Assembly: GCF_018860565.1 (NCBI RefSeq)
Contig: NZ_JAHKPS010000013.1
Location: forward strand, 122,413 to 186,412
Reading direction: 5' to 3'
DNA from: Winogradskyella psychrotolerans
GTDB taxonomy: Bacteria; Bacteroidota; Bacteroidia; Flavobacteriales; Flavobacteriaceae
DNA length: 64,000 bases
The notes under the pieces were generated by a model that worked only from the letters and a program-made list of their open reading frames with translations, was not told where the DNA came from and did not search any database. Shown in pieces: positions 1-64,000 of the stretch (its first letter is position 1; the number at the start of each line of letters is the position of its first letter). The translations under genes were made by a program, and so were the position numbers.

Positions 1-223
1 GCGAAGATTCACTGAAAGTAAATCAAAAAATATATAAAGCGTAAAAGCATAAAAAAAGGCCATAGCAATGCCCTAGCATTGTGAACTTTTACTATTGTAC
101 AGCTCACGCTCACCCGCGAAGATTCACTGAAAGTAAATCAAAAAATATATAAAGCGTTAAAGCATAAAAAAAGGCCATAGCAATGCCCTAGCATTGCAAA
201 CTTTTACTATTGTAAAGCTCACC
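1..223. repeat. Tandem 115-bp repeat, two copies, with hairpins
   Basis: Copy 1 starts at base 1 and copy 2 at base 116. The shared part is about 107 bp with about four mismatches, and similarity ends near 223. Each copy holds a small stem-loop, perfect in copy 2 (GCAATGC, loop CCTA, GCATTGC), and a near-palindrome GATTCACT-gaa-AGTAAATC. The array may continue to the left of the window. The rest of the stretch up to the gene at 413 holds nothing I recognise. Confidence 0.85.
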
Positions 224-412
224 TTCTATGTATTAAGCAAAGCAAAATCGAGTACAACAAAAATTTAAAAAATCTATAATAGTGTGCCAGCACAACCAAT
301 AGTAACCACCTCACAACTCAACCATACCTAAATGATTAATATTTAAACGGTTTGAGTTAAAATCATGAAATTTATACCACTATATTTAAATTGAATTTTA
401 AATAGTAATCTT

Positions 413-856
413 ATGAAAACAACATATCCCTTTTTAGCCTTAGCACTATTAACGCTTTCTTTTTCTTGTAAAAATGAAACCTCAAAAGAAAGCATAGACA
501 CTAGAAATCCAATGAACGAAGAACTTACCGATACCAGAAATTATGAAAAGGATGGCAATTTTGAAGAAGACGTTTATACCTACAAGGAAAAAACCGGTGA
601 CATAGACCAAAACTGGAATCTAAACAACCCAGAACGACAAATGCGTTTATTTGCGCAATTTAAAATGAGCGACGATCAACAACAACGCTATGAAACGGCA
701 CTCGCCAATTGGATGGATTCCAATACAGAACCCCCTTATAAAAACCTTTCGGCTAACGACCGTATCGACGCAGAAGCTAATATCTTAGAGACTATCCTAG
801 ATAAAGAACAGTTTAACCGTTATAAGCAATGGGCTAATGCTAATGACAAACGTTAG
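413..856 (+). CDS. Small lipoprotein of unknown function
   Basis: 147 residues. The N-terminus is a lipoprotein signal: a hydrophobic stretch followed by a lipobox ending LSFSC, with the acceptor Cys at about residue 19. The mature part is hydrophilic and rich in Asp, Glu and Asn. Its second half (residues about 75-147) looks helical, with repeated acidic and aromatic residues, and ends in a DKEQFNRYKQW-type segment reminiscent of small periplasmic helical proteins; no family could be named. It stands alone, between the tandem repeat and a convergent gene. The signal peptide fixes the start. Confidence 0.75.
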   Translation: MKTTYPFLALALLTLSFSCKNETSKESIDTRNPMNEELTDTRNYEKDGNFEEDVYTYKEKTGDIDQNWNLNNPERQMRLFAQFKMSDDQQQRYETALANWMDSNTEPPYKNLSANDRIDAEANILETILDKEQFNRYKQWANANDKR

Positions 857-890
857 TTACGCCCTTGCGAGGACACAGAACAAAGCAATC

Positions 891-1307
<417 letters not shown>

Positions 1308-1339
1308 TTATAAATATACTTCTAAAGAATATAAAAATA

Positions 1340-1366
1340 AAAAGTGCACATTTAAAAATGTGCACC
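1340..1366 (-). terminator. Intrinsic terminator of the LuxR/TPR-kinase operon
   Basis: A perfect 10-bp stem, GTGCACATTT (1344-1353) and AAATGTGCAC (1356-1365), with a 2-base loop. On the minus strand it is followed by a T-rich run (complement of the A-rich bases 1330-1343). It lies about 100 bases past the stop of the response regulator gene. Confidence 0.75.
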
Positions 1367-1468
1367 CTACCCTCTTCCTTAGAATAATATATTAATAGCA
1401 AATAACAATGTGCCGTAAAGTTAAAAATGATTTAGCTAATTACCTTACGGTTTTCCTTAATCGGAAAA

Positions 1469-2134
1469 TTAAATAAGCCCTAAATCTTTTACAATGGCCA
1501 CTAAATGTATGGCATTTTTAGCTTTAAACTGCACTCTAAGTTTATTTAAATGTTTTTCTACAGAACTTAAACTGCTTGGAGATATTTCATGATGCTTTAG
1601 AAACTTACTAATTTCTTCTTGAGATAAACCCTTAGAAAGTTGTTTTAGCAATACAATGTCGTAGTCTCTTATTTCTAAGTCTGTACTAGGACGCAAAGCC
1701 TGCTCTATTTGTGGTGAAATGTAAATATTATCATGATAAACCGATTGAATAGCTGCCTTAAGCTCATTAAGACCTTGTCGGCCTTTGCACACATAAGCAT
1801 TAGCCTTATGTGTTTGAATTAAAGTTCTTACCCTTTGCAAACGATCCTCTACTGAATACACAATAATCTTTAACTCAGGATACTCTTGTTTTAATTGTTT
1901 TACTAAAGCTTCACCAGAAGCATAAGTTTGAGATCTATGGTCTGTTTTAAAAGATAAATCTGTAATTAATAAATGATAAGGCTCTGCTTTTTGGTACGCA
2001 TTTTTAACTTTTAAATAAGCATCATCACAGTACTGTACTTGTGTTACATCTGTAATGCCAAGGCCTTCTAAAACCGTGCCCACACCTTGATTGATACTCC
2101 CTAAATCATCGGATATTAATACTTTTGAAAACAT
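1469..2134 (-). CDS. LuxR-type response regulator
   Basis: 221 residues. An N-terminal receiver domain (about 1-130) has the acidic pair ISDD near residue 9 and the probable phospho-acceptor Asp in LLITDLSF, around residue 59. A C-terminal LuxR/NarL-type helix-turn-helix (about 155-221) carries LSKGLSQEEISKFL and a recognition helix near SSVEKHLNKL. The gene starts one base after the stop of the upstream TPR sensor kinase, so the two are co-translated and form a two-component pair. The target is unknown; the divergent LamG/T9SS gene is a candidate by position only. Confidence 0.9.
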   Translation of the reverse strand: MFSKVLISDDLGSINQGVGTVLEGLGITDVTQVQYCDDAYLKVKNAYQKAEPYHLLITDLSFKTDHRSQTYASGEALVKQLKQEYPELKIIVYSVEDRLQRVRTLIQTHKANAYVCKGRQGLNELKAAIQSVYHDNIYISPQIEQALRPSTDLEIRDYDIVLLKQLSKGLSQEEISKFLKHHEISPSSLSSVEKHLNKLRVQFKAKNAIHLVAIVKDLGLI

Positions 2135-2135
2135 A

Positions 2136-3806
2136 TTAAATTATAACTTGTGCTTTAAAGCCTTTATTAATTTCTGAATCAAAAGTAATTGATCCGTTGA
2201 TAGATTCAATACGGTTTTCCGCATTTTGCAAACCATCGCTTTTAATAATATTACTACCAACACCATTATCGTTATAGTCAATGGTTATTTTTTTATGGGT
2301 TTGACTAAAGTTTAAAACAACAATAGAGGCTTTACTATGTTTACGCATATTGGTCATTAATTCTTGTAAGACCCTGTAAAGAATTATTTTTTTTATATCA
2401 GACAAGCCATTCCAATTAATGTTCGAACTGTTTTTAGTAATCACATTAACATCCTTAGTTCTATAGCTAGATAGTAAATCATAAATTTGCGCATTAAAAT
2501 TACCCTTCACATCTATAACACTATTTTCTTTTGAAATATCTCTTGTTCTAACATAAATATCTTCTAAATCGTCTAAAAGCTCCTCATTTACATGGTCGCT
2601 ATTCTGAAGTTTAGTCATGACATGATAAACGTCATTAGCGACTTCATCATGCACTTTTTTAGAAATACGAGTTTCTGTATGATAGACCTGTTGTAATTTT
2701 TCTTTTTTGTGCTTATCATTAAGTTTGAGCACTACAAATACAGTTAATAGTATCACAAAGCCTGCTATAGACTGAACAACCAGACGTTTAAATTTCTCTT
2801 TCTCCTTTAAAATTTCATTTTCATCTGCACGTTTTTTCTCTTTAAAAAATTCATACTTACTTGATGCAAACTGATTTTTAAACACCTGATTTGCCAAATT
2901 AATACTATCATTCAATGTCTTAAACCTAATAACCTCCTTATCATTCTTCAGTGTCATTTTAAACCCTAAAACATGAGCTTCATAATATTTATTTCCACTA
3001 GTCTTAGCCAAGGTTAACGCCTTATCCGTATATGCTAGTGCCTGACTTTTCTGATTTCTATCACTATAGTACTCCGCTAGATGCAAGTAACTGGTAATTA
3101 ATCCAGAATACGATTCTACAGCTTTTCTCATATCCAATCCTTTCTCTAAATTGCCTAAAGCCTCAGGATGATCAATTTTGGATTGCGCGTAACCCAAATT
3201 ATCATACAGCCTGGCAACTTTAGTTTTAGATTCATTTTCAATACTAAAATCTAAAACACTTAAATAATCTGCTATAGCGTCTTTATACCTTTCTTCTTTA
3301 AGGTACACATTTGCGCGATTTTTTATAATAGTACTCTTACTGTTAAAAGCATCTGCAATAGCAATAGCTTTATTATAATAATTTAAAGACAAGTCATTGT
3401 TCTCTAAGTCTTCATTAATAAGTCCTAGATGATTATATAATGCTGTTCGAGATTCATTTTCTAAAGAATCCTTTATACTAGAATGATCTAACAGTTTTAG
3501 AGCTTCAACGGCATAATTCTCACTTTCATGTAAAAGTCCTTTTTTCCTAAGAGCAATAGAAATTAAACGCAAATCGTATATAGCGCCAATAGTATCTAAC
3601 CGTTCTAATTTAGCATCTTTAGAATTTAAATAGAATCTAAACCCCTTTGTTAAATCCGAAATATTTTTGGGTTTTAAAATTAAACGTCTGTAGTCTGTAC
3701 TGTCTTCTTCTTGTTGTTGTCCGTAACAATTTTGATTAGCGCTAATGCTGAATAATAACATTAGGAGAAGGCAAAAAAAAAGAGAAGAAATTTTAGTTGA
3801 AATCAT
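2136..3806 (-). CDS. TPR-containing sensor histidine kinase
   Basis: 556 residues. A signal peptide (1-29) is followed by tetratricopeptide repeats (about 70-290) that should lie in the periplasm, one membrane segment (about 343-361), and a cytoplasmic kinase. The kinase has a HisKA_3-like dimerisation helix with the probable phospho-His in KKVHDEVANDVYH (about residue 388) and a C-terminal HATPase ending in DNGVGSN and GLQNAENRI motifs. This is the NarX/DesK-like class that partners LuxR-type regulators, consistent with the regulator gene one base downstream. The input signal cannot be told from the sequence. Confidence 0.92.
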   Translation of the reverse strand: MISTKISSLFFCLLLMLLFSISANQNCYGQQQEEDSTDYRRLILKPKNISDLTKGFRFYLNSKDAKLERLDTIGAIYDLRLISIALRKKGLLHESENYAVEALKLLDHSSIKDSLENESRTALYNHLGLINEDLENNDLSLNYYNKAIAIADAFNSKSTIIKNRANVYLKEERYKDAIADYLSVLDFSIENESKTKVARLYDNLGYAQSKIDHPEALGNLEKGLDMRKAVESYSGLITSYLHLAEYYSDRNQKSQALAYTDKALTLAKTSGNKYYEAHVLGFKMTLKNDKEVIRFKTLNDSINLANQVFKNQFASSKYEFFKEKKRADENEILKEKEKFKRLVVQSIAGFVILLTVFVVLKLNDKHKKEKLQQVYHTETRISKKVHDEVANDVYHVMTKLQNSDHVNEELLDDLEDIYVRTRDISKENSVIDVKGNFNAQIYDLLSSYRTKDVNVITKNSSNINWNGLSDIKKIILYRVLQELMTNMRKHSKASIVVLNFSQTHKKITIDYNDNGVGSNIIKSDGLQNAENRIESINGSITFDSEINKGFKAQVII

Positions 3807-4156
3807 TCCCCTAAAATAATAATAAATTTAATACTAACTAGTCATACCTACTGATGGAATTGTAGAATAAAAGTGAAGTGATAGATGCGTAATATCTTCT
3901 CTTTTTTTTAATATGCTTGCGATTATATTTTCATCTACCAACCTCTAAAAGTTAGATAAAAAGAATGCTAAACTGAAGAAAATCACATATCGTATAATTA
4001 CCTAAAATTAATTATATATCCATCAATTTAAAACAGAAACATCAAGTAAGGTTTACAAATACAGGCGAGACAACACAAAAAACACGACTCATTTAGTCTA
4101 CCTGAGCAAGGCTTAAAACGGCAAAAAGCCACAAAAAATACATTTAATCGGATTTA

Positions 4157-4188
4157 TTTGCATTTAATGGATAAAAATATTATGTTTG
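4157..4188 (+). promoter_or_regulatory. Bacteroidetes-type promoter of the LamG gene
   Basis: TTTG (4157-4160) and TATGTTTG (4181-4188) are separated by 20 bases, matching the -33/-7 consensus of the Bacteroidetes housekeeping sigma factor. The start codon is at 4229. The remainder of the 422-base gap (3807-4228) is AT-rich and shows no other gene, hairpin or RNA that I can support. Confidence 0.7.
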
Positions 4189-4228
4189 TCGAATAATTTA
4201 GTCCCAAACTAAATAAATTTAACCACTT

Positions 4229-6991
4229 ATGGATCGTGTTCATATTATATTGAAACGCTTTACATTATGCTTATTGCTTATGTATGCGTTTAATGCTTTC
4301 TCTTACAATACTTTAATTCCAGATGATAAGCTATCTGAATATGAAGATTGTAACGGCAAAGACAATAATTCGGATTTTACAGATACTTTTAACGCAACAA
4401 GTATATCATCTGAACCACCTGTAGATATAGACGGAAAATTCCAGCTTTATTTTGACGGTGTTGATGATTATGTTGAAGACGCCTCACTATTAAGCGGATG
4501 GCAAGAAGTTTCATTAATGGCATGGGTAAAAATTGATCCATCAGGACCAATGATTCAAACCATAGTTGGTCAAGATAATTTTTCTTTATTTTTAGTCTTT
4601 AACCGCTTAGTCGTTAAAACTAACAGTAGCTCTATAAGCACCCCCATGATATTACCCTCCAATCAATGGATGCATATTAGCGCAACATATAGTAATATTG
4701 AAAACCGACTAAAACTATACGTCAATGGAGAAGAAGTAAATAACATTTATCTTAACGGCGGCCCTCTTAATACAGATAGCACACCATTTTATGTTGGGAG
4801 AAGATATTACGGAACAGATAAATGGCATTTTAAAGGGCATATAGACGAAGTAAGACTTTTTAACAAAGCGCTTTCTAATGAACAAATTCAAAAAATAGTA
4901 TACCAAGAAATTGAAAATAATGGCAATGTTCGCGGTACAGAAATCCCCATAAATATCAGCAGCTTATCTTGGTCTAATCTCATTAGATATTACCGTTTTG
5001 ATAGTTATAGAGGAAATATTACAGACAACTTAACTACGCCAGCTATTGACACAGGTACAGGCGCAACACTACACAACATTGCCACTAGTCAGATTGTACC
5101 TCAATCAGCACCAATGCCATTTGTTACACAACGTAGTGGCAGCTTAGATGCTGCTGTTGAAAATACGGCAGATGGAGTTAATGGAGATGATGTCATAACT
5201 TACGATTGGTCTATTGTTAGAGTAGAACACAATAATGTTACCTATAATAGTAAACAAACGCATTTAGGTTTAATTATTAATGAAAACGATGCCAGTTCTA
5301 ATCCCATAGAATATCATGTCACAAACGACTCAGAATTAAACATATCTTGGTATTTAAAATTAGATGGTTTTATTGATCTCGAAGGCGAATCTCAATTAGT
5401 ACAAGGTGAAGATAGTATCCTCGATTCTGCAAGTATTGGTAAAATAGAACGTGACCAACAAGGTACTGCAGATACTTATACTTACAACTATTGGTCTTCT
5501 CCTGTTAAAATGCAAAATTCAGCATCAAATAATTTTAGGGTTATGGATGTCATGAAAGATGGTTCAGATCCTAACAACCCCATCAATATCAACTTTTCAT
5601 CTTCTGGTTACGATGGTGCTGCAACTAGTCCTATTAAGATTGCTGACTATTGGATATGGAAATACGCCAATCTACCAACTAATACATATTCAGCATGGCA
5701 ACATATTAGAAAAACAGGTACTCTATCACCTGGTGAAGGATTTACCATGAAAGGCCCAGGAACAGGTTCAATTTCTACACCACAAAATTATGTGTTTTCA
5801 GGTAAGCCAAACAATGGCGATATTAACCTTACATTGGCAGCTAACAATGATTATTTAGTAGGAAACCCATACCCTTCAGCTATAGATGCCCATGAATTTA
5901 TTCGAGATAATGGTCCAACATTAGACTATGACAATACTCCAGTTCCAGACTCCACGCCTTTAATAAGCGGTACGCTTTATTTTTGGAATCATTGGGGAGG
6001 TGGTTCTCATTATTTACAAGATTATCAAGGCGGATATGCTACTTACAACTTTTCTGGAGCAGTAGCTGCAGCCTACAAGGCTAATAATCATCCAGATGTG
6101 GCTTCAGGAGGTACACCTACAAAAAAACCAGGACGTTATATTCCTATTGGGCAAGCGTTCTTTGTCACTGGAGAAAACTCTGGAACTATTAATTTTAACA
6201 ACGGACAACGTATCTTTAAAACTGAAGATAATTCTTCGGTATTTATAAGAAGTGCATTTAATAATACAACTCCAACTAGTGAAACTAATAATACTGATGA
6301 TGGTGATGACAGAATGAAATTTAGAATAGGATTTAATTCAGTAAATACCATTCATCGTCAATTATTATTAACCATAGACGATAATGCAACTCCTGGTGTT
6401 GATTGGGCTTATGATGGCAAATTAAACGAAACCCAAATAGATGATATGTTTTGGGTAATTAATACTGATGCGTATATCATTCAAGCCAGTAATGAAGCAG
6501 ACATTAATACCACATACCCTTTAGGAATTAAAACAGATATGGATGGTATCAATTCAATAATGATTGATGCATTAGAACATGTTCCTGACAATTTTAATGT
6601 GTATTTACATGACATGGAACTAGATGTCTATCATGATTTAAGAGCTAGTAATTACGATATTTTCTTAAATGAAGGAGAATATTTAGATCGTTTTGAAATC
6701 ACTTTTGGTACACCAGAACAAGTATTAGGTATTGGTGATCAAATAGCAAGTCATATAGATGTATTATACTCAAATACTATTGAAAAAATTGTACTTGTTA
6801 ATCCAAATCAATTACACGTAAAATCTATGACTTTGTATAATATGCTAGGTCAATCTGTTTACACAATTAACAACATAGCACAACGTAATTATTCAGAATA
6901 TAAAATAAGTAATTTAACTGTTGGTACTTATATTATCAAATTACAAACCGAAACGGGTTCCTTAGTAACCAAAAAAGTATTAATAAAATAG
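4229..6991 (+). CDS. LamG-domain surface protein with T9SS sorting domain
   Basis: 920 residues. A signal peptide (about 1-26) is followed by a LamG/concanavalin-like domain (about 70-225; FYVGRRYYG and GHIDEVRLFNKALS are typical of its end). A long middle region shows no catalytic signature. The last ~75 residues form a type A T9SS C-terminal sorting domain (MTLYNMLGQSVY, LTVGTYIIKL, TKKVLIK). The protein should be exported by Sec, passed through the type IX system and attached to, or released from, the surface. LamG domains often bind glycans; the ligand is not inferable. It is divergent from the TPR-kinase/LuxR pair. Confidence 0.88.
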   Translation: MDRVHIILKRFTLCLLLMYAFNAFSYNTLIPDDKLSEYEDCNGKDNNSDFTDTFNATSISSEPPVDIDGKFQLYFDGVDDYVEDASLLSGWQEVSLMAWVKIDPSGPMIQTIVGQDNFSLFLVFNRLVVKTNSSSISTPMILPSNQWMHISATYSNIENRLKLYVNGEEVNNIYLNGGPLNTDSTPFYVGRRYYGTDKWHFKGHIDEVRLFNKALSNEQIQKIVYQEIENNGNVRGTEIPINISSLSWSNLIRYYRFDSYRGNITDNLTTPAIDTGTGATLHNIATSQIVPQSAPMPFVTQRSGSLDAAVENTADGVNGDDVITYDWSIVRVEHNNVTYNSKQTHLGLIINENDASSNPIEYHVTNDSELNISWYLKLDGFIDLEGESQLVQGEDSILDSASIGKIERDQQGTADTYTYNYWSSPVKMQNSASNNFRVMDVMKDGSDPNNPININFSSSGYDGAATSPIKIADYWIWKYANLPTNTYSAWQHIRKTGTLSPGEGFTMKGPGTGSISTPQNYVFSGKPNNGDINLTLAANNDYLVGNPYPSAIDAHEFIRDNGPTLDYDNTPVPDSTPLISGTLYFWNHWGGGSHYLQDYQGGYATYNFSGAVAAAYKANNHPDVASGGTPTKKPGRYIPIGQAFFVTGENSGTINFNNGQRIFKTEDNSSVFIRSAFNNTTPTSETNNTDDGDDRMKFRIGFNSVNTIHRQLLLTIDDNATPGVDWAYDGKLNETQIDDMFWVINTDAYIIQASNEADINTTYPLGIKTDMDGINSIMIDALEHVPDNFNVYLHDMELDVYHDLRASNYDIFLNEGEYLDRFEITFGTPEQVLGIGDQIASHIDVLYSNTIEKIVLVNPNQLHVKSMTLYNMLGQSVYTINNIAQRNYSEYKISNLTVGTYIIKLQTETGSLVTKKVLIK

Positions 6992-7015
6992 TTGATTGTT
7001 TTTAGTTAGTGATTA

Positions 7016-7051
7016 GAAAAGTCTCAGTCTACTTAAAACTGAGGCTTTTCT
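7016..7051. terminator. Bidirectional terminator between LamG gene and hisS
   Basis: The stem pairs AAAAG-t-CTCAGT (7017-7028) with ACTGAG-g-CTTTT (7037-7048), with A and T tracts on its two sides. It serves the convergent gene ends at 6991 and 7051. Confidence 0.75.
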
Positions 7052-8433
7052 TATTTTAGTACCTCTAATAACTCCTCAAAGGAAAATTTATTTTGCGCTC
7101 CAGAATCCATATTTTTAAGCGTGAATAACTTAGCCTTAACTTCCTCTTCACCAACCAAAACTACAAACGGAATATGGCGACGATTCGCATAATTCATTTG
7201 TTTTTTCATTTGCTTACCTGAAACTGCGGCATCTGGAAATAATTCTGCTTTTACATTAGCTTGTCGTAATTTAGTTACAGCATTCAAACTAAATAACGCT
7301 TCTTCATCTCCAAAATTAATAAAGAGTACTTTAGTAGATTCTGTAATGGTCGATGGAAATAATCCCAATTCCTCTAACACCAAATAAATACGATCCAAAC
7401 CAAAGCTAATTCCTACTCCACTCATATCTTTAAGACCAAAGATCCCCGTCAAATCATCATAACGACCGCCTCCACCAATAGAACCCATTTTTACTCCTTC
7501 TGGAGCTGAGACTTCAAAAATGGCTCCTGTATAATAATTTAGTCCTCTTGCTAAAGTAACATCAAGTTGAAGGTTTGCCGTTTTTAATTCTAAGTTGGAA
7601 ATAGCAGTATTTATAAACTCAAGTTCTTCTATGCCTTTTAGTCCAATTTCTGAAGAACTCAAGATAGATTTTAAACTGTCTATCTGATTGCCAAAATCTC
7701 CTTTTAAAGTAAATAACGGTTGAAGCTTAGTAATACCATCTTCAGAAATACCTTTACTACGCATTTCGTCTTTTACTTTCTCCTCACCTATTTTATCTAA
7801 CTTATCTAAAGCCACTGTAAAATCGATGAGTTTATCTTGTGCTCCAATAACTTCTGCAATACCTGATAAGATTTTACGGTTATTAATTTTAATCGTAACA
7901 CCTTCTAATTTTAATGCCGAAAATACAGCATCATACAACTGTACAAACTCGACTTCTTGAAACAAGGATTTAGAACCTACAACATCGGCATCACACTGAT
8001 AGAACTCTCTAAAACGTCCTTTTTGTGGACGGTCTGCACGCCAAACCGGTTGTATTTGGTAACGTTTAAAAGGGAATTCGATGTCGTTTTGGTGTTGTAC
8101 AACGTATCTTGCAAAAGGGACTGTAAGATCGTAACGTAATGCCTTTTCTGAAATTTTAGAAGTTAGTATAGCTTCCGACTTAGACTTATAATCTTCATCT
8201 GAAATTTTTTTCAAAAACTCACCACTATTCAAAATCTTAAAAATCAAGCGATCTCCTTCGTCTCCGTATTTGCCCATCAAGGTATTCGAGTTTTCAAAAC
8301 TTGGAGTTTCAATAGGTTGAAATCCAAAAATTTGAAACTGTGCTTTTATCGTTTCCATGATATAAGAACGCTTTGCAACATCTTCTGCGTTAAAATCTCT
8401 TGTGCCTTTTGGTATACTTGGTTTTTGTGCCAT
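7051..8433 (-). CDS. hisS: Histidine--tRNA ligase
   Basis: 460 residues, usual family length. Class II aminoacyl-tRNA synthetase charging tRNA-His. Visible marks are motif 2 ([13 protein letters not shown], about residue 145), the two histidine-binding signatures ([10 protein letters not shown] near 295 and GGGGRYDDL near 320), motif 3 ([10 protein letters not shown] near 345), and a C-terminal anticodon-binding domain. Start [14 protein letters not shown] is the canonical N-terminus. Two inverted repeats lie directly upstream (8440-8457 and 8511-8554), the first only 6 bases from the start codon. It could be regulated at that leader; this is inference. Confidence 0.97.
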
Positions 8434-8439
8434 ATTAAT

Positions 8440-8457
8440 CTCCCACGAAAGTGGGAG
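8440..8457. repeat. GC-rich hairpin 6 nt upstream of hisS
   Basis: CTCCCAC-GAAA-GTGGGAG, a perfect 7-bp stem with a 4-base loop, in very AT-rich surroundings. In the hisS mRNA the stem ends six bases before the AUG, so it could hinder ribosome entry. On the plus strand a T run follows, giving a terminator-like look, but no plus-strand gene ends here. It resembles the short palindromes of the TTCCCGC/GCGGGAA type that I recall as dispersed in flavobacterial intergenic DNA. Confidence 0.7.
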
Positions 8458-8510
8458 TCTTTTTAAGTGAAACTCTATTTTATAAAAAAAACACTTCGAC
8501 TATCCTCCGT

Positions 8511-8554
8511 GTGACTTCATCCTTGAAACTATGAAATTTCTATGATGAAGTCAC
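8511..8554. repeat. 11-bp inverted repeat upstream of hisS
   Basis: GTGACTTCATC (8511-8521) and GATGAAGTCAC (8544-8554) are perfect inverted copies separated by 22 bases. The right arm touches a minus-strand -7 box for hisS (CAAAAATA at 8554-8561, read as TATTTTTG). The arms are centred 33 bases apart, about three helical turns. It could be an operator pair, or a remnant of a dispersed repeat, since the adjacent CACTTCGACT resembles one. Confidence 0.6.
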
Positions 8555-8667
8555 AAAAATATTATAATTTTTAGAGGTCTTACTAAGATAATTGGATTTT
8601 ATAGTAACTTTATGCTACTTAAGTAGTCTTATACTTAAAACAACCCAACTAACGTATCCAAAAAACT

Positions 8668-9909
8668 ATGTTTTCATTAGCTAAAGAGAATATTAGAATT
8701 GCTTTCGACTCTATAAAAAGTCAATTATTACGTACCATACTAACGGTTTTAATAATCGCTATTGGTATTATGGCACTGGTTGGGATTTTAAGTGGTGTAT
8801 CTGCATTAGAAAATACTATTACTGGTAATTTCTTATCTATGGGTTCTAATACTTTTAATTTTCAGCGTTACGAATTTACGGCACAACGCCAAAGCAGTAG
8901 AGAACGACAAAAAATAAATCCAGTGATTAGCTACCGAAATGTAAAAGATTTTGAAGAAAATTATAACTTTCCGTTTACAAAAGTAGCTGTGTCTTTCTTT
9001 GGGACTTCTTCTGCAGAAATAAAATACGAGAGTAAAAAAACCGACCCTGAAGTAGCTGTTATTGGAGCAAATGAGTTTTTTATTGAAAACTCCGGTTTAG
9101 AAATAGAAAATGGCCGTTCTTTAAATGTATTTGATGCAAAAAACGGAAACGCTGTTTGTGTGATTGGTAGCGATTTACACAAAGCCCTGTTTCCTGAAGA
9201 CAACCCTATTGGCAAAACAATTAGCGTTAGAGGCTCTAAATTTAAGGTCATTGGCGTATTAAAAGAAAAAGGATCTACGTTTGGCAACAATCAAGATTTA
9301 AGAGTGATTATGCCTATCCAAAAAGCACGTTCCATCTTTACCAATCCAAATATTAATTACAATTTAAGTGTTAAGGTTGATAAAGGAGACATGCTTGAAG
9401 CAGCAAAAGAAGATGCCATAATAACTTTTAGAAACATTAGAGGCCTTAACCCTATTGAAAAAAATGATTTTGGAATTAAGGGAAGTGATGATTTATTAAA
9501 CCAAGTGGCACAAAATACAGCAGCACTTTATGTAGCTGCTTGGATAATTAGCATTATTACCATTTTTGGATCTACAATTGCCTTAATGAATATTATGCTC
9601 GTTTCCGTTAGCGAACGTACTCGTGAGATTGGTGTAAGAAAAGCGCTTGGCGCTAAGAGCAAAACTATTGCCTTTCAGTTTTTTATGGAAACCATAATCA
9701 TTGGTCAACTTGGTGGTCTATTAGGAACTATTCTTGGTATTTTAATAGGATTAGCAGTTGCCAAAGGATTTGATCTCGAATTCTCTACACCTTGGGTAGC
9801 CATGATTTGGGCTACAAGCATTGCTTTTGTTGTGGCTATTGTTTCTGGTTTATATCCTGCCACAAAAGCTGCAAAATTAGATCCTATTGAGTCTTTACGT
9901 TATGAATAA
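8668..9909 (+). CDS. ABC transporter permease, MacB/FtsX type
   Basis: 413 residues. Membrane segment 1 (about 22-44) is followed by a MacB-type periplasmic core domain (about 45-270) and an FtsX domain with three membrane segments (near 280-305, 335-362 and 375-400), including the family motif SERTREIGVRKALGAKS. It resembles permeases of macrolide/lipoprotein-type mechanotransmission exporters. No ATPase or membrane-fusion gene adjoins it here, so the partner must be elsewhere. A 12-bp palindrome, CTACTTAAGTAG, lies at 8615-8626, about 40 bases before the start. The gap to the next gene (9910-10119) holds no gene. Confidence 0.9.
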   Translation: MFSLAKENIRIAFDSIKSQLLRTILTVLIIAIGIMALVGILSGVSALENTITGNFLSMGSNTFNFQRYEFTAQRQSSRERQKINPVISYRNVKDFEENYNFPFTKVAVSFFGTSSAEIKYESKKTDPEVAVIGANEFFIENSGLEIENGRSLNVFDAKNGNAVCVIGSDLHKALFPEDNPIGKTISVRGSKFKVIGVLKEKGSTFGNNQDLRVIMPIQKARSIFTNPNINYNLSVKVDKGDMLEAAKEDAIITFRNIRGLNPIEKNDFGIKGSDDLLNQVAQNTAALYVAAWIISIITIFGSTIALMNIMLVSVSERTREIGVRKALGAKSKTIAFQFFMETIIIGQLGGLLGTILGILIGLAVAKGFDLEFSTPWVAMIWATSIAFVVAIVSGLYPATKAAKLDPIESLRYE

Positions 9910-10119
9910 AGACTCGTAAAGCCAAGAGTTTTATTCTAATAGAATCCCATTGATAGTTGAGTTTAGCTAATGTCACTGATTCCAGATTTTTGTTATTAAA
10001 CACTTTTTTATCATTTTATTTCTAAATGAAATAACGCATATAACAAAGCCTTTCTATAGCATTGTTAATTACAAATCAAAAGAAAGGCCTATAAATAAAA
10101 GTGACTAAACTAAAGGGTT

Positions 10120-10596
10120 TTATGCTCCTTTTACCAAATTAGCAAAATAATTAAATAATTCCCCTTTTGTGATATTGGCTCCAGCCTGAATCATTTTAAA
10201 AATATCTAAATGCTTATCGTCTGAATAGTCTTTTTTAGCATTAAAGAACTCAACAGAATCTGATAATAAATTATCTCGTAACCAGTTAAAACCTTCTTTA
10301 GTTGTAAAATCAACAGCCTTATTTTGGATTCTTAGGGCAATTAAACGCATACTCTTTTCATTGCACTGAAAAAGATGTATTTGCTGTGGCGAGATATGCT
10401 CTAAATATTGCACTTTATTTAATACTCCTAGCCATACTAAATCACTAAAGACGTCTAATTCTTGTTCTGCAACTTCTGGTTTATTCTTTTTTATATCTTC
10501 CCATTCGTCTGCAGTAATGGATTGTGTTGCTAAAAAGTTGATGAATTCTTGGTGTAATTCTTCAAATTGTTCTTTTGTTAATCTTGTGTATTTCAT
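10120..10596 (-). CDS. DUF6495-like protein
   Basis: 158 residues from the start MKYTRLTKEQFEELH (base 10596). An earlier in-frame Met at 10614 lies inside a GC-rich hairpin and is less likely. There is no signal peptide or membrane segment; the protein is acidic and helical (EFINFLATQSITADEWEDI). I recall this as a flavobacterial conserved family (DUF6495) of unknown role; that assignment is from memory. It is followed downstream by nothing on its strand and preceded by the phosphodiesterase gene, about 106 bases away. Confidence 0.75.
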   Translation of the reverse strand: MKYTRLTKEQFEELHQEFINFLATQSITADEWEDIKKNKPEVAEQELDVFSDLVWLGVLNKVQYLEHISPQQIHLFQCNEKSMRLIALRIQNKAVDFTTKEGFNWLRDNLLSDSVEFFNAKKDYSDDKHLDIFKMIQAGANITKGELFNYFANLVKGA

Positions 10597-10612
10597 GACA
10601 AATTTATTTGTC

Positions 10613-10632
10613 ATTCCGCACTTATGCGGAAT
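10613..10632. repeat. GC-rich palindrome 16 nt upstream of the DUF6495 gene
   Basis: ATTCCGCA-CTTA-TGCGGAAT, a perfect 8-bp stem with a 4-base loop, ending 16 bases before the preferred start codon at 10596. It is the same kind of short element as the one before hisS. Confidence 0.7.
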
Positions 10633-10702
10633 TTGTTTAATTATTATTTACTTTTTAATGAGCATTTCTACTGCGCGTAATACAACAGCTAACACTTCAA
10701 AT

Positions 10703-11575
10703 TTAATTATTGATCGCTTTATAAGCTTCAAAAGGTCTATCTGTAGCTATGATATCTGCTCCTTTTTCTTTCCACTGAACATATAATTTATCTCCTCTTG
10801 CTTCTGCACTTTTATCTAAGTTTCCTAATGTACCTAGAATACAAACGATATTTTTATCGTGTAAACTTTTAAAAAGTAACGGATCCGACAAACGTGTCCC
10901 TGTAAAAGCCAACATATTTTTAGTAGGAATATTAGTTTCTAATAACCGATTTAGCTCGTCATCATTTCTAGCTGAAACAGACAATAATAAATCTGGTGCT
11001 ATTTTATAAGCGGTTTTAGCTTCTTCAACATTGTAAGTAATTATAATACAAACATCTTCAGCTTTAAATTCTCTAATCGTTTTAATAACGGCTTCTTGAC
11101 TTACAGATTTTTTAATATCTACTGTTAGAATGACATTATTTTTTACACACCATTGTAAAACTTCTGAGAACAAAGGAATTTTAAAGTCTGTTTTATTACC
11201 ATAATCATCCTTTAAATTAAATTGCTTCAATTCTTGGTATAATAATTCATCTACTTTCCCACTTCCTGTTGTTGTTCTATCTATCGTTTTATCGTGCATT
11301 AAGACTAATTTCCCATCTTTGGTCTGAGCGACGTCAACTTCATAGACTGCAACAATGCTATCACTAACATATTTCAGTGTTTCTATACAATTTTCTGGAT
11401 AATTTATAAATCCTTTTCCACCTCTATGTACACTGATATTTGGATACTCTAAATTTGAAACCTTAAAGCGTTCTATTAATTTAGAAGGCTGTAGTTCTAA
11501 AGTATCTGTTGACGTTTTAGTTTGTTTACAAGCCCAAAAAGCACAAAGCGCAAAAATTAAAAGAAACTGTTTCAT
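10703..11575 (-). CDS. Glycerophosphodiester phosphodiesterase, lipoprotein
   Basis: 290 residues. A lipoprotein signal peptide has its acceptor Cys at residue 16 (LCAFWAC). The GDPD TIM-barrel follows: SVHRGG (catalytic His and Arg, about residue 50), ENCIETLK (metal-binding Glu), YEVDVAQTKDG (metal-binding Glu and Asp) and VLMHDKTIDRTT (second catalytic His). It hydrolyses glycerophosphodiesters to glycerol 3-phosphate and an alcohol, here in the periplasm or on an outer-membrane face. It is a single gene; no transporter lies next to it. Confidence 0.92.
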   Translation of the reverse strand: MKQFLLIFALCAFWACKQTKTSTDTLELQPSKLIERFKVSNLEYPNISVHRGGKGFINYPENCIETLKYVSDSIVAVYEVDVAQTKDGKLVLMHDKTIDRTTTGSGKVDELLYQELKQFNLKDDYGNKTDFKIPLFSEVLQWCVKNNVILTVDIKKSVSQEAVIKTIREFKAEDVCIIITYNVEEAKTAYKIAPDLLLSVSARNDDELNRLLETNIPTKNMLAFTGTRLSDPLLFKSLHDKNIVCILGTLGNLDKSAEARGDKLYVQWKEKGADIIATDRPFEAYKAINN

Positions 11576-11637
11576 ATTATAAATATTGCAATGCTTAAGC
11601 GATTTAAATCTTATATTCTATTCAAAAAATAAGTTAT

Positions 11638-11671
11638 AAAAAAACCGCTTAGTAAACTAAACGGTTTTTAA
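11638..11671 (-). terminator. Terminator of the rpsF-rpsR-rplI operon
   Basis: The stem pairs AAAACCG-c-TTAGT (11641-11653) with ACTAA-a-CGGTTTT (11656-11668), flanked by A and T runs. It lies about 20 bases past the rplI stop, on the minus strand. Confidence 0.8.
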
Positions 11672-11688
11672 TAATTGTAATAAAAAGA

Positions 11689-12150
11689 TTATGCGTCAGC
11701 GACAACGTCGAAAGTTAAATCAACTGTTACTGATCTGTGTAATCTAATTGCAGCTTCATACTGACCTAAACGCTTAATGTTACCACCAGTGATAGCAATA
11801 AACTTTTTGTCAACTTCATGACCAGCGTTTTTAATAGCAGCAGCCAAATCTATATTGGTAATAGAACCAAATAATTTGTCTCCAGCAGTAGCACCAGTAC
11901 CAGCTTTAGCTGTAATTTTAATATCTAAACCTCTTAAAGCTTCAGCAGTTTTTTCAGCTTCAGCAATAACAGTTTTTTCTTTATAAGCTCTTTGCTTTAA
12001 AGTTTCTGCTAATACTTTTTTAGCAGAAGAAGTAGCCATTATAGCTTGTCCTTGAGGAATTAAAAAGTTTCTACCATAACCGTTCTTAACAGATACAATA
12101 TCGTCTTTAAATCCTAAATTTTCAACGTCTTGTTTTAATATAAGTTCCAT
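11689..12150 (-). CDS. rplI: 50S ribosomal protein L9
   Basis: 153 residues, normal length. The N-terminal signature is GFKDDIVSVKNGYGRNFLIP (residues about 13-32), followed by the long connecting helix and the C-terminal rRNA-binding domain. L9 binds 23S rRNA and extends from the L1 side. It is the last gene of rpsF-rpsR-rplI, 12 bases after rpsR, with a terminator behind it. Confidence 0.97.
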   Translation of the reverse strand: MELILKQDVENLGFKDDIVSVKNGYGRNFLIPQGQAIMATSSAKKVLAETLKQRAYKEKTVIAEAEKTAEALRGLDIKITAKAGTGATAGDKLFGSITNIDLAAAIKNAGHEVDKKFIAITGGNIKRLGQYEAAIRLHRSVTVDLTFDVVADA

Positions 12151-12162
12151 TGTTATGATATT

Positions 12163-12459
12163 TTATTTTAATAAATCTGCTACGTAAGGCATTAAAGCTA
12201 AATGTCTCGCTCTTTTTACAGCTACAGACACTTTTCTTTGATACTTTAAAGATGTTCCTGTTAAACGTCTTGGTAATAACTTGCCTTGTTCGTTTACAAA
12301 ACCTAATAACCAATCTGCATCTTTATAATCTACATACTTGATTCCAGATTTTTTGAAACGACAATACTTCTTATTTTTAGAAGTTTCTATGTTCAAAGGA
12401 GTAAGATATCTAATTTCTCCGTCCTTTTTTCCTTTTGCTTGTTGTTCTATTGATGACAT
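12163..12459 (-). CDS. rpsR: 30S ribosomal protein S18
   Basis: 98 residues. The S18 core is visible in [16 protein letters not shown] and the [20 protein letters not shown] segment. S18 forms a heterodimer with S6 on the 30S platform, which fits the adjacent rpsF two bases upstream. The N-terminal extension of about 25 charged residues is common in Bacteroidetes. Confidence 0.97.
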
Positions 12460-12461
12460 AA

Positions 12462-12812
12462 TTACGCTTTTGCTTTTGCTTTAACTTTCATTTTTTCTCT
12501 TCTTCTCTCAGCCCATGAAATAGCATGTTTGTCTAATTTCACAGTTAAGTAACGCATAAAACGCTCATCACGTCTAAATTCTACCTCTAAAGGTTCGATA
12601 ACTTCACCAGACACCTGGTATTCAAATAAGTGATAAAAACCACTTTTTTTGTTTTGAATTGGGTAGGCTAATTTTTTTAGTCCCCAATCTTCTTTTGATA
12701 CCATCTTAGCTCCTTTAGAAACGAGGAAATCCTCATATTTCTTTACTGTCTCCTTTATCTGGTCTTCAGATAAAACGGGATTTAAGATGAAAACAGTTTC
12801 ATAATGATTCAT
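12462..12812 (-). CDS. rpsF: 30S ribosomal protein S6
   Basis: 116 residues. It begins [12 protein letters not shown] and has the S6 ferredoxin-like fold, with [20 protein letters not shown] and a Lys/Ala-rich tail. It is the first gene of the rpsF-rpsR-rplI operon. A good Bacteroidetes promoter lies upstream at 12846-12876 and the leader is short, about 25-30 bases. Confidence 0.97.
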
Positions 12813-12845
12813 AATAAATAATTTTGTTTATTGTTAAAACGGCTG

Positions 12846-12876
12846 CAAAAATACACATAAATTCTATATTTGACAA
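12846..12876 (-). promoter_or_regulatory. Promoter of the rpsF operon
   Basis: On the minus strand: TTG (complement of 12874-12876), 20 bases, then TATTTTTG (complement of 12846-12853). This matches TTG-N19/20-TAnnTTTG. Confidence 0.75.
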
Positions 12877-13013
12877 CGTTTTTCTAATCTAATATTAAGA
12901 CTACATTATTGCTTTAAAAATTATGTTAAATCTTACGGTTTGTCGGTAATATTTGTTTTTTAACCGAATTTATCGTACTATTGTCGATATCTTAACCTAA
13001 AATAAATAATGTT

Positions 13014-13709
13014 ATGACTTTAAACTGTGTAGTTGTTGATGATTCTGCGATTCAGCGCCTCTCTATAGTAAAGTTAATTGAGAATCATTCCTCACTTAAC
13101 CTTATTGCAGAGTACAGCAGTGCGTTAGAAACAAAAAACGGTCTTAATACACATAAAGTAGATCTTATCTTCTTAGATATAGAGATGCCTGTATTAAACG
13201 GTTTTGAATTACTAGATGTACTCAACAACAAACCCCAAATTATTTTTGTTACTGGTAAAACCGAGTATGCTTTTAAAGCATTTAACTATGATGCTACCGA
13301 TTATCTTCAAAAACCAATCACTAAAGAACGTTTTAATGTCGCTGTAGAAAAAGCTATTGAGCAACACAAATTAAAACTAGACTTTAACGAAACGGATGGC
13401 GAACATATCTTTGTAAAAAGTAACCTTAAAAAACGTAAAGTTTATATTAAGGATATTAAATGGATTGAAGCGCTTGGTGATTACGTAAAAGTAGTAACTG
13501 AAGAAAACAGCTTGGTAGTACTATCTACAATGAAAGCTTTTGAACAAGAGTTACCCGAAGGTAAGTTTTTAAGAATTCACAAATCCTACATTGTGAATCT
13601 CGATAAAATTGACCGATTTAACAGTAAAAATGTTGAAGTTGGTGCTTATGAAATTCCTTTGAGTCGAAATAAAAAGACCCAATTAGTAGATGCTTTAAAT
13701 AATATGTAA
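13014..13709 (+). CDS. LytTR-family response regulator
   Basis: 231 residues. The receiver domain (1-120) has VVVDDSAIQR, the phospho-acceptor Asp in LIFLDIEMPVLNGF (about residue 56), and KPITKERF around residue 102. The C-terminal LytTR DNA-binding domain (about 130-230) carries WIEALGDYVKVVTEE and FLRIHKSYIVNLDKI. No kinase gene adjoins it, so it is an orphan regulator in this window. The neighbouring priA and rpsF are unrelated. Confidence 0.92.
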   Translation: MTLNCVVVDDSAIQRLSIVKLIENHSSLNLIAEYSSALETKNGLNTHKVDLIFLDIEMPVLNGFELLDVLNNKPQIIFVTGKTEYAFKAFNYDATDYLQKPITKERFNVAVEKAIEQHKLKLDFNETDGEHIFVKSNLKKRKVYIKDIKWIEALGDYVKVVTEENSLVVLSTMKAFEQELPEGKFLRIHKSYIVNLDKIDRFNSKNVEVGAYEIPLSRNKKTQLVDALNNM

Positions 13710-13750
13710 GAATATTATATTTACATATAAAGCATTACATTATAAATTAT

Positions 13751-13782
13751 AAAAAATCCCAAGCAAATGTTTGGGATTTTTT
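13751..13782. terminator. Terminator after the orphan LytTR gene
   Basis: The stem pairs AAAAATCCCAA (13752-13762) with TTGGGATTTTT (13771-13781), with a short loop. T runs on both strands allow it to act for the regulator (+) and for priA (-), whose stop is about 205 bases away. Confidence 0.8.
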
Positions 13783-13986
13783 AGTTCTTAAAGTTTATAT
13801 ACTAAGAAATTATTTAATTTTCACATCCCTAAAATCACCTTAATAAGGACAATACCCATCAAGAATATTCAAGTTTCTTTAGTGTAATTCATGTTATTTA
13901 GAAAAAAAACATCAATCTATAATAAAAAATTTAGTCACATAGGTTGTACCCTTGAGGAGGCTTTATGAGTATTTTAAAATTTGGAT

Positions 13987-16440
13987 TTAATAATTATCCA
14001 CATTAATAACAACTCTCACTGACCTAAAATCTTTTACTGCATTAAAGCTATTATCTATTTTCCTAATGGCTTCTTTTGTTTTTGCCAAGGATTGTTTTTG
14101 TGGAATTTTTACCAAGATATTTTTATGATATAAATTTCGAATTCTTGATACTGGCGGAAATTCTGGACCTAAAACATTAGCTTTAAATAATTGCTTTAAT
14201 GATTTTGCATACCAATCTGCAGCCAAATTCACTCGATTATAATCCTTATGCTTGAAAGTAATTTTAATCAACCTAAAAACTGGTGGATATTTAAAATTAT
14301 AACGCTCATTCATCTGCTCTGCAAACATCTCCTTATAAGCATTAGTAGATACTTGTTGTAAAATATTATGATGCGGATTATACGTTTGAATTAAAACTTT
14401 TCCTCTTAAATCCGTACGACCTGCTCTACCAGACACTTGTGCCATGAGTTGGTAACTGCGTTCGTGTGCTCTAAAATCTGGAAAATTAAGCAAGTTATCA
14501 GCATTCATAATACCAACTAACTTTACAAATCTAAAATCTAGACCTTTGGTTAGCATTTGCGTTCCAACCAAAATATCAACTTCGCGTTGTTCAAAGCTGT
14601 TTATTATTTTCTCGAAGCCATATTTTCCACGTGTGGTATCTAAATCCATACGCGCCACTTTCTTATCTGGAAATAACACTTTGACCTCTTGCTCTATTTG
14701 CTCTGTACCAAAACCTTTAGTATCTAATGTAGCGTTACCACAAGCCTGACAACTTTTTAGCATAGCCGAATTGTATCCACAATAATGACAACGCAACTGA
14801 TCTCTGTATTGGTGATATGTTAAACTGACATCGCAATTAGGGCATTGAGGCGACGTTCCGCAAGTTGTACATTCGATAATTGGTGAAAAGCCACGACGAT
14901 TTTGAAATAATATAATTTGAAATCCTTCTTCTAAAGTTTCTGTCATTTCTTCGATTAACCTATCGCTAAAATGACCTTTCATGCGCTTACGCTTATATTT
15001 ATCTGCCAAATCTACCAGTTCTATATCTGGCATTAACACATTGTTATATCGTGAATTTAATTCCACCAATCCATATTTACCTTGACTGGCGTTAAAATAA
15101 CTTTCTAGACTTGGAGTGGCTGATCCTAAAAGGGTTTTTGCTTGAAAGATATTTGCTAAAACAATTGCCGCATCTCTTGCATGATAGCGTGGTGCAGGAT
15201 CAAATTGTTTGTAAGACGACTCATGCTCTTCGTCAACAATAATTAATCCTAAATTATGAAAAGGCAATAATAATGACGATCGTGCGCCGATAACAACCTG
15301 TGCTTTTTCGGAATTATTAAGCATATTTTGCCAAACTTCTACCCTTTCATTTCCTGAATATCTCGAATGAAAAACAGCGACTTTCTCACCAAAATAATCC
15401 TGAAGTCGGTTTACCAATTGTGTAGTTAATGCAATCTCTGGCAATAAATACAAGACTTGTTTTCCTAAATCTAATTGTTTTTGAATGAGCTGAACATAAA
15501 TTTCTGTTTTACCCGAAGAGGTAACTCCATGCAATAATGCCACTGATTTTTCTTTAAAAACAGCCTCAACCTCATCACATGCCTGTTGTTGAGCTTCACT
15601 TAATCGTTTAGCATCTGAATCTCCATCGCCATCAAATTGAACTCGATCGACTTGAATGTGATATTCCTCTAAAATATGTTTATCAATTAAGGTTTTAATT
15701 ATCGAAGTAGATGCTCCACTACGTTCTGCTAAATCTGAAACTTTAATTGGTTGCTTCAAAGAGGCTTCCATTGTAAATAAAGTGAGTACAACTTCGCGCT
15801 GCTTTGGTGCTCTACTTAATTCTTCTAGCAACTCTTGTAGCTTTTCTTGAGATTTGTGGTTGTGATGTAACTTGACGTACCGCACTAATTTTGGCGTGTA
15901 CTTTTCGTACATTTCTTCTTGTAAATTTAAAACACCCTTTTCTACCAAGCCATTGATAATTGGAAGTACACGCTTTTTATCTAATATAGATACGACATCA
16001 TTTATCTTTAATGAAGATTGATGTTGTAGCGCTTCATAAATTAAATATTCTTCGTCTTTTAATTCAGACGCTTCAATAACAACTTTTTCATTTCTAGAGA
16101 TTATGGTTTCGCTTTCTAACAAAAAAGCATTTGGCATTGCCGCTCTCATTACTTCTCCTAAACTACACATGTAATAATTAGCAATCCATTCCCAATGTTG
16201 CAATTGTGTTTCTGTTATTACAGCTGTATCATCTAAAATTTGATGAATCGTTTTTGCATCGTAAGCCGTTGGTGGATTTTGATGGATTGTATAAACTAAA
16301 GCCGTATAAATTTTACTTTTCCCAAAAGGCACTGCGACTCGCATTCCTGGTTTTAAGAATTGAGATTCTGCCTCAGTAATATGATAGGTAAATGCCTTTT
16401 GAAGTGGAATAGGTAAAATGACGTCTATAAAATGTAGCAT
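13987..16440 (-). CDS. priA: Primosomal replication restart helicase
   Basis: 817 residues, usual length. An N-terminal DNA 3'-end-binding domain (about 1-105) is followed by a winged helix, Walker A in GVTSSGKTEIY (about 304), a DEEH box in IIVDEEHESSYKQ (about 405), paired cysteines of the zinc-binding strand (CTTCG, CPNC, CHYC, CQAC; about 523-567), and the helicase C-terminal part with LVGTQMLTKGLDF. It reloads the replisome at stalled forks. Its start ATG overlaps the stop of the DUF2147 gene by one base, so the two are translationally coupled. Confidence 0.97.
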   Translation of the reverse strand: MLHFIDVILPIPLQKAFTYHITEAESQFLKPGMRVAVPFGKSKIYTALVYTIHQNPPTAYDAKTIHQILDDTAVITETQLQHWEWIANYYMCSLGEVMRAAMPNAFLLESETIISRNEKVVIEASELKDEEYLIYEALQHQSSLKINDVVSILDKKRVLPIINGLVEKGVLNLQEEMYEKYTPKLVRYVKLHHNHKSQEKLQELLEELSRAPKQREVVLTLFTMEASLKQPIKVSDLAERSGASTSIIKTLIDKHILEEYHIQVDRVQFDGDGDSDAKRLSEAQQQACDEVEAVFKEKSVALLHGVTSSGKTEIYVQLIQKQLDLGKQVLYLLPEIALTTQLVNRLQDYFGEKVAVFHSRYSGNERVEVWQNMLNNSEKAQVVIGARSSLLLPFHNLGLIIVDEEHESSYKQFDPAPRYHARDAAIVLANIFQAKTLLGSATPSLESYFNASQGKYGLVELNSRYNNVLMPDIELVDLADKYKRKRMKGHFSDRLIEEMTETLEEGFQIILFQNRRGFSPIIECTTCGTSPQCPNCDVSLTYHQYRDQLRCHYCGYNSAMLKSCQACGNATLDTKGFGTEQIEQEVKVLFPDKKVARMDLDTTRGKYGFEKIINSFEQREVDILVGTQMLTKGLDFRFVKLVGIMNADNLLNFPDFRAHERSYQLMAQVSGRAGRTDLRGKVLIQTYNPHHNILQQVSTNAYKEMFAEQMNERYNFKYPPVFRLIKITFKHKDYNRVNLAADWYAKSLKQLFKANVLGPEFPPVSRIRNLYHKNILVKIPQKQSLAKTKEAIRKIDNSFNAVKDFRSVRVVINVDNY

Positions 16441-16865
16441 TATTTAATACGTTTCCAATATTGAGTTTTATAGAAAAAAGCGATGTATCCTCGTACTTGA
16501 AGAGTATCGTTATTGTCATCAAGTTTTAATTGACACTTATACACTTTTCCATTTTCAGGATTTAAAATCTCACCATCATTATAAACATCATCATCTTTAG
16601 TTAAACCATCTATAATTTGAAGGCCAACAATAGGCTTGTCTTTATTCTTTCCTTTACATTCTGTACATATTGGATTTTCAACCTTTGGTTTAATTAATTC
16701 TATAATTTTCCCATAAATTTTTCCTTCAGACTCATAAATCTCAACTATCGATTTTGCCTGACCTGTATTATCGTCAATTGTTTTCCATTTCCCTGTTATA
16801 GATTGTGCTGAAAGGCTACAAAACAGGAGAAGCATAACAAAACTTGTAATATATTTTTTTAACAT
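16440..16865 (-). CDS. DUF2147 exported protein
   Basis: 141 residues. A signal peptide (1-20, ending SLSAQS) is followed by a DUF2147 domain: GKWKTIDDNTGQAKSIVEIY, GKIYGKII, and a typical CTECKG segment before VGLQIIDGL. DUF2147 proteins are small periplasmic proteins of unknown function. It lies directly upstream of priA, with a one-base overlap; that coupling looks accidental in function but should make the two genes co-expressed. Confidence 0.9.
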   Translation of the reverse strand: MLKKYITSFVMLLLFCSLSAQSITGKWKTIDDNTGQAKSIVEIYESEGKIYGKIIELIKPKVENPICTECKGKNKDKPIVGLQIIDGLTKDDDVYNDGEILNPENGKVYKCQLKLDDNNDTLQVRGYIAFFYKTQYWKRIK

Positions 16866-16956
16866 CGTTTGATCTTTCTTAAATTAATCTAGCTACTTAT
16901 TAAATAACATAACTGTTAGCAATGGTATATATTTCAAAAGTAATAGGTTTAATTAA

Positions 16957-16987
16957 GAAAACCATCTCTAATTGAGATGGTTTTTTA
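16957..16987. terminator. Terminator of the 17.0-21.3 kb gene cluster
   Basis: The stem pairs AAACCATCTC (16959-16968) with GAGATGGTTT (16974-16983), with a 5-base loop and T runs on both strands. It lies about 30 bases past the last minus-strand gene of the cluster. Confidence 0.8.
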
Positions 16988-17017
16988 AGGACTAGCCACT
17001 TTTTGGATAGTTTATTA

Positions 17018-17563
17018 TTACTCGGTTACATATTCAATTTCATTAAAAACACCATCTGTAACGGCGTAGGTGATATTTGAATTGTCATCATCAATAGAAA
17101 CAAATTGAAACTCACCAGAAACGACTCTATTAATCTTATCAATGGCCGTTATTTTTACATAAGCCTCCATATTTGACTCTGAACTAAGATAAGTATCATT
17201 TGTATTTTGCTCGTTATAATAGCCAGCCACCGTTAAATCTCCCTGTTGGGCATAATACTCTCCACCTGAGACAACCATATCAAAATCTAAACCGCCCAAA
17301 GCAAGACTTACAACTCTTGCATTAAAACCATCATCAAATGTTGTAGCTCCGATTCCAAAAACAAAAACAGAATTAGATTCTACCAATTGCGCATACACTC
17401 CTGTTAAAATACTATTACCCTCTACCACAAAATCTTCACCATTAACTTTAGCTGTTAAATAAGCACCATTTAAGTCATTTGGTTCATTAAAATCGTCACT
17501 ATTGTTACTAGAACAAGCTACTAACACACTTAATGACACCAACATAAACAGCAGTCTTTTCAT
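17018..17563 (-). CDS. Lipoprotein, DUF6252-like
   Basis: 181 residues from start MKRLLFMLVSLSVLVACSSN. A longer in-frame start at 17620 overlaps the previous gene and lacks a signal at its N-terminus, so I reject it. The lipobox Cys is at residue 17. The mature part is beta-rich with a C-terminal VVSGEFQFVSIDD segment of the kind seen in flavobacterial DUF6252 proteins; that family name is recalled, not searched. It is the last gene of a five-gene minus-strand cluster of exported proteins. Confidence 0.8.
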   Translation of the reverse strand: MKRLLFMLVSLSVLVACSSNNSDDFNEPNDLNGAYLTAKVNGEDFVVEGNSILTGVYAQLVESNSVFVFGIGATTFDDGFNARVVSLALGGLDFDMVVSGGEYYAQQGDLTVAGYYNEQNTNDTYLSSESNMEAYVKITAIDKINRVVSGEFQFVSIDDDNSNITYAVTDGVFNEIEYVTE

Positions 17564-17600
17564 CTTTTTAATTTTGTAACAAACAGCTAAGCTCTCTATT

Positions 17601-19295
17601 TTAATCTTGAGTAACAGCACTAAATAATTGCACTATCTCTCTTGCATTTTCTATACTTGATGCTTCAATAACAATTTTATTACCATAGCTTTTTATCTCA
17701 CCATCTTTATAGGTTTTTATAATTTTTTCAAAATACTTCGTATTCATTTCTACTTGTACTTTTTTCCCTGAAGTTGTCATTACCACACTTTTAGAATTAA
17801 TATCCTTAAGCCCAAATTCGTACACTTCTTCTTCACTCTTTTTAGCATTTGAAAAAATATGAGTAAGCTTAACAATATGAGCTTCTTCATCTACAAGTTC
17901 TATAGATTGCTCATAGCTATCTTCATTAATTTTAACAATTCCTATAGCTTCTGTGAGTTTTTCTAAGCCTTGTTTTTCATCAATATCATTAGTTTCTTTT
18001 ACCATATCTAAACAGCTTTTAATAATATTCTGAAAAGCTTCTTTAGCAATCATCGCTTCTTCAATAGAGTTAACATATATCCTTGTATCATCATCATAGT
18101 TTTGTAATACTCCATTTTCTAAATGTTTTATAAACTTATTTTTCTGATTGGTATTTAAGGATACAAATAGTAAATCCTTTTGAGAATTATAATCTATATT
18201 ATCACTGTTTATATCAATAAAATTAAAGGTGTACTTATGATCTTCATTAGCTTTACTAGTCACTAACTTTACTTCTAAATCTGTGACACAATCGTCTGTA
18301 ATAGCTTGTGTAAAAGCTTTGTCTTCTGATGCAACTTGAGTTATAACACTATTTAAGTAACTAATAGCATCAGATCTGGTGTCTATTTTTGGCTTAGAAC
18401 TTTCAAAAGCCTCTTCTGCCAAAGGAATAATAGCCTTCAAAACTTTGTAAATATCTTTTCCATTTTCTATGCTTGTGGCATAAAATTCCAACTTATTTAT
18501 AAAACTTTGCTGAATATCATTTTCAAAAGTTTTAATATTTTTTATGTTTCTTCTTGTTGAAACCTCAATATAAAACTCATCACTTTTAATTTTAAAATCT
18601 ATGCTATTAGGATTTAAAACCGCAAAGTTAAATTCGTAATCCTCGTTTGAAGATTTACTCTTAGCATTTACTATGGTCTCCAATTTAGCGTATCCGTTTT
18701 GCTTAGAGTCATTGCTTAGCTTTTGTATGTATTGTTTTTTAGAATAATCTACTTCTGCTACATTATCCATTAACCATTGCAAATGGTCTGAATACGTATT
18801 AAGCGACAGTTTATTTTTTTCTAAAGTCTCATTTAACGGAATAATATCTTTTATAGCTTCTGAGATATGTCTTCCATTATCAATATCTTTTGCGTACAAA
18901 AAAAGCTCATCGATATAACTTACTTTATCTCCTCCGTCTTCAATTTTTTTAATCAGTTTTTGTTTTCCTTTAATAAACAATTGAACTAGGATAAGATCCT
19001 TCTTAGTAATACTCCTTACAGTATTAATATCAATATCAGAAAAACTAAATTCGTAATTAATAGCTTCTGTTTCTCCTTTAGAATTTACTTCTGTTATTGT
19101 CAAAACAACATAACCAGAAGAAACAACTTTCATTTCTTGACTGAATTGCGCTTTTGAGGCCTCGACAGTTTCAAAGTTTGAAGCAATAGTCTCTACTTGT
19201 TCATTGAAATTTTGTGAATTAACTATAGAAAAAAAAAGAATAAGACACAATGTTAATAAACTACTTTTTGACAGATTATTAATAGAATTGTTCAT
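17601..19295 (-). CDS. Exported protein of four tandem ~130-residue repeats
   Basis: 564 residues with a signal peptide (about 1-28, ending VNSQ). I see four diverged repeats, at about residues 45-160, 180-300, 315-430 and 440-560. Each has a beta-rich start with the pattern Y-E/K-F-x-F-x-D-I/L (for example NYEFSFSDIDINTV, KYTFNFIDINSDNI, VYEFGLKDINSKSV), then V-x-(I/V)-x-T, then K-x-I-K-x-(F/Y/L)-E-(N/D)-G, then a short helix after 'ENG/ENA' with EAIKDIIPL or similar. No known family is recognised. Likely periplasmic or surface; function unknown. Confidence 0.85.
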   Translation of the reverse strand: MNNSINNLSKSSLLTLCLILFFSIVNSQNFNEQVETIASNFETVEASKAQFSQEMKVVSSGYVVLTITEVNSKGETEAINYEFSFSDIDINTVRSITKKDLILVQLFIKGKQKLIKKIEDGGDKVSYIDELFLYAKDIDNGRHISEAIKDIIPLNETLEKNKLSLNTYSDHLQWLMDNVAEVDYSKKQYIQKLSNDSKQNGYAKLETIVNAKSKSSNEDYEFNFAVLNPNSIDFKIKSDEFYIEVSTRRNIKNIKTFENDIQQSFINKLEFYATSIENGKDIYKVLKAIIPLAEEAFESSKPKIDTRSDAISYLNSVITQVASEDKAFTQAITDDCVTDLEVKLVTSKANEDHKYTFNFIDINSDNIDYNSQKDLLFVSLNTNQKNKFIKHLENGVLQNYDDDTRIYVNSIEEAMIAKEAFQNIIKSCLDMVKETNDIDEKQGLEKLTEAIGIVKINEDSYEQSIELVDEEAHIVKLTHIFSNAKKSEEEVYEFGLKDINSKSVVMTTSGKKVQVEMNTKYFEKIIKTYKDGEIKSYGNKIVIEASSIENAREIVQLFSAVTQD

Positions 19296-19405
19296 TTGTT
19301 GGTTGGTTTATTTTTTATGATTAAGGCTGAAAGTTAGTCATATACTCCTAGAAATCAAAATAATCGAAAATACCTTAACGATAAGAAAACAACTAATAAT
19401 TTATT

Positions 19406-20239
19406 TTACAATTTAAGTAGCTTACGTAATGAAGAAGAGTCTTTCTTTTTTTCTAGTTTGTGAGTTCTACTTTTACGACGAGATGTTTTTTCAATGGTTT
19501 TTAAAGATGTGTTATCTTTTATTACTTCAACCTGTCCTATTTTTGAAACATTAGCAATAGTACCACCTGCTTTTTTATCTGAAAGCGCACGTAACCTAGC
19601 TACTTCTACATCATAATCGCCTATGTATATCTTATCGTAGAGCGCAACGGCTGCACTAAAATTTTCTTGTTCTTCGTATATAGAAGCCAATAACAACAAT
19701 TCGTGTCTCGTTGCCTTCTCATTTTCTTTATTAGGATTAACTTCTAAACTTTTAAGAACATCAGCTTCAGATGCTTTAATATTTCCTAAATTAAATTGTA
19801 ACTGAGCGCGCATAAAATAAGCCATTGCGTTTGGTGTTAAAGCGACCATTTGATTGTACTTTTCTAAATCACTTTCTTTTGCGTTTTCTCGCGCAATTAA
19901 TTTTTGACTGGTTCTTTGGTAATCGAGGTGTTTAAAATATACATCACAGCTATAAATTAATTCGTATTGCATTGCAAATAGTAATGCTTTTCGAGCTAAC
20001 TGGCCTTTATAATATTTTTTACTGACATCTGGTTCTACAATTTCTGCATCAATTTGTGCAGCATATTTAGGAAGCGTCTCCCTTAAACACGCTTTAAATG
20101 TATTTTCTGTAAGTGTACGTTTTAGACTTTCTTCCTCTAAACAAGAGCACACATCTGCCCTAAAAGCAGCCTTATAAGTTTGGGCATTTACAGACAGAAG
20201 ACCAAAACAAAATATTACAAACGCGATATAAGAATTCAT
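19406..20239 (-). CDS. Exported TPR-like protein
   Basis: 277 residues with a signal peptide (1-19, ending SVNAQT). Next comes a Cys-containing segment (DVCSCLEEESLKRTL ... FKACLRETLP), then helical repeats resembling two or three TPR units (about 130-225; NAMAYFMRAQLQFNLGN, LLLLASIYEEQENFSAA). The C-terminal 45 residues are very basic and Ser-rich (RRKSRTHKLEKKKDSS). It may act as a periplasmic scaffold; no family is recognised. It sits 12 bases after the next upstream gene and is probably co-transcribed. Confidence 0.82.
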   Translation of the reverse strand: MNSYIAFVIFCFGLLSVNAQTYKAAFRADVCSCLEEESLKRTLTENTFKACLRETLPKYAAQIDAEIVEPDVSKKYYKGQLARKALLFAMQYELIYSCDVYFKHLDYQRTSQKLIARENAKESDLEKYNQMVALTPNAMAYFMRAQLQFNLGNIKASEADVLKSLEVNPNKENEKATRHELLLLASIYEEQENFSAAVALYDKIYIGDYDVEVARLRALSDKKAGGTIANVSKIGQVEVIKDNTSLKTIEKTSRRKSRTHKLEKKKDSSSLRKLLKL

Positions 20240-20251
20240 AGATATTGGTTT

Positions 20252-20683
20252 TTAATTATCTTCATCATCTTCTGTTCCCATGAAATAAGCTTTTACAGAA
20301 AGCATACAAAACCTCAATGCCTTTTTTGTTCTATTTAAATTAAAGGTAGCTTTTGCTTGTTTCATAAAAGGAGCATCGCTAATCGCTTCTGCTATATCTG
20401 GCACTTCCTGCCAAAGACTATCCGCATCTCTTTCTGCACGCTCCATTAATTCATCTTCAATTTCTGCAGGCACTTCTACACCTACTTTTGTTAAACTATC
20501 ATACACAAAAACTTTATGATACAATTCAAAAGAATGCTTTACAAAATTATCTACACTTGTTATTTTAGATTTTCGTTTTGGTGGTTTAATTCGTTTATCT
20601 TGAGACCAAACATTCATTGGCATAAAAAGACCTATAAACAAGCCTATAGAAATATAACGAGACAACTTACGGATTGATTTCAT
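20252..20683 (-). CDS. Small exported protein of unknown function
   Basis: 143 residues. A signal peptide (about 1-27, ending MNVWSQ) follows a basic N-terminus. The mature chain is short, charged and helical (RIKPPKRKSKITSVDNF, then VPAEIEDELMERAERDADSL) and ends in GTEDDEDN. No domain is recognised. It lies 12 bases upstream of the TPR-like protein gene and 46 bases downstream of the lipoprotein gene, all on the same strand. Confidence 0.75.
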   Translation of the reverse strand: MKSIRKLSRYISIGLFIGLFMPMNVWSQDKRIKPPKRKSKITSVDNFVKHSFELYHKVFVYDSLTKVGVEVPAEIEDELMERAERDADSLWQEVPDIAEAISDAPFMKQAKATFNLNRTKKALRFCMLSVKAYFMGTEDDEDN

Positions 20684-20729
20684 AAAGTATATATTACTGC
20701 GTTATTACATGATTTTTGAAATTTCATTT

Positions 20730-21257
20730 TCAATCATAATTGATTGTACCATTCATAGTTAAAATAGTTCCTGTATCTACATTAATAACAGTGGTGTCAT
20801 CAAACTTCACTTCTTTTGCGACTTTATCTGTACTAAACCCTACACCACAATCCGTATTATCTGCGGCACTTGTTGGAGGTGTAGAACATACATACCTATA
20901 CTCTTCACCATTTTTAAGAATAGTCATTGAAATTGTTTTATCAACAACAGCATTATCATCAAACTCTGCTGCAACAATGATAAAACCATTAGAAAAATCG
21001 GTTGGATTAGGCACACCATTTTCAAAGGTTGTATTTTCATCTGCAAGCACCACAGAACTTGAAGTTCCTGTTGAGCCTAAAGCATCTGCATTAATATTTC
21101 CAACGGTTAAAGTGCTGCCTATTTCAGAAGTATCTGGTCCAGACAACTGAATAATTCCATAAACAGCATTACCTCCTGAACTATCATCGCTACTTGAGCA
21201 GCTTACAGTTAGCAAAACAATTAAGGCGATGTTTAGAATACTACGTTTTGTTTTCAT
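20730..21257 (-). CDS. Lipoprotein of unknown function
   Basis: 175 residues. The lipobox ends in LTVSC, with the acceptor Cys at residue 20, followed by SSSDDSSGG, a Ser/Asp-rich linker typical of Bacteroidetes surface lipoproteins. The mature part is beta-rich with many Thr and Gly (STLTVGNINADAL, VDTGTILTMNGTINYD). It is the first gene of the 17.0-21.3 kb cluster and faces the LytS/LytTR genes across 169 bases. That shared region contains a match to the LytTR binding site (21335-21364). Confidence 0.8.
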   Translation of the reverse strand: MKTKRSILNIALIVLLTVSCSSSDDSSGGNAVYGIIQLSGPDTSEIGSTLTVGNINADALGSTGTSSSVVLADENTTFENGVPNPTDFSNGFIIVAAEFDDNAVVDKTISMTILKNGEEYRYVCSTPPTSAADNTDCGVGFSTDKVAKEVKFDDTTVINVDTGTILTMNGTINYD

Positions 21258-21322
21258 TATTTTTTGAATTATTAATAAGTTAATTACATCTAAAGGAATA
21301 ACTATTTATAGTTATAGGCTAT

Positions 21323-21344
21323 AACCAACCTATTATCGTTGGTT
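21323..21344. repeat. Inverted repeat AACCAAC-N8-GTTGGTT
   Basis: A perfect 7-bp inverted repeat (21323-21329 and 21338-21344) overlapping the first half of the LytTR direct repeat, in the divergent region between the lipoprotein gene and the kinase gene. Confidence 0.6.
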
Positions 21345-21364
21345 TTGAATTTATTAACGTTGAT
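21335..21364 (+). promoter_or_regulatory. Candidate LytTR binding site
   Basis: Two direct 9-mers, ATCGTTGGT (21335-21343) and AACGTTGAT (21356-21364), are separated by 12 bases (period 21). The published family consensus, as I recall it, is [TA][AC][CA]GTTN[AG][TG]-N12/13-the same. The second copy fits fully and the first misses one position. The site lies 62 bases before the kinase gene that is followed by a LytTR regulator. Confidence 0.6.
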
Positions 21365-21426
21365 TTTGTAGCTTATTTTCAACAATTAATTACTATTTTT
21401 AAGCCAGCTATTAACTAAATCACTAG

Positions 21427-23202
21427 ATGAAAACATTACTGACTACCATCTTTTTACTAATTTCCACGTTTTGTTTTTCACAGAATAAAATGATTGATTC
21501 GTTAGAGAATTTAATTCAGAATTACAAAAACAAAGACACCACTTATGTGAACTTAAGAATTAAGTATGTTGCAAGAAAAATGTTTTTAACTCCTGCTGAT
21601 ACCACATGGACAACTTATGTTAATAAAACATTAGCGATTTCTAAACAACTTAATTACCCCAAAGGCATTGCCATTTCTTATAACAATTTAGGAATTATAA
21701 ACCATTACTTCTTGTCTGATCCTTTAGAAGGCTTAAACTATTACCAAAAGAGTTATGCCATTTTTGAAAAAGAACAGAAATTTAAAAAATATGAGGTTGG
21801 TGTACTTACCAATATCGGACTTATATATTATGAGCAACAAGAATATGACAAAGCCCTAAAAAGTTTTAAAACGCTATTAATTAATCCTGAAAACAAAAGT
21901 AAATTCAGTACACAGTTTTATATTGGCAATATCTATGGAGATCAAAAAAAATTAGATTCTTCTATCTATTATTATAAAAAAGCACTTGTAGGTGCAGAAC
22001 AAAATAAGCACACAATATTTATTGCAAACATAAAAACCAATTTAAGTATTGTACAAGCTAATGCTGGATTTTTGGAAGACGCATTAACAAGTACTAATGA
22101 AAGTTTAGATTTAATAGAACAACACAATATTGAAGGCTTACGCGTCACTGCTTACACAAATGCAGCCGAAGTACATTTACAAAATAAGAATATTGAAAAA
22201 GCCGAATATTACGCCACTAACAGTTTAAAATTAAATGAAGCCTTAAATAGTTTATCGACACAAAACACGGCTCTTAAAACTTTAGCTAATGTGTATGCCG
22301 AAAAAGGAGATTATAAAAACGCATTACTCACCTACCAAAAACATATTGTTTTAAGAGATAGCTTGATAAATGCAGATCGAAAACTTGAAATATCTCGAAA
22401 AGAAATTCAATACGAAGCCGACAAACATAAAGCTATTTCTGAAATCGAAATTGAACGTCAAAAATCCATCAAAAACGCCTCGCTTATTGGCGGTTCCGGA
22501 TTAGTTCTAGCCTCTTTAATCGGGTTTGTATTATACAGAAGAAAGCAAGAAGCCGTTTCAAAATCTAAGGAAGCCGAATTTAACGCAAAGGTGTCTGATA
22601 CCGAATTAAAAGCCTTACGCTCGCAAATGAATCCGCATTTTATCTTTAATTCGCTTAACTCAATTGGTGATTATATTTTAAAAAATGACACACAATCTGC
22701 AAGCGACTACCTGAGTAAATTTGCCAAGCTAATGCGTCTCACTTTAGAAAATTCAGAAAAAAAAGAAATCCTTTTAAGTGACGATATTTCTTTGCTTAAA
22801 ACCTATATGGATATTGAACGTAAACGCTTCAACTCTAAATTTAATTATACTATTACTATAGATCCTAACCTTGATGCTGAAAACATTTTAGTACCACCAA
22901 TGATTCTCCAACCGTTTATTGAAAATAGTATTATTCATGGTTTAGCACAAAAAGAGGGTGTTGGACTTATAAACATTTCTTTTAAAACAGAAAAAAACAT
23001 GCTTATTTGTAGTGTTGACGATAATGGTATTGGCCGTAAAAAAGCCACTTCAGCTAATAACAAATCTATAGGAATGGCAATTACCAAAAGCAGGATTGAA
23101 ATAATTAACAAACTCAAAAACACCAATGGCACTGTTGAAATTATTGACAAAACCGAAGGCACAAGAATAGATGTTTCACTACCAATAGAACTGGCATTTT
23201 AG
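21427..23202 (+). CDS. LytS-type sensor histidine kinase with TPRs
   Basis: 591 residues. A signal peptide (1-18, ending CFSQN) is followed by about six TPR units in the periplasm (about 70-320), a coiled-coil segment, and one membrane segment (about 350-371). The cytoplasmic His_kinase domain has the phospho-His in SQMNPHFIFNSLNS (about 403) and a HATPase with PFIENSIIHG (about 497) and DDNGIG. This class pairs with LytTR regulators, and such a gene follows after one base. It is probably autoregulated through the site at 21335-21364, which is inference. Confidence 0.93.
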   Translation: MKTLLTTIFLLISTFCFSQNKMIDSLENLIQNYKNKDTTYVNLRIKYVARKMFLTPADTTWTTYVNKTLAISKQLNYPKGIAISYNNLGIINHYFLSDPLEGLNYYQKSYAIFEKEQKFKKYEVGVLTNIGLIYYEQQEYDKALKSFKTLLINPENKSKFSTQFYIGNIYGDQKKLDSSIYYYKKALVGAEQNKHTIFIANIKTNLSIVQANAGFLEDALTSTNESLDLIEQHNIEGLRVTAYTNAAEVHLQNKNIEKAEYYATNSLKLNEALNSLSTQNTALKTLANVYAEKGDYKNALLTYQKHIVLRDSLINADRKLEISRKEIQYEADKHKAISEIEIERQKSIKNASLIGGSGLVLASLIGFVLYRRKQEAVSKSKEAEFNAKVSDTELKALRSQMNPHFIFNSLNSIGDYILKNDTQSASDYLSKFAKLMRLTLENSEKKEILLSDDISLLKTYMDIERKRFNSKFNYTITIDPNLDAENILVPPMILQPFIENSIIHGLAQKEGVGLINISFKTEKNMLICSVDDNGIGRKKATSANNKSIGMAITKSRIEIINKLKNTNGTVEIIDKTEGTRIDVSLPIELAF

Positions 23203-23203
23203 C

Positions 23204-23938
23204 ATGATAAAAACTATAATCATAGATGATGAAGCTCATTGCTCAGACCGTATTTTAAGCCTTACCAAACAACACCCAAACACGTTTAATATACTTGCTG
23301 TAATTGACACCGTAGATGACGCTCTAAAAATGGTACCGCAATTACAACCCGATTTGGTGTTTTTAGATATTAAAATCCATGATAAAACAGGGTTTGATTT
23401 TTTACAAGAATTAAATGATGTAAACTTTAAAATAATATTTACGACCGCTTTTGACAATTACGCTATTAAAGCCTTCAAATTTAGCGCATTCGATTATTTA
23501 TTAAAACCTATAGATTCTGACGATTTTAATCATGCTATTACACGTTTAAAATCAGATTTATTACATCAAAATATGGGACAGCAACTTCAAAATTTGTTTA
23601 AAAACCTAAAACCAGACCAAAAGAAAGTTATTACCATTCCCTCATTAACAGGATTTGAAACTTTAAAAGTTGAAGATATTATTCATTTAGAAGCCGACAC
23701 TAGTTACACACATATTTTCACAAAAGAAGGTAAATCAATGGTCTCAAAACCTATAAAATTCTACGAGGATTTATTAGGCGACAATGCATTTTTTAAAACT
23801 CATAAATCACATTTAATAAATATAGATCACGTTAAAAAATACTATAAAGGCAAACAGAGTTATGTACTAATGTCTAATGACGCACAAGTTCCAATTTCGG
23901 TAAGACGCAAAGATGAATTTTTAAAACACTTTACTTAA
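23204..23938 (+). CDS. LytTR-family response regulator (partner of upstream kinase)
   Basis: 244 residues. The receiver domain has IIDDEAHCSDRI and the phospho-acceptor Asp in LVFLDIKIHDKTGFDF (about residue 57), then KAFKFSAFDYLLKPID. The LytTR domain (about 145-244) has IIHLEADTSYTHIFTKEG and FFKTHKSHLINIDHVK. It is directly behind the LytS-type kinase. Its last 8 bases overlap the convergent YihY gene. LytTR proteins bind paired direct repeats, of which one candidate lies upstream of the operon. Confidence 0.94.
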   Translation: MIKTIIIDDEAHCSDRILSLTKQHPNTFNILAVIDTVDDALKMVPQLQPDLVFLDIKIHDKTGFDFLQELNDVNFKIIFTTAFDNYAIKAFKFSAFDYLLKPIDSDDFNHAITRLKSDLLHQNMGQQLQNLFKNLKPDQKKVITIPSLTGFETLKVEDIIHLEADTSYTHIFTKEGKSMVSKPIKFYEDLLGDNAFFKTHKSHLINIDHVKKYYKGKQSYVLMSNDAQVPISVRRKDEFLKHFT

Positions 23939-24911
23939 CTAATTCTTCAACCTCCTTCTGTTTAATTTCTTTTCTAGCTCTTGGATGTTTTCTTAAAAAT
24001 TGAAGTGAAGCATTTAATTCATACCCTAATAATAATATATTAGAATTCAGCCATAAATAAAGTAACAAAATCAACAGCGCACCGATAGAACCATAAAGTT
24101 CATTGTATTTTGAAAAATTTTCTATATAAATCGCGAATAAAAACGACGTTAACATAATTAATAATGTGGTGAGCAACGCACCAACGGAAAAAAACTTAGA
24201 TGCCTTTCCTTCTCTAGTCCCAAAATAATATAATGTAGCTGTTGCTAAATACGTCATAATAACAAAAAACAAATATTTTGCAAAGATGATCCAACCTGCA
24301 CCTTCTGAAATAGCATGACCACTTATACCTTCATACAACGGTTTAAGCACATATATTTGAAAATATCCAAATACGGCAACAGTTAACAATAAAAGAAATG
24401 CAAGAATTAAAGCCACACCAATAGCAAATATGTATTGCTTAAATACATTTCGATACAATTGTTTATGATATGATGTTTCAAAACCAGAAAACACAGCGTT
24501 TACACCATTTGCCATTAAAAAAACAGAAAGTAAAAATATAGAAGAGATAAGACCTCCACTTGTATTACTACTCATATCTTGAAAAATACTATCAATAAAA
24601 AACTCGGAGGTTTGAGGTGGTAAAATTGAATTTAAGAAATCTAAAAAATCCTCTCGAAATCCAACGATAGGTATATGCGGTATAACAATAATTACAAAAA
24701 GTAAAAACGGAAAAATTGCGGTAAAAAAACTAAAAGCTATAGCACTTGCTCTAGTGGTTAAGGCTCCATTAATTATTCCCATAATATAAAGCTCTAACAA
24801 ATCGTATACAGATAGGCCTTCAAATCCTGGTAACTTAATCTGCTTAAAAAAGCGCACAATTAAATTTAGAACCGGAATTTTATCTAATTTATCTTCTATA
24901 TGTTTTGACAT
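23931..24911 (-). CDS. YihY/BrkB-family membrane protein
   Basis: 326 residues with six membrane segments spread over about 45-300 and the family pattern GALTTRASAIAFSFFTAIFP in segment 1, WIIFAKYLFF in the middle and LYGSIGALLILLLYLW near the end. The family (once called ribonuclease BN, wrongly) consists of inner membrane proteins of uncertain transport role. It overlaps the end of the convergent LytTR gene by 8 bases. nadC lies 72 bases upstream on the same strand. Confidence 0.92.
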   Translation of the reverse strand: MSKHIEDKLDKIPVLNLIVRFFKQIKLPGFEGLSVYDLLELYIMGIINGALTTRASAIAFSFFTAIFPFLLFVIIVIPHIPIVGFREDFLDFLNSILPPQTSEFFIDSIFQDMSSNTSGGLISSIFLLSVFLMANGVNAVFSGFETSYHKQLYRNVFKQYIFAIGVALILAFLLLLTVAVFGYFQIYVLKPLYEGISGHAISEGAGWIIFAKYLFFVIMTYLATATLYYFGTREGKASKFFSVGALLTTLLIMLTSFLFAIYIENFSKYNELYGSIGALLILLLYLWLNSNILLLGYELNASLQFLRKHPRARKEIKQKEVEELVK

Positions 24912-24982
24912 TATTTAGCTTTTAGCTATTGGCCGTTAGCCCATGTTTATCACTCAAACTGTTTTACGCACTACTTACTAAA

Positions 24983-25840
24983 TTATACCGCCTTTAGGCT
25001 TAAATCTTTATTGTAAACTGAATGTGTTAATGCACCTGAAGATATATAGTCTACACCACATTCTGCATATTTTCTAACTGTATTTTCATTAATTCCTCCA
25101 GAAGACTCTGTTAAACATTGGTCTCCAATTAGCTTTACAGCTTTACGAGTATCTTCATAATTAAAGTTATCAATTAGAATTCGGTAAACACCACCACAAT
25201 CTAATATTTCTTTAATTTCTTCTAAATTTCTAGCCTCAACAATAATTTTTAAATCACGATTTGTATCTTTTAGATATTGCTTAGTTTGGTTAATTGCTTT
25301 TGCTACTCCACCTGCAAAATCAATATGGTTATCTTTTAACATAATCATATCGTATAAAGCAAATCTATGATTTTCTCCACCTCCTATTTTCACAGCCCAT
25401 TTTTCTAAAGCTCTAATACCTGGAGTGGTTTTTCGAGTATCTAAAATTTTTGTTCCAGTACCTTCTAATAAATCTACAAATTCTCTAGTTTTTGTAGCTA
25501 TGGCACTCATACGTTGCATAGCATTCAACACTAAACGCTCTGCTTTAAGAATAGATTGTGATGCACCTTCTACATAAAACACAATATCTCCATGTTTTAC
25601 TTTTTGACCATCTTCAATTAATGTCTCCACTTTCATGTTCTCATCAACATAGGCAAAAACTTGCTTTGCAAATTCAACTCCTGCAATAATACCTTTGTCT
25701 TTTACTAGTAATTTAGCTTTTCCTTGAGCAGAAGCAGGAATACATGCTAAAGAACTATGGTCGCCATCACCAACATCTTCTCTAATGGCATTAGCTATTA
25801 TCAATTCTATTTCTTTATCAAACTGTGCTTTTGAAATCAT
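24983..25840 (-). CDS. nadC: Nicotinate-nucleotide pyrophosphorylase, carboxylating
   Basis: 285 residues from start MISKAQFDKEIELII at 25840. An in-frame extension to 25891 adds 17 hydrophobic residues that the family lacks. It converts quinolinate and PRPP to nicotinate mononucleotide in de novo NAD synthesis. Signatures are NAIREDVGDGDHSS near the N-terminus, LNAMQRMSAIATKT, KILDTRKTTPGIR (Arg/Lys phosphate binding) and ESSGGINENTV. nadA and nadB are not in the window. yihY lies downstream on the same strand. Confidence 0.96.
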   Translation of the reverse strand: MISKAQFDKEIELIIANAIREDVGDGDHSSLACIPASAQGKAKLLVKDKGIIAGVEFAKQVFAYVDENMKVETLIEDGQKVKHGDIVFYVEGASQSILKAERLVLNAMQRMSAIATKTREFVDLLEGTGTKILDTRKTTPGIRALEKWAVKIGGGENHRFALYDMIMLKDNHIDFAGGVAKAINQTKQYLKDTNRDLKIIVEARNLEEIKEILDCGGVYRILIDNFNYEDTRKAVKLIGDQCLTESSGGINENTVRKYAECGVDYISSGALTHSVYNKDLSLKAV

Positions 25841-25979
25841 CTGAATACATATTTGTTGTAAAAATAGGAATTGAAAGGTAAAAAATATCAAAAAGTAAAT
25901 GTCAAATTATAAAGAGGCAAACTTTTTGAATGCTTTTAAATCCTTAAATTTGAAATTTAATTAGGCAAATTTTGCCACC

Positions 25980-26026
25980 TCGAGCGCAGTCGAGAGGTCA
26001 TTAAACCAGGTCTCGACTGCGCTCGA
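25980..26026. repeat. 16-bp perfect inverted repeat before rlmH
   Basis: TCGAGCGCAGTCGAGA (25980-25995) and TCTCGACTGCGCTCGA (26011-26026) with a 15-base spacer. It is strikingly GC-rich for this genome and resembles CGACTGCGCTCG-type dispersed palindromes that I recall from other flavobacterial genomes. It ends 12 bases before the rlmH start, so it would form a strong stem in the mRNA leader. A -7-like box, TAAATTTG, lies at 25945-25952. Confidence 0.85.
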
Positions 26027-26038
26027 CCAGACACTACA

Positions 26039-26512
26039 ATGCAAATAAAACTTATAGCCATAGGTAAAACCGACAATAAAAACTTAATTGCTTTAATTGC
26101 TGATTATTCAAAACGTTTAGGGCATTATATAAAATTTGAATTTGATATTATTCCAGATTTAAAAAAGGTTAAAAATTTATCTGAAGCACAACAAAAGGAA
26201 AAAGAAGGCGAATTAATTTTAGCAAAAACGCAAACTTCTGATGTTTTAATTTTGTTAGATGAAAATGGGAAACAATTAGATTCCGTAGCGTTTTCGAATT
26301 ACTTACAAAAACATATGAATTCTGGAATAAAAACCTTAATCTTTGTTATTGGTGGACCTTATGGATTTTCGGATGCCGTTTACCTTAGAGCTAACGGAAA
26401 ATTAAGCTTATCTAAAATGACATTTTCGCATCAAATGGTACGTTTGTTCTTTATAGAACAATTGTACAGAGGGTTTACAATCCTTAGAAATGAACCCTAT
26501 CATCACCGCTAA
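26039..26512 (+). CDS. rlmH: 23S rRNA (pseudouridine1915-N3)-methyltransferase
   Basis: 157 residues, the full family length. It is a SPOUT methyltransferase of the 70S ribosome with the knot residues in LIFVIGGPYGF and the conserved LSLSKMTFSHQMVRLFFIEQ and YRGFTILRNEPYHHR C-terminus. It methylates pseudouridine 1915 in helix 69 using S-adenosylmethionine. It is a single gene preceded by an unusual 16-bp inverted repeat. Confidence 0.97.
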   Translation: MQIKLIAIGKTDNKNLIALIADYSKRLGHYIKFEFDIIPDLKKVKNLSEAQQKEKEGELILAKTQTSDVLILLDENGKQLDSVAFSNYLQKHMNSGIKTLIFVIGGPYGFSDAVYLRANGKLSLSKMTFSHQMVRLFFIEQLYRGFTILRNEPYHHR

Positions 26513-26555
26513 AAACTATAAACCCTCTGGTATTAAACGTCGAAACGTTTTTCAA

Positions 26556-26855
26556 TTAGTGTGTTTTATAAACTTCTTTACGTTTTTTAAGTTGTCTTGT
26601 TAAATCGTTAATCGTTTCATTCATTGCCATTTCATAATTTTTCTCGTTCGATTTCGCAAAAATACGTGGCCCAGGCAAGCTTAATTCTATATTACAAATC
26701 TTACCTGTTTCATGATCTTTTTCATCATGTTTAAAATATACTTGTGCTGAAATTAGAAACTCGAATTTATTTGCTAATTTTTCTAATTTTTCTGTTGTTA
26801 ATGCTGAAAGTGTCTCACTTACATCAATGTTTACATATTGAAAATTTACCGTCAT
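26556..26855 (-). CDS. hpf: Short-form ribosome hibernation promoting factor
   Basis: 99 residues, the short form without the C-terminal dimerisation domain. The S30AE fold is visible in VNFQYVNIDVSETLSALTTE, KLANKFEFLISAQVYFKHDE and the conserved basic C-terminus (DLTRQLKKRKEVYK). It binds the decoding centre of idle ribosomes in stationary phase. A short hairpin AAACGT-CGAA-ACGTTT (26535-26550) lies between it and rlmH and is a weak terminator candidate. Confidence 0.92.
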   Translation of the reverse strand: MTVNFQYVNIDVSETLSALTTEKLEKLANKFEFLISAQVYFKHDEKDHETGKICNIELSLPGPRIFAKSNEKNYEMAMNETINDLTRQLKKRKEVYKTH

Positions 26856-27016
26856 AATCTATCTTATTTTAATGAATTATTCTTTTCACTAAGATACAAG
26901 ATTTAGTCAAATCCATGACTGATAATTATCATAATATATTGATAAAATTTTTAATTTATTTTGAAAAAACATATAAAATAAAGTAAATGAATTCCTATTG
27001 CTTAATCTACAAGAAA

Positions 27017-27973
27017 TTACTTTTGTTTAATCTTATAACCAATAGCTAATTTTGCTTTTGTAAGGTTTAATCCGTAGTTATTACCATAATCAAAATCTGT
27101 ATTATACGAACCATTATTATAGGTTAGACTAACATAAAACTGTTTAAAATTATAACTTAAACCTATTAAAAAATCTAATTTATATAACATTGGACTAGAA
27201 GGCATATAACTTCCTGTTTGTGTAGTGATTTTTTTACTTACCAAACCAATTCCTGGCATTACATTTACCGTTGCAGTAATATCTTCTGGAAGTTTAAAAT
27301 ATGAAATAAGTCCACCCAAAACTCCAAATGCTAAACCTTGATACCTTTTAATATTTCCACGGTCATTAAAATAAGAACTGGTTGATTCATCTAAAACACT
27401 AGAATTTGCAGAAAAGTAATCAAAACCTGCAAAAGCCCCTATTCCTCCAGTTATATAAATATCTTTATTTCGTTTTTCAAACAAGCCTGCTTTTAAAAGC
27501 GCATAAGAAAACTCTATATCATCAAACGTGTACAAAGAATTGAAACCAACACTTACAGAACGTATATCATTTCTAAAAGTGGTAGGTTCGTTAAAATCAT
27601 TTTTAACATTAAAACCCCTGTAGGTTTGTGCATAAACATTGACGTAGTATTGATCCTTTAAAATAGTAGTCCCCTGTAAATCAAACTTTTTTGTTTCTTC
27701 TTTATTTGAATTTTTAATATTAAATGCAATATCAACTATAACTTTACTATTTGCAAAACCGACACCCAAACCATATCTATTATTGGGCACAAACTTTACT
27801 TTAGAATCATCATCTTTTATACTGAATTTATTAACTTTAAAATTGGAAAACACACGAATAGAATAATTTTCAATATCTCTATCAATAAGTAAAGAATCTA
27901 AATCCTCAATATCTTGTGCGTTTAGAGCCAAGAAACTAAAACAAAAAACTAAAAGTAAATAAAGCCTTATCAT
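27017..27973 (-). CDS. Outer-membrane beta-barrel protein, DUF4421-like
   Basis: 318 residues with a signal peptide (1-19, ending ALNAQD). The remaining sequence shows alternating hydrophobic strands with aromatic girdle residues, many Gly and Asn turns, and a C-terminal strand ending KLAIGYKIKQK. The pattern FVPNNRYGLGVGFANSKV after the first strand is typical of DUF4421 barrels; the family name is recalled. Function unknown. It is a single gene, divergent from rdgB. Confidence 0.8.
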   Translation of the reverse strand: MIRLYLLLVFCFSFLALNAQDIEDLDSLLIDRDIENYSIRVFSNFKVNKFSIKDDDSKVKFVPNNRYGLGVGFANSKVIVDIAFNIKNSNKEETKKFDLQGTTILKDQYYVNVYAQTYRGFNVKNDFNEPTTFRNDIRSVSVGFNSLYTFDDIEFSYALLKAGLFEKRNKDIYITGGIGAFAGFDYFSANSSVLDESTSSYFNDRGNIKRYQGLAFGVLGGLISYFKLPEDITATVNVMPGIGLVSKKITTQTGSYMPSSPMLYKLDFLIGLSYNFKQFYVSLTYNNGSYNTDFDYGNNYGLNLTKAKLAIGYKIKQK

Positions 27974-28066
27974 TACAGTGATGTTAAAATGTTTTATTTT
28001 GACAAATGAGATTAAAATAGATTTCTATTTTTACAAAAGCTAAATTACATTAAATAAGACCACCAT

Positions 28067-28639
28067 ATGCAACTTGTTTTCGCAACTAATAACTTAAATA
28101 AACTCAAAGAGGTTCAAAGTATGTTACCACAACACATTAAACTTTTAAGTTTAAAAGATATTGCTTGTGATGAAGATATCCCAGAAACCCAACCTACAAT
28201 TGAAGGTAATGCCATACAAAAAGCCGAATACCTAAAAAACCATTATGGTTACGATTGTTTTGCTGATGACACAGGTTTAGAAGTCCACGCTTTAAACGGT
28301 GAGCCAGGCGTATTTTCAGCACGTTATGCTGGTCCGCAACGCAATGCTGAAGATAACACTAAAAAATTACTTACAGAACTTAAACATAAAACCAACCGTA
28401 ATGCACAGTTTAAAACCGTCATAGCATTACATCTTAATGGCAAACTACATACGTTTACTGGAATTTGCAAAGGTATTATTACAACTCAAAAACATGGCGA
28501 TGGAGGTTTTGGATACGATCCCGTCTTTAAAGCCAATGGCTATGACAAAACATTTGCTGAAATTTCTTTGGAAGAAAAAAATAAAATAGGCCATCGAGGA
28601 AAGGCAGTTTCTAAACTGGTAGAGTTTTTAAAAAACTAA
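28067..28639 (+). CDS. rdgB: Non-canonical purine NTP pyrophosphatase (RdgB/HAM1)
   Basis: 190 residues. It removes dITP, ITP and XTP by hydrolysis to the monophosphates. Signatures are the N-terminal FATNNLNKLKEV, ETQPTIEGNAIQKAEY, CFADDTGLEVHALNGEPGVF (catalytic Asp) and GGFGYDPVF followed by FAEISLEEKNKIGHRGKAV. Full length; start MQLVFATNN is canonical. Confidence 0.97.
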   Translation: MQLVFATNNLNKLKEVQSMLPQHIKLLSLKDIACDEDIPETQPTIEGNAIQKAEYLKNHYGYDCFADDTGLEVHALNGEPGVFSARYAGPQRNAEDNTKKLLTELKHKTNRNAQFKTVIALHLNGKLHTFTGICKGIITTQKHGDGGFGYDPVFKANGYDKTFAEISLEEKNKIGHRGKAVSKLVEFLKN

Positions 28640-28756
28640 TACAAAACAACGGTTTATAAAGACCTTATCATTAATCATTATCGAGTACACTACCCCTTTT
28701 CAACCAAACTATTACCCTGAATTAAAACACATTACCAAACATAAAAACAACAAAAG

Positions 28757-28786
28757 TTGATTATCCAATTAATTGTTGTAGCTTTG
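28757..28786 (+). promoter_or_regulatory. Promoter of the DEAD-box helicase gene
   Basis: TTG (28757-28759), 19 bases, TAGCTTTG (28779-28786), matching the Bacteroidetes consensus. Transcription would start near 28793, giving a long leader of about 130 bases before the start at 28926. Confidence 0.75.
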
Positions 28787-28796
28787 CACCTTGCAA

Positions 28797-28909
28797 AAAA
28801 TCCATGATTGGATTTTGTATATTCCTCAGAGTGAGGATGTGTTACCTAGAAGTTTAAGTGTTTAGTATGTCGATTCGCTTCTTTTGTAACACCAAAAGAA
28901 CATAATCGA
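28797..28909 (+). promoter_or_regulatory. Structured 5' leader of the DEAD-box helicase mRNA
   Basis: Three stem-loops follow the predicted transcript start: AAAATCC/GGATTTT (28797-28803, 28810-28816), CCTCA-GAG-TGAGG (28824-28836), and a longer one with TTCTTTTG-TAACAC-CAAAAGAA (28879-28900) extended by TCGAT/ATCGA (28870-28874, 28905-28909). The last ends 16 bases before the start codon. Cold-shock RNA helicases are often controlled by such leaders; here it is inference. Confidence 0.5.
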
Positions 28910-28925
28910 ATACATATACTCAAGA

Positions 28926-30809
28926 ATGAGCACATTCCAAGAATTAGGTCTTAATGAAGACCTTCTCAAAGCTATTACAGACTTAGGTTTTGAAAAACCA
29001 AGTGAAGTACAAGCAAAAGCAATCCCTTTATTATTAGAAGAAGACAAAGACTTAGTTGCTTTGGCACAAACTGGTACAGGGAAAACCGCAGCTTTCGGAT
29101 TTCCGATGTTGCAAAAAATAGATATTGATAGTAGAACCACACAAGGTCTTATCTTATCTCCTACTCGTGAACTTTGTTTACAAATCACCAACGAACTTAA
29201 ACTTTACGGTAAATATTGCAAAGGCTTAAATGTAGTTGCTATTTATGGTGGATCTAGTATTTCTGATCAAGCAAGAGCCGTAAAACGTGGTGCACAAATT
29301 ATTGTGGCAACACCAGGTCGTATGAAAGACATGATTAGCCGTAGAATGGTTGATATTTCTAAAATACAATACAGCGTTTTAGATGAGGCTGATGAAATGT
29401 TAAACATGGGATTTAAGGAAGATATTACTGATATTCTCTCTCATACACCAGAAGACAAAAACACCTGGTTATTTTCTGCAACAATGCCAAAAGAAGTGGC
29501 AACCATTGCAAAGAAATTCATGTACAATCCTACAGAAATTACTGTAGGTAATAAAAATGAAAGCACAAGCAACGTAACGCACGAATACTATTTAGTAAAC
29601 GCTAGAGATCGTTACCAAGCTTTAAAACGTTTGGCAGATGCTAATCCAGATATTTTTTCTGTAATTTTCTGTCGTACAAAAAGAGATACACAAAAAGTAG
29701 CCGAAAACTTAATTGAAGATGGTTACTCTGCAGGTGCATTACACGGAGATTTAAGTCAGAACCAAAGAGATTTGGTCATGAAATCTTTTAGAAATCAACA
29801 AATACAGATGTTAGTTGCAACAGATGTTGCAGCACGTGGTATTGATGTCGATGATATAACACACGTTATTAATTATCAACTTCCTGATGAAATAGAAACC
29901 TATACACACCGATCTGGTAGAACTGGACGTGCTGGTAAAACAGGAGTGTCTATGGTTATTGTTTCTAAAAGTGAAGTGAGAAAGATAAAAAGTATAGAAC
30001 GTATTATTAAGAAAGATTTCGATAAAAAAGAAATTCCTTCTGGAAGTGATATTGTTGAAGTACAATTAATGTCTTTAGCGAATAAAATCCATACAACAGA
30101 AACAAATCATGAAATTGATAAGCATCTAGAAAGCATCAACGAACTATTCGCAGATACTGATAAAGATGAATTAATTAAGAAGTTTTTCTCTGTAGAATTT
30201 AACCGTTTCTTCAATTACTACCAAAAATCGAAAGATTTAGGTGTTGTAGAATCTCGTGGAAGCGATAGAGATGGCGGACGTGATTACGGCAAGCAATCTA
30301 ACGACTCTCGTTATTTTATTAACGTTGGTAGTAAAGATGGTTTTGACTGGATGAAATTGAAAGATTTCTTAAAAGAACAATTAGAATTAGGTCGTGACGA
30401 TGTCTTTAAAGTTGATGTTAAGGATAGCTTTTCTTTCTTTAATACCGAAAAAGCATTACAAGAAAAAGTCTTAGCCTTTTTTACAGATTTTAAACACGAA
30501 GGTCGTTTTGTTAATGTAGAAGTTAGTGAAGACAAAGGCAGAAGTCGTGGTGGCAGAAGCGGCGGAAGAGGTCGTGGTGGCAACGATAGACGTTCTGGCG
30601 GAAGTCGTAGACGTGACGATAAACCAAGAGGAGACAGACGTTCTTCTAGTGATAGACGTCCTTCTGGAGGAGATAGACGCAGCAGACGATCTGACGATAC
30701 AAGAAAAGACAGAGGAGATCGAAGTTTTAACGATTTTAAAGGAGACAGACGATCAGAATCTAGCGGATCTGTTTCAGACAGACCAAGACGTTCTAGACGA
30801 AGAGATTAA
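28926..30809 (+). CDS. DEAD-box ATP-dependent RNA helicase, CsdA/DeaD type
   Basis: 627 residues. Domains are a Q motif (FEKPSEVQAKAIP, about 20-32), Walker A AQTGTGKTAAF (about 44), PTRELC, DEAD (about 153), SAT (about 184), the helicase C domain with ARGID and HRSGRTGRAG (about 340), a DbpA-type RNA-binding domain (about 455-535; YFINVGSKDGF), and an Arg/Gly/Ser-rich disordered tail of about 85 residues. It should unwind RNA in ribosome assembly or mRNA decay, especially in the cold. The leader is long and structured. Confidence 0.95.
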   Translation: MSTFQELGLNEDLLKAITDLGFEKPSEVQAKAIPLLLEEDKDLVALAQTGTGKTAAFGFPMLQKIDIDSRTTQGLILSPTRELCLQITNELKLYGKYCKGLNVVAIYGGSSISDQARAVKRGAQIIVATPGRMKDMISRRMVDISKIQYSVLDEADEMLNMGFKEDITDILSHTPEDKNTWLFSATMPKEVATIAKKFMYNPTEITVGNKNESTSNVTHEYYLVNARDRYQALKRLADANPDIFSVIFCRTKRDTQKVAENLIEDGYSAGALHGDLSQNQRDLVMKSFRNQQIQMLVATDVAARGIDVDDITHVINYQLPDEIETYTHRSGRTGRAGKTGVSMVIVSKSEVRKIKSIERIIKKDFDKKEIPSGSDIVEVQLMSLANKIHTTETNHEIDKHLESINELFADTDKDELIKKFFSVEFNRFFNYYQKSKDLGVVESRGSDRDGGRDYGKQSNDSRYFINVGSKDGFDWMKLKDFLKEQLELGRDDVFKVDVKDSFSFFNTEKALQEKVLAFFTDFKHEGRFVNVEVSEDKGRSRGGRSGGRGRGGNDRRSGGSRRRDDKPRGDRRSSSDRRPSGGDRRSRRSDDTRKDRGDRSFNDFKGDRRSESSGSVSDRPRRSRRRD

Positions 30810-30829
30810 GTTGTCTAAATACAATAAAC

Positions 30830-30872
30830 TCAAACCAAAACTTAAAGCATTACTTTAGGTTTTGGTTTTTTT
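30830..30872 (+). terminator. Terminator of the DEAD-box helicase gene
   Basis: AAACCAAAACTTAAAG (30831-30846) pairs with CTTTAGGTTTTGGTTT (30853-30868) with one mismatch. A T run follows. Confidence 0.85.
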
Positions 30873-30987
30873 TATGATAAATTACAAATCAACAACCAAC
30901 TTCTAAAAAGTTAATATTAAGTCAAAAATAAATGTGTAATATGTTAAATCCGTTTAGTTTATTACCTTTACTGCGTAACACAAGTAC

Positions 30988-31788
30988 ATGCGCCATTTAT
31001 TAATTCTATTTTTATGCTTAACTACAGTTAATAGCTATAGTCAAGACAGCACAGCCACAACAACGCCTACTAAAGTAAAAGGTACAATTGTTAGTGCCTC
31101 TACAGAACTACCTTTAAGCGAAGCAAATATTGTAAACATCAATCAAGTTATAGGAACTGCAACAAACGATGATGGAGTATTTGAAATAAAAGCAAAAGTT
31201 AACGATACATTACATTTATCTTATTTAGGTTATAAATCTATTAAAGTTAGAGTTACCAATGACTGGTTAAAATTTGGAGACACCAAAATCCAAATGACAG
31301 AACTTGCTTTAGCGTTAGAAGAAGTTACTGTAAAGCAACTTGAATTAACAGGTTACTTAGTGGTAGATATGAAACAAGTTCCTGTAACCTCTAATAATCG
31401 TTATCGTATTTCTGGTTTACCTGGCCAAGGTTACGAAGCTGGCAAACCTAATATTGCAACCAAAGTTTTAGGTGCTATTTTTAATCCTGCAGATTTCTTA
31501 TACAATATGTTTGGCCGAAAGCCTAATGAGATGCATAAGCTAAAGAAAATGAAGGAGAATGATGAGATTAGAAACCAATTAGCAAAGCGCTTTGACAGAG
31601 AAATGCTACTTGTTTTATTACAAGTGACTAAATTCGATTTAGACGAAATAGTGAACCAATGTAATTACTCTAAAGATTTTATAAACACAGCTAATGATCT
31701 TCAAATTTTAGATGCCATTAGTGAATGTTATGAAGAATACAAAGTAATTAAACGTAGTAAAGATCGTTCAAGTGCTAAGAAAAACTAA
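30988..31788 (+). CDS. Carboxypeptidase-like regulatory-domain protein
   Basis: 266 residues. A signal peptide (1-18, ending VNSYSQ) is followed by a CarboxypepD_reg-like domain (about 28-112; VKGTIVSASTELPLSEANI and LHLSYLGYKSIKV), the module found at the N-terminus of SusC-type receptors but here standing alone. The C-terminal half is helical and charged (LKKMKENDEIRNQLAKRFD) with no barrel. It may lie in the periplasm. Unknown role; single gene. Confidence 0.85.
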   Translation: MRHLLILFLCLTTVNSYSQDSTATTTPTKVKGTIVSASTELPLSEANIVNINQVIGTATNDDGVFEIKAKVNDTLHLSYLGYKSIKVRVTNDWLKFGDTKIQMTELALALEEVTVKQLELTGYLVVDMKQVPVTSNNRYRISGLPGQGYEAGKPNIATKVLGAIFNPADFLYNMFGRKPNEMHKLKKMKENDEIRNQLAKRFDREMLLVLLQVTKFDLDEIVNQCNYSKDFINTANDLQILDAISECYEEYKVIKRSKDRSSAKKN

Positions 31789-31940
31789 ATTTTAAGCACT
31801 CATTTTATACCCTTATCACCTATTTAAAACGCTTATTAAGCCGAATCACAAAGGCTTACACTCAATTAATTTACTCTACTGCTTAGCAATAACAAACTCG
31901 CTTCCATTAATACTAGCGCATAACAAATGTAGTTCTAGAC

Positions 31941-32600
31941 CTAGGATTTCTTGGCATAAAACCGCTCAACAATAGCATCATAATCCTTAATCGTTTTCTT
32001 AATCCAATCAAAACGTTTTTCTACAATTTCGTCTTCAGTCAATTGCCAATCTATTTCAGATTTTCGCAATTGTGCTGTAACATGCTGAAGTATTATCGCT
32101 GCCGAAACTGAAATATTTAAACTTTCGGTAAAACCAACCATCGGAATTTTAAGAAAACAATCGGCTTGATTAATTACTTGCTGAGATAAACCTTCGGTTT
32201 CCCTTCCAAAGAAAAAACAAGACTTCTTTTTAATATCAAAATCTATTAACTCGCAATCGTCAATATGTGGAGTTGTTGCCACAATCTGATAGCCATTTGC
32301 CTTTAAATCTTTTATACAATCTGTAGTAGAAGTATACCGATTAAGGTCTACCCATTTTTGAGCCCCCATTGCTATTTCGCGATCTATACTTTTAGAATTA
32401 ACTTCTTCTACAATATTTAATTCCTGTATCCCAAACACATCACACGATCGCATTACAGCACTTGTATTATGCAATTGATACACATCTTCTGTTGCAACAG
32501 TAAAATGTTTGGTGCGAAATGGTAATACTTTTTTAAAACGTTCACTTCTATTTTCGGTTAAAAACGTTTCTAAGTATTCTAAAAGTTTTAAGTCTTGCAT
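31941..32600 (-). CDS. trmH: tRNA (guanosine-2'-O-)-methyltransferase, TrmH type
   Basis: 219 residues. A SPOUT-class methyltransferase with motif 1 (HNTSAVMRSCDVFGI, about 43-57), motif 2 (CFFFGRETEGLSQ) and motif 3 (LNISVSAAIILQHV). It probably makes Gm18 in tRNA. The C-terminal helical tail (DWIKKTIKDYDAIVERF) fits TrmH rather than the shorter TrmL. A minus-strand -7-like box (CAAAAATA at 32605-32612) lies only five bases upstream of the start, so the message may be nearly leaderless. Confidence 0.9.
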   Translation of the reverse strand: MQDLKLLEYLETFLTENRSERFKKVLPFRTKHFTVATEDVYQLHNTSAVMRSCDVFGIQELNIVEEVNSKSIDREIAMGAQKWVDLNRYTSTTDCIKDLKANGYQIVATTPHIDDCELIDFDIKKKSCFFFGRETEGLSQQVINQADCFLKIPMVGFTESLNISVSAAIILQHVTAQLRKSEIDWQLTEDEIVEKRFDWIKKTIKDYDAIVERFYAKKS

Positions 32601-32751
32601 AATTCAAAAATAGGAAAATGAAATTAAAACCTAACAGTCATTTAAACGAATGACAACACAACCTCTAGCTGCACTATTGCAAAAACTTAAAAACAAACAA
32701 ATTGCCTAGGCCTAGGTCTTAACAATAATAGAAAACTTGTATTTTTATATA

Positions 32752-33426
32752 ATGAAACATATTGTAGTATTAACAGGAGCAGGAATAAGTGCCGAAAGCG
32801 GTATAAAAACTTTTAGAGATGCAGATGGCCTTTGGGAAGGACATGATGTTATGGAAGTGGCTTCACCTGAAGGCTTTACACGCAACCCAGAATTAGTTCT
32901 TACCTTCTACAACCAAAGACGACAACAATTAAAAGAAGTAAAGCCTAACCAAGCACATAACGATTTAGTTACCCTTGAAAACGATTACAAAGTCACCATA
33001 ATTACCCAAAATGTAGACGACTTGCATGAACGTGCCGGCAGTACTAATGTTGTTCACCTTCATGGAGAATTACGAAAAGTAAGAAGTACAGGAAATCCAA
33101 ATGATATCAGAGAATGTACAGAAGACATTAATCTTGGAGATATGTGCGATAAAGGATATCAATTACGTCCGCATATCGTCTGGTTTGGTGAAGCAGTTCC
33201 CGAGATTGAAACTGCTATTAATATATGCTATACCGCAGATATTCTTATCATTATTGGCACAAGCATGCAAGTTTATCCTGCTGCAAGCCTAATAGATTAT
33301 GTACAACCAAACACTACAATTTATTACATTGACCCAAAACCAGCCATAACAAATAATAGCAGAGTTACTGTCATTGCCAAATCTGCAACCGAAGGAACAA
33401 AAGAACTCATAGAGCTTTTAAAGTAA
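32752..33426 (+). CDS. cobB: NAD-dependent protein deacylase, class III sirtuin
   Basis: 224 residues from start MKHIVVLTGAGISAESG; a Met five residues upstream is unlikely. The sirtuin core is present: GAGISAESGIKTFRD, TQNVDDLHERAG, the catalytic His in VHLHGEL, PHIVWFGE, and IGTSMQVYPA. The Tyr and Arg of YNQR (about residue 55) match the YxxR of SIRT5-like desuccinylases. The zinc-binding module is reduced: only two Cys (ECTED, DMCDKG) instead of the four of zinc-binding sirtuins. It removes acyl groups from lysines using NAD. Confidence 0.93.
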   Translation: MKHIVVLTGAGISAESGIKTFRDADGLWEGHDVMEVASPEGFTRNPELVLTFYNQRRQQLKEVKPNQAHNDLVTLENDYKVTIITQNVDDLHERAGSTNVVHLHGELRKVRSTGNPNDIRECTEDINLGDMCDKGYQLRPHIVWFGEAVPEIETAINICYTADILIIIGTSMQVYPAASLIDYVQPNTTIYYIDPKPAITNNSRVTVIAKSATEGTKELIELLK

Positions 33427-33522
33427 ATAAAAGTTTTTACCTAAAACTTCACTTCTAGATTAATGATATAAGTTGTTATTAAACGTACAATAATCTATGA
33501 GTAATTCTATAGCCAAACCAAA

Positions 33523-33544
33523 AAACATACTAACTAGTATTTTT
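33523..33544. promoter_or_regulatory. Candidate TetR operator upstream of tetR
   Basis: AAACATAC (33523-33530), 6 bases, GTATTTTT (33537-33544): an inverted repeat with 7 of 8 matches. It sits just before the -7-like box TATATTTG (33549-33556) and 16 bases before the tetR start. Its layout is the same as that of the site at 34169-34190. Confidence 0.6.
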
Positions 33545-33560
33545 TATATATATTTGTGTT

Positions 33561-34163
33561 ATGGAACAAAAACAAAAATCCGAACTCACCAAACAAGTAA
33601 TTCTTAACGAGTCTTTTAAATTGTTCTATAGAAACGGGTTTAAAACGACTAGTATTGACAAGATTATGAAAGCAACTAATCTTACCAAAGGTGCTTTCTA
33701 CTATCATTATAAAAACAAAAAAGAACTCGGTGTAGAAGTTATTAGTTCTAAAATACAAAAGCGAGTTTATGACGGTATGATTACGCCATTGTATCAGGAT
33801 GGAAATGCTTTAGAAATTTTAGAAGATACATTTTCAAGACGATTAAAATCATTTTCATTGTTTGATAAGCAGCACGGCTGCCCAATGAATAACTTTATTA
33901 ATGAAATTGCAGATGAAGAAGAAGCTTATCAAATCGCTTTAAAGCGAATTATTGAAGAATGGAAGGCTGCTTTAATTCATTTAATAGAAAGAGGAAAAAA
34001 GGAAAACACAATCAATAAAAAATACGCAAACAATGCTATTGCTATTTATTTAATCAGTGCTTTTGAAGGCATCAGAGGTATTAGAAAATTATATAATGAT
34101 GATGATATTTTAGACGATTATATTTTGGGACTACAACTATATATCGACCAATTAAAAGCTTAA
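33561..34163 (+). CDS. TetR/AcrR-family transcriptional regulator
   Basis: 200 residues. The N-terminal TetR helix-turn-helix (about 8-58) has FYRNGFKTTSIDKIMKATNL and TKGAFYYHYKNKKELG, a textbook recognition helix. The C-terminal ligand-binding half is helical with a conserved-looking CPMNNFINEIADEEEAYQIA. The gene is first in a row with a Tat-exported HAD hydrolase, an SDR and a lipoprotein. A matching palindrome stands before both it and the HAD gene, so it probably represses itself and those genes. The inducer is unknown. Confidence 0.92.
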   Translation: MEQKQKSELTKQVILNESFKLFYRNGFKTTSIDKIMKATNLTKGAFYYHYKNKKELGVEVISSKIQKRVYDGMITPLYQDGNALEILEDTFSRRLKSFSLFDKQHGCPMNNFINEIADEEEAYQIALKRIIEEWKAALIHLIERGKKENTINKKYANNAIAIYLISAFEGIRGIRKLYNDDDILDDYILGLQLYIDQLKA

Positions 34164-34168
34164 TTACC

Positions 34169-34190
34169 AAACATACCATATAGTATGTTT
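34169..34190. promoter_or_regulatory. Candidate TetR operator upstream of the HAD gene
   Basis: A perfect inverted repeat AAACATAC (34169-34176), CATATA, GTATGTTT (34183-34190), in the gap between tetR and the HAD gene (start 34203). A near-consensus -7 box, TATGTTTA (34184-34191), lies inside the right arm, so binding would block an internal promoter. Confidence 0.65.
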
Positions 34191-34202
34191 ATAACAAAAA
34201 AA

Positions 34203-35006
34203 ATGACCACAAACAACAGAAGAAATTTTATTAAAAAATCTGCAATTTTAGGTTTAGCAGGAGCCACCATTCCACAATTTGGGTTTTCGGCCAATACTGA
34301 AGATCAAAATGTAACACCCCAAAATTTAACTCGCCCAAAAGTCTTATTCTTTGACGTCAATGAAACATTACTAGACCTTACGGCAATGAAAGAAAGTGTA
34401 GGTAAGGTTTTAGGTAATAGAAGTGATTTATTACCATTATGGTTTACTACTATGCTACAATATTCATTAGTTGAAACAGTAGGAAGACAATATAATGACT
34501 TTGGAATTGTGGGTGCAGCAGCTTTACAAATGGTTGCAGCAAACCATGGCATTACAATTTCTGAAGGCGATGCAAGAGAAGCTATATTAGGACCAATACG
34601 CTCACTGCCTGCACACCCTGAAGTCAAACAAGCTTTAGGTGAATTAAAGCGTGCCGGTTATAAATTAGTATCGTTTACAAACTCTTCTAATAAAGGTGTA
34701 GAAACACAATTTAAAAATTCTGGATTATTAGATTATTTTGAAGAACGCTTAAGCATTGAAGCCATGGGCAAATTTAAACCGCATTCTGATGCTTACGATT
34801 GGGCTGCTCGAAAAATGAAAATTAAACCAAGCGAATGTTTATTAGTTGCAGCTCATGGATGGGATATTGCAGGTGCCATTTGGGCTGGATGGAGAGGTGC
34901 TTTTGTTAGCAGACCAGGTGCACAATTATATCCTTTAGCACCAACACCAGAAATTAACGAACCAAATTTAAAATTAATAGCGGAACAATTAATCACTCTA
35001 AAATAA
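34203..35006 (+). CDS. Haloacid dehalogenase type II with Tat signal
   Basis: 267 residues from start MTTNNRRNFIKKSAILGLAG; a Met at 34185 lies inside the operator and adds six residues. The N-terminus is a Tat signal (twin Arg, then a hydrophobic stretch, cut near FGFSA). The HAD motifs follow: FFDVNETLLD (nucleophile Asp), SFTNSSNKG (motif II), KFKPHSDAY (Lys) and VAAHGWDIAGA (motif IV). The order and the DVNETL form fit L-2-haloacid dehalogenase types, which release halide from haloacids; the real substrate is uncertain. The SDR gene follows 7 bases later. Confidence 0.88.
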   Translation: MTTNNRRNFIKKSAILGLAGATIPQFGFSANTEDQNVTPQNLTRPKVLFFDVNETLLDLTAMKESVGKVLGNRSDLLPLWFTTMLQYSLVETVGRQYNDFGIVGAAALQMVAANHGITISEGDAREAILGPIRSLPAHPEVKQALGELKRAGYKLVSFTNSSNKGVETQFKNSGLLDYFEERLSIEAMGKFKPHSDAYDWAARKMKIKPSECLLVAAHGWDIAGAIWAGWRGAFVSRPGAQLYPLAPTPEINEPNLKLIAEQLITLK

Positions 35007-35013
35007 AACAACA

Positions 35014-35748
35014 ATGACCCTAGAAAATAAAGTTATCATCGTGACAGGTGCTTCAAGAGGCATCGGTAAAGAGATTGCTATTCAATTAGCAAAAAATGGT
35101 GCTAAAGTTGTTGTAAATTATTCCAATAGCTCTAAAGAAGCTAAAGAAACGGTAGATACAATCACCAAAAATAACGGATCAGCAATCGCAATTAAAGCCG
35201 ATGTTAGCCGTAAAATAGATGTCACAGAATTATTTGATAAAACCATTTCAACTTATGGCAAAGTAGATGTATTAGTAAATAATGCTGGTGTTATGATTTC
35301 AAAACAATTAAAAGATAACACAGAAGACGATTTTTCAAAACAGTTTGATATTAATGTAAAAGGAATCTTTAATACTTTACAAGAAGCATATCACAAGTTA
35401 TCAGACAACGGAAATATCATTAATATTTCTTCAAGTACAGTAAAACTAATGTTTCCTACTTACGCATTGTATTCAGCTTCAAAAGCTGCTGTTGAACAAA
35501 TGACACGTGTCTTTTCTAAAGAAATTGGCAGAGGAATATCTGTAAATGCTCTTGCGCCTGGCGCTACTGAAACAGAACTTTTTATGAAAGGTAAATCTCA
35601 AGAATTTATTGACAAACTTAGTAATATGAATGCCTTTAACAGACTTGCACAGCCTTTAGACATAGCAAAAGTTGTCTTATTTTTAGCTAGTGACGATTCT
35701 AAATGGATCTCTGGTCAAGTTATTGGTGCCAATGGTGCATTGGTGTAA
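35014..35748 (+). CDS. SDR-family oxidoreductase
   Basis: 244 residues of the classical SDR type. It has the NAD(P)-binding TGASRGIGKE (about 9-18), NNAGVMI (about 88), a catalytic Ser in NIINISSSTVK, and YSASKAA (Tyr and Lys). The Asn-Tyr-Ser after the second strand (VVVNYSNSSKEAK) points to NADP preference. It resembles 3-oxoacyl reductase-like dehydrogenases, but the substrate cannot be given. It starts 7 bases after the HAD gene and belongs to the TetR-linked group. Confidence 0.92.
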   Translation: MTLENKVIIVTGASRGIGKEIAIQLAKNGAKVVVNYSNSSKEAKETVDTITKNNGSAIAIKADVSRKIDVTELFDKTISTYGKVDVLVNNAGVMISKQLKDNTEDDFSKQFDINVKGIFNTLQEAYHKLSDNGNIINISSSTVKLMFPTYALYSASKAAVEQMTRVFSKEIGRGISVNALAPGATETELFMKGKSQEFIDKLSNMNAFNRLAQPLDIAKVVLFLASDDSKWISGQVIGANGALV

Positions 35749-35823
35749 TATTTAAAAGCTTTAACAAATTTACAATCCCTTAAAATACTTTATTAAAACA
35801 ACCACTAGAACAAAACATACCTA

Positions 35824-36663
35824 ATGAAAATCCACACACTAACAATTATGACCTGCTTAGTTTTAAGCGCTTGTAATACTAACAGTTCAAAAACAGAAAC
35901 TGAAGCTAAAAAACCCGAAACTAAAACAGAAAAAGCAAGCAAAACATTTGAGAATAAAGGACATGAATTAGTTTATAACCTCACTCAAAAAACAGGGAAT
36001 TACCAAACACTTCTCAATAAAAAAGATGTGGTTTACACCTACACCTACCAAACTCCAAATGGAAAAAAAGATGTGAGTACTGAAAAATACATCTTTAACG
36101 GTGAGTTATCTTACGGTGCTTATACACAACACGAAAGAACTCTTCCTAATCTCGAAGGATTAATTGAACAAGGTTATGATGGTAAAGCGTTTTGGCTAAA
36201 ACATAATAAAACCATACTAAACGACACCACCTATTTGAAGCGTGTAGCTTTTAACAGACCAACAAATTTTTATTGGTTTGCTATGATGCCCAAACTTTTA
36301 GACCCTGGATTACAATATGACTATCTAGGTGATATCAAAATAGATGAAAAAGATTATGATATTGTAAAAGTATCTTTTACTTCAGAAAACGATAAACCTA
36401 CAGATATTTACCAAATCTATATCAATAAAAAAACGCAATTAATAGATCAATTTCTTTTTACTGTTGCAGATTTTGGCGCTATGGAAACTCCTAATTTAAT
36501 GCGATTGGAATACGAAAAAATTGATGGTATTTTAATTCCAACCAAACGAAAGTACAAAAAATCTAATTGGAATGCTGAAGTAACAGAACTACCATGGATA
36601 CACGTTAATTGGACTAATATTACGTTTAACAATAATTTGAAAATAGAAGATTTTCAAAAATAA
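35824..36663 (+). CDS. Lipoprotein, DUF6503-like
   Basis: 279 residues. The lipobox ends in VLSAC, Cys at residue 17, followed by a Lys/Glu/Thr-rich linker. The mature region (about 45-275) is a beta-rich domain (GHELVYNLTQKTGNYQTL, YTYTYQTPNGKK, YQIYINKKTQLIDQFLF) resembling LolA/LolB-like lipoprotein-sorting folds, and I recall the flavobacterial name DUF6503. A half-site AAACATAC at 35813-35820 lies immediately upstream, without a second arm. It may belong to the TetR-linked group. Confidence 0.8.
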   Translation: MKIHTLTIMTCLVLSACNTNSSKTETEAKKPETKTEKASKTFENKGHELVYNLTQKTGNYQTLLNKKDVVYTYTYQTPNGKKDVSTEKYIFNGELSYGAYTQHERTLPNLEGLIEQGYDGKAFWLKHNKTILNDTTYLKRVAFNRPTNFYWFAMMPKLLDPGLQYDYLGDIKIDEKDYDIVKVSFTSENDKPTDIYQIYINKKTQLIDQFLFTVADFGAMETPNLMRLEYEKIDGILIPTKRKYKKSNWNAEVTELPWIHVNWTNITFNNNLKIEDFQK

Positions 36664-36823
36664 ACACTATAAATAATAAATTGAAAAAGGAAAATTGATT
36701 ACGCTTATTTGAACATCTACTATTAAAATAGAGCAACCCTCTATAATTAAGGCGTTTTTAGAAAATAGTTTAAAAAAACTATCTCATAAAGTACTATTTG
36801 ATTAATAGTTTTGTTCATTTTTA

Positions 36824-36860
36824 CAAAAAAAGTCATTATTAAATAATGGCTTTTTTTTAT
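36824..36860 (+). terminator. Terminator after the DUF6503-like gene
   Basis: Stem AAAAAGTCATTATT (36827-36840) pairs with AATAATGGCTTTTT with one G-T pair; a T run follows. It lies about 165 bases past the stop at 36663. Confidence 0.75.
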
Positions 36861-36883
36861 GTCTTAGTTTTAATCTATTGAAC

Positions 36884-36963
36884 TTGCAACAGCTAACATT
36901 TTCGTTTAACTTTGAACAATTGTGCTAAACACTTTTGTACCAGTGTAACAAATTTTAATTTTG
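36884..36963 (+). promoter_or_regulatory. Two tandem promoters of the small membrane protein gene
   Basis: Promoter 1 is TTG (36884-36886), 20 bases, TAACTTTG (36907-36914). Promoter 2 is TTTG (36934-36937), 18 bases, TAATTTTG (36956-36963). Both precede the start at 36993. The rest of the gap 36664-36992 holds only the terminator listed above and a weak AT-rich stretch. Confidence 0.6.
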
Positions 36964-36992
36964 AATTACTAATATTTCAAAACCACACATAA

Positions 36993-37178
36993 ATGAAAAC
37001 AATAACGAAGAAAAAAACATTGATACTTTTATCTATTGGAATATTTATGATTGCTGTTTCTCAAATACTATCTCATTACATACATTTAACCGATTTAGGT
37101 AAAGGGTCTACTATAGGTATTGGAATAGGATTGCTATTAACAGCTTTATTCTTTGGCAATTTTAAAACTCGTAAATAA
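36993..37178 (+). CDS. Small two-segment membrane protein
   Basis: 61 residues with two hydrophobic segments (about 9-27 and 39-57) joined by a short polar link (HYIHLTDLGKGS) and a basic N-terminus MKTITKKKT. Strong upstream promoters support it as a real gene. It is 53 bases upstream of the RluA-family gene and may be in the same transcript. No family is recognised. Confidence 0.7.
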   Translation: MKTITKKKTLILLSIGIFMIAVSQILSHYIHLTDLGKGSTIGIGIGLLLTALFFGNFKTRK

Positions 37179-37231
37179 ACATATCATAACTTATCTAAAT
37201 AAGTAACATAGTTTAAACACAACAATATAAG

Positions 37232-38101
37232 ATTATCAAAACCACTGAATCACATATTGTACCCAAACGCTGTGCTTCTATTCGGCTTCAAGAATATGGT
37301 GTTGGAATTTTTAATGCATTTCCCACAAAATCAGCTTTAAAAAAAGCTCTAAAAAAAAACTATATTTCTGTTAATGGTGTTACTGCCACTTCTGCAACAT
37401 ATATAAATGGTGGTGAAACAATTACATTATCCGTTCCTAAAAATGAGCCTCCAAAGAAGAGATTAATATTTAAACTGAATGTTTTATTTGAGGATGATTA
37501 TTTAGCTGTTATCCATAAACCAGGTGGAATTTTAGTTAGCGGCAATCACTTTAAAACTATTGCCAATGCATTAATTCAAAATCTAAAACCAAGTCCTTTA
37601 GAAGATGCTACACAACCACAACCTGTTCATCGCTTAGATTTTGCAACCACAGGTATTTTATTAATAGGAAAAACAAGCAGCAGCATTCGCGCTTTAAATA
37701 AACTATTTGAAGATAGAACGATTAAGAAAACCTACTACGCTGTTACAATTGGTAAAATGAAAACCGAAGGTAGTATTACAACTGAAGTTGATGAAAAACC
37801 CTGTAAATCTAACTACAAAGTACATCAAACCGTTTCTTCTCAAAGATTTGGACAACTCAATCTCGTTGAATTAGAACCTTTTACAGGACGACGACATCAA
37901 TTACGGAAGCATTTATCTGGTATAGGAAACCCTATTTTAGGGGATAAAGATTACGGAAAGAAACTACTTATTTTAAATGGAAAAGGTTTGTACCTCCACG
38001 CCTATTCTTTAAAATTTACACACCCATTTACAAACGAAGCCCTTTATCTTAAAGATGAATTCCCTCTAAACTTTAAAAAACTATTTGACGTTCTACAATA
38101 G
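37232..38101 (+). CDS. RluA-family pseudouridine synthase, non-ATG start
   Basis: About 289 residues if it begins at ATT 37232. The frame is open from 37217, preceded by TAA at 37214, with no in-frame ATG, GTG or TTG until ATG 37757, which lies behind the catalytic motif HRLDFATTG (37627-37653, catalytic Asp). The N-terminus is RLQEYGVGIF, an S4-like domain of the large-subunit pseudouridine synthases (SALKKALKKNYISVNG). RRHQLRKHLSGIGNPILGDK near the end is typical. It isomerises uridine in rRNA or tRNA. Start is either ATT or the result of a base error. Confidence 0.85.
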   Translation: MIKTTESHIVPKRCASIRLQEYGVGIFNAFPTKSALKKALKKNYISVNGVTATSATYINGGETITLSVPKNEPPKKRLIFKLNVLFEDDYLAVIHKPGGILVSGNHFKTIANALIQNLKPSPLEDATQPQPVHRLDFATTGILLIGKTSSSIRALNKLFEDRTIKKTYYAVTIGKMKTEGSITTEVDEKPCKSNYKVHQTVSSQRFGQLNLVELEPFTGRRHQLRKHLSGIGNPILGDKDYGKKLLILNGKGLYLHAYSLKFTHPFTNEALYLKDEFPLNFKKLFDVLQ

Positions 38102-38124
38102 AAAAAAGTAAAAACAAATAAAAA

Positions 38125-39357
38125 TTAACCATTCTTAGCCTCAATCCATTTGCTCATATATTTAGTGCTTTGCATAGATTGATGCATAAATAATTGTCCT
38201 ATAAAGTTGTTTTCTCGGTGCTCATTTAAATTAATAGAAAGCGTTTCTATTTTAGACTTCAATCCTTCTTCTAAATTTTCTTTATTAAATCGTTGTTTTA
38301 AAATTGTAAATCCATTTTGCTGTTTCGTATGCCACAACTCATAATTAGAATATAAGTCTATTGCTTTTTCTGCAAAAGCATCAGGACAATCTACTATAAA
38401 TCCATTCTCATCTAAATCGCCAAACATACCTTCGGCCGCAATGCTTGTCATTACACAAGGAGTCCCATTTTTCATAGCATCTATTAGTTTTCCTTTTAAT
38501 CCTGCACCAAAGCGCAACGAAGCCAAACAAACGCTAGCTCTTTGCATCACTTCATTGACATCTTCAGTAAAGCCTTTAATAAAAAAACCTTCTTTTGGTT
38601 TATTAAGCTGTGTTACTTTTTGAGATGCGTAAGCGCCATAAATATGAAGCTCGGCCTTTGGTAATTGCTTTCTTATTAACGGCCAAATAGTTTGTTTTAA
38701 ATATAAAACAGCATCATAGTTTGGAGCGTGAATAAAATTACCAATGGTTATAAAATGTTGGCGTTCTTCAAATGTTGGCAACTGATTAATTTCAACTTTA
38801 GAAATAGGATCTAATAAAAACGGTAAATAATAAAGTAAACTTTTGTCAATTTTAAACTGTTGCGTTAGAATTTCAATCTCTACTTCAGAAATCATTAAAC
38901 TTAAATCGCAACGGTAAATACTCGCAATTTCACGCTTAGTAGTATCGTTTTGTAAATGCTCTAAGCCAACAGCTTTATTTTGCTTTAATGCTACTTCCCT
39001 AGCCTTTCTTAAACCATGAAAATCTTCGGTATCTAAAATCCTAAGAGCATTTGGGCATTGTTCTAAAACACGCCATCCATATTGCTCTTCAGTCATAAAA
39101 CGATCAAACAATACAAGATTGGGATTTAGGGCGCTTACAAAAGCATCAAAAGATGAATCATTTAATAGAATTGGTTTTATTTCAACATTAATACGACTTA
39201 AATCGAATGTATTAGCAGACATTTTAGCTGCCGAGCAAAACGTTACCTCATAGCCTTGTTTTTGAAATTGAGCAATCAATTGCAACATACGACTACCTGC
39301 TGCAGAGCTTTTAGGCTCTGGCCAAACAAAACCGATAATGAGTATTTTTTTTCTCAT
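38125..39357 (-). CDS. Glycosyltransferase, GT4-like (group 1)
   Basis: 410 residues. The N-terminal GT-B half has GFVWPEPKSSAAGSRMLQLI and YEVTFCSAAK; the C-terminal half has FITIGNFIHAPNYDAVLYL, LHIYGAYASQKVTQL, VCLASLRFGAGLKGKLIDAM and GTPCVMTSIAAEGMFGD, the typical group-1 nucleotide-sugar binding block with Glu near residue 310. It transfers sugar from a nucleotide donor to an unknown acceptor, probably a surface polysaccharide. It stands alone; no other polysaccharide genes adjoin it. Confidence 0.88.
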   Translation of the reverse strand: MRKKILIIGFVWPEPKSSAAGSRMLQLIAQFQKQGYEVTFCSAAKMSANTFDLSRINVEIKPILLNDSSFDAFVSALNPNLVLFDRFMTEEQYGWRVLEQCPNALRILDTEDFHGLRKAREVALKQNKAVGLEHLQNDTTKREIASIYRCDLSLMISEVEIEILTQQFKIDKSLLYYLPFLLDPISKVEINQLPTFEERQHFITIGNFIHAPNYDAVLYLKQTIWPLIRKQLPKAELHIYGAYASQKVTQLNKPKEGFFIKGFTEDVNEVMQRASVCLASLRFGAGLKGKLIDAMKNGTPCVMTSIAAEGMFGDLDENGFIVDCPDAFAEKAIDLYSNYELWHTKQQNGFTILKQRFNKENLEEGLKSKIETLSINLNEHRENNFIGQLFMHQSMQSTKYMSKWIEAKNG

Positions 39358-39429
39358 GAGAAAATTCTAAAAAACTGTATCACTACAAAGGTAAGAGTAA
39401 AAAGTAGTGACGTTTTATGATATATTAGT

Positions 39430-39903
39430 TTATTGAGGTTCTTTTAAAAACACATAGTTTAAACGTGCCATTTTTGCCCAAGCAACCATGGCATCTATTT
39501 GCTCTTGCGATAATTTAGCTTCGCTATGCGCCCAAGTATAACTATCTAAAGGCATTTCTCTAGACTCAACCATTTCAATCAATTCTTCGAGTTTATGATC
39601 TTTTCTTTTATCATCATAATCATTCCATTTAGATAAATTCAAATGTTTTGAACCATGTTTTACATGATCTGCCATCCAATAATTAATAGGTGTTATTTGG
39701 CTATACCATGGGTAACGTGTACTATCGCTATGGCAATCTATACACGCATTTTTTAGAAGCATTTTTACATCATCTGGTGGATTAGTCTCCTCAAAAAAAG
39801 CTGCAACCGAAGTTAGATCACCCTCATTTTTTTCTGGCCCAAAAAACTGAGCAACTATAAATACAACTAAAAGTAAACCGCCTATTTTTTTGAGAATCTT
39901 CAT
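39430..39903 (-). CDS. Haem-binding-domain protein
   Basis: 157 residues with an N-terminal membrane anchor or signal peptide (about 6-22) and a haem-binding domain (Haem_bd) around CIDCHSDSTRYPWYSQITPI (CxxCH, about residue 53-57), followed by NYWMADHVKHGSKHLNLSKW, whose His/Met may be the other ligands. It is probably a periplasmic cytochrome c-like protein. The Bacteroidetes family often sits alone, as it does here. It is divergent from the 39943 gene. Confidence 0.9.
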   Translation of the reverse strand: MKILKKIGGLLLVVFIVAQFFGPEKNEGDLTSVAAFFEETNPPDDVKMLLKNACIDCHSDSTRYPWYSQITPINYWMADHVKHGSKHLNLSKWNDYDDKRKDHKLEELIEMVESREMPLDSYTWAHSEAKLSQEQIDAMVAWAKMARLNYVFLKEPQ

Positions 39904-39942
39904 TTTTAATTAATTTTAGACTTCTAAATTAATCATTTTCTA

Positions 39943-40506
39943 TTGACCAAAGCAGAACTCTATAAAGAATTAAATTATGTAAATCATTCACGCGAAAAGC
40001 GATTAAAATATGCCTATCTCGTTATTGATAACCCAGAAGTAATTACACCTCTTTTAGAAATTTTATTTGATGTAGATGACAAAATATCATGTAGAGCGGC
40101 TTGGGTTTTTGAGTTTATGTGTGGTGAAAAACTAGAGGCTATTATTCCACATCTTAACACATTTACCAAAAACATATCAAAAGTTCACTTAGATCCAGCC
40201 GTTAGACCTGTTGCCAAAATTTGTGAATACCTCATTAAAGCCAACTATTCTAAAACGGATCATTTAATTAAAACCCATTTAACAGAAACACATAAAGAAA
40301 AAATCACAGAAGCTTGTTTTGATTGGATGATTAGTGATCAAAAAATTGCACCAAAAGCTTATGCAATGAATGCGCTATACTTACTAGGACTTGAATATGG
40401 TTGGATACACCCTGAATTGACAATTATCTTAGAGCGTGATTTCCAATTACAAAGTTCAGGTTTTAAAGCTCGTGCCAAACAGATTTTAAAAAAAATTAAA
40501 CGTTAG
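39943..40506 (+). CDS. HEAT-like repeat protein
   Basis: 187 residues, TTG start at 39943, the only start that gives the full MTKAELYKELNYVNHSREKR N-terminus. The sequence is a run of amphipathic helices (VITPLLEILFDVDDKIS, RAAWVFEFMCGEKLEAI, AKICEYLIKANYSK) that looks like HEAT repeats. I recall orthologues labelled adenylosuccinate lyase in databases; that is not supported, because no catalytic residues are present and the true purB is at 51987-53330. Cytosolic, unknown role. Confidence 0.8.
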   Translation: MTKAELYKELNYVNHSREKRLKYAYLVIDNPEVITPLLEILFDVDDKISCRAAWVFEFMCGEKLEAIIPHLNTFTKNISKVHLDPAVRPVAKICEYLIKANYSKTDHLIKTHLTETHKEKITEACFDWMISDQKIAPKAYAMNALYLLGLEYGWIHPELTIILERDFQLQSSGFKARAKQILKKIKR

Positions 40507-40564
40507 TACTATAGCAACAAAAATTTATTGCAAAACCACAAAAAAGCCAAGTTAAAAACTGAAA

Positions 40565-41359
40565 CTATTTAGAGACTCTAAAACTTCCTGATGTATTGTC
40601 AAAAACAATTAAATCCTTTGGAAAAAGCGAATTAAAAACCCCTAAAGTAATTAAACGACAAGGTTGATTGCACACGACTTTATCCTTTTGCATTACAATC
40701 ATGGTATCACATAATTGTATAGCCAAATCAATCTCATGAGATGAAAACAGAATGGTTTTACCTGTTTCCTTAGTTAATTTTTGAAGCAATTTTAATATAT
40801 ATGCTTTATGATACATATCGAGATGTGTTGTTGGTTCATCTAAAACAATAACATCTGTATCTTGAGCTAAAGCACGAGCAATCATTACTTTTTGCAACTG
40901 ACCATCGCTAAGCTCATAACATTTTTCATCTTTTAACTCAGAAATATTAACTAACTCTAACGCATTATTAACGATAGTTAAATCGTCTTCAGAAAGATTA
41001 CCTATCCAATTGGTGTAAGGATGTCTTCCCAATACAACCAATTCAAAAACCGAAAGATTTTTAGATAATAAAGGCTCTGTTAATACAATACTCAATTGCT
41101 TTGCAAGCGCTATGGTTGATGTTGATTTTAAATCTTTACTATTAAGCAATATTTTACCTGACAAAGCAGGCTGTACCTTTATTAAGGTACGCAATAAAGT
41201 GGATTTACCAATACCATTGGCTCCAACTAAACCAATAAGTTGTCCTTTTTCTAATTCAAAATTTATATTTGAGGCAACAACAGTTTCAACCTTTTTGGTG
41301 TTGTAACCAATGGCTAAATCCTCTACTTTAAGAATGATATTGTCTTTAGATTGTAACAC
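40565..41359 (-). CDS. btuD: ABC transporter ATP-binding protein, BtuD/FecE type
   Basis: 264 residues with GTG start at 41359. Walker A GANGIGKST (about 43-51), signature YELSDGQLQKVMIARAL (about 145), Walker B VIVLDEPTTHLD (about 162) and the H-loop LFSSHEID. It is the ATPase of a cobalamin/iron-chelate importer; the adjoining FecCD permease, solute-binding lipoprotein and BtuB/riboswitch genes point to vitamin B12. Its start overlaps by one base the stop of the 208-residue lipoprotein gene, giving TAGTG, a coupling arrangement. Confidence 0.88.
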   Translation of the reverse strand: MLQSKDNIILKVEDLAIGYNTKKVETVVASNINFELEKGQLIGLVGANGIGKSTLLRTLIKVQPALSGKILLNSKDLKSTSTIALAKQLSIVLTEPLLSKNLSVFELVVLGRHPYTNWIGNLSEDDLTIVNNALELVNISELKDEKCYELSDGQLQKVMIARALAQDTDVIVLDEPTTHLDMYHKAYILKLLQKLTKETGKTILFSSHEIDLAIQLCDTMIVMQKDKVVCNQPCRLITLGVFNSLFPKDLIVFDNTSGSFRVSK

Positions 41360-41985
41360 TAATAGATTAATTGATTAGCAATATTATTTTCATAACAAAT
41401 TGAAATATAATGAATAGCCATTACAATTTGGACATTTGTGTTTTTTAAATCAAAATCTAAGGTATTATCAGAGGTGTATTTTAGCATTGATGAATGATTA
41501 AAATCGCCTGCTTTTATTGTGGTATCATAATATTGCTTGACCATAGAATTATGTTCAGTAACACGATTTAAAAAGTCATAATATTTACTATTTCGTTTAG
41601 GCACAAAATACTCATAAGAGCCTTCGTTGTTTCTACTTCGCTTTTGTTTTTTTATTTCCCATATCTCATCAAAAGTAGATTTTGAAATAGAATTAAATAA
41701 TTGTTTTATTTTTTTAGGACTTATTGTGGCAAACCCCGAAGCTTCCAATCTTTCAATTTTACTTCTAAATGTTAAATGAAAATCTTCTTCCTTTAAATCC
41801 ATAATATCCTTAATAAAAAAGGTTCTTATAGTTTCAAGATCTTTTAACTCTTGAAGATTAAAAACGGCTTGAAGTTCTTTAGTAGGTTGATACGCTTTAC
41901 AGCCTAACAATACTGAAAATGATAATGCAATAAAACTAATCTTAATTGTATTTATCTTCCAGAAATTTACAGTTTCTATTATCAT
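41359..41985 (-). CDS. Unknown lipoprotein inside the B12 transporter operon
   Basis: 208 residues. The lipobox VLLGC (Cys at about residue 29) follows a hydrophobic stretch. The mature part is helical and charged (ELKDLETIRTFFIKDIMDLK, IWEIKKQKRSRNNEGS). No known domain. It lies between the permease and the ATPase of the transporter and overlaps the ATPase start by one base, so the cell makes it together with them. It could be an accessory factor for B12 uptake; that is inference from position alone. Confidence 0.78.
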   Translation of the reverse strand: MIIETVNFWKINTIKISFIALSFSVLLGCKAYQPTKELQAVFNLQELKDLETIRTFFIKDIMDLKEEDFHLTFRSKIERLEASGFATISPKKIKQLFNSISKSTFDEIWEIKKQKRSRNNEGSYEYFVPKRNSKYYDFLNRVTEHNSMVKQYYDTTIKAGDFNHSSMLKYTSDNTLDFDLKNTNVQIVMAIHYISICYENNIANQLIY

Positions 41986-41997
41986 GTTTTAAATAAA

Positions 41998-43020
41998 CTA
42001 AAACATCATTCTCCGCTGTCTTACTAATAACCATATTACCACAGGTGCACCAACTAAAGCCGTAATTGCATTAATGGGTAACATATAATCACTTGTTGGA
42101 ACTTGCGCTATACTATCGCAAATAAGCATTACAATAGCTCCAAATAAAAACACAGCAGGCAATAATATTTTATGATTTGAGGTCTTAAATATTTGCCGAG
42201 TTAAATGCGGAATTGCCAAACCGATAAATGCGATTGGACCAGCAAATGCGGTAATGGTTCCGGCAATTAAACTCGTGGCAAAGATAATAATGAATCTACT
42301 TGATTTCAAAGACAAACCTAAGCTTTTTGCGTAGTTATCGCCTAATAACAAAGCATTCAGCCCCTTAATAGAAAAAACGCTTAGAATAATTCCTAGACTA
42401 TAAATGCCAAAGAAAATTAAGATCTCTTCCCAAGATAAATTACTTAGACTACCAAATCCCCAAAAGATATATTGTTGTAATTGTTCTGCCGAACTAAAAT
42501 AAGAAAGCACACTCACAACAGCTGCTGTAATACTTCCAAACATTAAGCCTATAATAAGAATTGCCATTGTATCTCTTACTTTACTTGAAACTGCCAAAAC
42601 TGCTAAAAGCACTAAAAAGCTCCCCAAACTTGCCGCAATAACGATACTCCATTTAGAAATTAAAGCCGTTGCAAACAATCCGCCAAACAGTCCAGAACCT
42701 AAAATCACTAAAGCAACACCCAAACTAGCACCAGAACTAATTCCTAAAACAAAAGGACCTGCTAAAGGATTTCTAAATAACGTTTGCATTAATAATCCTG
42801 AAATTCCCAAACCAGAACCCACCATAATTGCCGTAATGGCTTTTGGCAACCGCACTTTTGTAATAATTACCTGCGAAGTCATATTATCTATATTTCCAAA
42901 AAGACTTCCAAAAACTTCAGAAAATGGAATACTTACAGAACCTAAACTAATGTTTAGCACAAAGCAGCATAGTAAAATTACGATTAGAATAATAAATGAA
43001 TATGTATGGCTAATTTTCAT
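41998..43020 (-). CDS. btuC: ABC transporter permease, BtuC/FecCD type
   Basis: 340 residues from start MKISHTYSFIILIVILL; an upstream Met at 43053 adds a charged tail not seen in the family. It shows about nine to ten membrane segments and family patterns VRLPKAITAIMVGSGLGISG, LAGPFVLGISSGASLG, GTITAFAGPIAFIGLAIPHL and LPINAITALVGAPVVIWLL. It should form the channel for cobalamin or a similar chelate. The next gene downstream (12 bases) is the unknown lipoprotein. The solute-binding gene is upstream. Confidence 0.9.
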   Translation of the reverse strand: MKISHTYSFIILIVILLCCFVLNISLGSVSIPFSEVFGSLFGNIDNMTSQVIITKVRLPKAITAIMVGSGLGISGLLMQTLFRNPLAGPFVLGISSGASLGVALVILGSGLFGGLFATALISKWSIVIAASLGSFLVLLAVLAVSSKVRDTMAILIIGLMFGSITAAVVSVLSYFSSAEQLQQYIFWGFGSLSNLSWEEILIFFGIYSLGIILSVFSIKGLNALLLGDNYAKSLGLSLKSSRFIIIFATSLIAGTITAFAGPIAFIGLAIPHLTRQIFKTSNHKILLPAVFLFGAIVMLICDSIAQVPTSDYMLPINAITALVGAPVVIWLLVRQRRMMF

Positions 43021-43108
43021 TTGTTTGTTTTCGCATTCTGAAGAATAAAGCATCTCTACATTTGTAATTAAACTCTTATTACAAAGACGTGTCGCCCTGT
43101 CTTTAATG

Positions 43109-44254
43109 CTATTTTAATTTTTCAAAAAAGTAAGGAGTATAATCAACGAGTAATTCTGGATGCGCAATTTTAATTAAATCTTTTAACACTAAATCTGGTC
43201 TTGCGGTTCCTAATTCGTAATATAAAACTCCTCCTGTTCCGCCCTTTTTATTGACAAATGTATATATACTTTTATTTTGAAAAGCTTTAAAATTAGCATA
43301 AAGCGGGTTTGCTTTTTCTAACTGCTCTAAACTACCATAATACGAAGGGCTTAACCACAAATCAGCATCTTTAGCTTTGACTAAAACAGCTTCAAAACTT
43401 AAAGATAAACTGCCATTTCCTGTTGTTTCACTCCAAAGGTAATTTACATTAGCATCCTTTAAAAATTGAGCTTCAGGACTAGAACCTTTAGGCAAATACC
43501 ATACATCTTTGTACATAGCTCCACTTAAAACAGTCGGATTTGTTTTTGCTTTTTCTGCAATTTCTTTAGCTGCTAAATATTCTTTTTCAATGGTATTAAA
43601 TATAGAATCGGCCTCTTTTTCTTTATTAAAAAGTACTCCAAAGAATTTTATCCATTCTGCTTTTGCTAAAGCAGAAGATTCTGCCCAATCTCCATTATAA
43701 ATCACTGGAATACCAGCTTTTTTAATCACTTCAAAAGTTTTGTTTACACCTTCTACCCCAAAACCAACCACCACATTGGGGTTGAGTTCTAACAATACTT
43801 CTGTATTAATACCTTCATTTTTCCCTAACTCTCTAACCTTTCCTTCTTCAATTAATTTTCGAGTTTTTTCTGAAGAAATATAATCTGTACTAGGAAAACC
43901 AATTAAGGTTTCTTCAACTCCTAATAATTCCAATGCCGGAATATGAGTCGTAGATGTCACCACCGTTTTAGTAATTGGTGTAATAATAACACCATCATAA
44001 TCAGCTTTATTATAAGTGGTTTTTGCAGCTTGCTCTTTTGTAAGTAATAAATAGGTATATGTTTTTTCTGCCTCTGGCCATGCCTTAGTAATCTCTATTG
44101 TTTTACTATGATCTGATTGCGAAATTTTAAAACCTTCAGCATATTTTAAAGCGCTGTCTTTTGTTTTCGTTTGTGGTAAACTGTTGTCGTTTTTAGTTTC
44201 ATTTTTACATGCACTAACGATAAGCAGAAGAATTAAGAACTTAATGATTTTCAT
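43109..44254 (-). CDS. btuF: ABC transporter substrate-binding lipoprotein, BtuF-like
   Basis: 381 residues. Lipobox LLIVSAC (Cys at residue 16). The TroA/BtuF-type fold has VVTSTTHIPALELLGVEETL, VLLELNPNVVVGFGVEG, a long linking helix (about 190-230), and a second lobe ending in TARPDLVLKDLIKIAHPEL. It captures a chelate or cobalamin in the periplasm for the FecCD permease. The locus context (BtuB, riboswitch) argues for B12; the sequence alone cannot exclude a siderophore. It is the first gene of the minus-strand operon. Confidence 0.88.
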   Translation of the reverse strand: MKIIKFLILLLIVSACKNETKNDNSLPQTKTKDSALKYAEGFKISQSDHSKTIEITKAWPEAEKTYTYLLLTKEQAAKTTYNKADYDGVIITPITKTVVTSTTHIPALELLGVEETLIGFPSTDYISSEKTRKLIEEGKVRELGKNEGINTEVLLELNPNVVVGFGVEGVNKTFEVIKKAGIPVIYNGDWAESSALAKAEWIKFFGVLFNKEKEADSIFNTIEKEYLAAKEIAEKAKTNPTVLSGAMYKDVWYLPKGSSPEAQFLKDANVNYLWSETTGNGSLSLSFEAVLVKAKDADLWLSPSYYGSLEQLEKANPLYANFKAFQNKSIYTFVNKKGGTGGVLYYELGTARPDLVLKDLIKIAHPELLVDYTPYFFEKLK

Positions 44255-44292
44255 ATGTAACCTTTGTAACTAATATTTAAGTATTGAATTTT

Positions 44293-44300
44293 TAACTTTG
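44293..44300 (+). promoter_or_regulatory. -7 box upstream of the 37-residue protein gene
   Basis: TAACTTTG at 44293-44300 fits TAnnTTTG. A TTTG at 44263-44266 is 26 bases away, too far for the usual spacing. The start codon at 44315 is very close. Confidence 0.4.
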
Positions 44301-44314
44301 TTAAAACTACAGTC

Positions 44315-44428
44315 ATGAGAGACGATTCAAATTTAACACTATATATCGTTGCAGGAATAATCATTGCACATTTTTTAATCGGCTTCATTTATTTAATCTA
44401 TAAAATGAATAAGAAAAAGGACGATTAA
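44315..44428 (+). CDS. Tiny single-pass membrane protein upstream of the B12 riboswitch
   Basis: 37 residues: a short acidic N-terminus (MRDDSNLTLY), one hydrophobic helix (about residues 8-28; IVAGIIIAHFLIGFIYLIY) and a charged tail (KMNKKKDD). It lies between the divergent BtuF-like gene and the riboswitch of btuB. A -7 box stands in front. The coding pattern is clean, but the small size makes this tentative; role unknown, possibly a subunit of the transporter. Confidence 0.55.
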   Translation: MRDDSNLTLYIVAGIIIAHFLIGFIYLIYKMNKKKDD

Positions 44429-44443
44429 TCTCATAACTTATTC

Positions 44444-44451
44444 TATTTTTG
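44444..44451 (+). promoter_or_regulatory. -7 box of the riboswitch-btuB transcript
   Basis: TATTTTTG at 44444-44451 matches TAnnTTTG about 10 bases before the riboswitch begins; I see no clear TTG 19-21 bases upstream. Confidence 0.5.
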
Positions 44452-44460
44452 CGCCGAAAT

Positions 44461-44669
44461 TAGGTTCTAGTCGTTAACCGATTAGATTAAAAGGGAATCA
44501 AGTGAAAAGAGGCACGATTAAAAACCGGAACTCTTCATTCTTGTACTGTTCCCGCAACTGTAAGCTTAGTCACATTAGTGTGATGCTTGTTATTACCTTC
44601 AATGTCACTGTCCTAAAACTTAGGGATGGGAAGACCAATAGCAAGACGCAAGTCAGGAGACCTGCCTAA
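44461..44669 (+). promoter_or_regulatory. Cobalamin riboswitch
   Basis: Conserved elements in order: AAAGGGAATCAAGTGAAAAG (about 44490-44509), ACTGTTCCCGCAACTGTAAG (about 44545-44564), GGGATGGGAAG (44623-44633) and the B12 box AGTCAGGAGACCTGCC (44651-44666). Order and spacing fit the AdoCbl/B12 aptamer. It lies in the leader of the TonB receptor gene (start 44713), so B12 should repress receptor and downstream propeller genes. Confidence 0.93.
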
Positions 44670-44712
44670 TTCAACAAAAAAATCAAACTTTCGGGATAAA
44701 AGTGATTGCAGA

Positions 44713-46563
44713 ATGATACGTGTAGTACTCTTATTTTTATTGCTATTATTTGGTAGCGTTGCTAAGGCACAAACATCCACTGATTCTATTCAGAAACTGG
44801 ATGAAGTTGTATTAAGTGATGTGAAATTAAAGCGCTTTGCTCATGGCTACAAAGTGACTGTGCTTAATGATTCTTTACTTCAACAAAATAGAAGCTCATT
44901 TACCGATATTTTACGTTTTAATTCCAATCTTTATTTTAAAGAGAATGGTTATGGTATGGTATCTTCTCCGTCATTTAGAGGCACTAATGCTTCACAAACG
45001 GCAGTGATATGGAATGGGATTTCTATTAATTCGCAACTCACGGGGCAAACGGATTTTAATACCATTAATACGAGTAATTTTAAAAATGTGGTGATACGTT
45101 CTGGTGGTGGATCCGTTCAATATGGTAGTGGTGCCATTGGTGGTAGTATCCATTTAAATAACACCTTAAGTTTTAGTCCTCATTTTGACAATACTGTAAC
45201 CTTATCTTATGGAAGTTATAACACTAAAAATCTCAGTTATTTGTCGTCTTATGGCAAAGACAAATGGTCTTTTAATATCGGGCTGAATTATATTGATTCT
45301 GACAATGATTATAAATACCTAAATACAGACAAACGCAATACAAACGGAGCGTATTACAATGGAAGTATTAATGCTAACGTCGGTTATGTCTTATCCAATA
45401 AAGATGTCTTAAAACTTTATCATCAAACGTTTTTAGGAGAACGCGAATTTTCTGGAACCATAAGTTCACCTTCTTTAGCTAAATACGAGGATCAAAATTT
45501 TAGAACCATGTTAGAATGGTCGCGTCAAGGTGATAAAGCATTTTCGAAATTAAAAGTAGCACATTTACAAGAGCACTTTAAATATTTTGGAAATAAAAAC
45601 ACGGAGAATTATACCTTCGGAAAGGTAAATACTTACCTCATTAACTATACGGCAGATATTGATTTATTAACGGATTTAAAATTGAAACCGATAGTATCTT
45701 ATAATTATTACGAAGGCAGTGGAAGTAGTTTTGGTGATCCTAACCGGAAAGAATTTTCAACGACAGCATTACTTCAATATACTCCTAATAAGAAATGGCA
45801 ATATGGGTTAAATTTAAGACAGGATCTAACTTCAGGTTTTGAAAGTCCGTTGTTGTTTTCTTTTGATGTAGCCTATGAGGTTTCCAACAATTATAAATTA
45901 AAACTAAATGGGTCTAAAAACTACCGTGTACCTACATTTAACGATTTGTATTGGCAGCCTGGAGGTAATTTAGATTTAGTCCCCGAAAATTCTTATCAAA
46001 TTGACTTAGGACAAGACATAACATATAAAAATGCTAAACTTAATCTAAACGCTTTTTATATAAAGACCACCGATCTTATCCAATGGAAACCTAATACTTC
46101 AGGATTTTGGAGTCCAGAAAACGTTGCTAAAACACAAAACTATGGTGCAGAAGCAAGCTTAGATGTTTCTAAAAAAATTAAGGAACACCATCTATCACTA
46201 CAATTCAATTATGCGTATAACATTTCAGAAGATTTAGAAAGCAACAAACAATTAATTTATGTGCCTTACCATAAAGCCAATATAAACTTAGCTTATGCTT
46301 ACAAACGGATGTCATTATTTCTTCAGCACTTATACACCGGAGAAGTATATACAACTCCAGAAAACTTATCTGGCAGATTTTACAGTGTAGAAGCCTATCA
46401 ACTAACCAATTTGGGATTAAATTATCAACTCCTTAAAACAAATTCACAACAAATAGATATAAGCTTAAAAGTGAACAATCTATTTAATACCGTATACGAG
46501 AACGTGGCATTTAGACCCATGCCAGATCGTAATTTTAATTTTCAAATTCAATATAAATTTTAA
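44713..46563 (+). CDS. btuB: TonB-dependent vitamin B12 receptor, BtuB-like
   Basis: 616 residues from start MIRVVLLFLLLLFGSVAKAQ at 44713; an in-frame extension to 44626 runs through the riboswitch and is not real. A signal peptide is followed by a TonB plug (about 30-150; SSPSFRGTNASQTAVIWNG, VVIRSGGGSVQYGSGAIGGS) and a 22-strand barrel ending in RNFNFQIQYKF. The position behind a cobalamin riboswitch and next to a BtuCDF-type transporter assigns cobalamin as substrate. It lacks the N-terminal carboxypeptidase-like domain of SusC receptors. Confidence 0.92.
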   Translation: MIRVVLLFLLLLFGSVAKAQTSTDSIQKLDEVVLSDVKLKRFAHGYKVTVLNDSLLQQNRSSFTDILRFNSNLYFKENGYGMVSSPSFRGTNASQTAVIWNGISINSQLTGQTDFNTINTSNFKNVVIRSGGGSVQYGSGAIGGSIHLNNTLSFSPHFDNTVTLSYGSYNTKNLSYLSSYGKDKWSFNIGLNYIDSDNDYKYLNTDKRNTNGAYYNGSINANVGYVLSNKDVLKLYHQTFLGEREFSGTISSPSLAKYEDQNFRTMLEWSRQGDKAFSKLKVAHLQEHFKYFGNKNTENYTFGKVNTYLINYTADIDLLTDLKLKPIVSYNYYEGSGSSFGDPNRKEFSTTALLQYTPNKKWQYGLNLRQDLTSGFESPLLFSFDVAYEVSNNYKLKLNGSKNYRVPTFNDLYWQPGGNLDLVPENSYQIDLGQDITYKNAKLNLNAFYIKTTDLIQWKPNTSGFWSPENVAKTQNYGAEASLDVSKKIKEHHLSLQFNYAYNISEDLESNKQLIYVPYHKANINLAYAYKRMSLFLQHLYTGEVYTTPENLSGRFYSVEAYQLTNLGLNYQLLKTNSQQIDISLKVNNLFNTVYENVAFRPMPDRNFNFQIQYKF

Positions 46564-46573
46564 ACCAAGTACA

Positions 46574-47620
46574 ATGAAAAAAATCATTTTATCAATTTTT
46601 GCAATGTCATTATTAATCGTGTCCTGTTCTAGCGACGATGATGCAACATCTTCTGAACCTTTGGGTGCTTATGAAAATGGAATTATAGTTAGTGGCGAAG
46701 GCGGACCGTCTTCTATTTCTTTTATTTCTGAAGATTTAATGACATCAGAAAACCAAATTTATTTTAATGTTAATAATGAAGCAACAGGTGTGTATTTACA
46801 ATCTTTAGGCTTTAATGATGACAAGGCGTATATTGTAGTAGATGCAGGTACAATTACTGTAGTTAACCGTTATACTTTTGAAAAATTAGCGACGATTTCT
46901 ACAGGATTATTAACACCAAGATATATTGCTTTTGCAAATGGTAAAGGCTATGTATCTAATTGGGGAGATCCTGTTGATGAAACTGATGATTTTGTTGCTG
47001 TGATAGACTTAACTTCTAATGAGATAATCAACACTATAGCTGTTGGTAATGGTCCAGAGCAAATTTTAGCTGTAGACGATTCAGTATATGTGTCTCATAA
47101 AGGAGCTTATGGTACAAATAATATTGTTTCAGTGATAAATACATCTTCAGATGCTCTAGCAACTACAATTACTGTACATGATAACCCAGATGAAATGATT
47201 GTGAATGACAATGGCGATTTAGTAGTTTTAAGTAGTGGAAAGCCAGCTTGGACAGGAGACGAAACTAAGGCTGCAATTACTAAAATAGATATGACAACAA
47301 ATACGGTATCTACAGCATTAGAGTTTTCAGATGGACAACATCCTGAATTGATGATGTATTTAAATGGAAATCTTTATTACAACCTTGGAAATTCAGTTTT
47401 AAGTATAACAGATGATGCTACTGCTGTAACAACAACACCTCTTTTTTCAACAGGAGCTATTACGTTGTATGGAATGGCTGCAAAAGATGACCGTTTGTAT
47501 TTTGCAGATGCTGTAGACTACAGCAGTGCAGGTCAGTTGTTTATTTTTGACGAAGCTAGCCATACGTTAATAAATAGTTTTAACGCACCTGTGGTTGCTT
47601 CAAAAATATATTTTAATTAA
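46574..47620 (+). CDS. Beta-propeller lipoprotein, BtuG-like (DUF5074/YncE)
   Basis: 348 residues. Lipobox LIVSC (Cys at residue 18) followed by SSDDDATSS, a linker typical of surface lipoproteins. The mature part has repeated propeller strands with the YVTN-like pattern GKGYVSNWGDPVDE, FVAVIDLTSNEIINTIAVGN, DSVYVSHKGAYG and NGDLVVLSSGKPAW. It starts 10 bases behind btuB in the riboswitch-controlled transcript. In Bacteroides, BtuG is a surface propeller that captures B12 and hands it to BtuB; the layout here is the same. Sequence identity has not been checked. Confidence 0.85.
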   Translation: MKKIILSIFAMSLLIVSCSSDDDATSSEPLGAYENGIIVSGEGGPSSISFISEDLMTSENQIYFNVNNEATGVYLQSLGFNDDKAYIVVDAGTITVVNRYTFEKLATISTGLLTPRYIAFANGKGYVSNWGDPVDETDDFVAVIDLTSNEIINTIAVGNGPEQILAVDDSVYVSHKGAYGTNNIVSVINTSSDALATTITVHDNPDEMIVNDNGDLVVLSSGKPAWTGDETKAAITKIDMTTNTVSTALEFSDGQHPELMMYLNGNLYYNLGNSVLSITDDATAVTTTPLFSTGAITLYGMAAKDDRLYFADAVDYSSAGQLFIFDEASHTLINSFNAPVVASKIYFN

Positions 47621-47636
47621 ATATAGTTTCTAATAA

Positions 47637-47681
47637 GCAAAAAAAAGCCGCTTTTACATTTTGTAGAAGCGGCTTTTTCAT
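47637..47681. terminator. Bidirectional terminator between the BtuG-like and S41 genes
   Basis: The stem pairs AAAAAGCCGCTT-t-TAC (47642-47657) with GTA-g-AAGCGGCTTTTT (47663-47678), T runs on both strands. Confidence 0.88.
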
Positions 47682-47682
47682 T

Positions 47683-49188
47683 TTATGGCTGTAAAAAATT
47701 ATTGTTTATAGGACGATCATCTACCATATCATAGAGAAAGGGATTTTCAATATTTTTTTGGTCTAAATGTTTTAATGGTCGTTGCGCAGAAATTGCTGAA
47801 CGACCAAAACCTGTAATATCTGCAATAGCCTCTGCTAACAAGCGTTCATTAACATCACCAAGTTGTCCAAGGTCTTCATAGAGTTCTGTGATACCAAAGC
47901 CTTCTGTTGGACCAATACCATCGTAATAACTTGAAAATCCAGCTGAATTTTCTGCTTCATAAATTAAAGGTTGCATGGCATACGTATGGTTTGGATTAGC
48001 ATTTTCTCTACCTAAATTTTCAGAATCATATATAGTCACTGATGCTTGAGGTTTACCTCTTGTGGTTGAACCAATTTGAACCACTTCGATATGAGAAGAC
48101 AACCCGTTAATAACCAATTCACTTGCAGAAGCACTACTTCCTGTGGTAATAATATAAACCTTATTAAGATTTAAACTATTAATAGGCTGCTGATAGGTTA
48201 TTTCATTATTTGTGTTTCGTTTAACCATTTCATCTACAAATCGGTTGATAAGAGATTCTGGATCATCTTGTTCTCTAGCCGCTTGAATTTCACTATTCCA
48301 TTTTTCTTTAAAAAAGATGTCTCCAGTATTTTGACCAGTAATCATTGATGACAACCAAATAGCGGTACTCACACTTCCTCCACCATTATAACGTAAGTCT
48401 AAAACTAAATCAGAAACACCTGATGATTGAAATTCAGCAAAAACAGCATTAAGCTCATTAAGATTGGCATCTCCTATTCTAAAGCCGTTATACATTAAAT
48501 GACCTATAGAATTCCCATCAATATTAAATACATTGTGAGTTAAAATAGGGTTTTCAGTATACTCTGTTTTTGTAATTGACACAGACTCACCATTACTTGT
48601 AATAATATCATCTGCTCGTGTTTCGGGTGTTCCATTATTATCATAGTTAGCCCAACCTACAGTATAAGATGTAGAACTCAATAAATTTCCATAATTGCCT
48701 GAGGTTAAAATGGTCCCATCAATTGTATTAAAAATCATCCCTCTTGTAATTCCTTTTGAAGCAGCATCAGAATTAGGTAAAACATAACGTACATAGCCTA
48801 TGATATCATTAGCCGTATTTGGCAATTGTACTAAACCATATTTCATCCCATTACTAAGACTTGTGCCTTGCAGTAATTGCTCTAAATCGTAATAATTAGG
48901 GTAAATTCTACTAAACTCATCAACATCGTCTGGCAAATAAAGTAAGTCTTCAAATAAATCTTCAGGTGAAGAAAAATTATTTAGATACTCAGTATAAGTT
49001 TCACTTGAGTCAAAACGATCATTTGCTAAATCAGGAATATTGTCTTTATACACATAAACGGCATTCATGCCTTTCCATACAAAGTCATTAATATCTAATG
49101 TAGAAGCTCTAATGATATTATCATCAGCATCTTCAAAACAACTGGTTACTGAAACTAACATCAAACATGCCAGTAGTAAAACTTTCAT
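47683..49188 (-). CDS. S41-family C-terminal-processing peptidase, lipoprotein
   Basis: 501 residues from start MKVLLLACLMLVSVTSC at 49188; an upstream Met at 49248 would place the signal peptide inside. The acceptor Cys is at residue 17. A PDZ-like region (about 130-190; GYVRYVLPNSDAASKGITRG) precedes the S41 protease domain with VLDLRYNGGGSVSTAIWL (about 265) and the catalytic Ser region TTGSSASASELVINGL (about 355). It cleaves C-terminal tails of exported proteins. Converges with the BtuG-like gene. Confidence 0.92.
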   Translation of the reverse strand: MKVLLLACLMLVSVTSCFEDADDNIIRASTLDINDFVWKGMNAVYVYKDNIPDLANDRFDSSETYTEYLNNFSSPEDLFEDLLYLPDDVDEFSRIYPNYYDLEQLLQGTSLSNGMKYGLVQLPNTANDIIGYVRYVLPNSDAASKGITRGMIFNTIDGTILTSGNYGNLLSSTSYTVGWANYDNNGTPETRADDIITSNGESVSITKTEYTENPILTHNVFNIDGNSIGHLMYNGFRIGDANLNELNAVFAEFQSSGVSDLVLDLRYNGGGSVSTAIWLSSMITGQNTGDIFFKEKWNSEIQAAREQDDPESLINRFVDEMVKRNTNNEITYQQPINSLNLNKVYIITTGSSASASELVINGLSSHIEVVQIGSTTRGKPQASVTIYDSENLGRENANPNHTYAMQPLIYEAENSAGFSSYYDGIGPTEGFGITELYEDLGQLGDVNERLLAEAIADITGFGRSAISAQRPLKHLDQKNIENPFLYDMVDDRPINNNFLQP

Positions 49189-49411
49189 TTTTTTTCTCAC
49201 GACACAGGCATGTATGATGTGTTCGCAACAACTTTTTAAATTTCTCATATTTAATTTTTTCTTTTAATAGCAGTAGTTTACATATAAATGTAAAACTCTA
49301 AATTTACTGACATTATTATAAATAAAAAAACTTTGTAACAAAATCTAAAGTGTATCGTCGTAACAGTAGAAGGCAATTAATAATTGTTTTCGCCAATCAA
49401 TCAAACTAATA

Positions 49412-49921
49412 ATGAAACAAACTGATTTTGTAGAAATCGTGTTGCCATTTAAGGATAAAGTCTTTCGTTTAGCGAAACGATTACTAGTATCTCGTGAAGA
49501 AGCAGAAGATGCTACACAAGAAATATTGTTAAAATTATGGAAGAATAAAACAAAGATTGGTGACTATAAAAATGTAGAAGCGTTTTCAATGACCATGACC
49601 AAGAATTTTTGCTTGGATCGTTTAAAATCAAAACAAGCGCAGAATTTAAAAATTGTTCATAGTAATTACACGGATAATAACACCTCTTTACAAAAACAAG
49701 TAGAAGCTAAGGACAGTGTGGATTGGGTTTCTAAAATAATGGAAGACCTTCCTGAACAACAAAAAATAATAGTGCAATTAAGAGATATTGAAGAATACGA
49801 TTTTGCAGAAATAGCAAAAATGCTAGACATGAACGAGACCGCAATACGCGTTAATTTATCAAGAGCACGAAAAACAATAAGAGAAAAATTAACTAATACA
49901 CATCAACATGGTATTAAATAA
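49412..49921 (+). CDS. ECF-type RNA polymerase sigma factor
   Basis: 169 residues. Region 2 (about 10-80) has FRLAKRLLVSREEAEDATQE and AFSMTMTKNFCLDRLKS; region 4 (about 115-165) has LPEQQKIIVQLRDIEEYDF and LDMNETAIRVNLSRARK. The ECF subclass is typical of Bacteroidetes. It overlaps the next gene by 14 bases; that gene encodes a membrane protein that probably holds it as an anti-sigma factor. It should direct transcription of its own operon, including the two DUF4252 genes. Confidence 0.93.
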   Translation: MKQTDFVEIVLPFKDKVFRLAKRLLVSREEAEDATQEILLKLWKNKTKIGDYKNVEAFSMTMTKNFCLDRLKSKQAQNLKIVHSNYTDNNTSLQKQVEAKDSVDWVSKIMEDLPEQQKIIVQLRDIEEYDFAEIAKMLDMNETAIRVNLSRARKTIREKLTNTHQHGIK

Positions 49922-50399
49922 TATAGAAACATTACTAGAAAAGTATAACAATGCAGAGACAACGCTAAAGGAAGAAGCAGAATTAAAAGCGTATTTCTTA
50001 AGCGACAATGTGGCACCACATTTAGAGCATTACAAGCCTATGTTTCAATACTTTTCTGAATCAAAAAAAGAGCAGTACACCAAAGACGTTCCATTAAACA
50101 CTAAGAAAACAAAATTGTATCAATGGATTTCTGTCGCAGCTGTGGCTATTCTTATGCTTGGTTTCTTTATTCCAAATTGGAATAGCGGGCCAAAAACTCT
50201 AGCAGATTATTCGCCAGAGGAACAACAAATGTATTTGGAAGCAAAAGAAGCTTTAGCAATGCTTTCAAATAATTTTAACGACGGAGCCTCTAGCTTAAAA
50301 ACCTTAAGCTTAGCTTCAGAAAATTTTAATGTTGGTCTTGAAAAAGCCAATCATATCACAGAATTTAGTGAAACAACAAACAAATTATTAAAGAATTAG
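49908..50399 (+). CDS. Probable membrane anti-sigma factor
   Basis: 163 residues. A cytoplasmic N-terminal half (about 1-62; a helical LLEKYNNAETTLKEEAELKA segment that could bind sigma), one membrane segment (about 70-88; ISVAAVAILMLGFFIP), and a short outer tail. It starts inside the last 14 bases of the sigma gene, a usual coupling for sigma/anti-sigma pairs. There is no zinc-binding HxxxCxxC motif, so it is not a ZAS-type factor; function assigned by position. Confidence 0.8.
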   Translation: MVLNNIETLLEKYNNAETTLKEEAELKAYFLSDNVAPHLEHYKPMFQYFSESKKEQYTKDVPLNTKKTKLYQWISVAAVAILMLGFFIPNWNSGPKTLADYSPEEQQMYLEAKEALAMLSNNFNDGASSLKTLSLASENFNVGLEKANHITEFSETTNKLLKN

Positions 50400-50472
50400 A
50401 AATCAAAATTTAAAAACAAGAACAATGAAAAATTTAAAAAATTTTCACGAATACCTAAAAAATAAAACAGCC

Positions 50473-51048
50473 ATGAGTAAAAAAATAGTAGTCATCGTAG
50501 CAGCAATGCTTATATCAGTAACTGGATTTAGTCAAAGTGTATTTGATAAATATGAAGACCAAAAAGGAGTAGCTTCTGTTATTCTTAATGGGAAAATGTT
50601 TAAAATGTTAGCTACAATGGGTATAGATATAGATGACCCAGAAATGAAAGAATATGCTGAAATGGCAAACAATATTACAGGTTTTAAAGTATTCACTACC
50701 GGAGATACAAAAATAGCGGCAGACATGAATGCAACGGTTGCAAAATATTTAAAATCATCTGCATTAGAAGAACTTATGCGTATTAAAGATGGTGACCAAA
50801 CCGTAAAATTTTATGTAAAAGAAGGAAAAGACGATAACCATGTAAAGGAATTATTAATGTTTATTACAGGTTTAAAAGAATTGACTAAAGATCAAAATAT
50901 CGAAATTAATGGTAAAAAACGTGAGTTTGAAACTGTAGTAATGACCTTAACTGGCAATATAGACTTAAGACAAGTATCAAAAATCACTAACCAAATGGAT
51001 ATTCCAGGTGGTGAGCAGCTAAAGAAAGCAGGCGAAAAGAAAAACTAA
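50473..51048 (+). CDS. DUF4252 exported protein
   Basis: 191 residues from MSKKIVVIVAAMLISVTGFS at 50473, whose signal peptide ends GFSQS. An in-frame Met at 50425 would add 16 hydrophilic residues before the signal and is less likely. The DUF4252 domain (about 25-170) has FDKYEDQKGVASVILNGKMF and VKFYVKEGKDDNHVKELLMF. DUF4252 is common in Bacteroidetes behind ECF sigma genes and has no known function. It is the third gene of the sigma operon. Confidence 0.9.
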   Translation: MSKKIVVIVAAMLISVTGFSQSVFDKYEDQKGVASVILNGKMFKMLATMGIDIDDPEMKEYAEMANNITGFKVFTTGDTKIAADMNATVAKYLKSSALEELMRIKDGDQTVKFYVKEGKDDNHVKELLMFITGLKELTKDQNIEINGKKREFETVVMTLTGNIDLRQVSKITNQMDIPGGEQLKKAGEKKN

Positions 51049-51143
51049 AATTATGAGATAAGCATGCTAAAAGCCTTAATCATTTAATCAAATGACACAT
51101 CGCAAACCGCATGAGTCCATAATAAAAACAAAAATATAAACTC

Positions 51144-51689
51144 ATGAAACAATCAATCAAAAAATCAATAGTAATGTTGCTTTTGGTTACAGCTTTTACC
51201 AGCTGTAATCAAGAGACTTCATTACAAACCTATTACGTAGATAACGAGTTAAAGCCTGGCTTTGCTTCATTTGATGTCCCAACAAGTTTAGTTAATGTTG
51301 AAGACGTAGACATGACTGAAGAACAGAAAGAAGCATACAATTCTGTAGATAAATTAAATGTGCTTACCTACATGAAAGAAGACACAGATGCTTCAGAATA
51401 TGAGCTAGAATTAGAAAAGGTAAACACCATTTTAAAAAATCCTAAATACGAAGAATTAATACGTGGAGGCAATACAACTGACGGAAAATTTGTAGTAAAA
51501 TTTCTAGGTGAAATAGATCAAATAGATGAACTCATCATATTTGGAAACATTGAAAATAAAGGCTTTATGATTGCAAGAATTTTAGGTGATAATATGAATG
51601 CCGGTAAACTTATGACTTTAAGTTCTGTTTTAGAGCAAGCCAATTTTGAAGACTCAAACCTAAAGAGTTTAACTGACTTTTTTAAATAA
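51144..51689 (+). CDS. DUF4252 lipoprotein
   Basis: 181 residues. Lipobox AFTSC (Cys at residue 21). The mature part resembles the preceding DUF4252 protein in layout (LNVLTYMKEDTDASEYELE, NTILKNPKYEELIRGG, FVVKFLGEIDQIDELIIF) but is shorter at the N-terminus. It ends the sigma/anti-sigma/DUF4252 row. An intrinsic terminator about 70 bases later lies within the opposing gene. Confidence 0.85.
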   Translation: MKQSIKKSIVMLLLVTAFTSCNQETSLQTYYVDNELKPGFASFDVPTSLVNVEDVDMTEEQKEAYNSVDKLNVLTYMKEDTDASEYELELEKVNTILKNPKYEELIRGGNTTDGKFVVKFLGEIDQIDELIIFGNIENKGFMIARILGDNMNAGKLMTLSSVLEQANFEDSNLKSLTDFFK

Positions 51690-51745
51690 AATTTGAATAC
51701 ACTGACACAAACCAAATAGAATTTAATTTGGTATGTATTTAAATG

Positions 51746-51973
51746 TTAATAAGAATCATCCTGAGGCTTGTCTTCTGGATGATTTTTTTTGGTTTCATTT
51801 TTTAAAGCATAACCAAGAGCAAAAATAAAAAGCAATACAAAACCTATAAGCAATACCGTTTTAACAATAAGATAGTCTAACACATTTAATAAACCTGAAA
51901 CAAACATGCTTAAGGTTAAAATGGTTACTGCTGTTAAAGCAATACTATCTTTAGTTGTTGGTATAAATTTCAC
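51746..51973 (-). CDS. Small two-segment membrane protein
   Basis: 75 residues with two hydrophobic segments (about 11-31 and 36-56) and a hydrophilic C-terminus (KNETKKNHPEDKPQDDSY). It lies 13 bases behind purB on the same strand. Its last codons also encode a strong terminator for the opposite strand (51754-51790). No family is recognised. Confidence 0.7.
   Translation of the reverse strand: MKFIPTTKDSIALTAVTILTLSMFVSGLLNVLDYLIVKTVLLIGFVLLFIFALGYALKNETKKNHPEDKPQDDSY
51754..51790 (+). terminator. Terminator embedded in the antisense gene
   Basis: The stem pairs AATCATCC (51754-51761) with GGATGATT (51777-51784), followed by a T run to 51790. It serves the DUF4252 operon (+) while lying within the 3' end of the minus-strand coding sequence. 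Confidence 0.7.
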
Positions 51974-51986
51974 AGGTCTAAAACAA

Positions 51987-53330
51987 TTAGATTCCGGTAT
52001 AATTACTTGGTGTTATAGCTTTTAATTCAGATTTAATAGCTTCAGAAACCTCTAAGGTATCAATAAAATTTGAAATAGACGTTTGGGTAATCGCTTCATT
52101 AGTTCTTGTTAACCCTTTTAAAGCTTCATAAGGATTAGGGTAACTTTCACGTCTTAAAATGGTCTGAATCGCTTCTGCAACCACAGCCCAATTATTTTCT
52201 AAATCTTGAGCAAATTTAGACTCATTCAACAATAATTTATTTAAGCCTTTAACTGTAGATTTAAAGGCTATAAGTGTATGTCCAAAAGGCACACCAACAT
52301 TTCTTAAAACCGTACTATCCGTTAAATCACGTTGCAATCTAGAAATTGGTAATTTTGTAGATAGGTGTTCAAAAATAGCATTTGCAATACCTAAATTACC
52401 TTCACTATTTTCAAAATCTATTGGATTTACTTTATGTGGCATTGCTGAACTTCCAACTTCACCAGCTTTAATTTTTTGCTTAAAATAATCCATCGATACA
52501 TACGTCCAAATGTCCCTATCTAAATCGATAATAATGGTATTTATACGTTTTAAACCATCAAACAATGCTGCTGCATGATCGTAATGCTCTATTTGTGTGG
52601 TTGGAAATGAATGCTGTAAACCTAATTTTTCTTGTACAAATTTAGTTCCAAAGGCTTTCCAATCAATATTAGGGTAAGCTACTTTATGAGCGTTAAAATT
52701 ACCTGTTGCTCCACCAAATTTAGCGGCACTAGGCACATCGTTTAATAAGTTAAACTGCTCTTTTAATCTTACTGCAAAAACTTCAATCTCTTTACCTAAA
52801 CGTGTCGGTGAAGCTGGCTGACCATGTGTTCTAGCTAACATTGGGATATCTGCCCAATCTTTTGCCAAATCTTCTATCTTTTGTAATAATGAACGATATT
52901 CAGGTACGTATACATCATTCATGGCATCCTTTATACTTAAAGGAATTGCTGTATTATTAATATCTTGAGACGTTAATCCAAAATGAATAAACTCTTTATA
53001 TGCCGATAAACCTAATGCTTCAAATTTTTCCTTAATAAAATACTCAACAGCTTTTACGTCGTGATTAGTTACTTTTTCAATGTCCTTAATTGCAGAAGCA
53101 TCAACAGCTGTAAAATTCTTATAAATAGCTCTCAAATCTTCAAAAACAGCGTTTGAAACCGATTCTAATTGTGGCAATGGTAATTCACAAAGCGCAATAA
53201 AATATTCGATTTCTACTAAAACACGATATTTTATTAGTGCTTCTTCTGAAAAATAATCTTTTAATTTTTCTACTTTAGATCGGTATCTACCATCAATTGG
53301 TGAAATTGCATTAAGAGGTGAAAGTGCCAT
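51987..53330 (-). CDS. purB: Adenylosuccinate lyase
   Basis: 447 residues. It cleaves adenylosuccinate and SAICAR with fumarate release in purine synthesis. Signatures: start LSPLNAISPIDGRYRSKV, the His-containing TNHDVKAVEYFIKEKF (about 90), FGLTSQDINN, ARTHGQPASPT, and GSSAMPHKVNPIDFENSEGN (about 295; catalytic Ser loop). It matches the long type II-like PurB. A -7-like box (CAAATATA, 53354-53361 on the plus strand) lies upstream. A small membrane protein gene follows. Confidence 0.97.
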   Translation of the reverse strand: MALSPLNAISPIDGRYRSKVEKLKDYFSEEALIKYRVLVEIEYFIALCELPLPQLESVSNAVFEDLRAIYKNFTAVDASAIKDIEKVTNHDVKAVEYFIKEKFEALGLSAYKEFIHFGLTSQDINNTAIPLSIKDAMNDVYVPEYRSLLQKIEDLAKDWADIPMLARTHGQPASPTRLGKEIEVFAVRLKEQFNLLNDVPSAAKFGGATGNFNAHKVAYPNIDWKAFGTKFVQEKLGLQHSFPTTQIEHYDHAAALFDGLKRINTIIIDLDRDIWTYVSMDYFKQKIKAGEVGSSAMPHKVNPIDFENSEGNLGIANAIFEHLSTKLPISRLQRDLTDSTVLRNVGVPFGHTLIAFKSTVKGLNKLLLNESKFAQDLENNWAVVAEAIQTILRRESYPNPYEALKGLTRTNEAITQTSISNFIDTLEVSEAIKSELKAITPSNYTGI

Positions 53331-53594
53331 TTATGTTGATTTTTTTGAAGCATCAAATATAAGAAAGTTAGTTAAGAGTTAGCCGTTCTGAATTAAGAGT
53401 TTTTAAAGTTTCTAGAAGCATTACCTTCTTTAGTTTTTAGCACTTAACTTTCTAAAATTCAACTTCTAAAACCAGATGCTTTATAAAATAATTCAATCTT
53501 AGCTCATGTTTTATAAGTTTAACATCAAAACTTAGAGAAAGAATTTATGCTTTTGAGCTTCCAACTAAATCCTTCATTCTTCAAGCTAAAAATG

Positions 53595-53602
53595 TATCTT
53601 TG
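53595..53602 (+). promoter_or_regulatory. -7 box upstream of rmuC
   Basis: TATCTTTG at 53595-53602 fits TAnnTTTG, 20 bases before the start at 53622. No clear TTG stands at the right distance. Confidence 0.45.
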
Positions 53603-53621
53603 ATAAATTTCAATTTTAAAC

Positions 53622-55007
53622 ATGAACGATACCATTATTCTTATCATTACCATTTTCATTTCCGCTGGAATTGGAGCTTTTATAGGCCTTAAATTTTCGC
53701 AATTAAAAAGTAAAAGTGACAAAAGTACTTTAGAAGAACGCAATACTAATCTTCAGCAGCAATTCAATGAATTTAAAACCTATTCTGAAGCCGAAAACCA
53801 AAAACAAGACCAATACTTTACACAGCAATTAACGGAGTTAAAAGAAACCATTTCTAAAATTGAAAGTGAGCGTGAAGCCATTAGACGAGAAAAAGACTTT
53901 TTAAACACAGAACTTTCTAGACGTAATTCGGAATACGAAAATCTTGAAAAAGCAAACTTAAAACGCGACGAAGAATTAGCAGAACAACAAGAACAATTGC
54001 GAAAGGATTTTGAATTAATGGCTTCTAAAATCTTAGATGAAAAATCCGAAAAATTTACACTTCAGAATAAAGAAAACATTAAGAATATTTTAAATCCGCT
54101 AGAGGAAAAAATCAAAACATTTGAAAAGAAAGTTGAAGATACACAAAAGGAAAGTATCAGTATGCATTCCGCTTTAAAAGAACAGTTGTTAGGCTTAAAA
54201 GATCTTAACCAACAAATGGCAAAAGAAGCGACTAACCTTACAAGAGCCTTAAAAGGCGATAGTAAAACGCAAGGAAATTGGGGCGAATTAGTGCTAGAAC
54301 GTGTCTTAGAAAAATCGGGTTTAGAAAAAGACCGTGAGTATTTTGTACAACAAAATTTTCAGCGCGAAGATGGTTCTCGAGTAATGCCAGATGTAGTATT
54401 ACATCTTCCAGATTCTAAAAAAATGATTATCGATTCTAAAGTGTCACTAACTGCTTACGAACAGTTTGTAAACGCCGAAGAAGACCAACGTCCTATCTTT
54501 TTAAAAGCGCATGTTAATTCTATAAAAAAGCACGTCGATCAGCTTTCTGCCAAAAATTATCAGGATTTATATGATATTGAATCTCCAGATTTTGTATTAA
54601 TGTTTATTCCTATTGAACCTGCTTTTGCAGTCGCTATAAATGACGACAATTCATTATATAATAAAGCCTTTGAACAAAACATAGTCATTGTTACACCTTC
54701 TACACTTTTAGCGACGTTACGTACAATTGACACAATGTGGAATAACGAAAAACAACAACAAAATGCTTTAGAAATTGCCAAACAAGCCGGAGCACTCTAT
54801 GATAAATTTGAAGGTTTAGTAACTGATTTAACTGGTGTTGGTAAAAAGATTGATGCTGCTAAAAGTGACTATTCTGCTGCTATGAATAAATTAGTAGATG
54901 GCAAAGGTAACCTTATTTCTCGTGTAGAAAAAATCAAAAAAATGGGTGCTAAAGCCAAGAAAGCGCTTCCTGAAAGTATTATTAAACGTGCTACAGAAGA
55001 TGATTAA
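53622..55007 (+). CDS. rmuC: DNA recombination protein RmuC
   Basis: 461 residues. An N-terminal membrane helix (about 3-22), a long coiled coil (about 35-145), and the RmuC domain (about 165-450; KEATNLTRALKGDSKTQGNW, VLERVLEKSGLEKDREYFV, MPDVVLHLPDSKKMIIDSKV and FVLMFIPIEPAFAVAI). It belongs to a PD-(D/E)XK-like family and limits inversions in E. coli. Its stop codon overlaps the start region of the SatD gene by 8 bases. Confidence 0.95.
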   Translation: MNDTIILIITIFISAGIGAFIGLKFSQLKSKSDKSTLEERNTNLQQQFNEFKTYSEAENQKQDQYFTQQLTELKETISKIESEREAIRREKDFLNTELSRRNSEYENLEKANLKRDEELAEQQEQLRKDFELMASKILDEKSEKFTLQNKENIKNILNPLEEKIKTFEKKVEDTQKESISMHSALKEQLLGLKDLNQQMAKEATNLTRALKGDSKTQGNWGELVLERVLEKSGLEKDREYFVQQNFQREDGSRVMPDVVLHLPDSKKMIIDSKVSLTAYEQFVNAEEDQRPIFLKAHVNSIKKHVDQLSAKNYQDLYDIESPDFVLMFIPIEPAFAVAINDDNSLYNKAFEQNIVIVTPSTLLATLRTIDTMWNNEKQQQNALEIAKQAGALYDKFEGLVTDLTGVGKKIDAAKSDYSAAMNKLVDGKGNLISRVEKIKKMGAKAKKALPESIIKRATEDD

Positions 55008-55632
55008 TAATAAAAGCATAGCAGTTATAACAGGTGATATAATTAATTCTAGAACAAAAACAAATCCTAACATTTGGATTGAGCCTCTAAAAGATGCTTT
55101 AAGTTATTTACAACATAACACCTCTAAATGGCAAATTTTCAGAGGTGATAGTTTTCAAATTGAATTTGAATCTTATCATAATTGTTTAAATGCAACAGCA
55201 TACATAAAATCTTGCATTAAATCCATTAAAGGTCTAGATGTTCGCATAGCAATAGGTATTGGAAAAAAATCTTATGAAGGAAAGAATGTTAGTGAATCAA
55301 ATGGTGAAGCATTTATTTATTCTGGCGAAATTTTTGAAAAACTTAAAAAAGAGAAACAAAACATAAAACTTAAAACAAAAGACGAGTATCTTAATAAAGA
55401 AGTTAACCTTTATTTTAAGTTAGCACTTATTGCTATGGACAACTGGACTGTAAACTCTGCTCAGATTATAAAACTATCTTTAGAAAATCCTAATATGATT
55501 CAATCGGAATTAGCCAGTATTATTGGAATCAGTCAAGATGCAGTAAGCAAAAGAAAAAAACGAGCATATTTAAATGAAATACTAGAGCTAAATAATATTT
55601 TAAATCACAAATTAAAAAACCTTAAGCAATGA
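55000..55632 (+). CDS. SatD-family protein with HTH tail
   Basis: 210 residues from ATG 55000 (MINNKSIAVITGDIINSR), overlapping rmuC by 8 bases; a longer in-frame start is not supported. N-terminal domain (about 1-145) with VITGDIINS, IFRGDSFQIEFES and VRIAIGIGK, which look like the class III nucleotide-cyclase core, with two Asp at the metal-binding positions. The usual Asn/Arg of the transition state are not evident. The C-terminal tail (about 155-205; SELASIIGISQDAVSKRKKR) is a helix-turn-helix. SatD family assignment is from memory. It overlaps the DUF3307 gene by 4 bases. Confidence 0.8.
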   Translation: MINNKSIAVITGDIINSRTKTNPNIWIEPLKDALSYLQHNTSKWQIFRGDSFQIEFESYHNCLNATAYIKSCIKSIKGLDVRIAIGIGKKSYEGKNVSESNGEAFIYSGEIFEKLKKEKQNIKLKTKDEYLNKEVNLYFKLALIAMDNWTVNSAQIIKLSLENPNMIQSELASIIGISQDAVSKRKKRAYLNEILELNNILNHKLKNLKQ

Positions 55633-56342
55633 TAATTCTATTAAAACTATTACTAGCACATATTTTAGGTGATTTCATTTTGCAACCAAATTCTTGGGCT
55701 AAGGATAAGAGAAAAAACAAAATTAAATCCCCTAAGTTATATTTTCACATATTAGTTCACTTAATTATTACTACACTTTTACTTTGGGATTTAAAATTAT
55801 GGCCAATTATTGTTTTTATTATTTGTCTACACTTTTTAATTGATGTTTTAAAAATATATATGCTAAATAAAGAAAACGAAGTATTTCTTTTCTTTATTGA
55901 TCAAGCACTACACTTATTAGTAATTTTTGCTGCATTGCACTTATTTACTGATTTACCGTTAATAAAAACTGAATTTAAAATAGAGGAAATTCTATTATTT
56001 ATAATTTGCTTGTTGTTTCTTACAAAGCCTGTATCTGTTATTATGAGTAATTTATTACTAAAAGACATCATGGATGACCTTAAAACTGAGCATAAATCTA
56101 TAAAATATGCTGGTCATTATATTGGAGTACTTGAGCGGACATTAGTCTTTCTGTTTATGATTTGTGGTCAATGGGAGGCCGTTGGCTTTTTAATAACGGC
56201 TAAATCTGTTTTTAGCTTTGGTAATTTATCGGCATCAAAAGATAGAAGACTTACCGAATACATTTTAATAGGTACATTAATCAGTTTTGGCATTGCTATA
56301 ATTACTAGTTTACTATACTTAAATCTTATCAATTATGTTTAA
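55629..56342 (+). CDS. DUF3307 membrane protein
   Basis: 237 residues. A first segment LLKLLLAHILGDFILQPNSW (about 4-23) has the DUF3307 pattern H-x3-D-x2-LQ. Further membrane segments lie at about 40-60, 65-80, 85-105, 120-140, 175-195 and 210-230. It overlaps the SatD gene by 4 bases and the thioesterase gene by 8 bases, so the four genes rmuC-SatD-DUF3307-thioesterase form one transcript. Function unknown; the SatD/DUF3307 pair recurs in other bacteria. Confidence 0.88.
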   Translation: MIILLKLLLAHILGDFILQPNSWAKDKRKNKIKSPKLYFHILVHLIITTLLLWDLKLWPIIVFIICLHFLIDVLKIYMLNKENEVFLFFIDQALHLLVIFAALHLFTDLPLIKTEFKIEEILLFIICLLFLTKPVSVIMSNLLLKDIMDDLKTEHKSIKYAGHYIGVLERTLVFLFMICGQWEAVGFLITAKSVFSFGNLSASKDRRLTEYILIGTLISFGIAIITSLLYLNLINYV

Positions 56343-56871
56343 AACTACGGAAGATTCTAGAATTCAGATTTCAGAATTAATGAAACCATCCTATGCTAAT
56401 TTTGGAGGAAAAATTCACGGAGGTTATATCTTAAGTTTAATGGATAATGTTGCTTTTGCTTGCGCTTCAAAACATTCTCGTAGCTATTGCGTCACGGCCT
56501 CTGTTAATAAGGTTAACTTTTTAAACCCAATTGAAGTTGGCGAATTAGTAACCATGAAAGCTTCTGTTAACTATGTGGGTAAATCATCTATGGTTGTAGG
56601 TATAAGAGTAGAATCTGAAAATATTAGAACAGGCGAAAAGAAACACTGTAATTCTTCCTATTTTATTATGGTTGCTGTAGATGAAGACGGAAATACAGTT
56701 ACAGTTCCAGGTTTAATTCTAACTAATAAATTAGCCGCCAAGCGTTTTATTAAATCTATAATTAGACGAGACAGTGATACCAAACGAAGTGCCGACTTAG
56801 AGAACCTTTATAAAAATGTAGACCAGCACTTAGAACAATTAAAGGATTATCGTGTAAAACTTGATTTTTAA
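56335..56871 (+). CDS. Acyl-CoA thioesterase (YciA-like hot-dog)
   Basis: 178 residues. A hot-dog fold with LMKPSYANFGGKIHGGYILS (about 14-33), MDNVAFACASKHSRS, VTASVNKVNFLNPIEVGELV and MVVGIRVESENIRTGEKKHC, as in YciA/BFIT-type thioesterases. It hydrolyses acyl-CoA. The C-terminal ~45 residues (AKRFIKSIIRRDSDTKRSAD) are an extra charged helix. It overlaps the DUF3307 gene by 8 bases. Confidence 0.92.
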   Translation: MFKTTEDSRIQISELMKPSYANFGGKIHGGYILSLMDNVAFACASKHSRSYCVTASVNKVNFLNPIEVGELVTMKASVNYVGKSSMVVGIRVESENIRTGEKKHCNSSYFIMVAVDEDGNTVTVPGLILTNKLAAKRFIKSIIRRDSDTKRSADLENLYKNVDQHLEQLKDYRVKLDF

Positions 56872-56872
56872 T

Positions 56873-56926
56873 AAAAAAAAAGCTGCTTCCTTTTGATGAT
56901 TATCAAGATTAAAGCAGCTCTTTATT
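56873..56926. terminator. Terminator after the thioesterase gene
   Basis: AAAGCTGCTT (56879-56888) pairs with AAGCAGCTcTTT (56911-56922) across a 22-base loop, with A and T tracts on both sides. It ends the rmuC operon, and may also serve the minus-strand T9SS gene ending at 56943. Confidence 0.7.
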
Positions 56927-56942
56927 TGTTTTTTGTATTCCT

Positions 56943-57326
56943 TTATTGCTTGATAAAGCGTTTGGTTTGTGATTCTTTTTCGTTTGAAATTTTCACAAGA
57001 TATACTCCAGTTTTCCAATTAGAAACATCTACTGATGCTTCCAATTTAGTAATTGTACTTTTATGAATACGCTTACCTAAAACATCAAATACTTCGAGTG
57101 TCATATTTTCAGATGACGCAGGCAATTTAATATTTAACTTATTTTTTGAAGGATTCGGTGAAATTTTAAAACCTTCATCTTGATATAAAGCAATATTTTC
57201 ACTTAAATCATATATATAATTAGCGTTTTCTATAAACTTAACATCACCATTTACATTCCATGTCGCATTTGCAGACATAGTACTAAAAGTGAATACCGAT
57301 ATAAAAATGAGTAGTAATTTTTTCAT
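56943..57326 (-). CDS. Mini T9SS-sorted protein
   Basis: 127 residues. A signal peptide (about 1-21, ending SANA), a spacer of only about 28 residues, then a type A T9SS C-terminal sorting domain (about 53-127; FKISPNPSKNKLNIKLPASS, VFDVLGKRIHKS, WKTGVYLVKISNEKE, TKRFIKQ). Nearly the entire mature protein is the sorting domain, so almost no cargo is left. It may be a reduced relic, or a small secreted protein that uses the domain itself. Confidence 0.85.
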   Translation of the reverse strand: MKKLLLIFISVFTFSTMSANATWNVNGDVKFIENANYIYDLSENIALYQDEGFKISPNPSKNKLNIKLPASSENMTLEVFDVLGKRIHKSTITKLEASVDVSNWKTGVYLVKISNEKESQTKRFIKQ

Positions 57327-57403
57327 ATAATTTGGGCCTTATTATAGCTAAGTTAGTAATTATTAATGAATAACACTATACACTTCATCGAAAACTATGC
57401 CAA

Positions 57404-60259
57404 TTACTTACTTAAATACATTTTTCTTCTTGCATATAAATCATAAAACTGATCGTCCTTTAAACTATCAATAAATAAGATACTTTCTCCCGTACTTTTC
57501 ATTTCTGGTCCCAATTGTTTATTTACGTTTGGAAACTTATTAAATGAAAATACAGGTTGTTTTATAGCGTAACCTTCTAATTGTGGTTTAAAGTCAAAGT
57601 CTGTTACTTTTTTCTCACCTAACATTACTTTAGTAGCGTAGTTTACATAAGGTTCTTTGTAAGCTTTTGCAATAAAAGGCACTGTACGAGAAGCTCTTGG
57701 GTTAGCCTCAATGATATAAACAACATCATCTTTTATCGCAAATTGAATATTAATTAAACCAATAGTATCTAATGCTCTAGCAATAGTGTGTGTATGATCT
57801 ATAATTTGTTGCATTACCAAATCACCTAAATTAAAAGCTGGCAATAATGCATTACTGTCACCTGAATGAATTCCACAAGGCTCAATATGCTCCATTATTC
57901 CAATGATATACACATTACCATCGGCATCACAAATAGCATCAGCTTCGGCTTCAATAGCGCCATCTAGATAATGATCTAATAACAATTTATTTCCAGGAAT
58001 AGATTTTAATAAATCTATAACATGAGATTCTAATTCCTGCTTATTAATCACAATTTTCATCCCTTGTCCTCCTAATACATATGAAGGTCTAACCAATATT
58101 GGAAAATCTAAAACATCTGCAATAGCTAAAGCTTCATCAGCAGATTCTGCAACGTCAAATTCTGGATAAGGAATATTGTTCTCTTTTAATATGTTTGAAA
58201 AACTACCTCTATCTTCAGCTAAATCTAAAGATTGGTAACTAGTTCCCATAATTTTGATACCATAACGCTCTAATTTTTCAGCAAGTTTTAAAGCGGTTTG
58301 TCCACCTAATTGCACAATAACACCTTCTGGTTTCTCATGCTGAATGATATCATAGATATGCTCCCAGAAAACAGGCTCAAAATATAATTTATCTGCGATA
58401 TCAAAATCGGTAGACACCGTTTCAGGATTACAGTTAATCATTATGGTTTCATAGCCACATTCAGCTGCTGCCAAAACACCATGCACACAGCAGTAATCAA
58501 ACTCAATACCTTGCCCAATTCGGTTTGGCCCAGAACCTAAAACAATAATTTTCTTTTTATCTGAAACAATACTTTCGTTTTGTACATACACTTTCCCGTC
58601 TGCTGTTTCAACCTCACTTTCAAAAGTTGAATAATAATATGGTGTTTGTGCTTTAAATTCTGCCGCACAAGTATCTACCAATTTAAACACACGGTTAATA
58701 TTAAGTTCTTTTCGCTTATTATAAACCTGACTTTCTAAACAACTCAACATATGTGCTATTTGTCTATCACCATAGCCTTTCTGTTTCGCTTCTAGTAATA
58801 ATTCGCGTTCAATAGTTTCTATTTTGAATTGAGAAATTTCTCTTTCAAGTTGAAATAATTCTTCATACTGCTTTAAAAACCACATATCAATTTTTGTGAT
58901 TTCATGAATACGGCTTAACGGAATTCCCATAGCAACAGCATCATAAATCACAAATACGCGATCCCAACTTGCATGCGTTAATTTTTCAATAATAGTATCG
59001 TAATCTTTATATCCCTTTCCGTCTGCTCCTAAACCATTTCTTTTAATCTCAAGTGATTGTGTTGCTTTGTGTAATGCTTCTTGAAATGATCGGCCAATAG
59101 ACATCACCTCACCAACGGCTTTCATCTGTAAACCTAAAGTACGATCTGAACCTTCAAATTTATCAAAATTCCAACGTGGAATCTTAACGACTACGTAATC
59201 TAAGGTAGGCTCAAATAAGGCTGATGTAGATTTTGTAATCTGATTATCTAATTCATCTAAATTATAACCTATAGCTAATTTTGCTGCAATTTTAGCAATA
59301 GGATACCCTGTTGCTTTACTTGCTAATGCAGAAGAACGCGATACTCTCGGATTAATTTCAATAGCGATGATTTCCTCTTCATCATCAGGACTTACAGCAA
59401 ACTGCACATTACAACCACCTGCAAAATCACCAATACTGCGCATCATGTGAATAGCCATGTCTCGCATTTTCTGAAACGTTTTATCAGATAAGGTCATTGC
59501 TGGGGCAAGAGTAATAGAATCTCCTGTATGAATTCCCATCGGATCCATATTTTCAATTGTACAGATAATAACTACATTATCGTTTTTATCACGTAATAAT
59601 TCTAATTCGTATTCTTTCCAACCAATAAGAGCTTTATCAATCATAACCTCATGAATTGGAGATACTTCCAATCCGCGTGTTAACATCTGGTCAAAATCTT
59701 CTTCTTTATAAACAAAAGAAGCTCCTTCTCCTCCTAAAGTATAAGATGCTCTAATAACTAGCGGAAAACCAAACTCTTGTGCAATCTCTTTTCCTTTAAG
59801 GTAAGAGGTTGCAGTTGCTTGAGGTGCCATACCAACACCTATTTTTAACATTAACTCTCTAAACTGCTCTCTGTCTTCAGTGATATTAATGGCATCAATA
59901 TCTACACCTATAATATCTACTCCAAAATCTTCCCAAATGCCTTTTTCATCGGCTTCAATACACAAGTTTAAAGCAGTTTGTCCTCCCATAGTTGGCAAAA
60001 CAGCATCAATCTGAGGATGTTCTTTTAATATTTTTACTAAAGATTTTGTTGTTAATGGCAACAAATAAACATGATCTGCCATAGTAGGATCTGTCATTAT
60101 TGTTGCAGGGTTAGAATTGATTAAAATCGTTTCAATTCCATCCTCTCGTAATGAGCGTAGTGCTTGAGAACCTGAGTAATCAAATTCGCAGGCTTGACCA
60201 ATTACAATAGGACCTGAGCCGATTAGTAATACTGATTTTATGTTGTTGTTTTTAGGCAT
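57404..60259 (-). CDS. carB: Carbamoyl-phosphate synthase large chain (no MGS domain)
   Basis: 951 residues. Two ATP-grasp halves: the first with SALASKATGYPIAKIAAKLA and the second with ILVRPSYVLGGQGMKIVINK, plus the oligomerisation part between them. The E. coli chain is about 1073 residues and ends in an MGS-like allosteric domain; this chain stops at YDLYARRKMYLSK, where that domain would begin. It makes carbamoyl phosphate from bicarbonate, glutamine-derived ammonia and ATP. carA is not in the window. A -7 box (minus strand; 60301-60308) precedes it. Confidence 0.96.
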   Translation of the reverse strand: MPKNNNIKSVLLIGSGPIVIGQACEFDYSGSQALRSLREDGIETILINSNPATIMTDPTMADHVYLLPLTTKSLVKILKEHPQIDAVLPTMGGQTALNLCIEADEKGIWEDFGVDIIGVDIDAINITEDREQFRELMLKIGVGMAPQATATSYLKGKEIAQEFGFPLVIRASYTLGGEGASFVYKEEDFDQMLTRGLEVSPIHEVMIDKALIGWKEYELELLRDKNDNVVIICTIENMDPMGIHTGDSITLAPAMTLSDKTFQKMRDMAIHMMRSIGDFAGGCNVQFAVSPDDEEEIIAIEINPRVSRSSALASKATGYPIAKIAAKLAIGYNLDELDNQITKSTSALFEPTLDYVVVKIPRWNFDKFEGSDRTLGLQMKAVGEVMSIGRSFQEALHKATQSLEIKRNGLGADGKGYKDYDTIIEKLTHASWDRVFVIYDAVAMGIPLSRIHEITKIDMWFLKQYEELFQLEREISQFKIETIERELLLEAKQKGYGDRQIAHMLSCLESQVYNKRKELNINRVFKLVDTCAAEFKAQTPYYYSTFESEVETADGKVYVQNESIVSDKKKIIVLGSGPNRIGQGIEFDYCCVHGVLAAAECGYETIMINCNPETVSTDFDIADKLYFEPVFWEHIYDIIQHEKPEGVIVQLGGQTALKLAEKLERYGIKIMGTSYQSLDLAEDRGSFSNILKENNIPYPEFDVAESADEALAIADVLDFPILVRPSYVLGGQGMKIVINKQELESHVIDLLKSIPGNKLLLDHYLDGAIEAEADAICDADGNVYIIGIMEHIEPCGIHSGDSNALLPAFNLGDLVMQQIIDHTHTIARALDTIGLINIQFAIKDDVVYIIEANPRASRTVPFIAKAYKEPYVNYATKVMLGEKKVTDFDFKPQLEGYAIKQPVFSFNKFPNVNKQLGPEMKSTGESILFIDSLKDDQFYDLYARRKMYLSK

Positions 60260-60300
60260 GAGACTTTATATTTGATGATCTAGTATATTTTTTTGCAGTG

Positions 60301-60308
60301 CAAAAGTA
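60301..60308 (-). promoter_or_regulatory. -7 box of carB
   Basis: CAAAAGTA on the plus strand reads TACTTTTG on the minus strand (TAnnTTTG), about 42 bases upstream of the carB start and just beyond the rpmH terminator. No -33 TTG at normal spacing is seen. Confidence 0.45.
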
Positions 60309-60322
60309 GTTAAGAAATGGAT

Positions 60323-60353
60323 ACAAAAAAAGGCGTTACACCTAAGTAACGCC
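60323..60353 (-). terminator. Terminator of rpmH
   Basis: GGCGTTAC (60332-60339), loop, GTAACGCC (60346-60353): a perfect 8-bp stem. On the minus strand a T run follows (complement of the A run at 60325-60331). Confidence 0.88.
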
Positions 60354-60379
60354 TCTAATATATTAACAATTGTTAATCA

Positions 60380-60541
60380 TTATTTTTTATGTCTTGATTC
60401 AGTTGAAACAGACAATTTCTTTCTTCCTTTAGCTCTTCTACGTGCTAAAACTTTTCTTCCGTTAACAGAAGCCATTCTTTCTCTGAAACCGTGTTTGTTT
60501 CTTCTCTTTCTTTTTGACGGTTGAAACGTTCTTTTTGGCAT
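60380..60541 (-). CDS. rpmH: 50S ribosomal protein L34
   Basis: 53 residues: [20 protein letters not shown] at the start, [20 protein letters not shown] in the middle and a Lys-rich end. L34 binds 23S rRNA. It has an ideal Bacteroidetes promoter upstream (60611-60641) and a perfect terminator behind it. The oriC/dnaA neighbourhood often seen beside rpmH in other phyla is not present here. Confidence 0.97.
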
Positions 60542-60610
60542 GTCTTATATTTTTAAAAACTAATATTCCTTTTATATGATCTAAGTTGAGAGCTATCTCA
60601 AAACTGCGTG

Positions 60611-60641
60611 CAAATATACAACAAGTTTTTACTTTAGCAAA
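60611..60641 (-). promoter_or_regulatory. Promoter of rpmH
   Basis: On the minus strand: TTTG (complement of 60638-60641), 19 bases, TATATTTG (complement of 60611-60618). It fits the Bacteroidetes consensus exactly. Confidence 0.8.
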
Positions 60642-60687
60642 TAGCAAAAGATTTTTTTTGAATAGATTTTAAACTCTTTGTTTTTAT

Positions 60688-60695
60688 TACCTTTG
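60688..60695 (+). promoter_or_regulatory. -7 box upstream of the TPR membrane protein gene
   Basis: TACCTTTG at 60688-60695 matches TAnnTTTG, 24 bases before the start at 60720. The nearest upstream TTG (60658-60660) is 27 bases away. Confidence 0.45.
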
Positions 60696-60719
60696 CGCTC
60701 TGCAAAAACACACATAAAT

Positions 60720-61298
60720 ATGTTTAATAAAAATATAAAATTAGTCATTTTCGCATTAATAATAGGTTATGCGATATATCAATTCACTGAAGGTTACATT
60801 GGAAATGGTATAATGTACATATTACTTTCTACCATATTCATTTTTCTTTACTTTAAAAATGAAATGATTTTACTCGCTTTTTTAAAATTAAGAAAGCAAG
60901 ATTTTGCGGGAGCAAAGAAATGGTTAGATAAAATTAAAAATCCTGAAGGTGCTTTAGTAAAGAAACAACAAGGTTATTTAAATTACCTCAATGGTATTAT
61001 GGTTTCTCAAACCAATATGAATGAAGCCGAAGCTTATTTTAAGAAAGCGATTAGTTTAGGTTTATCTATGGATCATGATTTGGCTATGGCAAAATTAAAT
61101 TTAGCTGGTATTGCTTTTTCTAAACGAAGAAAACCTGAAGCACAGAAATTATTAGCTGAAGCTGAAAAGTTAGATAAAAGAGATATGCTTGCTGAACAAA
61201 TAAAAATGATGAAGCAGCAAATGAAAAAAGCGGTTATACCTAAACAACAATACGGCCAACCGACTTCAGCTAGACAGAATCGTAGAAGTAGACGTTAA
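60720..61298 (+). CDS. Membrane protein with TPR-like region
   Basis: 192 residues from start MFNKNIKLVIFALIIGYAIY; an earlier in-frame Met at 60678 overlaps the promoter. Two membrane segments (about 8-25 and 29-48) are followed by TPR-like helices (about 65-160; GALVKKQQGYLNYLNGIMVS, AEAYFKKAISLGLSM, KLNLAGIAFSKRRKPEAQKL) and a basic Gln/Arg-rich tail. It is probably a cytosol-facing scaffold at the membrane. No family is recognised beyond TPR. It converges with the cardiolipin synthase gene. Confidence 0.83.
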   Translation: MFNKNIKLVIFALIIGYAIYQFTEGYIGNGIMYILLSTIFIFLYFKNEMILLAFLKLRKQDFAGAKKWLDKIKNPEGALVKKQQGYLNYLNGIMVSQTNMNEAEAYFKKAISLGLSMDHDLAMAKLNLAGIAFSKRRKPEAQKLLAEAEKLDKRDMLAEQIKMMKQQMKKAVIPKQQYGQPTSARQNRRSRR

Positions 61299-61302
61299 TT
61301 TA

Positions 61303-62751
61303 TTACAGTAAAGGCGCCATAAGTCGCGCCAAAGCTTCAATAAGCTTTGTGCGCTTAGATCGTTTTTGCCATGCTTCTAATTCTAACTTTTCACAGTCTT
61401 TTAAATCCTCATTAAACAGATCTGTTAATTGATGGCTAAACTCCTTATTATAAATTAAGGCATTGACTTCAAAGTTAATATTAAAGCTTCTATAGTCCAT
61501 ATTAGTGGTACCAACAGTACTAAATACACCATCTACAACCATGGTTTTAGCATGAACAAAGCCTTTAGTGTATTGGTACACCTCCACTCCGGCTTCTAGC
61601 AGTAATTCTAAATAAGAGTTAGTAGCATATTCTGCTATCCACGAATCGGATGTTTTAGGTACAATTAGTTTTACCTTAATATTACTTCTTGCGGTAACTT
61701 GCAGTGCTGTTACAATCTCACTGTTAGGAATAAAATAAGGGGTAGTTATATATACATGATCCTCGGCATTCGTAATAGCAACAAAAATCGCTTCCATTAT
61801 ATTAGACCAATCCGTATCTGGTCCGCTAGCCGCAATTTGAAGCGGTATATTTTCTTTACAATTATGATCTGGGAAATAACTTTTAGAAATTTCTAATTTA
61901 TCATCACCAACAAAATCCCAAGTTGTAAAAAATAAGATTTGGAGTGGTTTTACAGCTTCACCTGTTATACGTACATGTGTATCTCTCCAATATCTATTAT
62001 TATGAGCATTAACATAGTTATCTGAAATATTTATACCACCTACATACCCAATTTTCCCATCTATAATAGCAATTTTTCTATGGTCGCGATAATTCATTTG
62101 ACCAGTAAATCTTGAAAATAAGACAGGCATAAATGAATTCATTTCAATGCCGTTATCTTTCAGTTTACGTTTCATTTTAGAAGTTATAGAACTTCCTACA
62201 TCATCTATTACGATTCTAATTTCTAGGCCTTCATTTGCTTTTTTACATAATAAATTGAGAATTTCTGTACCTATCTTATCATCTTTAATTATAAAATATT
62301 CAAGATGAATATGGTGTTTAGCCTCTTTTATATCTTTGATAAGTATTTTAAACTTCTCGTCACCATTTTTAATAAGCCTAACATCATTATTAATTGTAAG
62401 CTTAGATTTTTCACTATTGTAGAGTAATGGAATTAGTTTAGATTTTTCTTCAAGCAATTCATCTACTTCATTAATAGCTTTAGTGTCAAGCTGCAATTGG
62501 TCCTGAATCTTTTTTACAATAGATTGATTTAAAACATGCTTTCTACTAAATATTTTAGTCTTTCTATATTCTTGTCCAAAAAAATAATAAACAATTAAAC
62601 CCAAAAACGGTACAGCCAATAAACCTATTATATAGCTAAGGGCTTTAGTTGGATTCAATTTTTTAAGTAAAATTGTTACAACAGCAGATAATGCAAGCGT
62701 ATAATTGAGTGCAATTAAGATTTGCCAGATATGATTTCTAACAAATTCCAA
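61303..62751 (-). CDS. cls: Cardiolipin synthase
   Basis: 482 residues. Two N-terminal membrane segments (about 10-30 and 38-58), then a PLD-like core with two HKD motifs: YRDHRKIAIIDGKIGYVGGI (about 225) and FVHAKTMVVDGVFSTVGTTN (about 400). It joins phosphatidylglycerols into cardiolipin at the membrane. The gene lies 3 bases behind the lytic transglycosylase gene and is probably co-transcribed with it. Confidence 0.94.
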   Translation of the reverse strand: MEFVRNHIWQILIALNYTLALSAVVTILLKKLNPTKALSYIIGLLAVPFLGLIVYYFFGQEYRKTKIFSRKHVLNQSIVKKIQDQLQLDTKAINEVDELLEEKSKLIPLLYNSEKSKLTINNDVRLIKNGDEKFKILIKDIKEAKHHIHLEYFIIKDDKIGTEILNLLCKKANEGLEIRIVIDDVGSSITSKMKRKLKDNGIEMNSFMPVLFSRFTGQMNYRDHRKIAIIDGKIGYVGGINISDNYVNAHNNRYWRDTHVRITGEAVKPLQILFFTTWDFVGDDKLEISKSYFPDHNCKENIPLQIAASGPDTDWSNIMEAIFVAITNAEDHVYITTPYFIPNSEIVTALQVTARSNIKVKLIVPKTSDSWIAEYATNSYLELLLEAGVEVYQYTKGFVHAKTMVVDGVFSTVGTTNMDYRSFNINFEVNALIYNKEFSHQLTDLFNEDLKDCEKLELEAWQKRSKRTKLIEALARLMAPLL

Positions 62752-62754
62752 GAA

Positions 62755-63714
62755 TTAAGGTTGAGTATTAGTATTGTAATACCCTTTTTCAGGAATATCT
62801 ATTTGATATGATTTTCTTGATTTATTATTTAAATGCGGCTCTCTTAACCAAGGATTATGAAGTTTTAAAATCTTATAGTTAATTCCAAATTTCTTTGCGA
62901 ATTGCGCAAAATCGGTCACTGCAGTATCGACTTCGACTTTATAAGTTGGGACATGCTTATACAAGTGACTCTTATTAAAATTGAAGCCATATTTTTCAGG
63001 ATTAGAAAGAATTTCTTTTAGAGCTACAATTCTAAATACGTAACGACCGGTTTCTTCTCCTAGTAACAAATCGTAATACCCATCAACATCTTGTTCTTTT
63101 AAACGTCTTGACACACCATAATTACCAGCATTATAAGCAGCGGCAGCTTTTGTCCATGAACCTAAGCTCTCTTTTGCTTTCTTTAAGTAATTACACGCGA
63201 CTTCTGTTGCTTTTTCTAAATTATAACGCTCATCAACATTTGTATTTACTTCTAAACCATTTTCTCTTCCTGTAGCTTTCATAATTTGCCAAACACCACT
63301 GGCACCTGCAGGTGATTTTGCTGTTTGTACCAACCCACTTTCTATAACTGCTAAATATTTAAAATCATCTGGCACACCATTTTTCTTCAAAATGGGTTCT
63401 ATAATAGGAAAATACTTTTGTGCACGTTTAAACATTAGCAAACCATTAGATTGCCAATAGGTATTGACTAATAGCTCTCTATCCATACGCTCATAGATAT
63501 CGGGATCTTCAACAGGAACTGGTTCACCAGCAAAATTTAAATTTTCTGGCATTTCTAATGCGTACACATTATAACTATTTACAATTGGATCTTCCTTACC
63601 TAATAAATAATCTGAAGGTGCTTTTTTATCTGGTGCCTTTTGCATGGCAAAAATAAATAAGCCTGATATACAAACAACTCCGATTAGTGCTAAACTATTT
63701 TTTATGATTTTCAT
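62755..63714 (-). CDS. Lytic transglycosylase, MltD-like
   Basis: 319 residues. An N-terminal membrane anchor (about 7-24) precedes an SLT/GEWL-type catalytic domain (about 110-225): the catalytic Glu in LAVIESGLVQTAKSPAGASG, then GVWQIMKATGRENGL and ATEVACNYLKKAKESLGSW, WTKAAAAYNAGNYGVSRRL. The C-terminal part (about 250-319) looks like a degenerate LysM domain (NYKILKLHNPWLREPHLN). It cuts peptidoglycan glycan strands with 1,6-anhydro products. The cls gene follows 3 bases later. Confidence 0.92.
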   Translation of the reverse strand: MKIIKNSLALIGVVCISGLFIFAMQKAPDKKAPSDYLLGKEDPIVNSYNVYALEMPENLNFAGEPVPVEDPDIYERMDRELLVNTYWQSNGLLMFKRAQKYFPIIEPILKKNGVPDDFKYLAVIESGLVQTAKSPAGASGVWQIMKATGRENGLEVNTNVDERYNLEKATEVACNYLKKAKESLGSWTKAAAAYNAGNYGVSRRLKEQDVDGYYDLLLGEETGRYVFRIVALKEILSNPEKYGFNFNKSHLYKHVPTYKVEVDTAVTDFAQFAKKFGINYKILKLHNPWLREPHLNNKSRKSYQIDIPEKGYYNTNTQP

Positions 63715-63852
63715 AAGTTTTAATTTATTTTAAACGCTCCATGTTATTCACTACCAATATGTGCTAAATGACAAGGCTATAAACATGCGCATTGAATAAT
63801 TTTTCTTTTTTATAAATGTAATCAATCTAAGAACAAGATTCAAATTCAACCT

Positions 63853-64000
63853 TCAATAAGTTTTGGTAAATTTTCGTTAAACCATTTGTACTTATTAATG
63901 ATCATAATATGTGTTCCGCCCTTAATTACGATACAATTTCCAACGCAAGAGTGCGGAAAAACAGCATCATTGTCTCCATGAATATATATCGCATCTGGAT
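63853..64000 (-). CDS. C-terminal end of an alpha/beta-hydrolase (partial)
   Basis: About 48 codons end at the stop 63853-63855; the gene continues beyond base 64000. The visible part has the strand-turn YIHGDNDAVFP (acidic residue of the triad) and GGTHIMIINKYKWFNENL (catalytic His in GGTH), typical of small alpha/beta-hydrolases such as esterases or peptidases. Substrate cannot be told. The gap to the upstream-positioned transglycosylase gene (63715-63852) shows nothing else. Confidence 0.8.

Follow-up and report, generated by a model that had tools for sequence, protein, structure and literature searches.

The window analysed here, the whole 64,000-nucleotide stretch of Winogradskyella psychrotolerans DNA, contains a tetR gene followed on the same strand by genes for a haloacid dehalogenase with a twin-arginine (Tat) signal (HAD), an SDR-family oxidoreductase and a lipoprotein (Table 1). 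The TetR protein matches TetR_N (PF00440) at 41.3 bits (cut-off 24) and, in its C-terminal part, PF16925 at 37.7 bits (cut-off 27), and its AlphaFold2 model (mean pLDDT 95.7) has the TetR fold. The HAD scores 162.5 bits against TIGR01428 (curated cut-off 125.4) and its nearest solved structures are Zobellia (S)-2-haloacid dehalogenase entries and the L-haloacid dehalogenase 2yml. The listed ORF for HAD opens inside O2, at 34185; the ATG at 34203 is the likely start and is preferred, since the ATG within the operator is in frame with HAD in only 2 of 39 relatives. We infer that the SDR gene belongs to the same operon as HAD. The lipoprotein gene, which adjoins SDR in 11 of the 14 loci named Winogradskyella, is probably part of it too; a fold search with its product returned LolA-like matches with TM scores below 0.6 and gave no function.

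Table 1. Features of the tetR-HAD locus, with positions in the window
Feature	Position	Strand	Basis
Putative operator O1 in the tetR promoter, AAACATAC-N6-GTATTTTT	33523..33544	+	Pattern search and footprint
tetR -7 box TATATTTG, Bacteroidetes-type	33549..33556	+	By eye; conserved in 53 loci
tetR, TetR-family repressor, 200 aa, single cysteine C107 (codon 33879-33881)	33561..34163	+	Pfam, AlphaFold2
Putative operator O2 at the tetR/HAD junction, perfect 8+8 palindrome	34169..34190	+	Pattern search and footprint
Candidate HAD -7 box TATGTTTA inside O2, weak	34184..34191	+	By eye
Tat-signal haloacid dehalogenase type II (HAD)	34203..35006	+	TIGR01428; structure matches; twin-arginine motif
SDR-family oxidoreductase	35014..35748	+	PF13561; synteny; 7 bp after HAD
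Lipoprotein	35824..36663	+	LBF_0142-family match below cut-off; LolA-like fold matches

The first-pass annotation described two palindromes of the same spacing, one in front of tetR and one between tetR and HAD, and their coordinates, 8-base arms and 6-base spacers are all borne out: O1 (AAACATACTAACTAGTATTTTT) pairs at 7 of its 8 arm positions and O2 (AAACATACCATATAGTATGTTT) at all 8. The pattern AAACATAC-N6-GTATKTTT is not matched anywhere else in the window (expected 0.00; 0 in 100 shuffles), and its two forward matches in the whole genome (3,895,670 bases) are O1 and O2, the reversed control giving 0. With the Y-N4-R centre of the consensus that is described below, the next-best site in the genome has 2 mismatches; allowing up to 3 mismatches yields 17 sites (O1 and O2 counted) as against 20 for the reversed control. 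Because the exact pattern occurs solely at O1 and O2, with an empty reversed control and relaxed sites that do not rise above theirs, chance is excluded for the pair. Exact sites are confined to the tetR locus and are not frequent at random positions in the genome, in keeping with the operator role first proposed for them.

A genome-contig scan for the TetR protein found 52 loci, 45 of them (L033-L077) with a close relative at 63-88% identity; in the remaining 7 the DNA-binding part alone matches, at 27-38%. The close relatives come from Winogradskyella, Lacinutrix, Zobellia, Arenibacter, Cellulophaga, Aureibaculum, Tamlana and other Flavobacteriia and, further out, from Crocinitomix, Cyclobacterium and Algoriphagus. 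Among 397 sampled genomes of the family, 20 have a TetR match of at least 54% identity, the window's own genome counted. (Two genomes of the same genus, G157 and G338, have no tetR match at E <= 1e-20, though more distant genera carry the gene.) The footprint was drawn from 65 loci with a TetR of at least 53% identity, from which 10 with a duplicate tetR start were removed; the consensus of the 55 non-identical loci that are left is the 22-bp AAACATAC-Y-N4-R-GTATGTTT. Since L077 is without a tetR start and L058 without downstream DNA, each site is counted over 54 loci and the two together over 53.

Conservation at orthologous loci, the comparison put forward along with the operators, is what these relatives display. 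Upstream of tetR a site of O1 type, with at least 14 of 18 consensus bases, is found in 53 of 54 loci, and the best sites of all 54 lie 35-41 bp before the ATG. At the junction a site of O2 type, with at least 15 of 18, starts 4-19 bases past the tetR stop codon in 49 of 54 loci and is weak or absent in 5. A shuffle control gave 21/2700 at threshold 14 and 2/2700 at threshold 15. Because these shuffles preserve nothing but base composition, and because the loci tested are also those that supplied the consensus, the column scores are the better evidence: the arms carry 1.78 and 1.77 bits and the flanks (30 bases either side) 0.40-0.81, in tables that omit the upstream site of L071 (12/18) and the five junctions where the site is weak or absent. 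Variation is greater at the central bases than in the arms, as is expected for the spacer of a dimer site. The junction site is also kept in 8 loci whose first gene after tetR is not HAD, and is therefore not part of the HAD gene. Loci L023-L032, with a TetR below 53%, stand outside the footprint count and their sites were scored separately. At 44-46% identity there are four TetRs, of which L024 alone shows both sites at their usual positions; L023, L025 and L026 have no site at either position, with 15/18 matches at other upstream distances. Conservation of the sites fades beyond the close TetR group. Within that group the arrangement is shared among related marine bacteria; it is therefore probably a genuine switch, and we are highly confident in assigning the twin palindromes as putative operators of this TetR.

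TAnnTTTG is the consensus of the Bacteroidetes -7 box. Ahead of tetR the full consensus is present in 41 of 53 loci and TAnnTT(T/C)(G/A) in all 53 (the last matching box before the ATG being taken); the box ends 3-5 nt before the ATG throughout, and 4 nt before it in 46 loci, the window included. With so short a distance, a leaderless mRNA is probable for tetR. The gap between O1 and the box is 1-7 bp in 53/53 loci, so that the original placement of O1 beside the tetR -7 box extends to all of them. By sequence and position, then, a palindromic putative operator adjoins the regulator's own promoter, as is characteristic of TetR-family repressors. It is very likely that the protein represses rather than activates. 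The promoter of HAD is another matter. A near-consensus -7 box had been read in the right arm of O2, and the candidate is indeed there, but in many relatives it is not conserved: over 48 rows TA is kept in 29, TAnnTTT in 26 and full TAnnTTTG in 1, TA being lost in 19. A run of at least 6 T shortly past the tetR stop, at about the position of a -33 element, is present in 41 of 53 loci and absent in the window (34164-34168) and in L043, in both of which O2 lies closer to the stop. The poorly kept box and the missing T-run make transcription of HAD less clear than was first written; read-through from tetR into HAD is possible.

A palindrome between two co-oriented genes might be mainly an RNA hairpin, serving as a terminator or processing site, with its likeness to the promoter site secondary, and 25 of the 49 junction sites are able to pair at all 8 arm positions. 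We consider this very improbable. The same sequence also stands ahead of the tetR promoter box, where all arm pairs are intact in only 3 of 53 copies; pair 7/16 is broken, without compensation, in 19 of the 49 junction sites (A-A in 18), and is A-A or T-T in 19 of 53 sites on the tetR side; and the T-tract precedes the palindrome instead of following it. Across the 8 arm pairs there is one compensated cell in the junction set and one in the tetR-side set. One-sided arm changes that are hardly ever compensated agree better with a protein half-site than with an RNA stem, and a terminator or hairpin at the junction is disfavoured on account of pair 7/16 and the wrong-sided T-tract. As protein sites, O1 and O2 differ at position 19, which is T, not G, in 44 of 53 tetR-side sites and G in 48 of 49 junction sites. 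This difference suggests that O1 would be the weaker, autoregulatory site and O2 the stronger target site. A trade-off of strength between the two was considered and not adopted: G19 in O1 coincides with an O2 that is weak or missing (5/6 versus 4/47, Fisher p 0.0002), but about two genera (Aureibaculum and Mariniflexile) supply all five of these loci, and L008 and L017 contradict it, which leaves a hint.

How far does the operator reach? Exact sites in the 397 family genomes number 21, of which 11 belong to this TetR, 9 to a second TetR subfamily or its neighbours and 1, in G102, could be assigned to neither (all site-to-locus assignments across these genomes were made by hand). Allowing at most one mismatch raises the number to 66 sites, spread over 52 of the 397 genomes, where the reversed control has 33 sites in 32 genomes. 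By locus, the 66 divide into 26 at this TetR (including one where the TetR identity is 46%), 11 at the second subfamily and 29 elsewhere, a number that does not exceed the control, so that a wider regulon is rejected. Sixteen of the 20 genomes with a TetR of at least 54% identity have such a site near tetR, the others being G002, G063, G119 and G212. The second subfamily (L028-L031, L107-L110, L161), only 33-36% identical to this TetR, has the same operator; the recognition helices of the two are nearly identical (TKGAFYYHF and TKGAFYYHY). Its neighbours (by Pfam for L031, the remainder by eye) include DUF3817, rhodanese and a membrane protein with a below-cut-off match to DUF2871. In G019 and G100 a rhodanese-type gene is found at separate operator sites. 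Since the second subfamily has the same sequence, the operator is not private to this TetR. The small regulon of the first-pass annotation is borne out in that the sites stay within the locus; the operator itself is the mark of a class of regulators and not of a single protein. Given so similar a helix and the same operator, O1 and O2 could be bound chiefly by another TetR paralogue, with cross-talk between circuits. This is very improbable, because at E <= 1e-20 the window's genome contains a single match to this TetR, and O1 and O2 are its only exact sites.

A lone half-site ahead of the lipoprotein gene had also been drawn into the regulon. It is present (AAACATAC at 35813-35820), but the window has 5 such half-sites as against 4.55 expected, 3 of the 5 inside the two palindromes; a count at chance level gives the lone one no weight. 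Nor is it conserved: ACATAC precedes the lipoprotein gene in 3 of 22 rows: the window, the closely related L043, and L024, in which it is the junction operator itself. On these two grounds a third operator is rejected. The genes after tetR in relatives are HAD, SDR and sometimes the lipoprotein. HAD follows tetR directly in 42 of 54 loci, window counted, and SDR, the lipoprotein or another gene comes first in 12. AhpC/TSA and DoxX-family genes (one of the two DoxX groups below cut-off) are added in some relatives and an alpha/beta-hydrolase gene in L008; these extras fit a response to reactive compounds.

The HAD was annotated from the outset as a Tat substrate, and relatives support this prediction of export. 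A twin-arginine RRxF lies near the HAD start in 48 of 48 orthologous loci (some of which duplicate one genome) as well as in the window, and RRxFxK in 47 of the 48, L076 having RREFIN; the genome encodes TatC and the HAD N-terminus has, by eye, a hydrophobic stretch. Sixteen of the sampled family genomes encode a HAD whose alignment begins in the Tat region (query residue 1-4) and contains no internal stop; 14 of these genes adjoin this tetR, those of G121 and G274 lying in a different neighbourhood. The nearest studied relative is ZgHAD of Zobellia galactanivorans (PDB 7arp), a HAD1 enzyme that is 46% identical over 208 residues; identity between the HAD1 and HAD2 clades is given as 40-45% (PMC8490876). 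The nine active-site residues of group B dehalogenases, D-T-F-S-K-Y-A-H-D (PMC8490876), can be placed by eye in the window's HAD. ZgHAD is reported to dehalogenate bromo- and iodoacetate and to protect against both; unlike the window's HAD domain with its preceding Tat signal, it is predicted to be cytoplasmic (PMC8490876). The main text of that paper does not contain the word TetR, although its supplementary genomic-context figure may show the tetR neighbourhood, and none of the literature matches listed deals with this TetR, with its operator or with an L-2-haloacid dehalogenase exported by the Tat route. A further HAD gene of the window's genome (L131, G000:C28:420114-420806) lies in a group with DSBA-family and EthD genes and an AhpD-like-looking gene (no Pfam match); its product is 65% identical to the window's HAD and lacks the length for a Tat signal. 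No operator was found at this group. Similar groups in relatives adjoin a different TetR (L144; L148 by eye) and sometimes include, by eye, a window-like lipoprotein (L150, L151) or AhpC-like genes (L154, L155).

What might release the repressor? The only cysteine of the TetR protein, C107, is placed by the confident model where one helix gives way to the next across a break. Of 74 aligned rows 72 have Cys at this position; L032 has Ser, and L027, probably read out of frame, shows gaps. BLASTP aligns C107 with C106 of E. coli NemR (21% identity over 145 residues), the residue reported to sense hypochlorite (PMC8748444, PMC7464077); the electrophile response of NemR is ascribed to C21 and C116 and its hypochlorite response to C106 (PMC3739934, PMC7464077). 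K176, invariant in 46/46, matches by counting only NemR K175, the proposed partner of C106, the BLASTP alignment ending at 152. That the only cysteine aligns with NemR C106 makes an electrophile or haloacid signal plausible; a Gly-Cys-Pro motif is, however, also present in the TetR structures 3qbm and 3eup, of unknown role, so C107 may be structural. By analogy, the likeliest class of signal would be a haloacid, another thiol-reactive electrophile or a halogen oxidant, acting at or near C107, a suggestion that we make tentatively. A quite different signal is also conceivable, and deserves to be taken seriously: a non-covalent, SDR-related ligand (ketone, aldehyde or quinone) that has nothing to do with halogens, the HAD acting on some other exported substrate. 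TetR proteins usually bind their ligands in a C-terminal pocket, which counts in its favour, and SDR rather than HAD follows tetR in several of the 12 loci without HAD as first gene, so that the signal may be an SDR substrate; the best NCBIfam score of the TetR is to AcuR, an acrylate regulator, although at 72.5 bits it is far below the cut-off of 247. The placeable dehalogenase residues and the 42 loci with HAD directly after tetR count against this alternative.

E. coli NemR-nemA-gloA is like the present system in the TetR fold (4yze, Z 19.9, rmsd 2.4, 190 aligned), in having the regulator gene first, in a 6-N4-6 palindrome of the same geometry just before nemR (TAGACC-GACT-GGTCTA), in the alignment of the two cysteines and in target genes that are reported to detoxify reactive compounds (PMC7464077). 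It is unlike it in overall sequence, in the six cysteines reported for NemR (PMC7464077) as against one here, and in its half-site (TAGACC versus CATACY); here there are, moreover, two operators and a predicted exported enzyme. Neither nemA nor gloA is found beside this tetR, whose neighbours are HAD and SDR (both in the window), lipoprotein, DoxX-family, AhpC/TSA and other genes. The second comparison is with Pseudomonas CifR-cif. CifR, which also has the TetR fold (6nsm, Z 17.8, rmsd 2.8, 191 aligned), is described as a repressor that is released by reactive (epoxide) substrates of the enzyme under its control (PMC8244358); that enzyme, Cif, is reported to be secreted, and two binding sites for CifR are announced in the title of Ballok 2012. 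In contrast, CifR is only 14-15% identical in structural alignments, the gene order is divergent, and an epoxide hydrolase takes the place of the haloacid dehalogenase.

The mechanism that these comparisons suggest would run as follows. A TetR dimer would bind O1 and O2 and block RNA polymerase; at O1, with its conserved imperfect right arm, it would limit its own synthesis, and at O2, the near-perfect palindrome, it would repress the HAD-SDR(-lipoprotein) transcript. A small reactive molecule would alter the repressor so that both sites are released, and the exported L-2-haloacid dehalogenase and the cytoplasmic SDR would be made. The proposal of the first-pass annotation that the TetR represses itself together with an exported HAD and SDR is strongly supported by footprint conservation, position and synteny. 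A repressor that controls itself and the HAD-SDR(-lipoprotein) operon, with a haloacid, thiol-reactive electrophile or halogen oxidant as its class of signal, is as a whole a likely reading, the class of signal taken by itself having the tentative standing given above. An elaboration that we think rather unlikely, in which haloacetates or halogen oxidants formed around seaweeds would change C107 chemically and open two unequal operators, has the periplasmic dehalogenase destroying haloacid before it gets to the cytoplasm, with the unlinked cytosolic paralogue guarding the inside.

The circuit is probably real, is conserved and is of an ordinary-looking TetR type, and its target is unusual; the parts of interest are the predicted exported dehalogenase and C107. 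An exact and testable predicted operator is now available for a regulator that is widespread in marine flavobacteria, and this regulator is tied to a class of enzyme that has been linked to bromo- and iodoacetate tolerance (PMC8490876). If the signal is a haloacid, regulator and operator would make a ready-made biosensor, and the system would hint at a way for bacteria that live with algae to detect toxic halogen compounds. Export of the dehalogenase would, in addition, bear on the question of a haloacid uptake system that is raised in PMC8490876.
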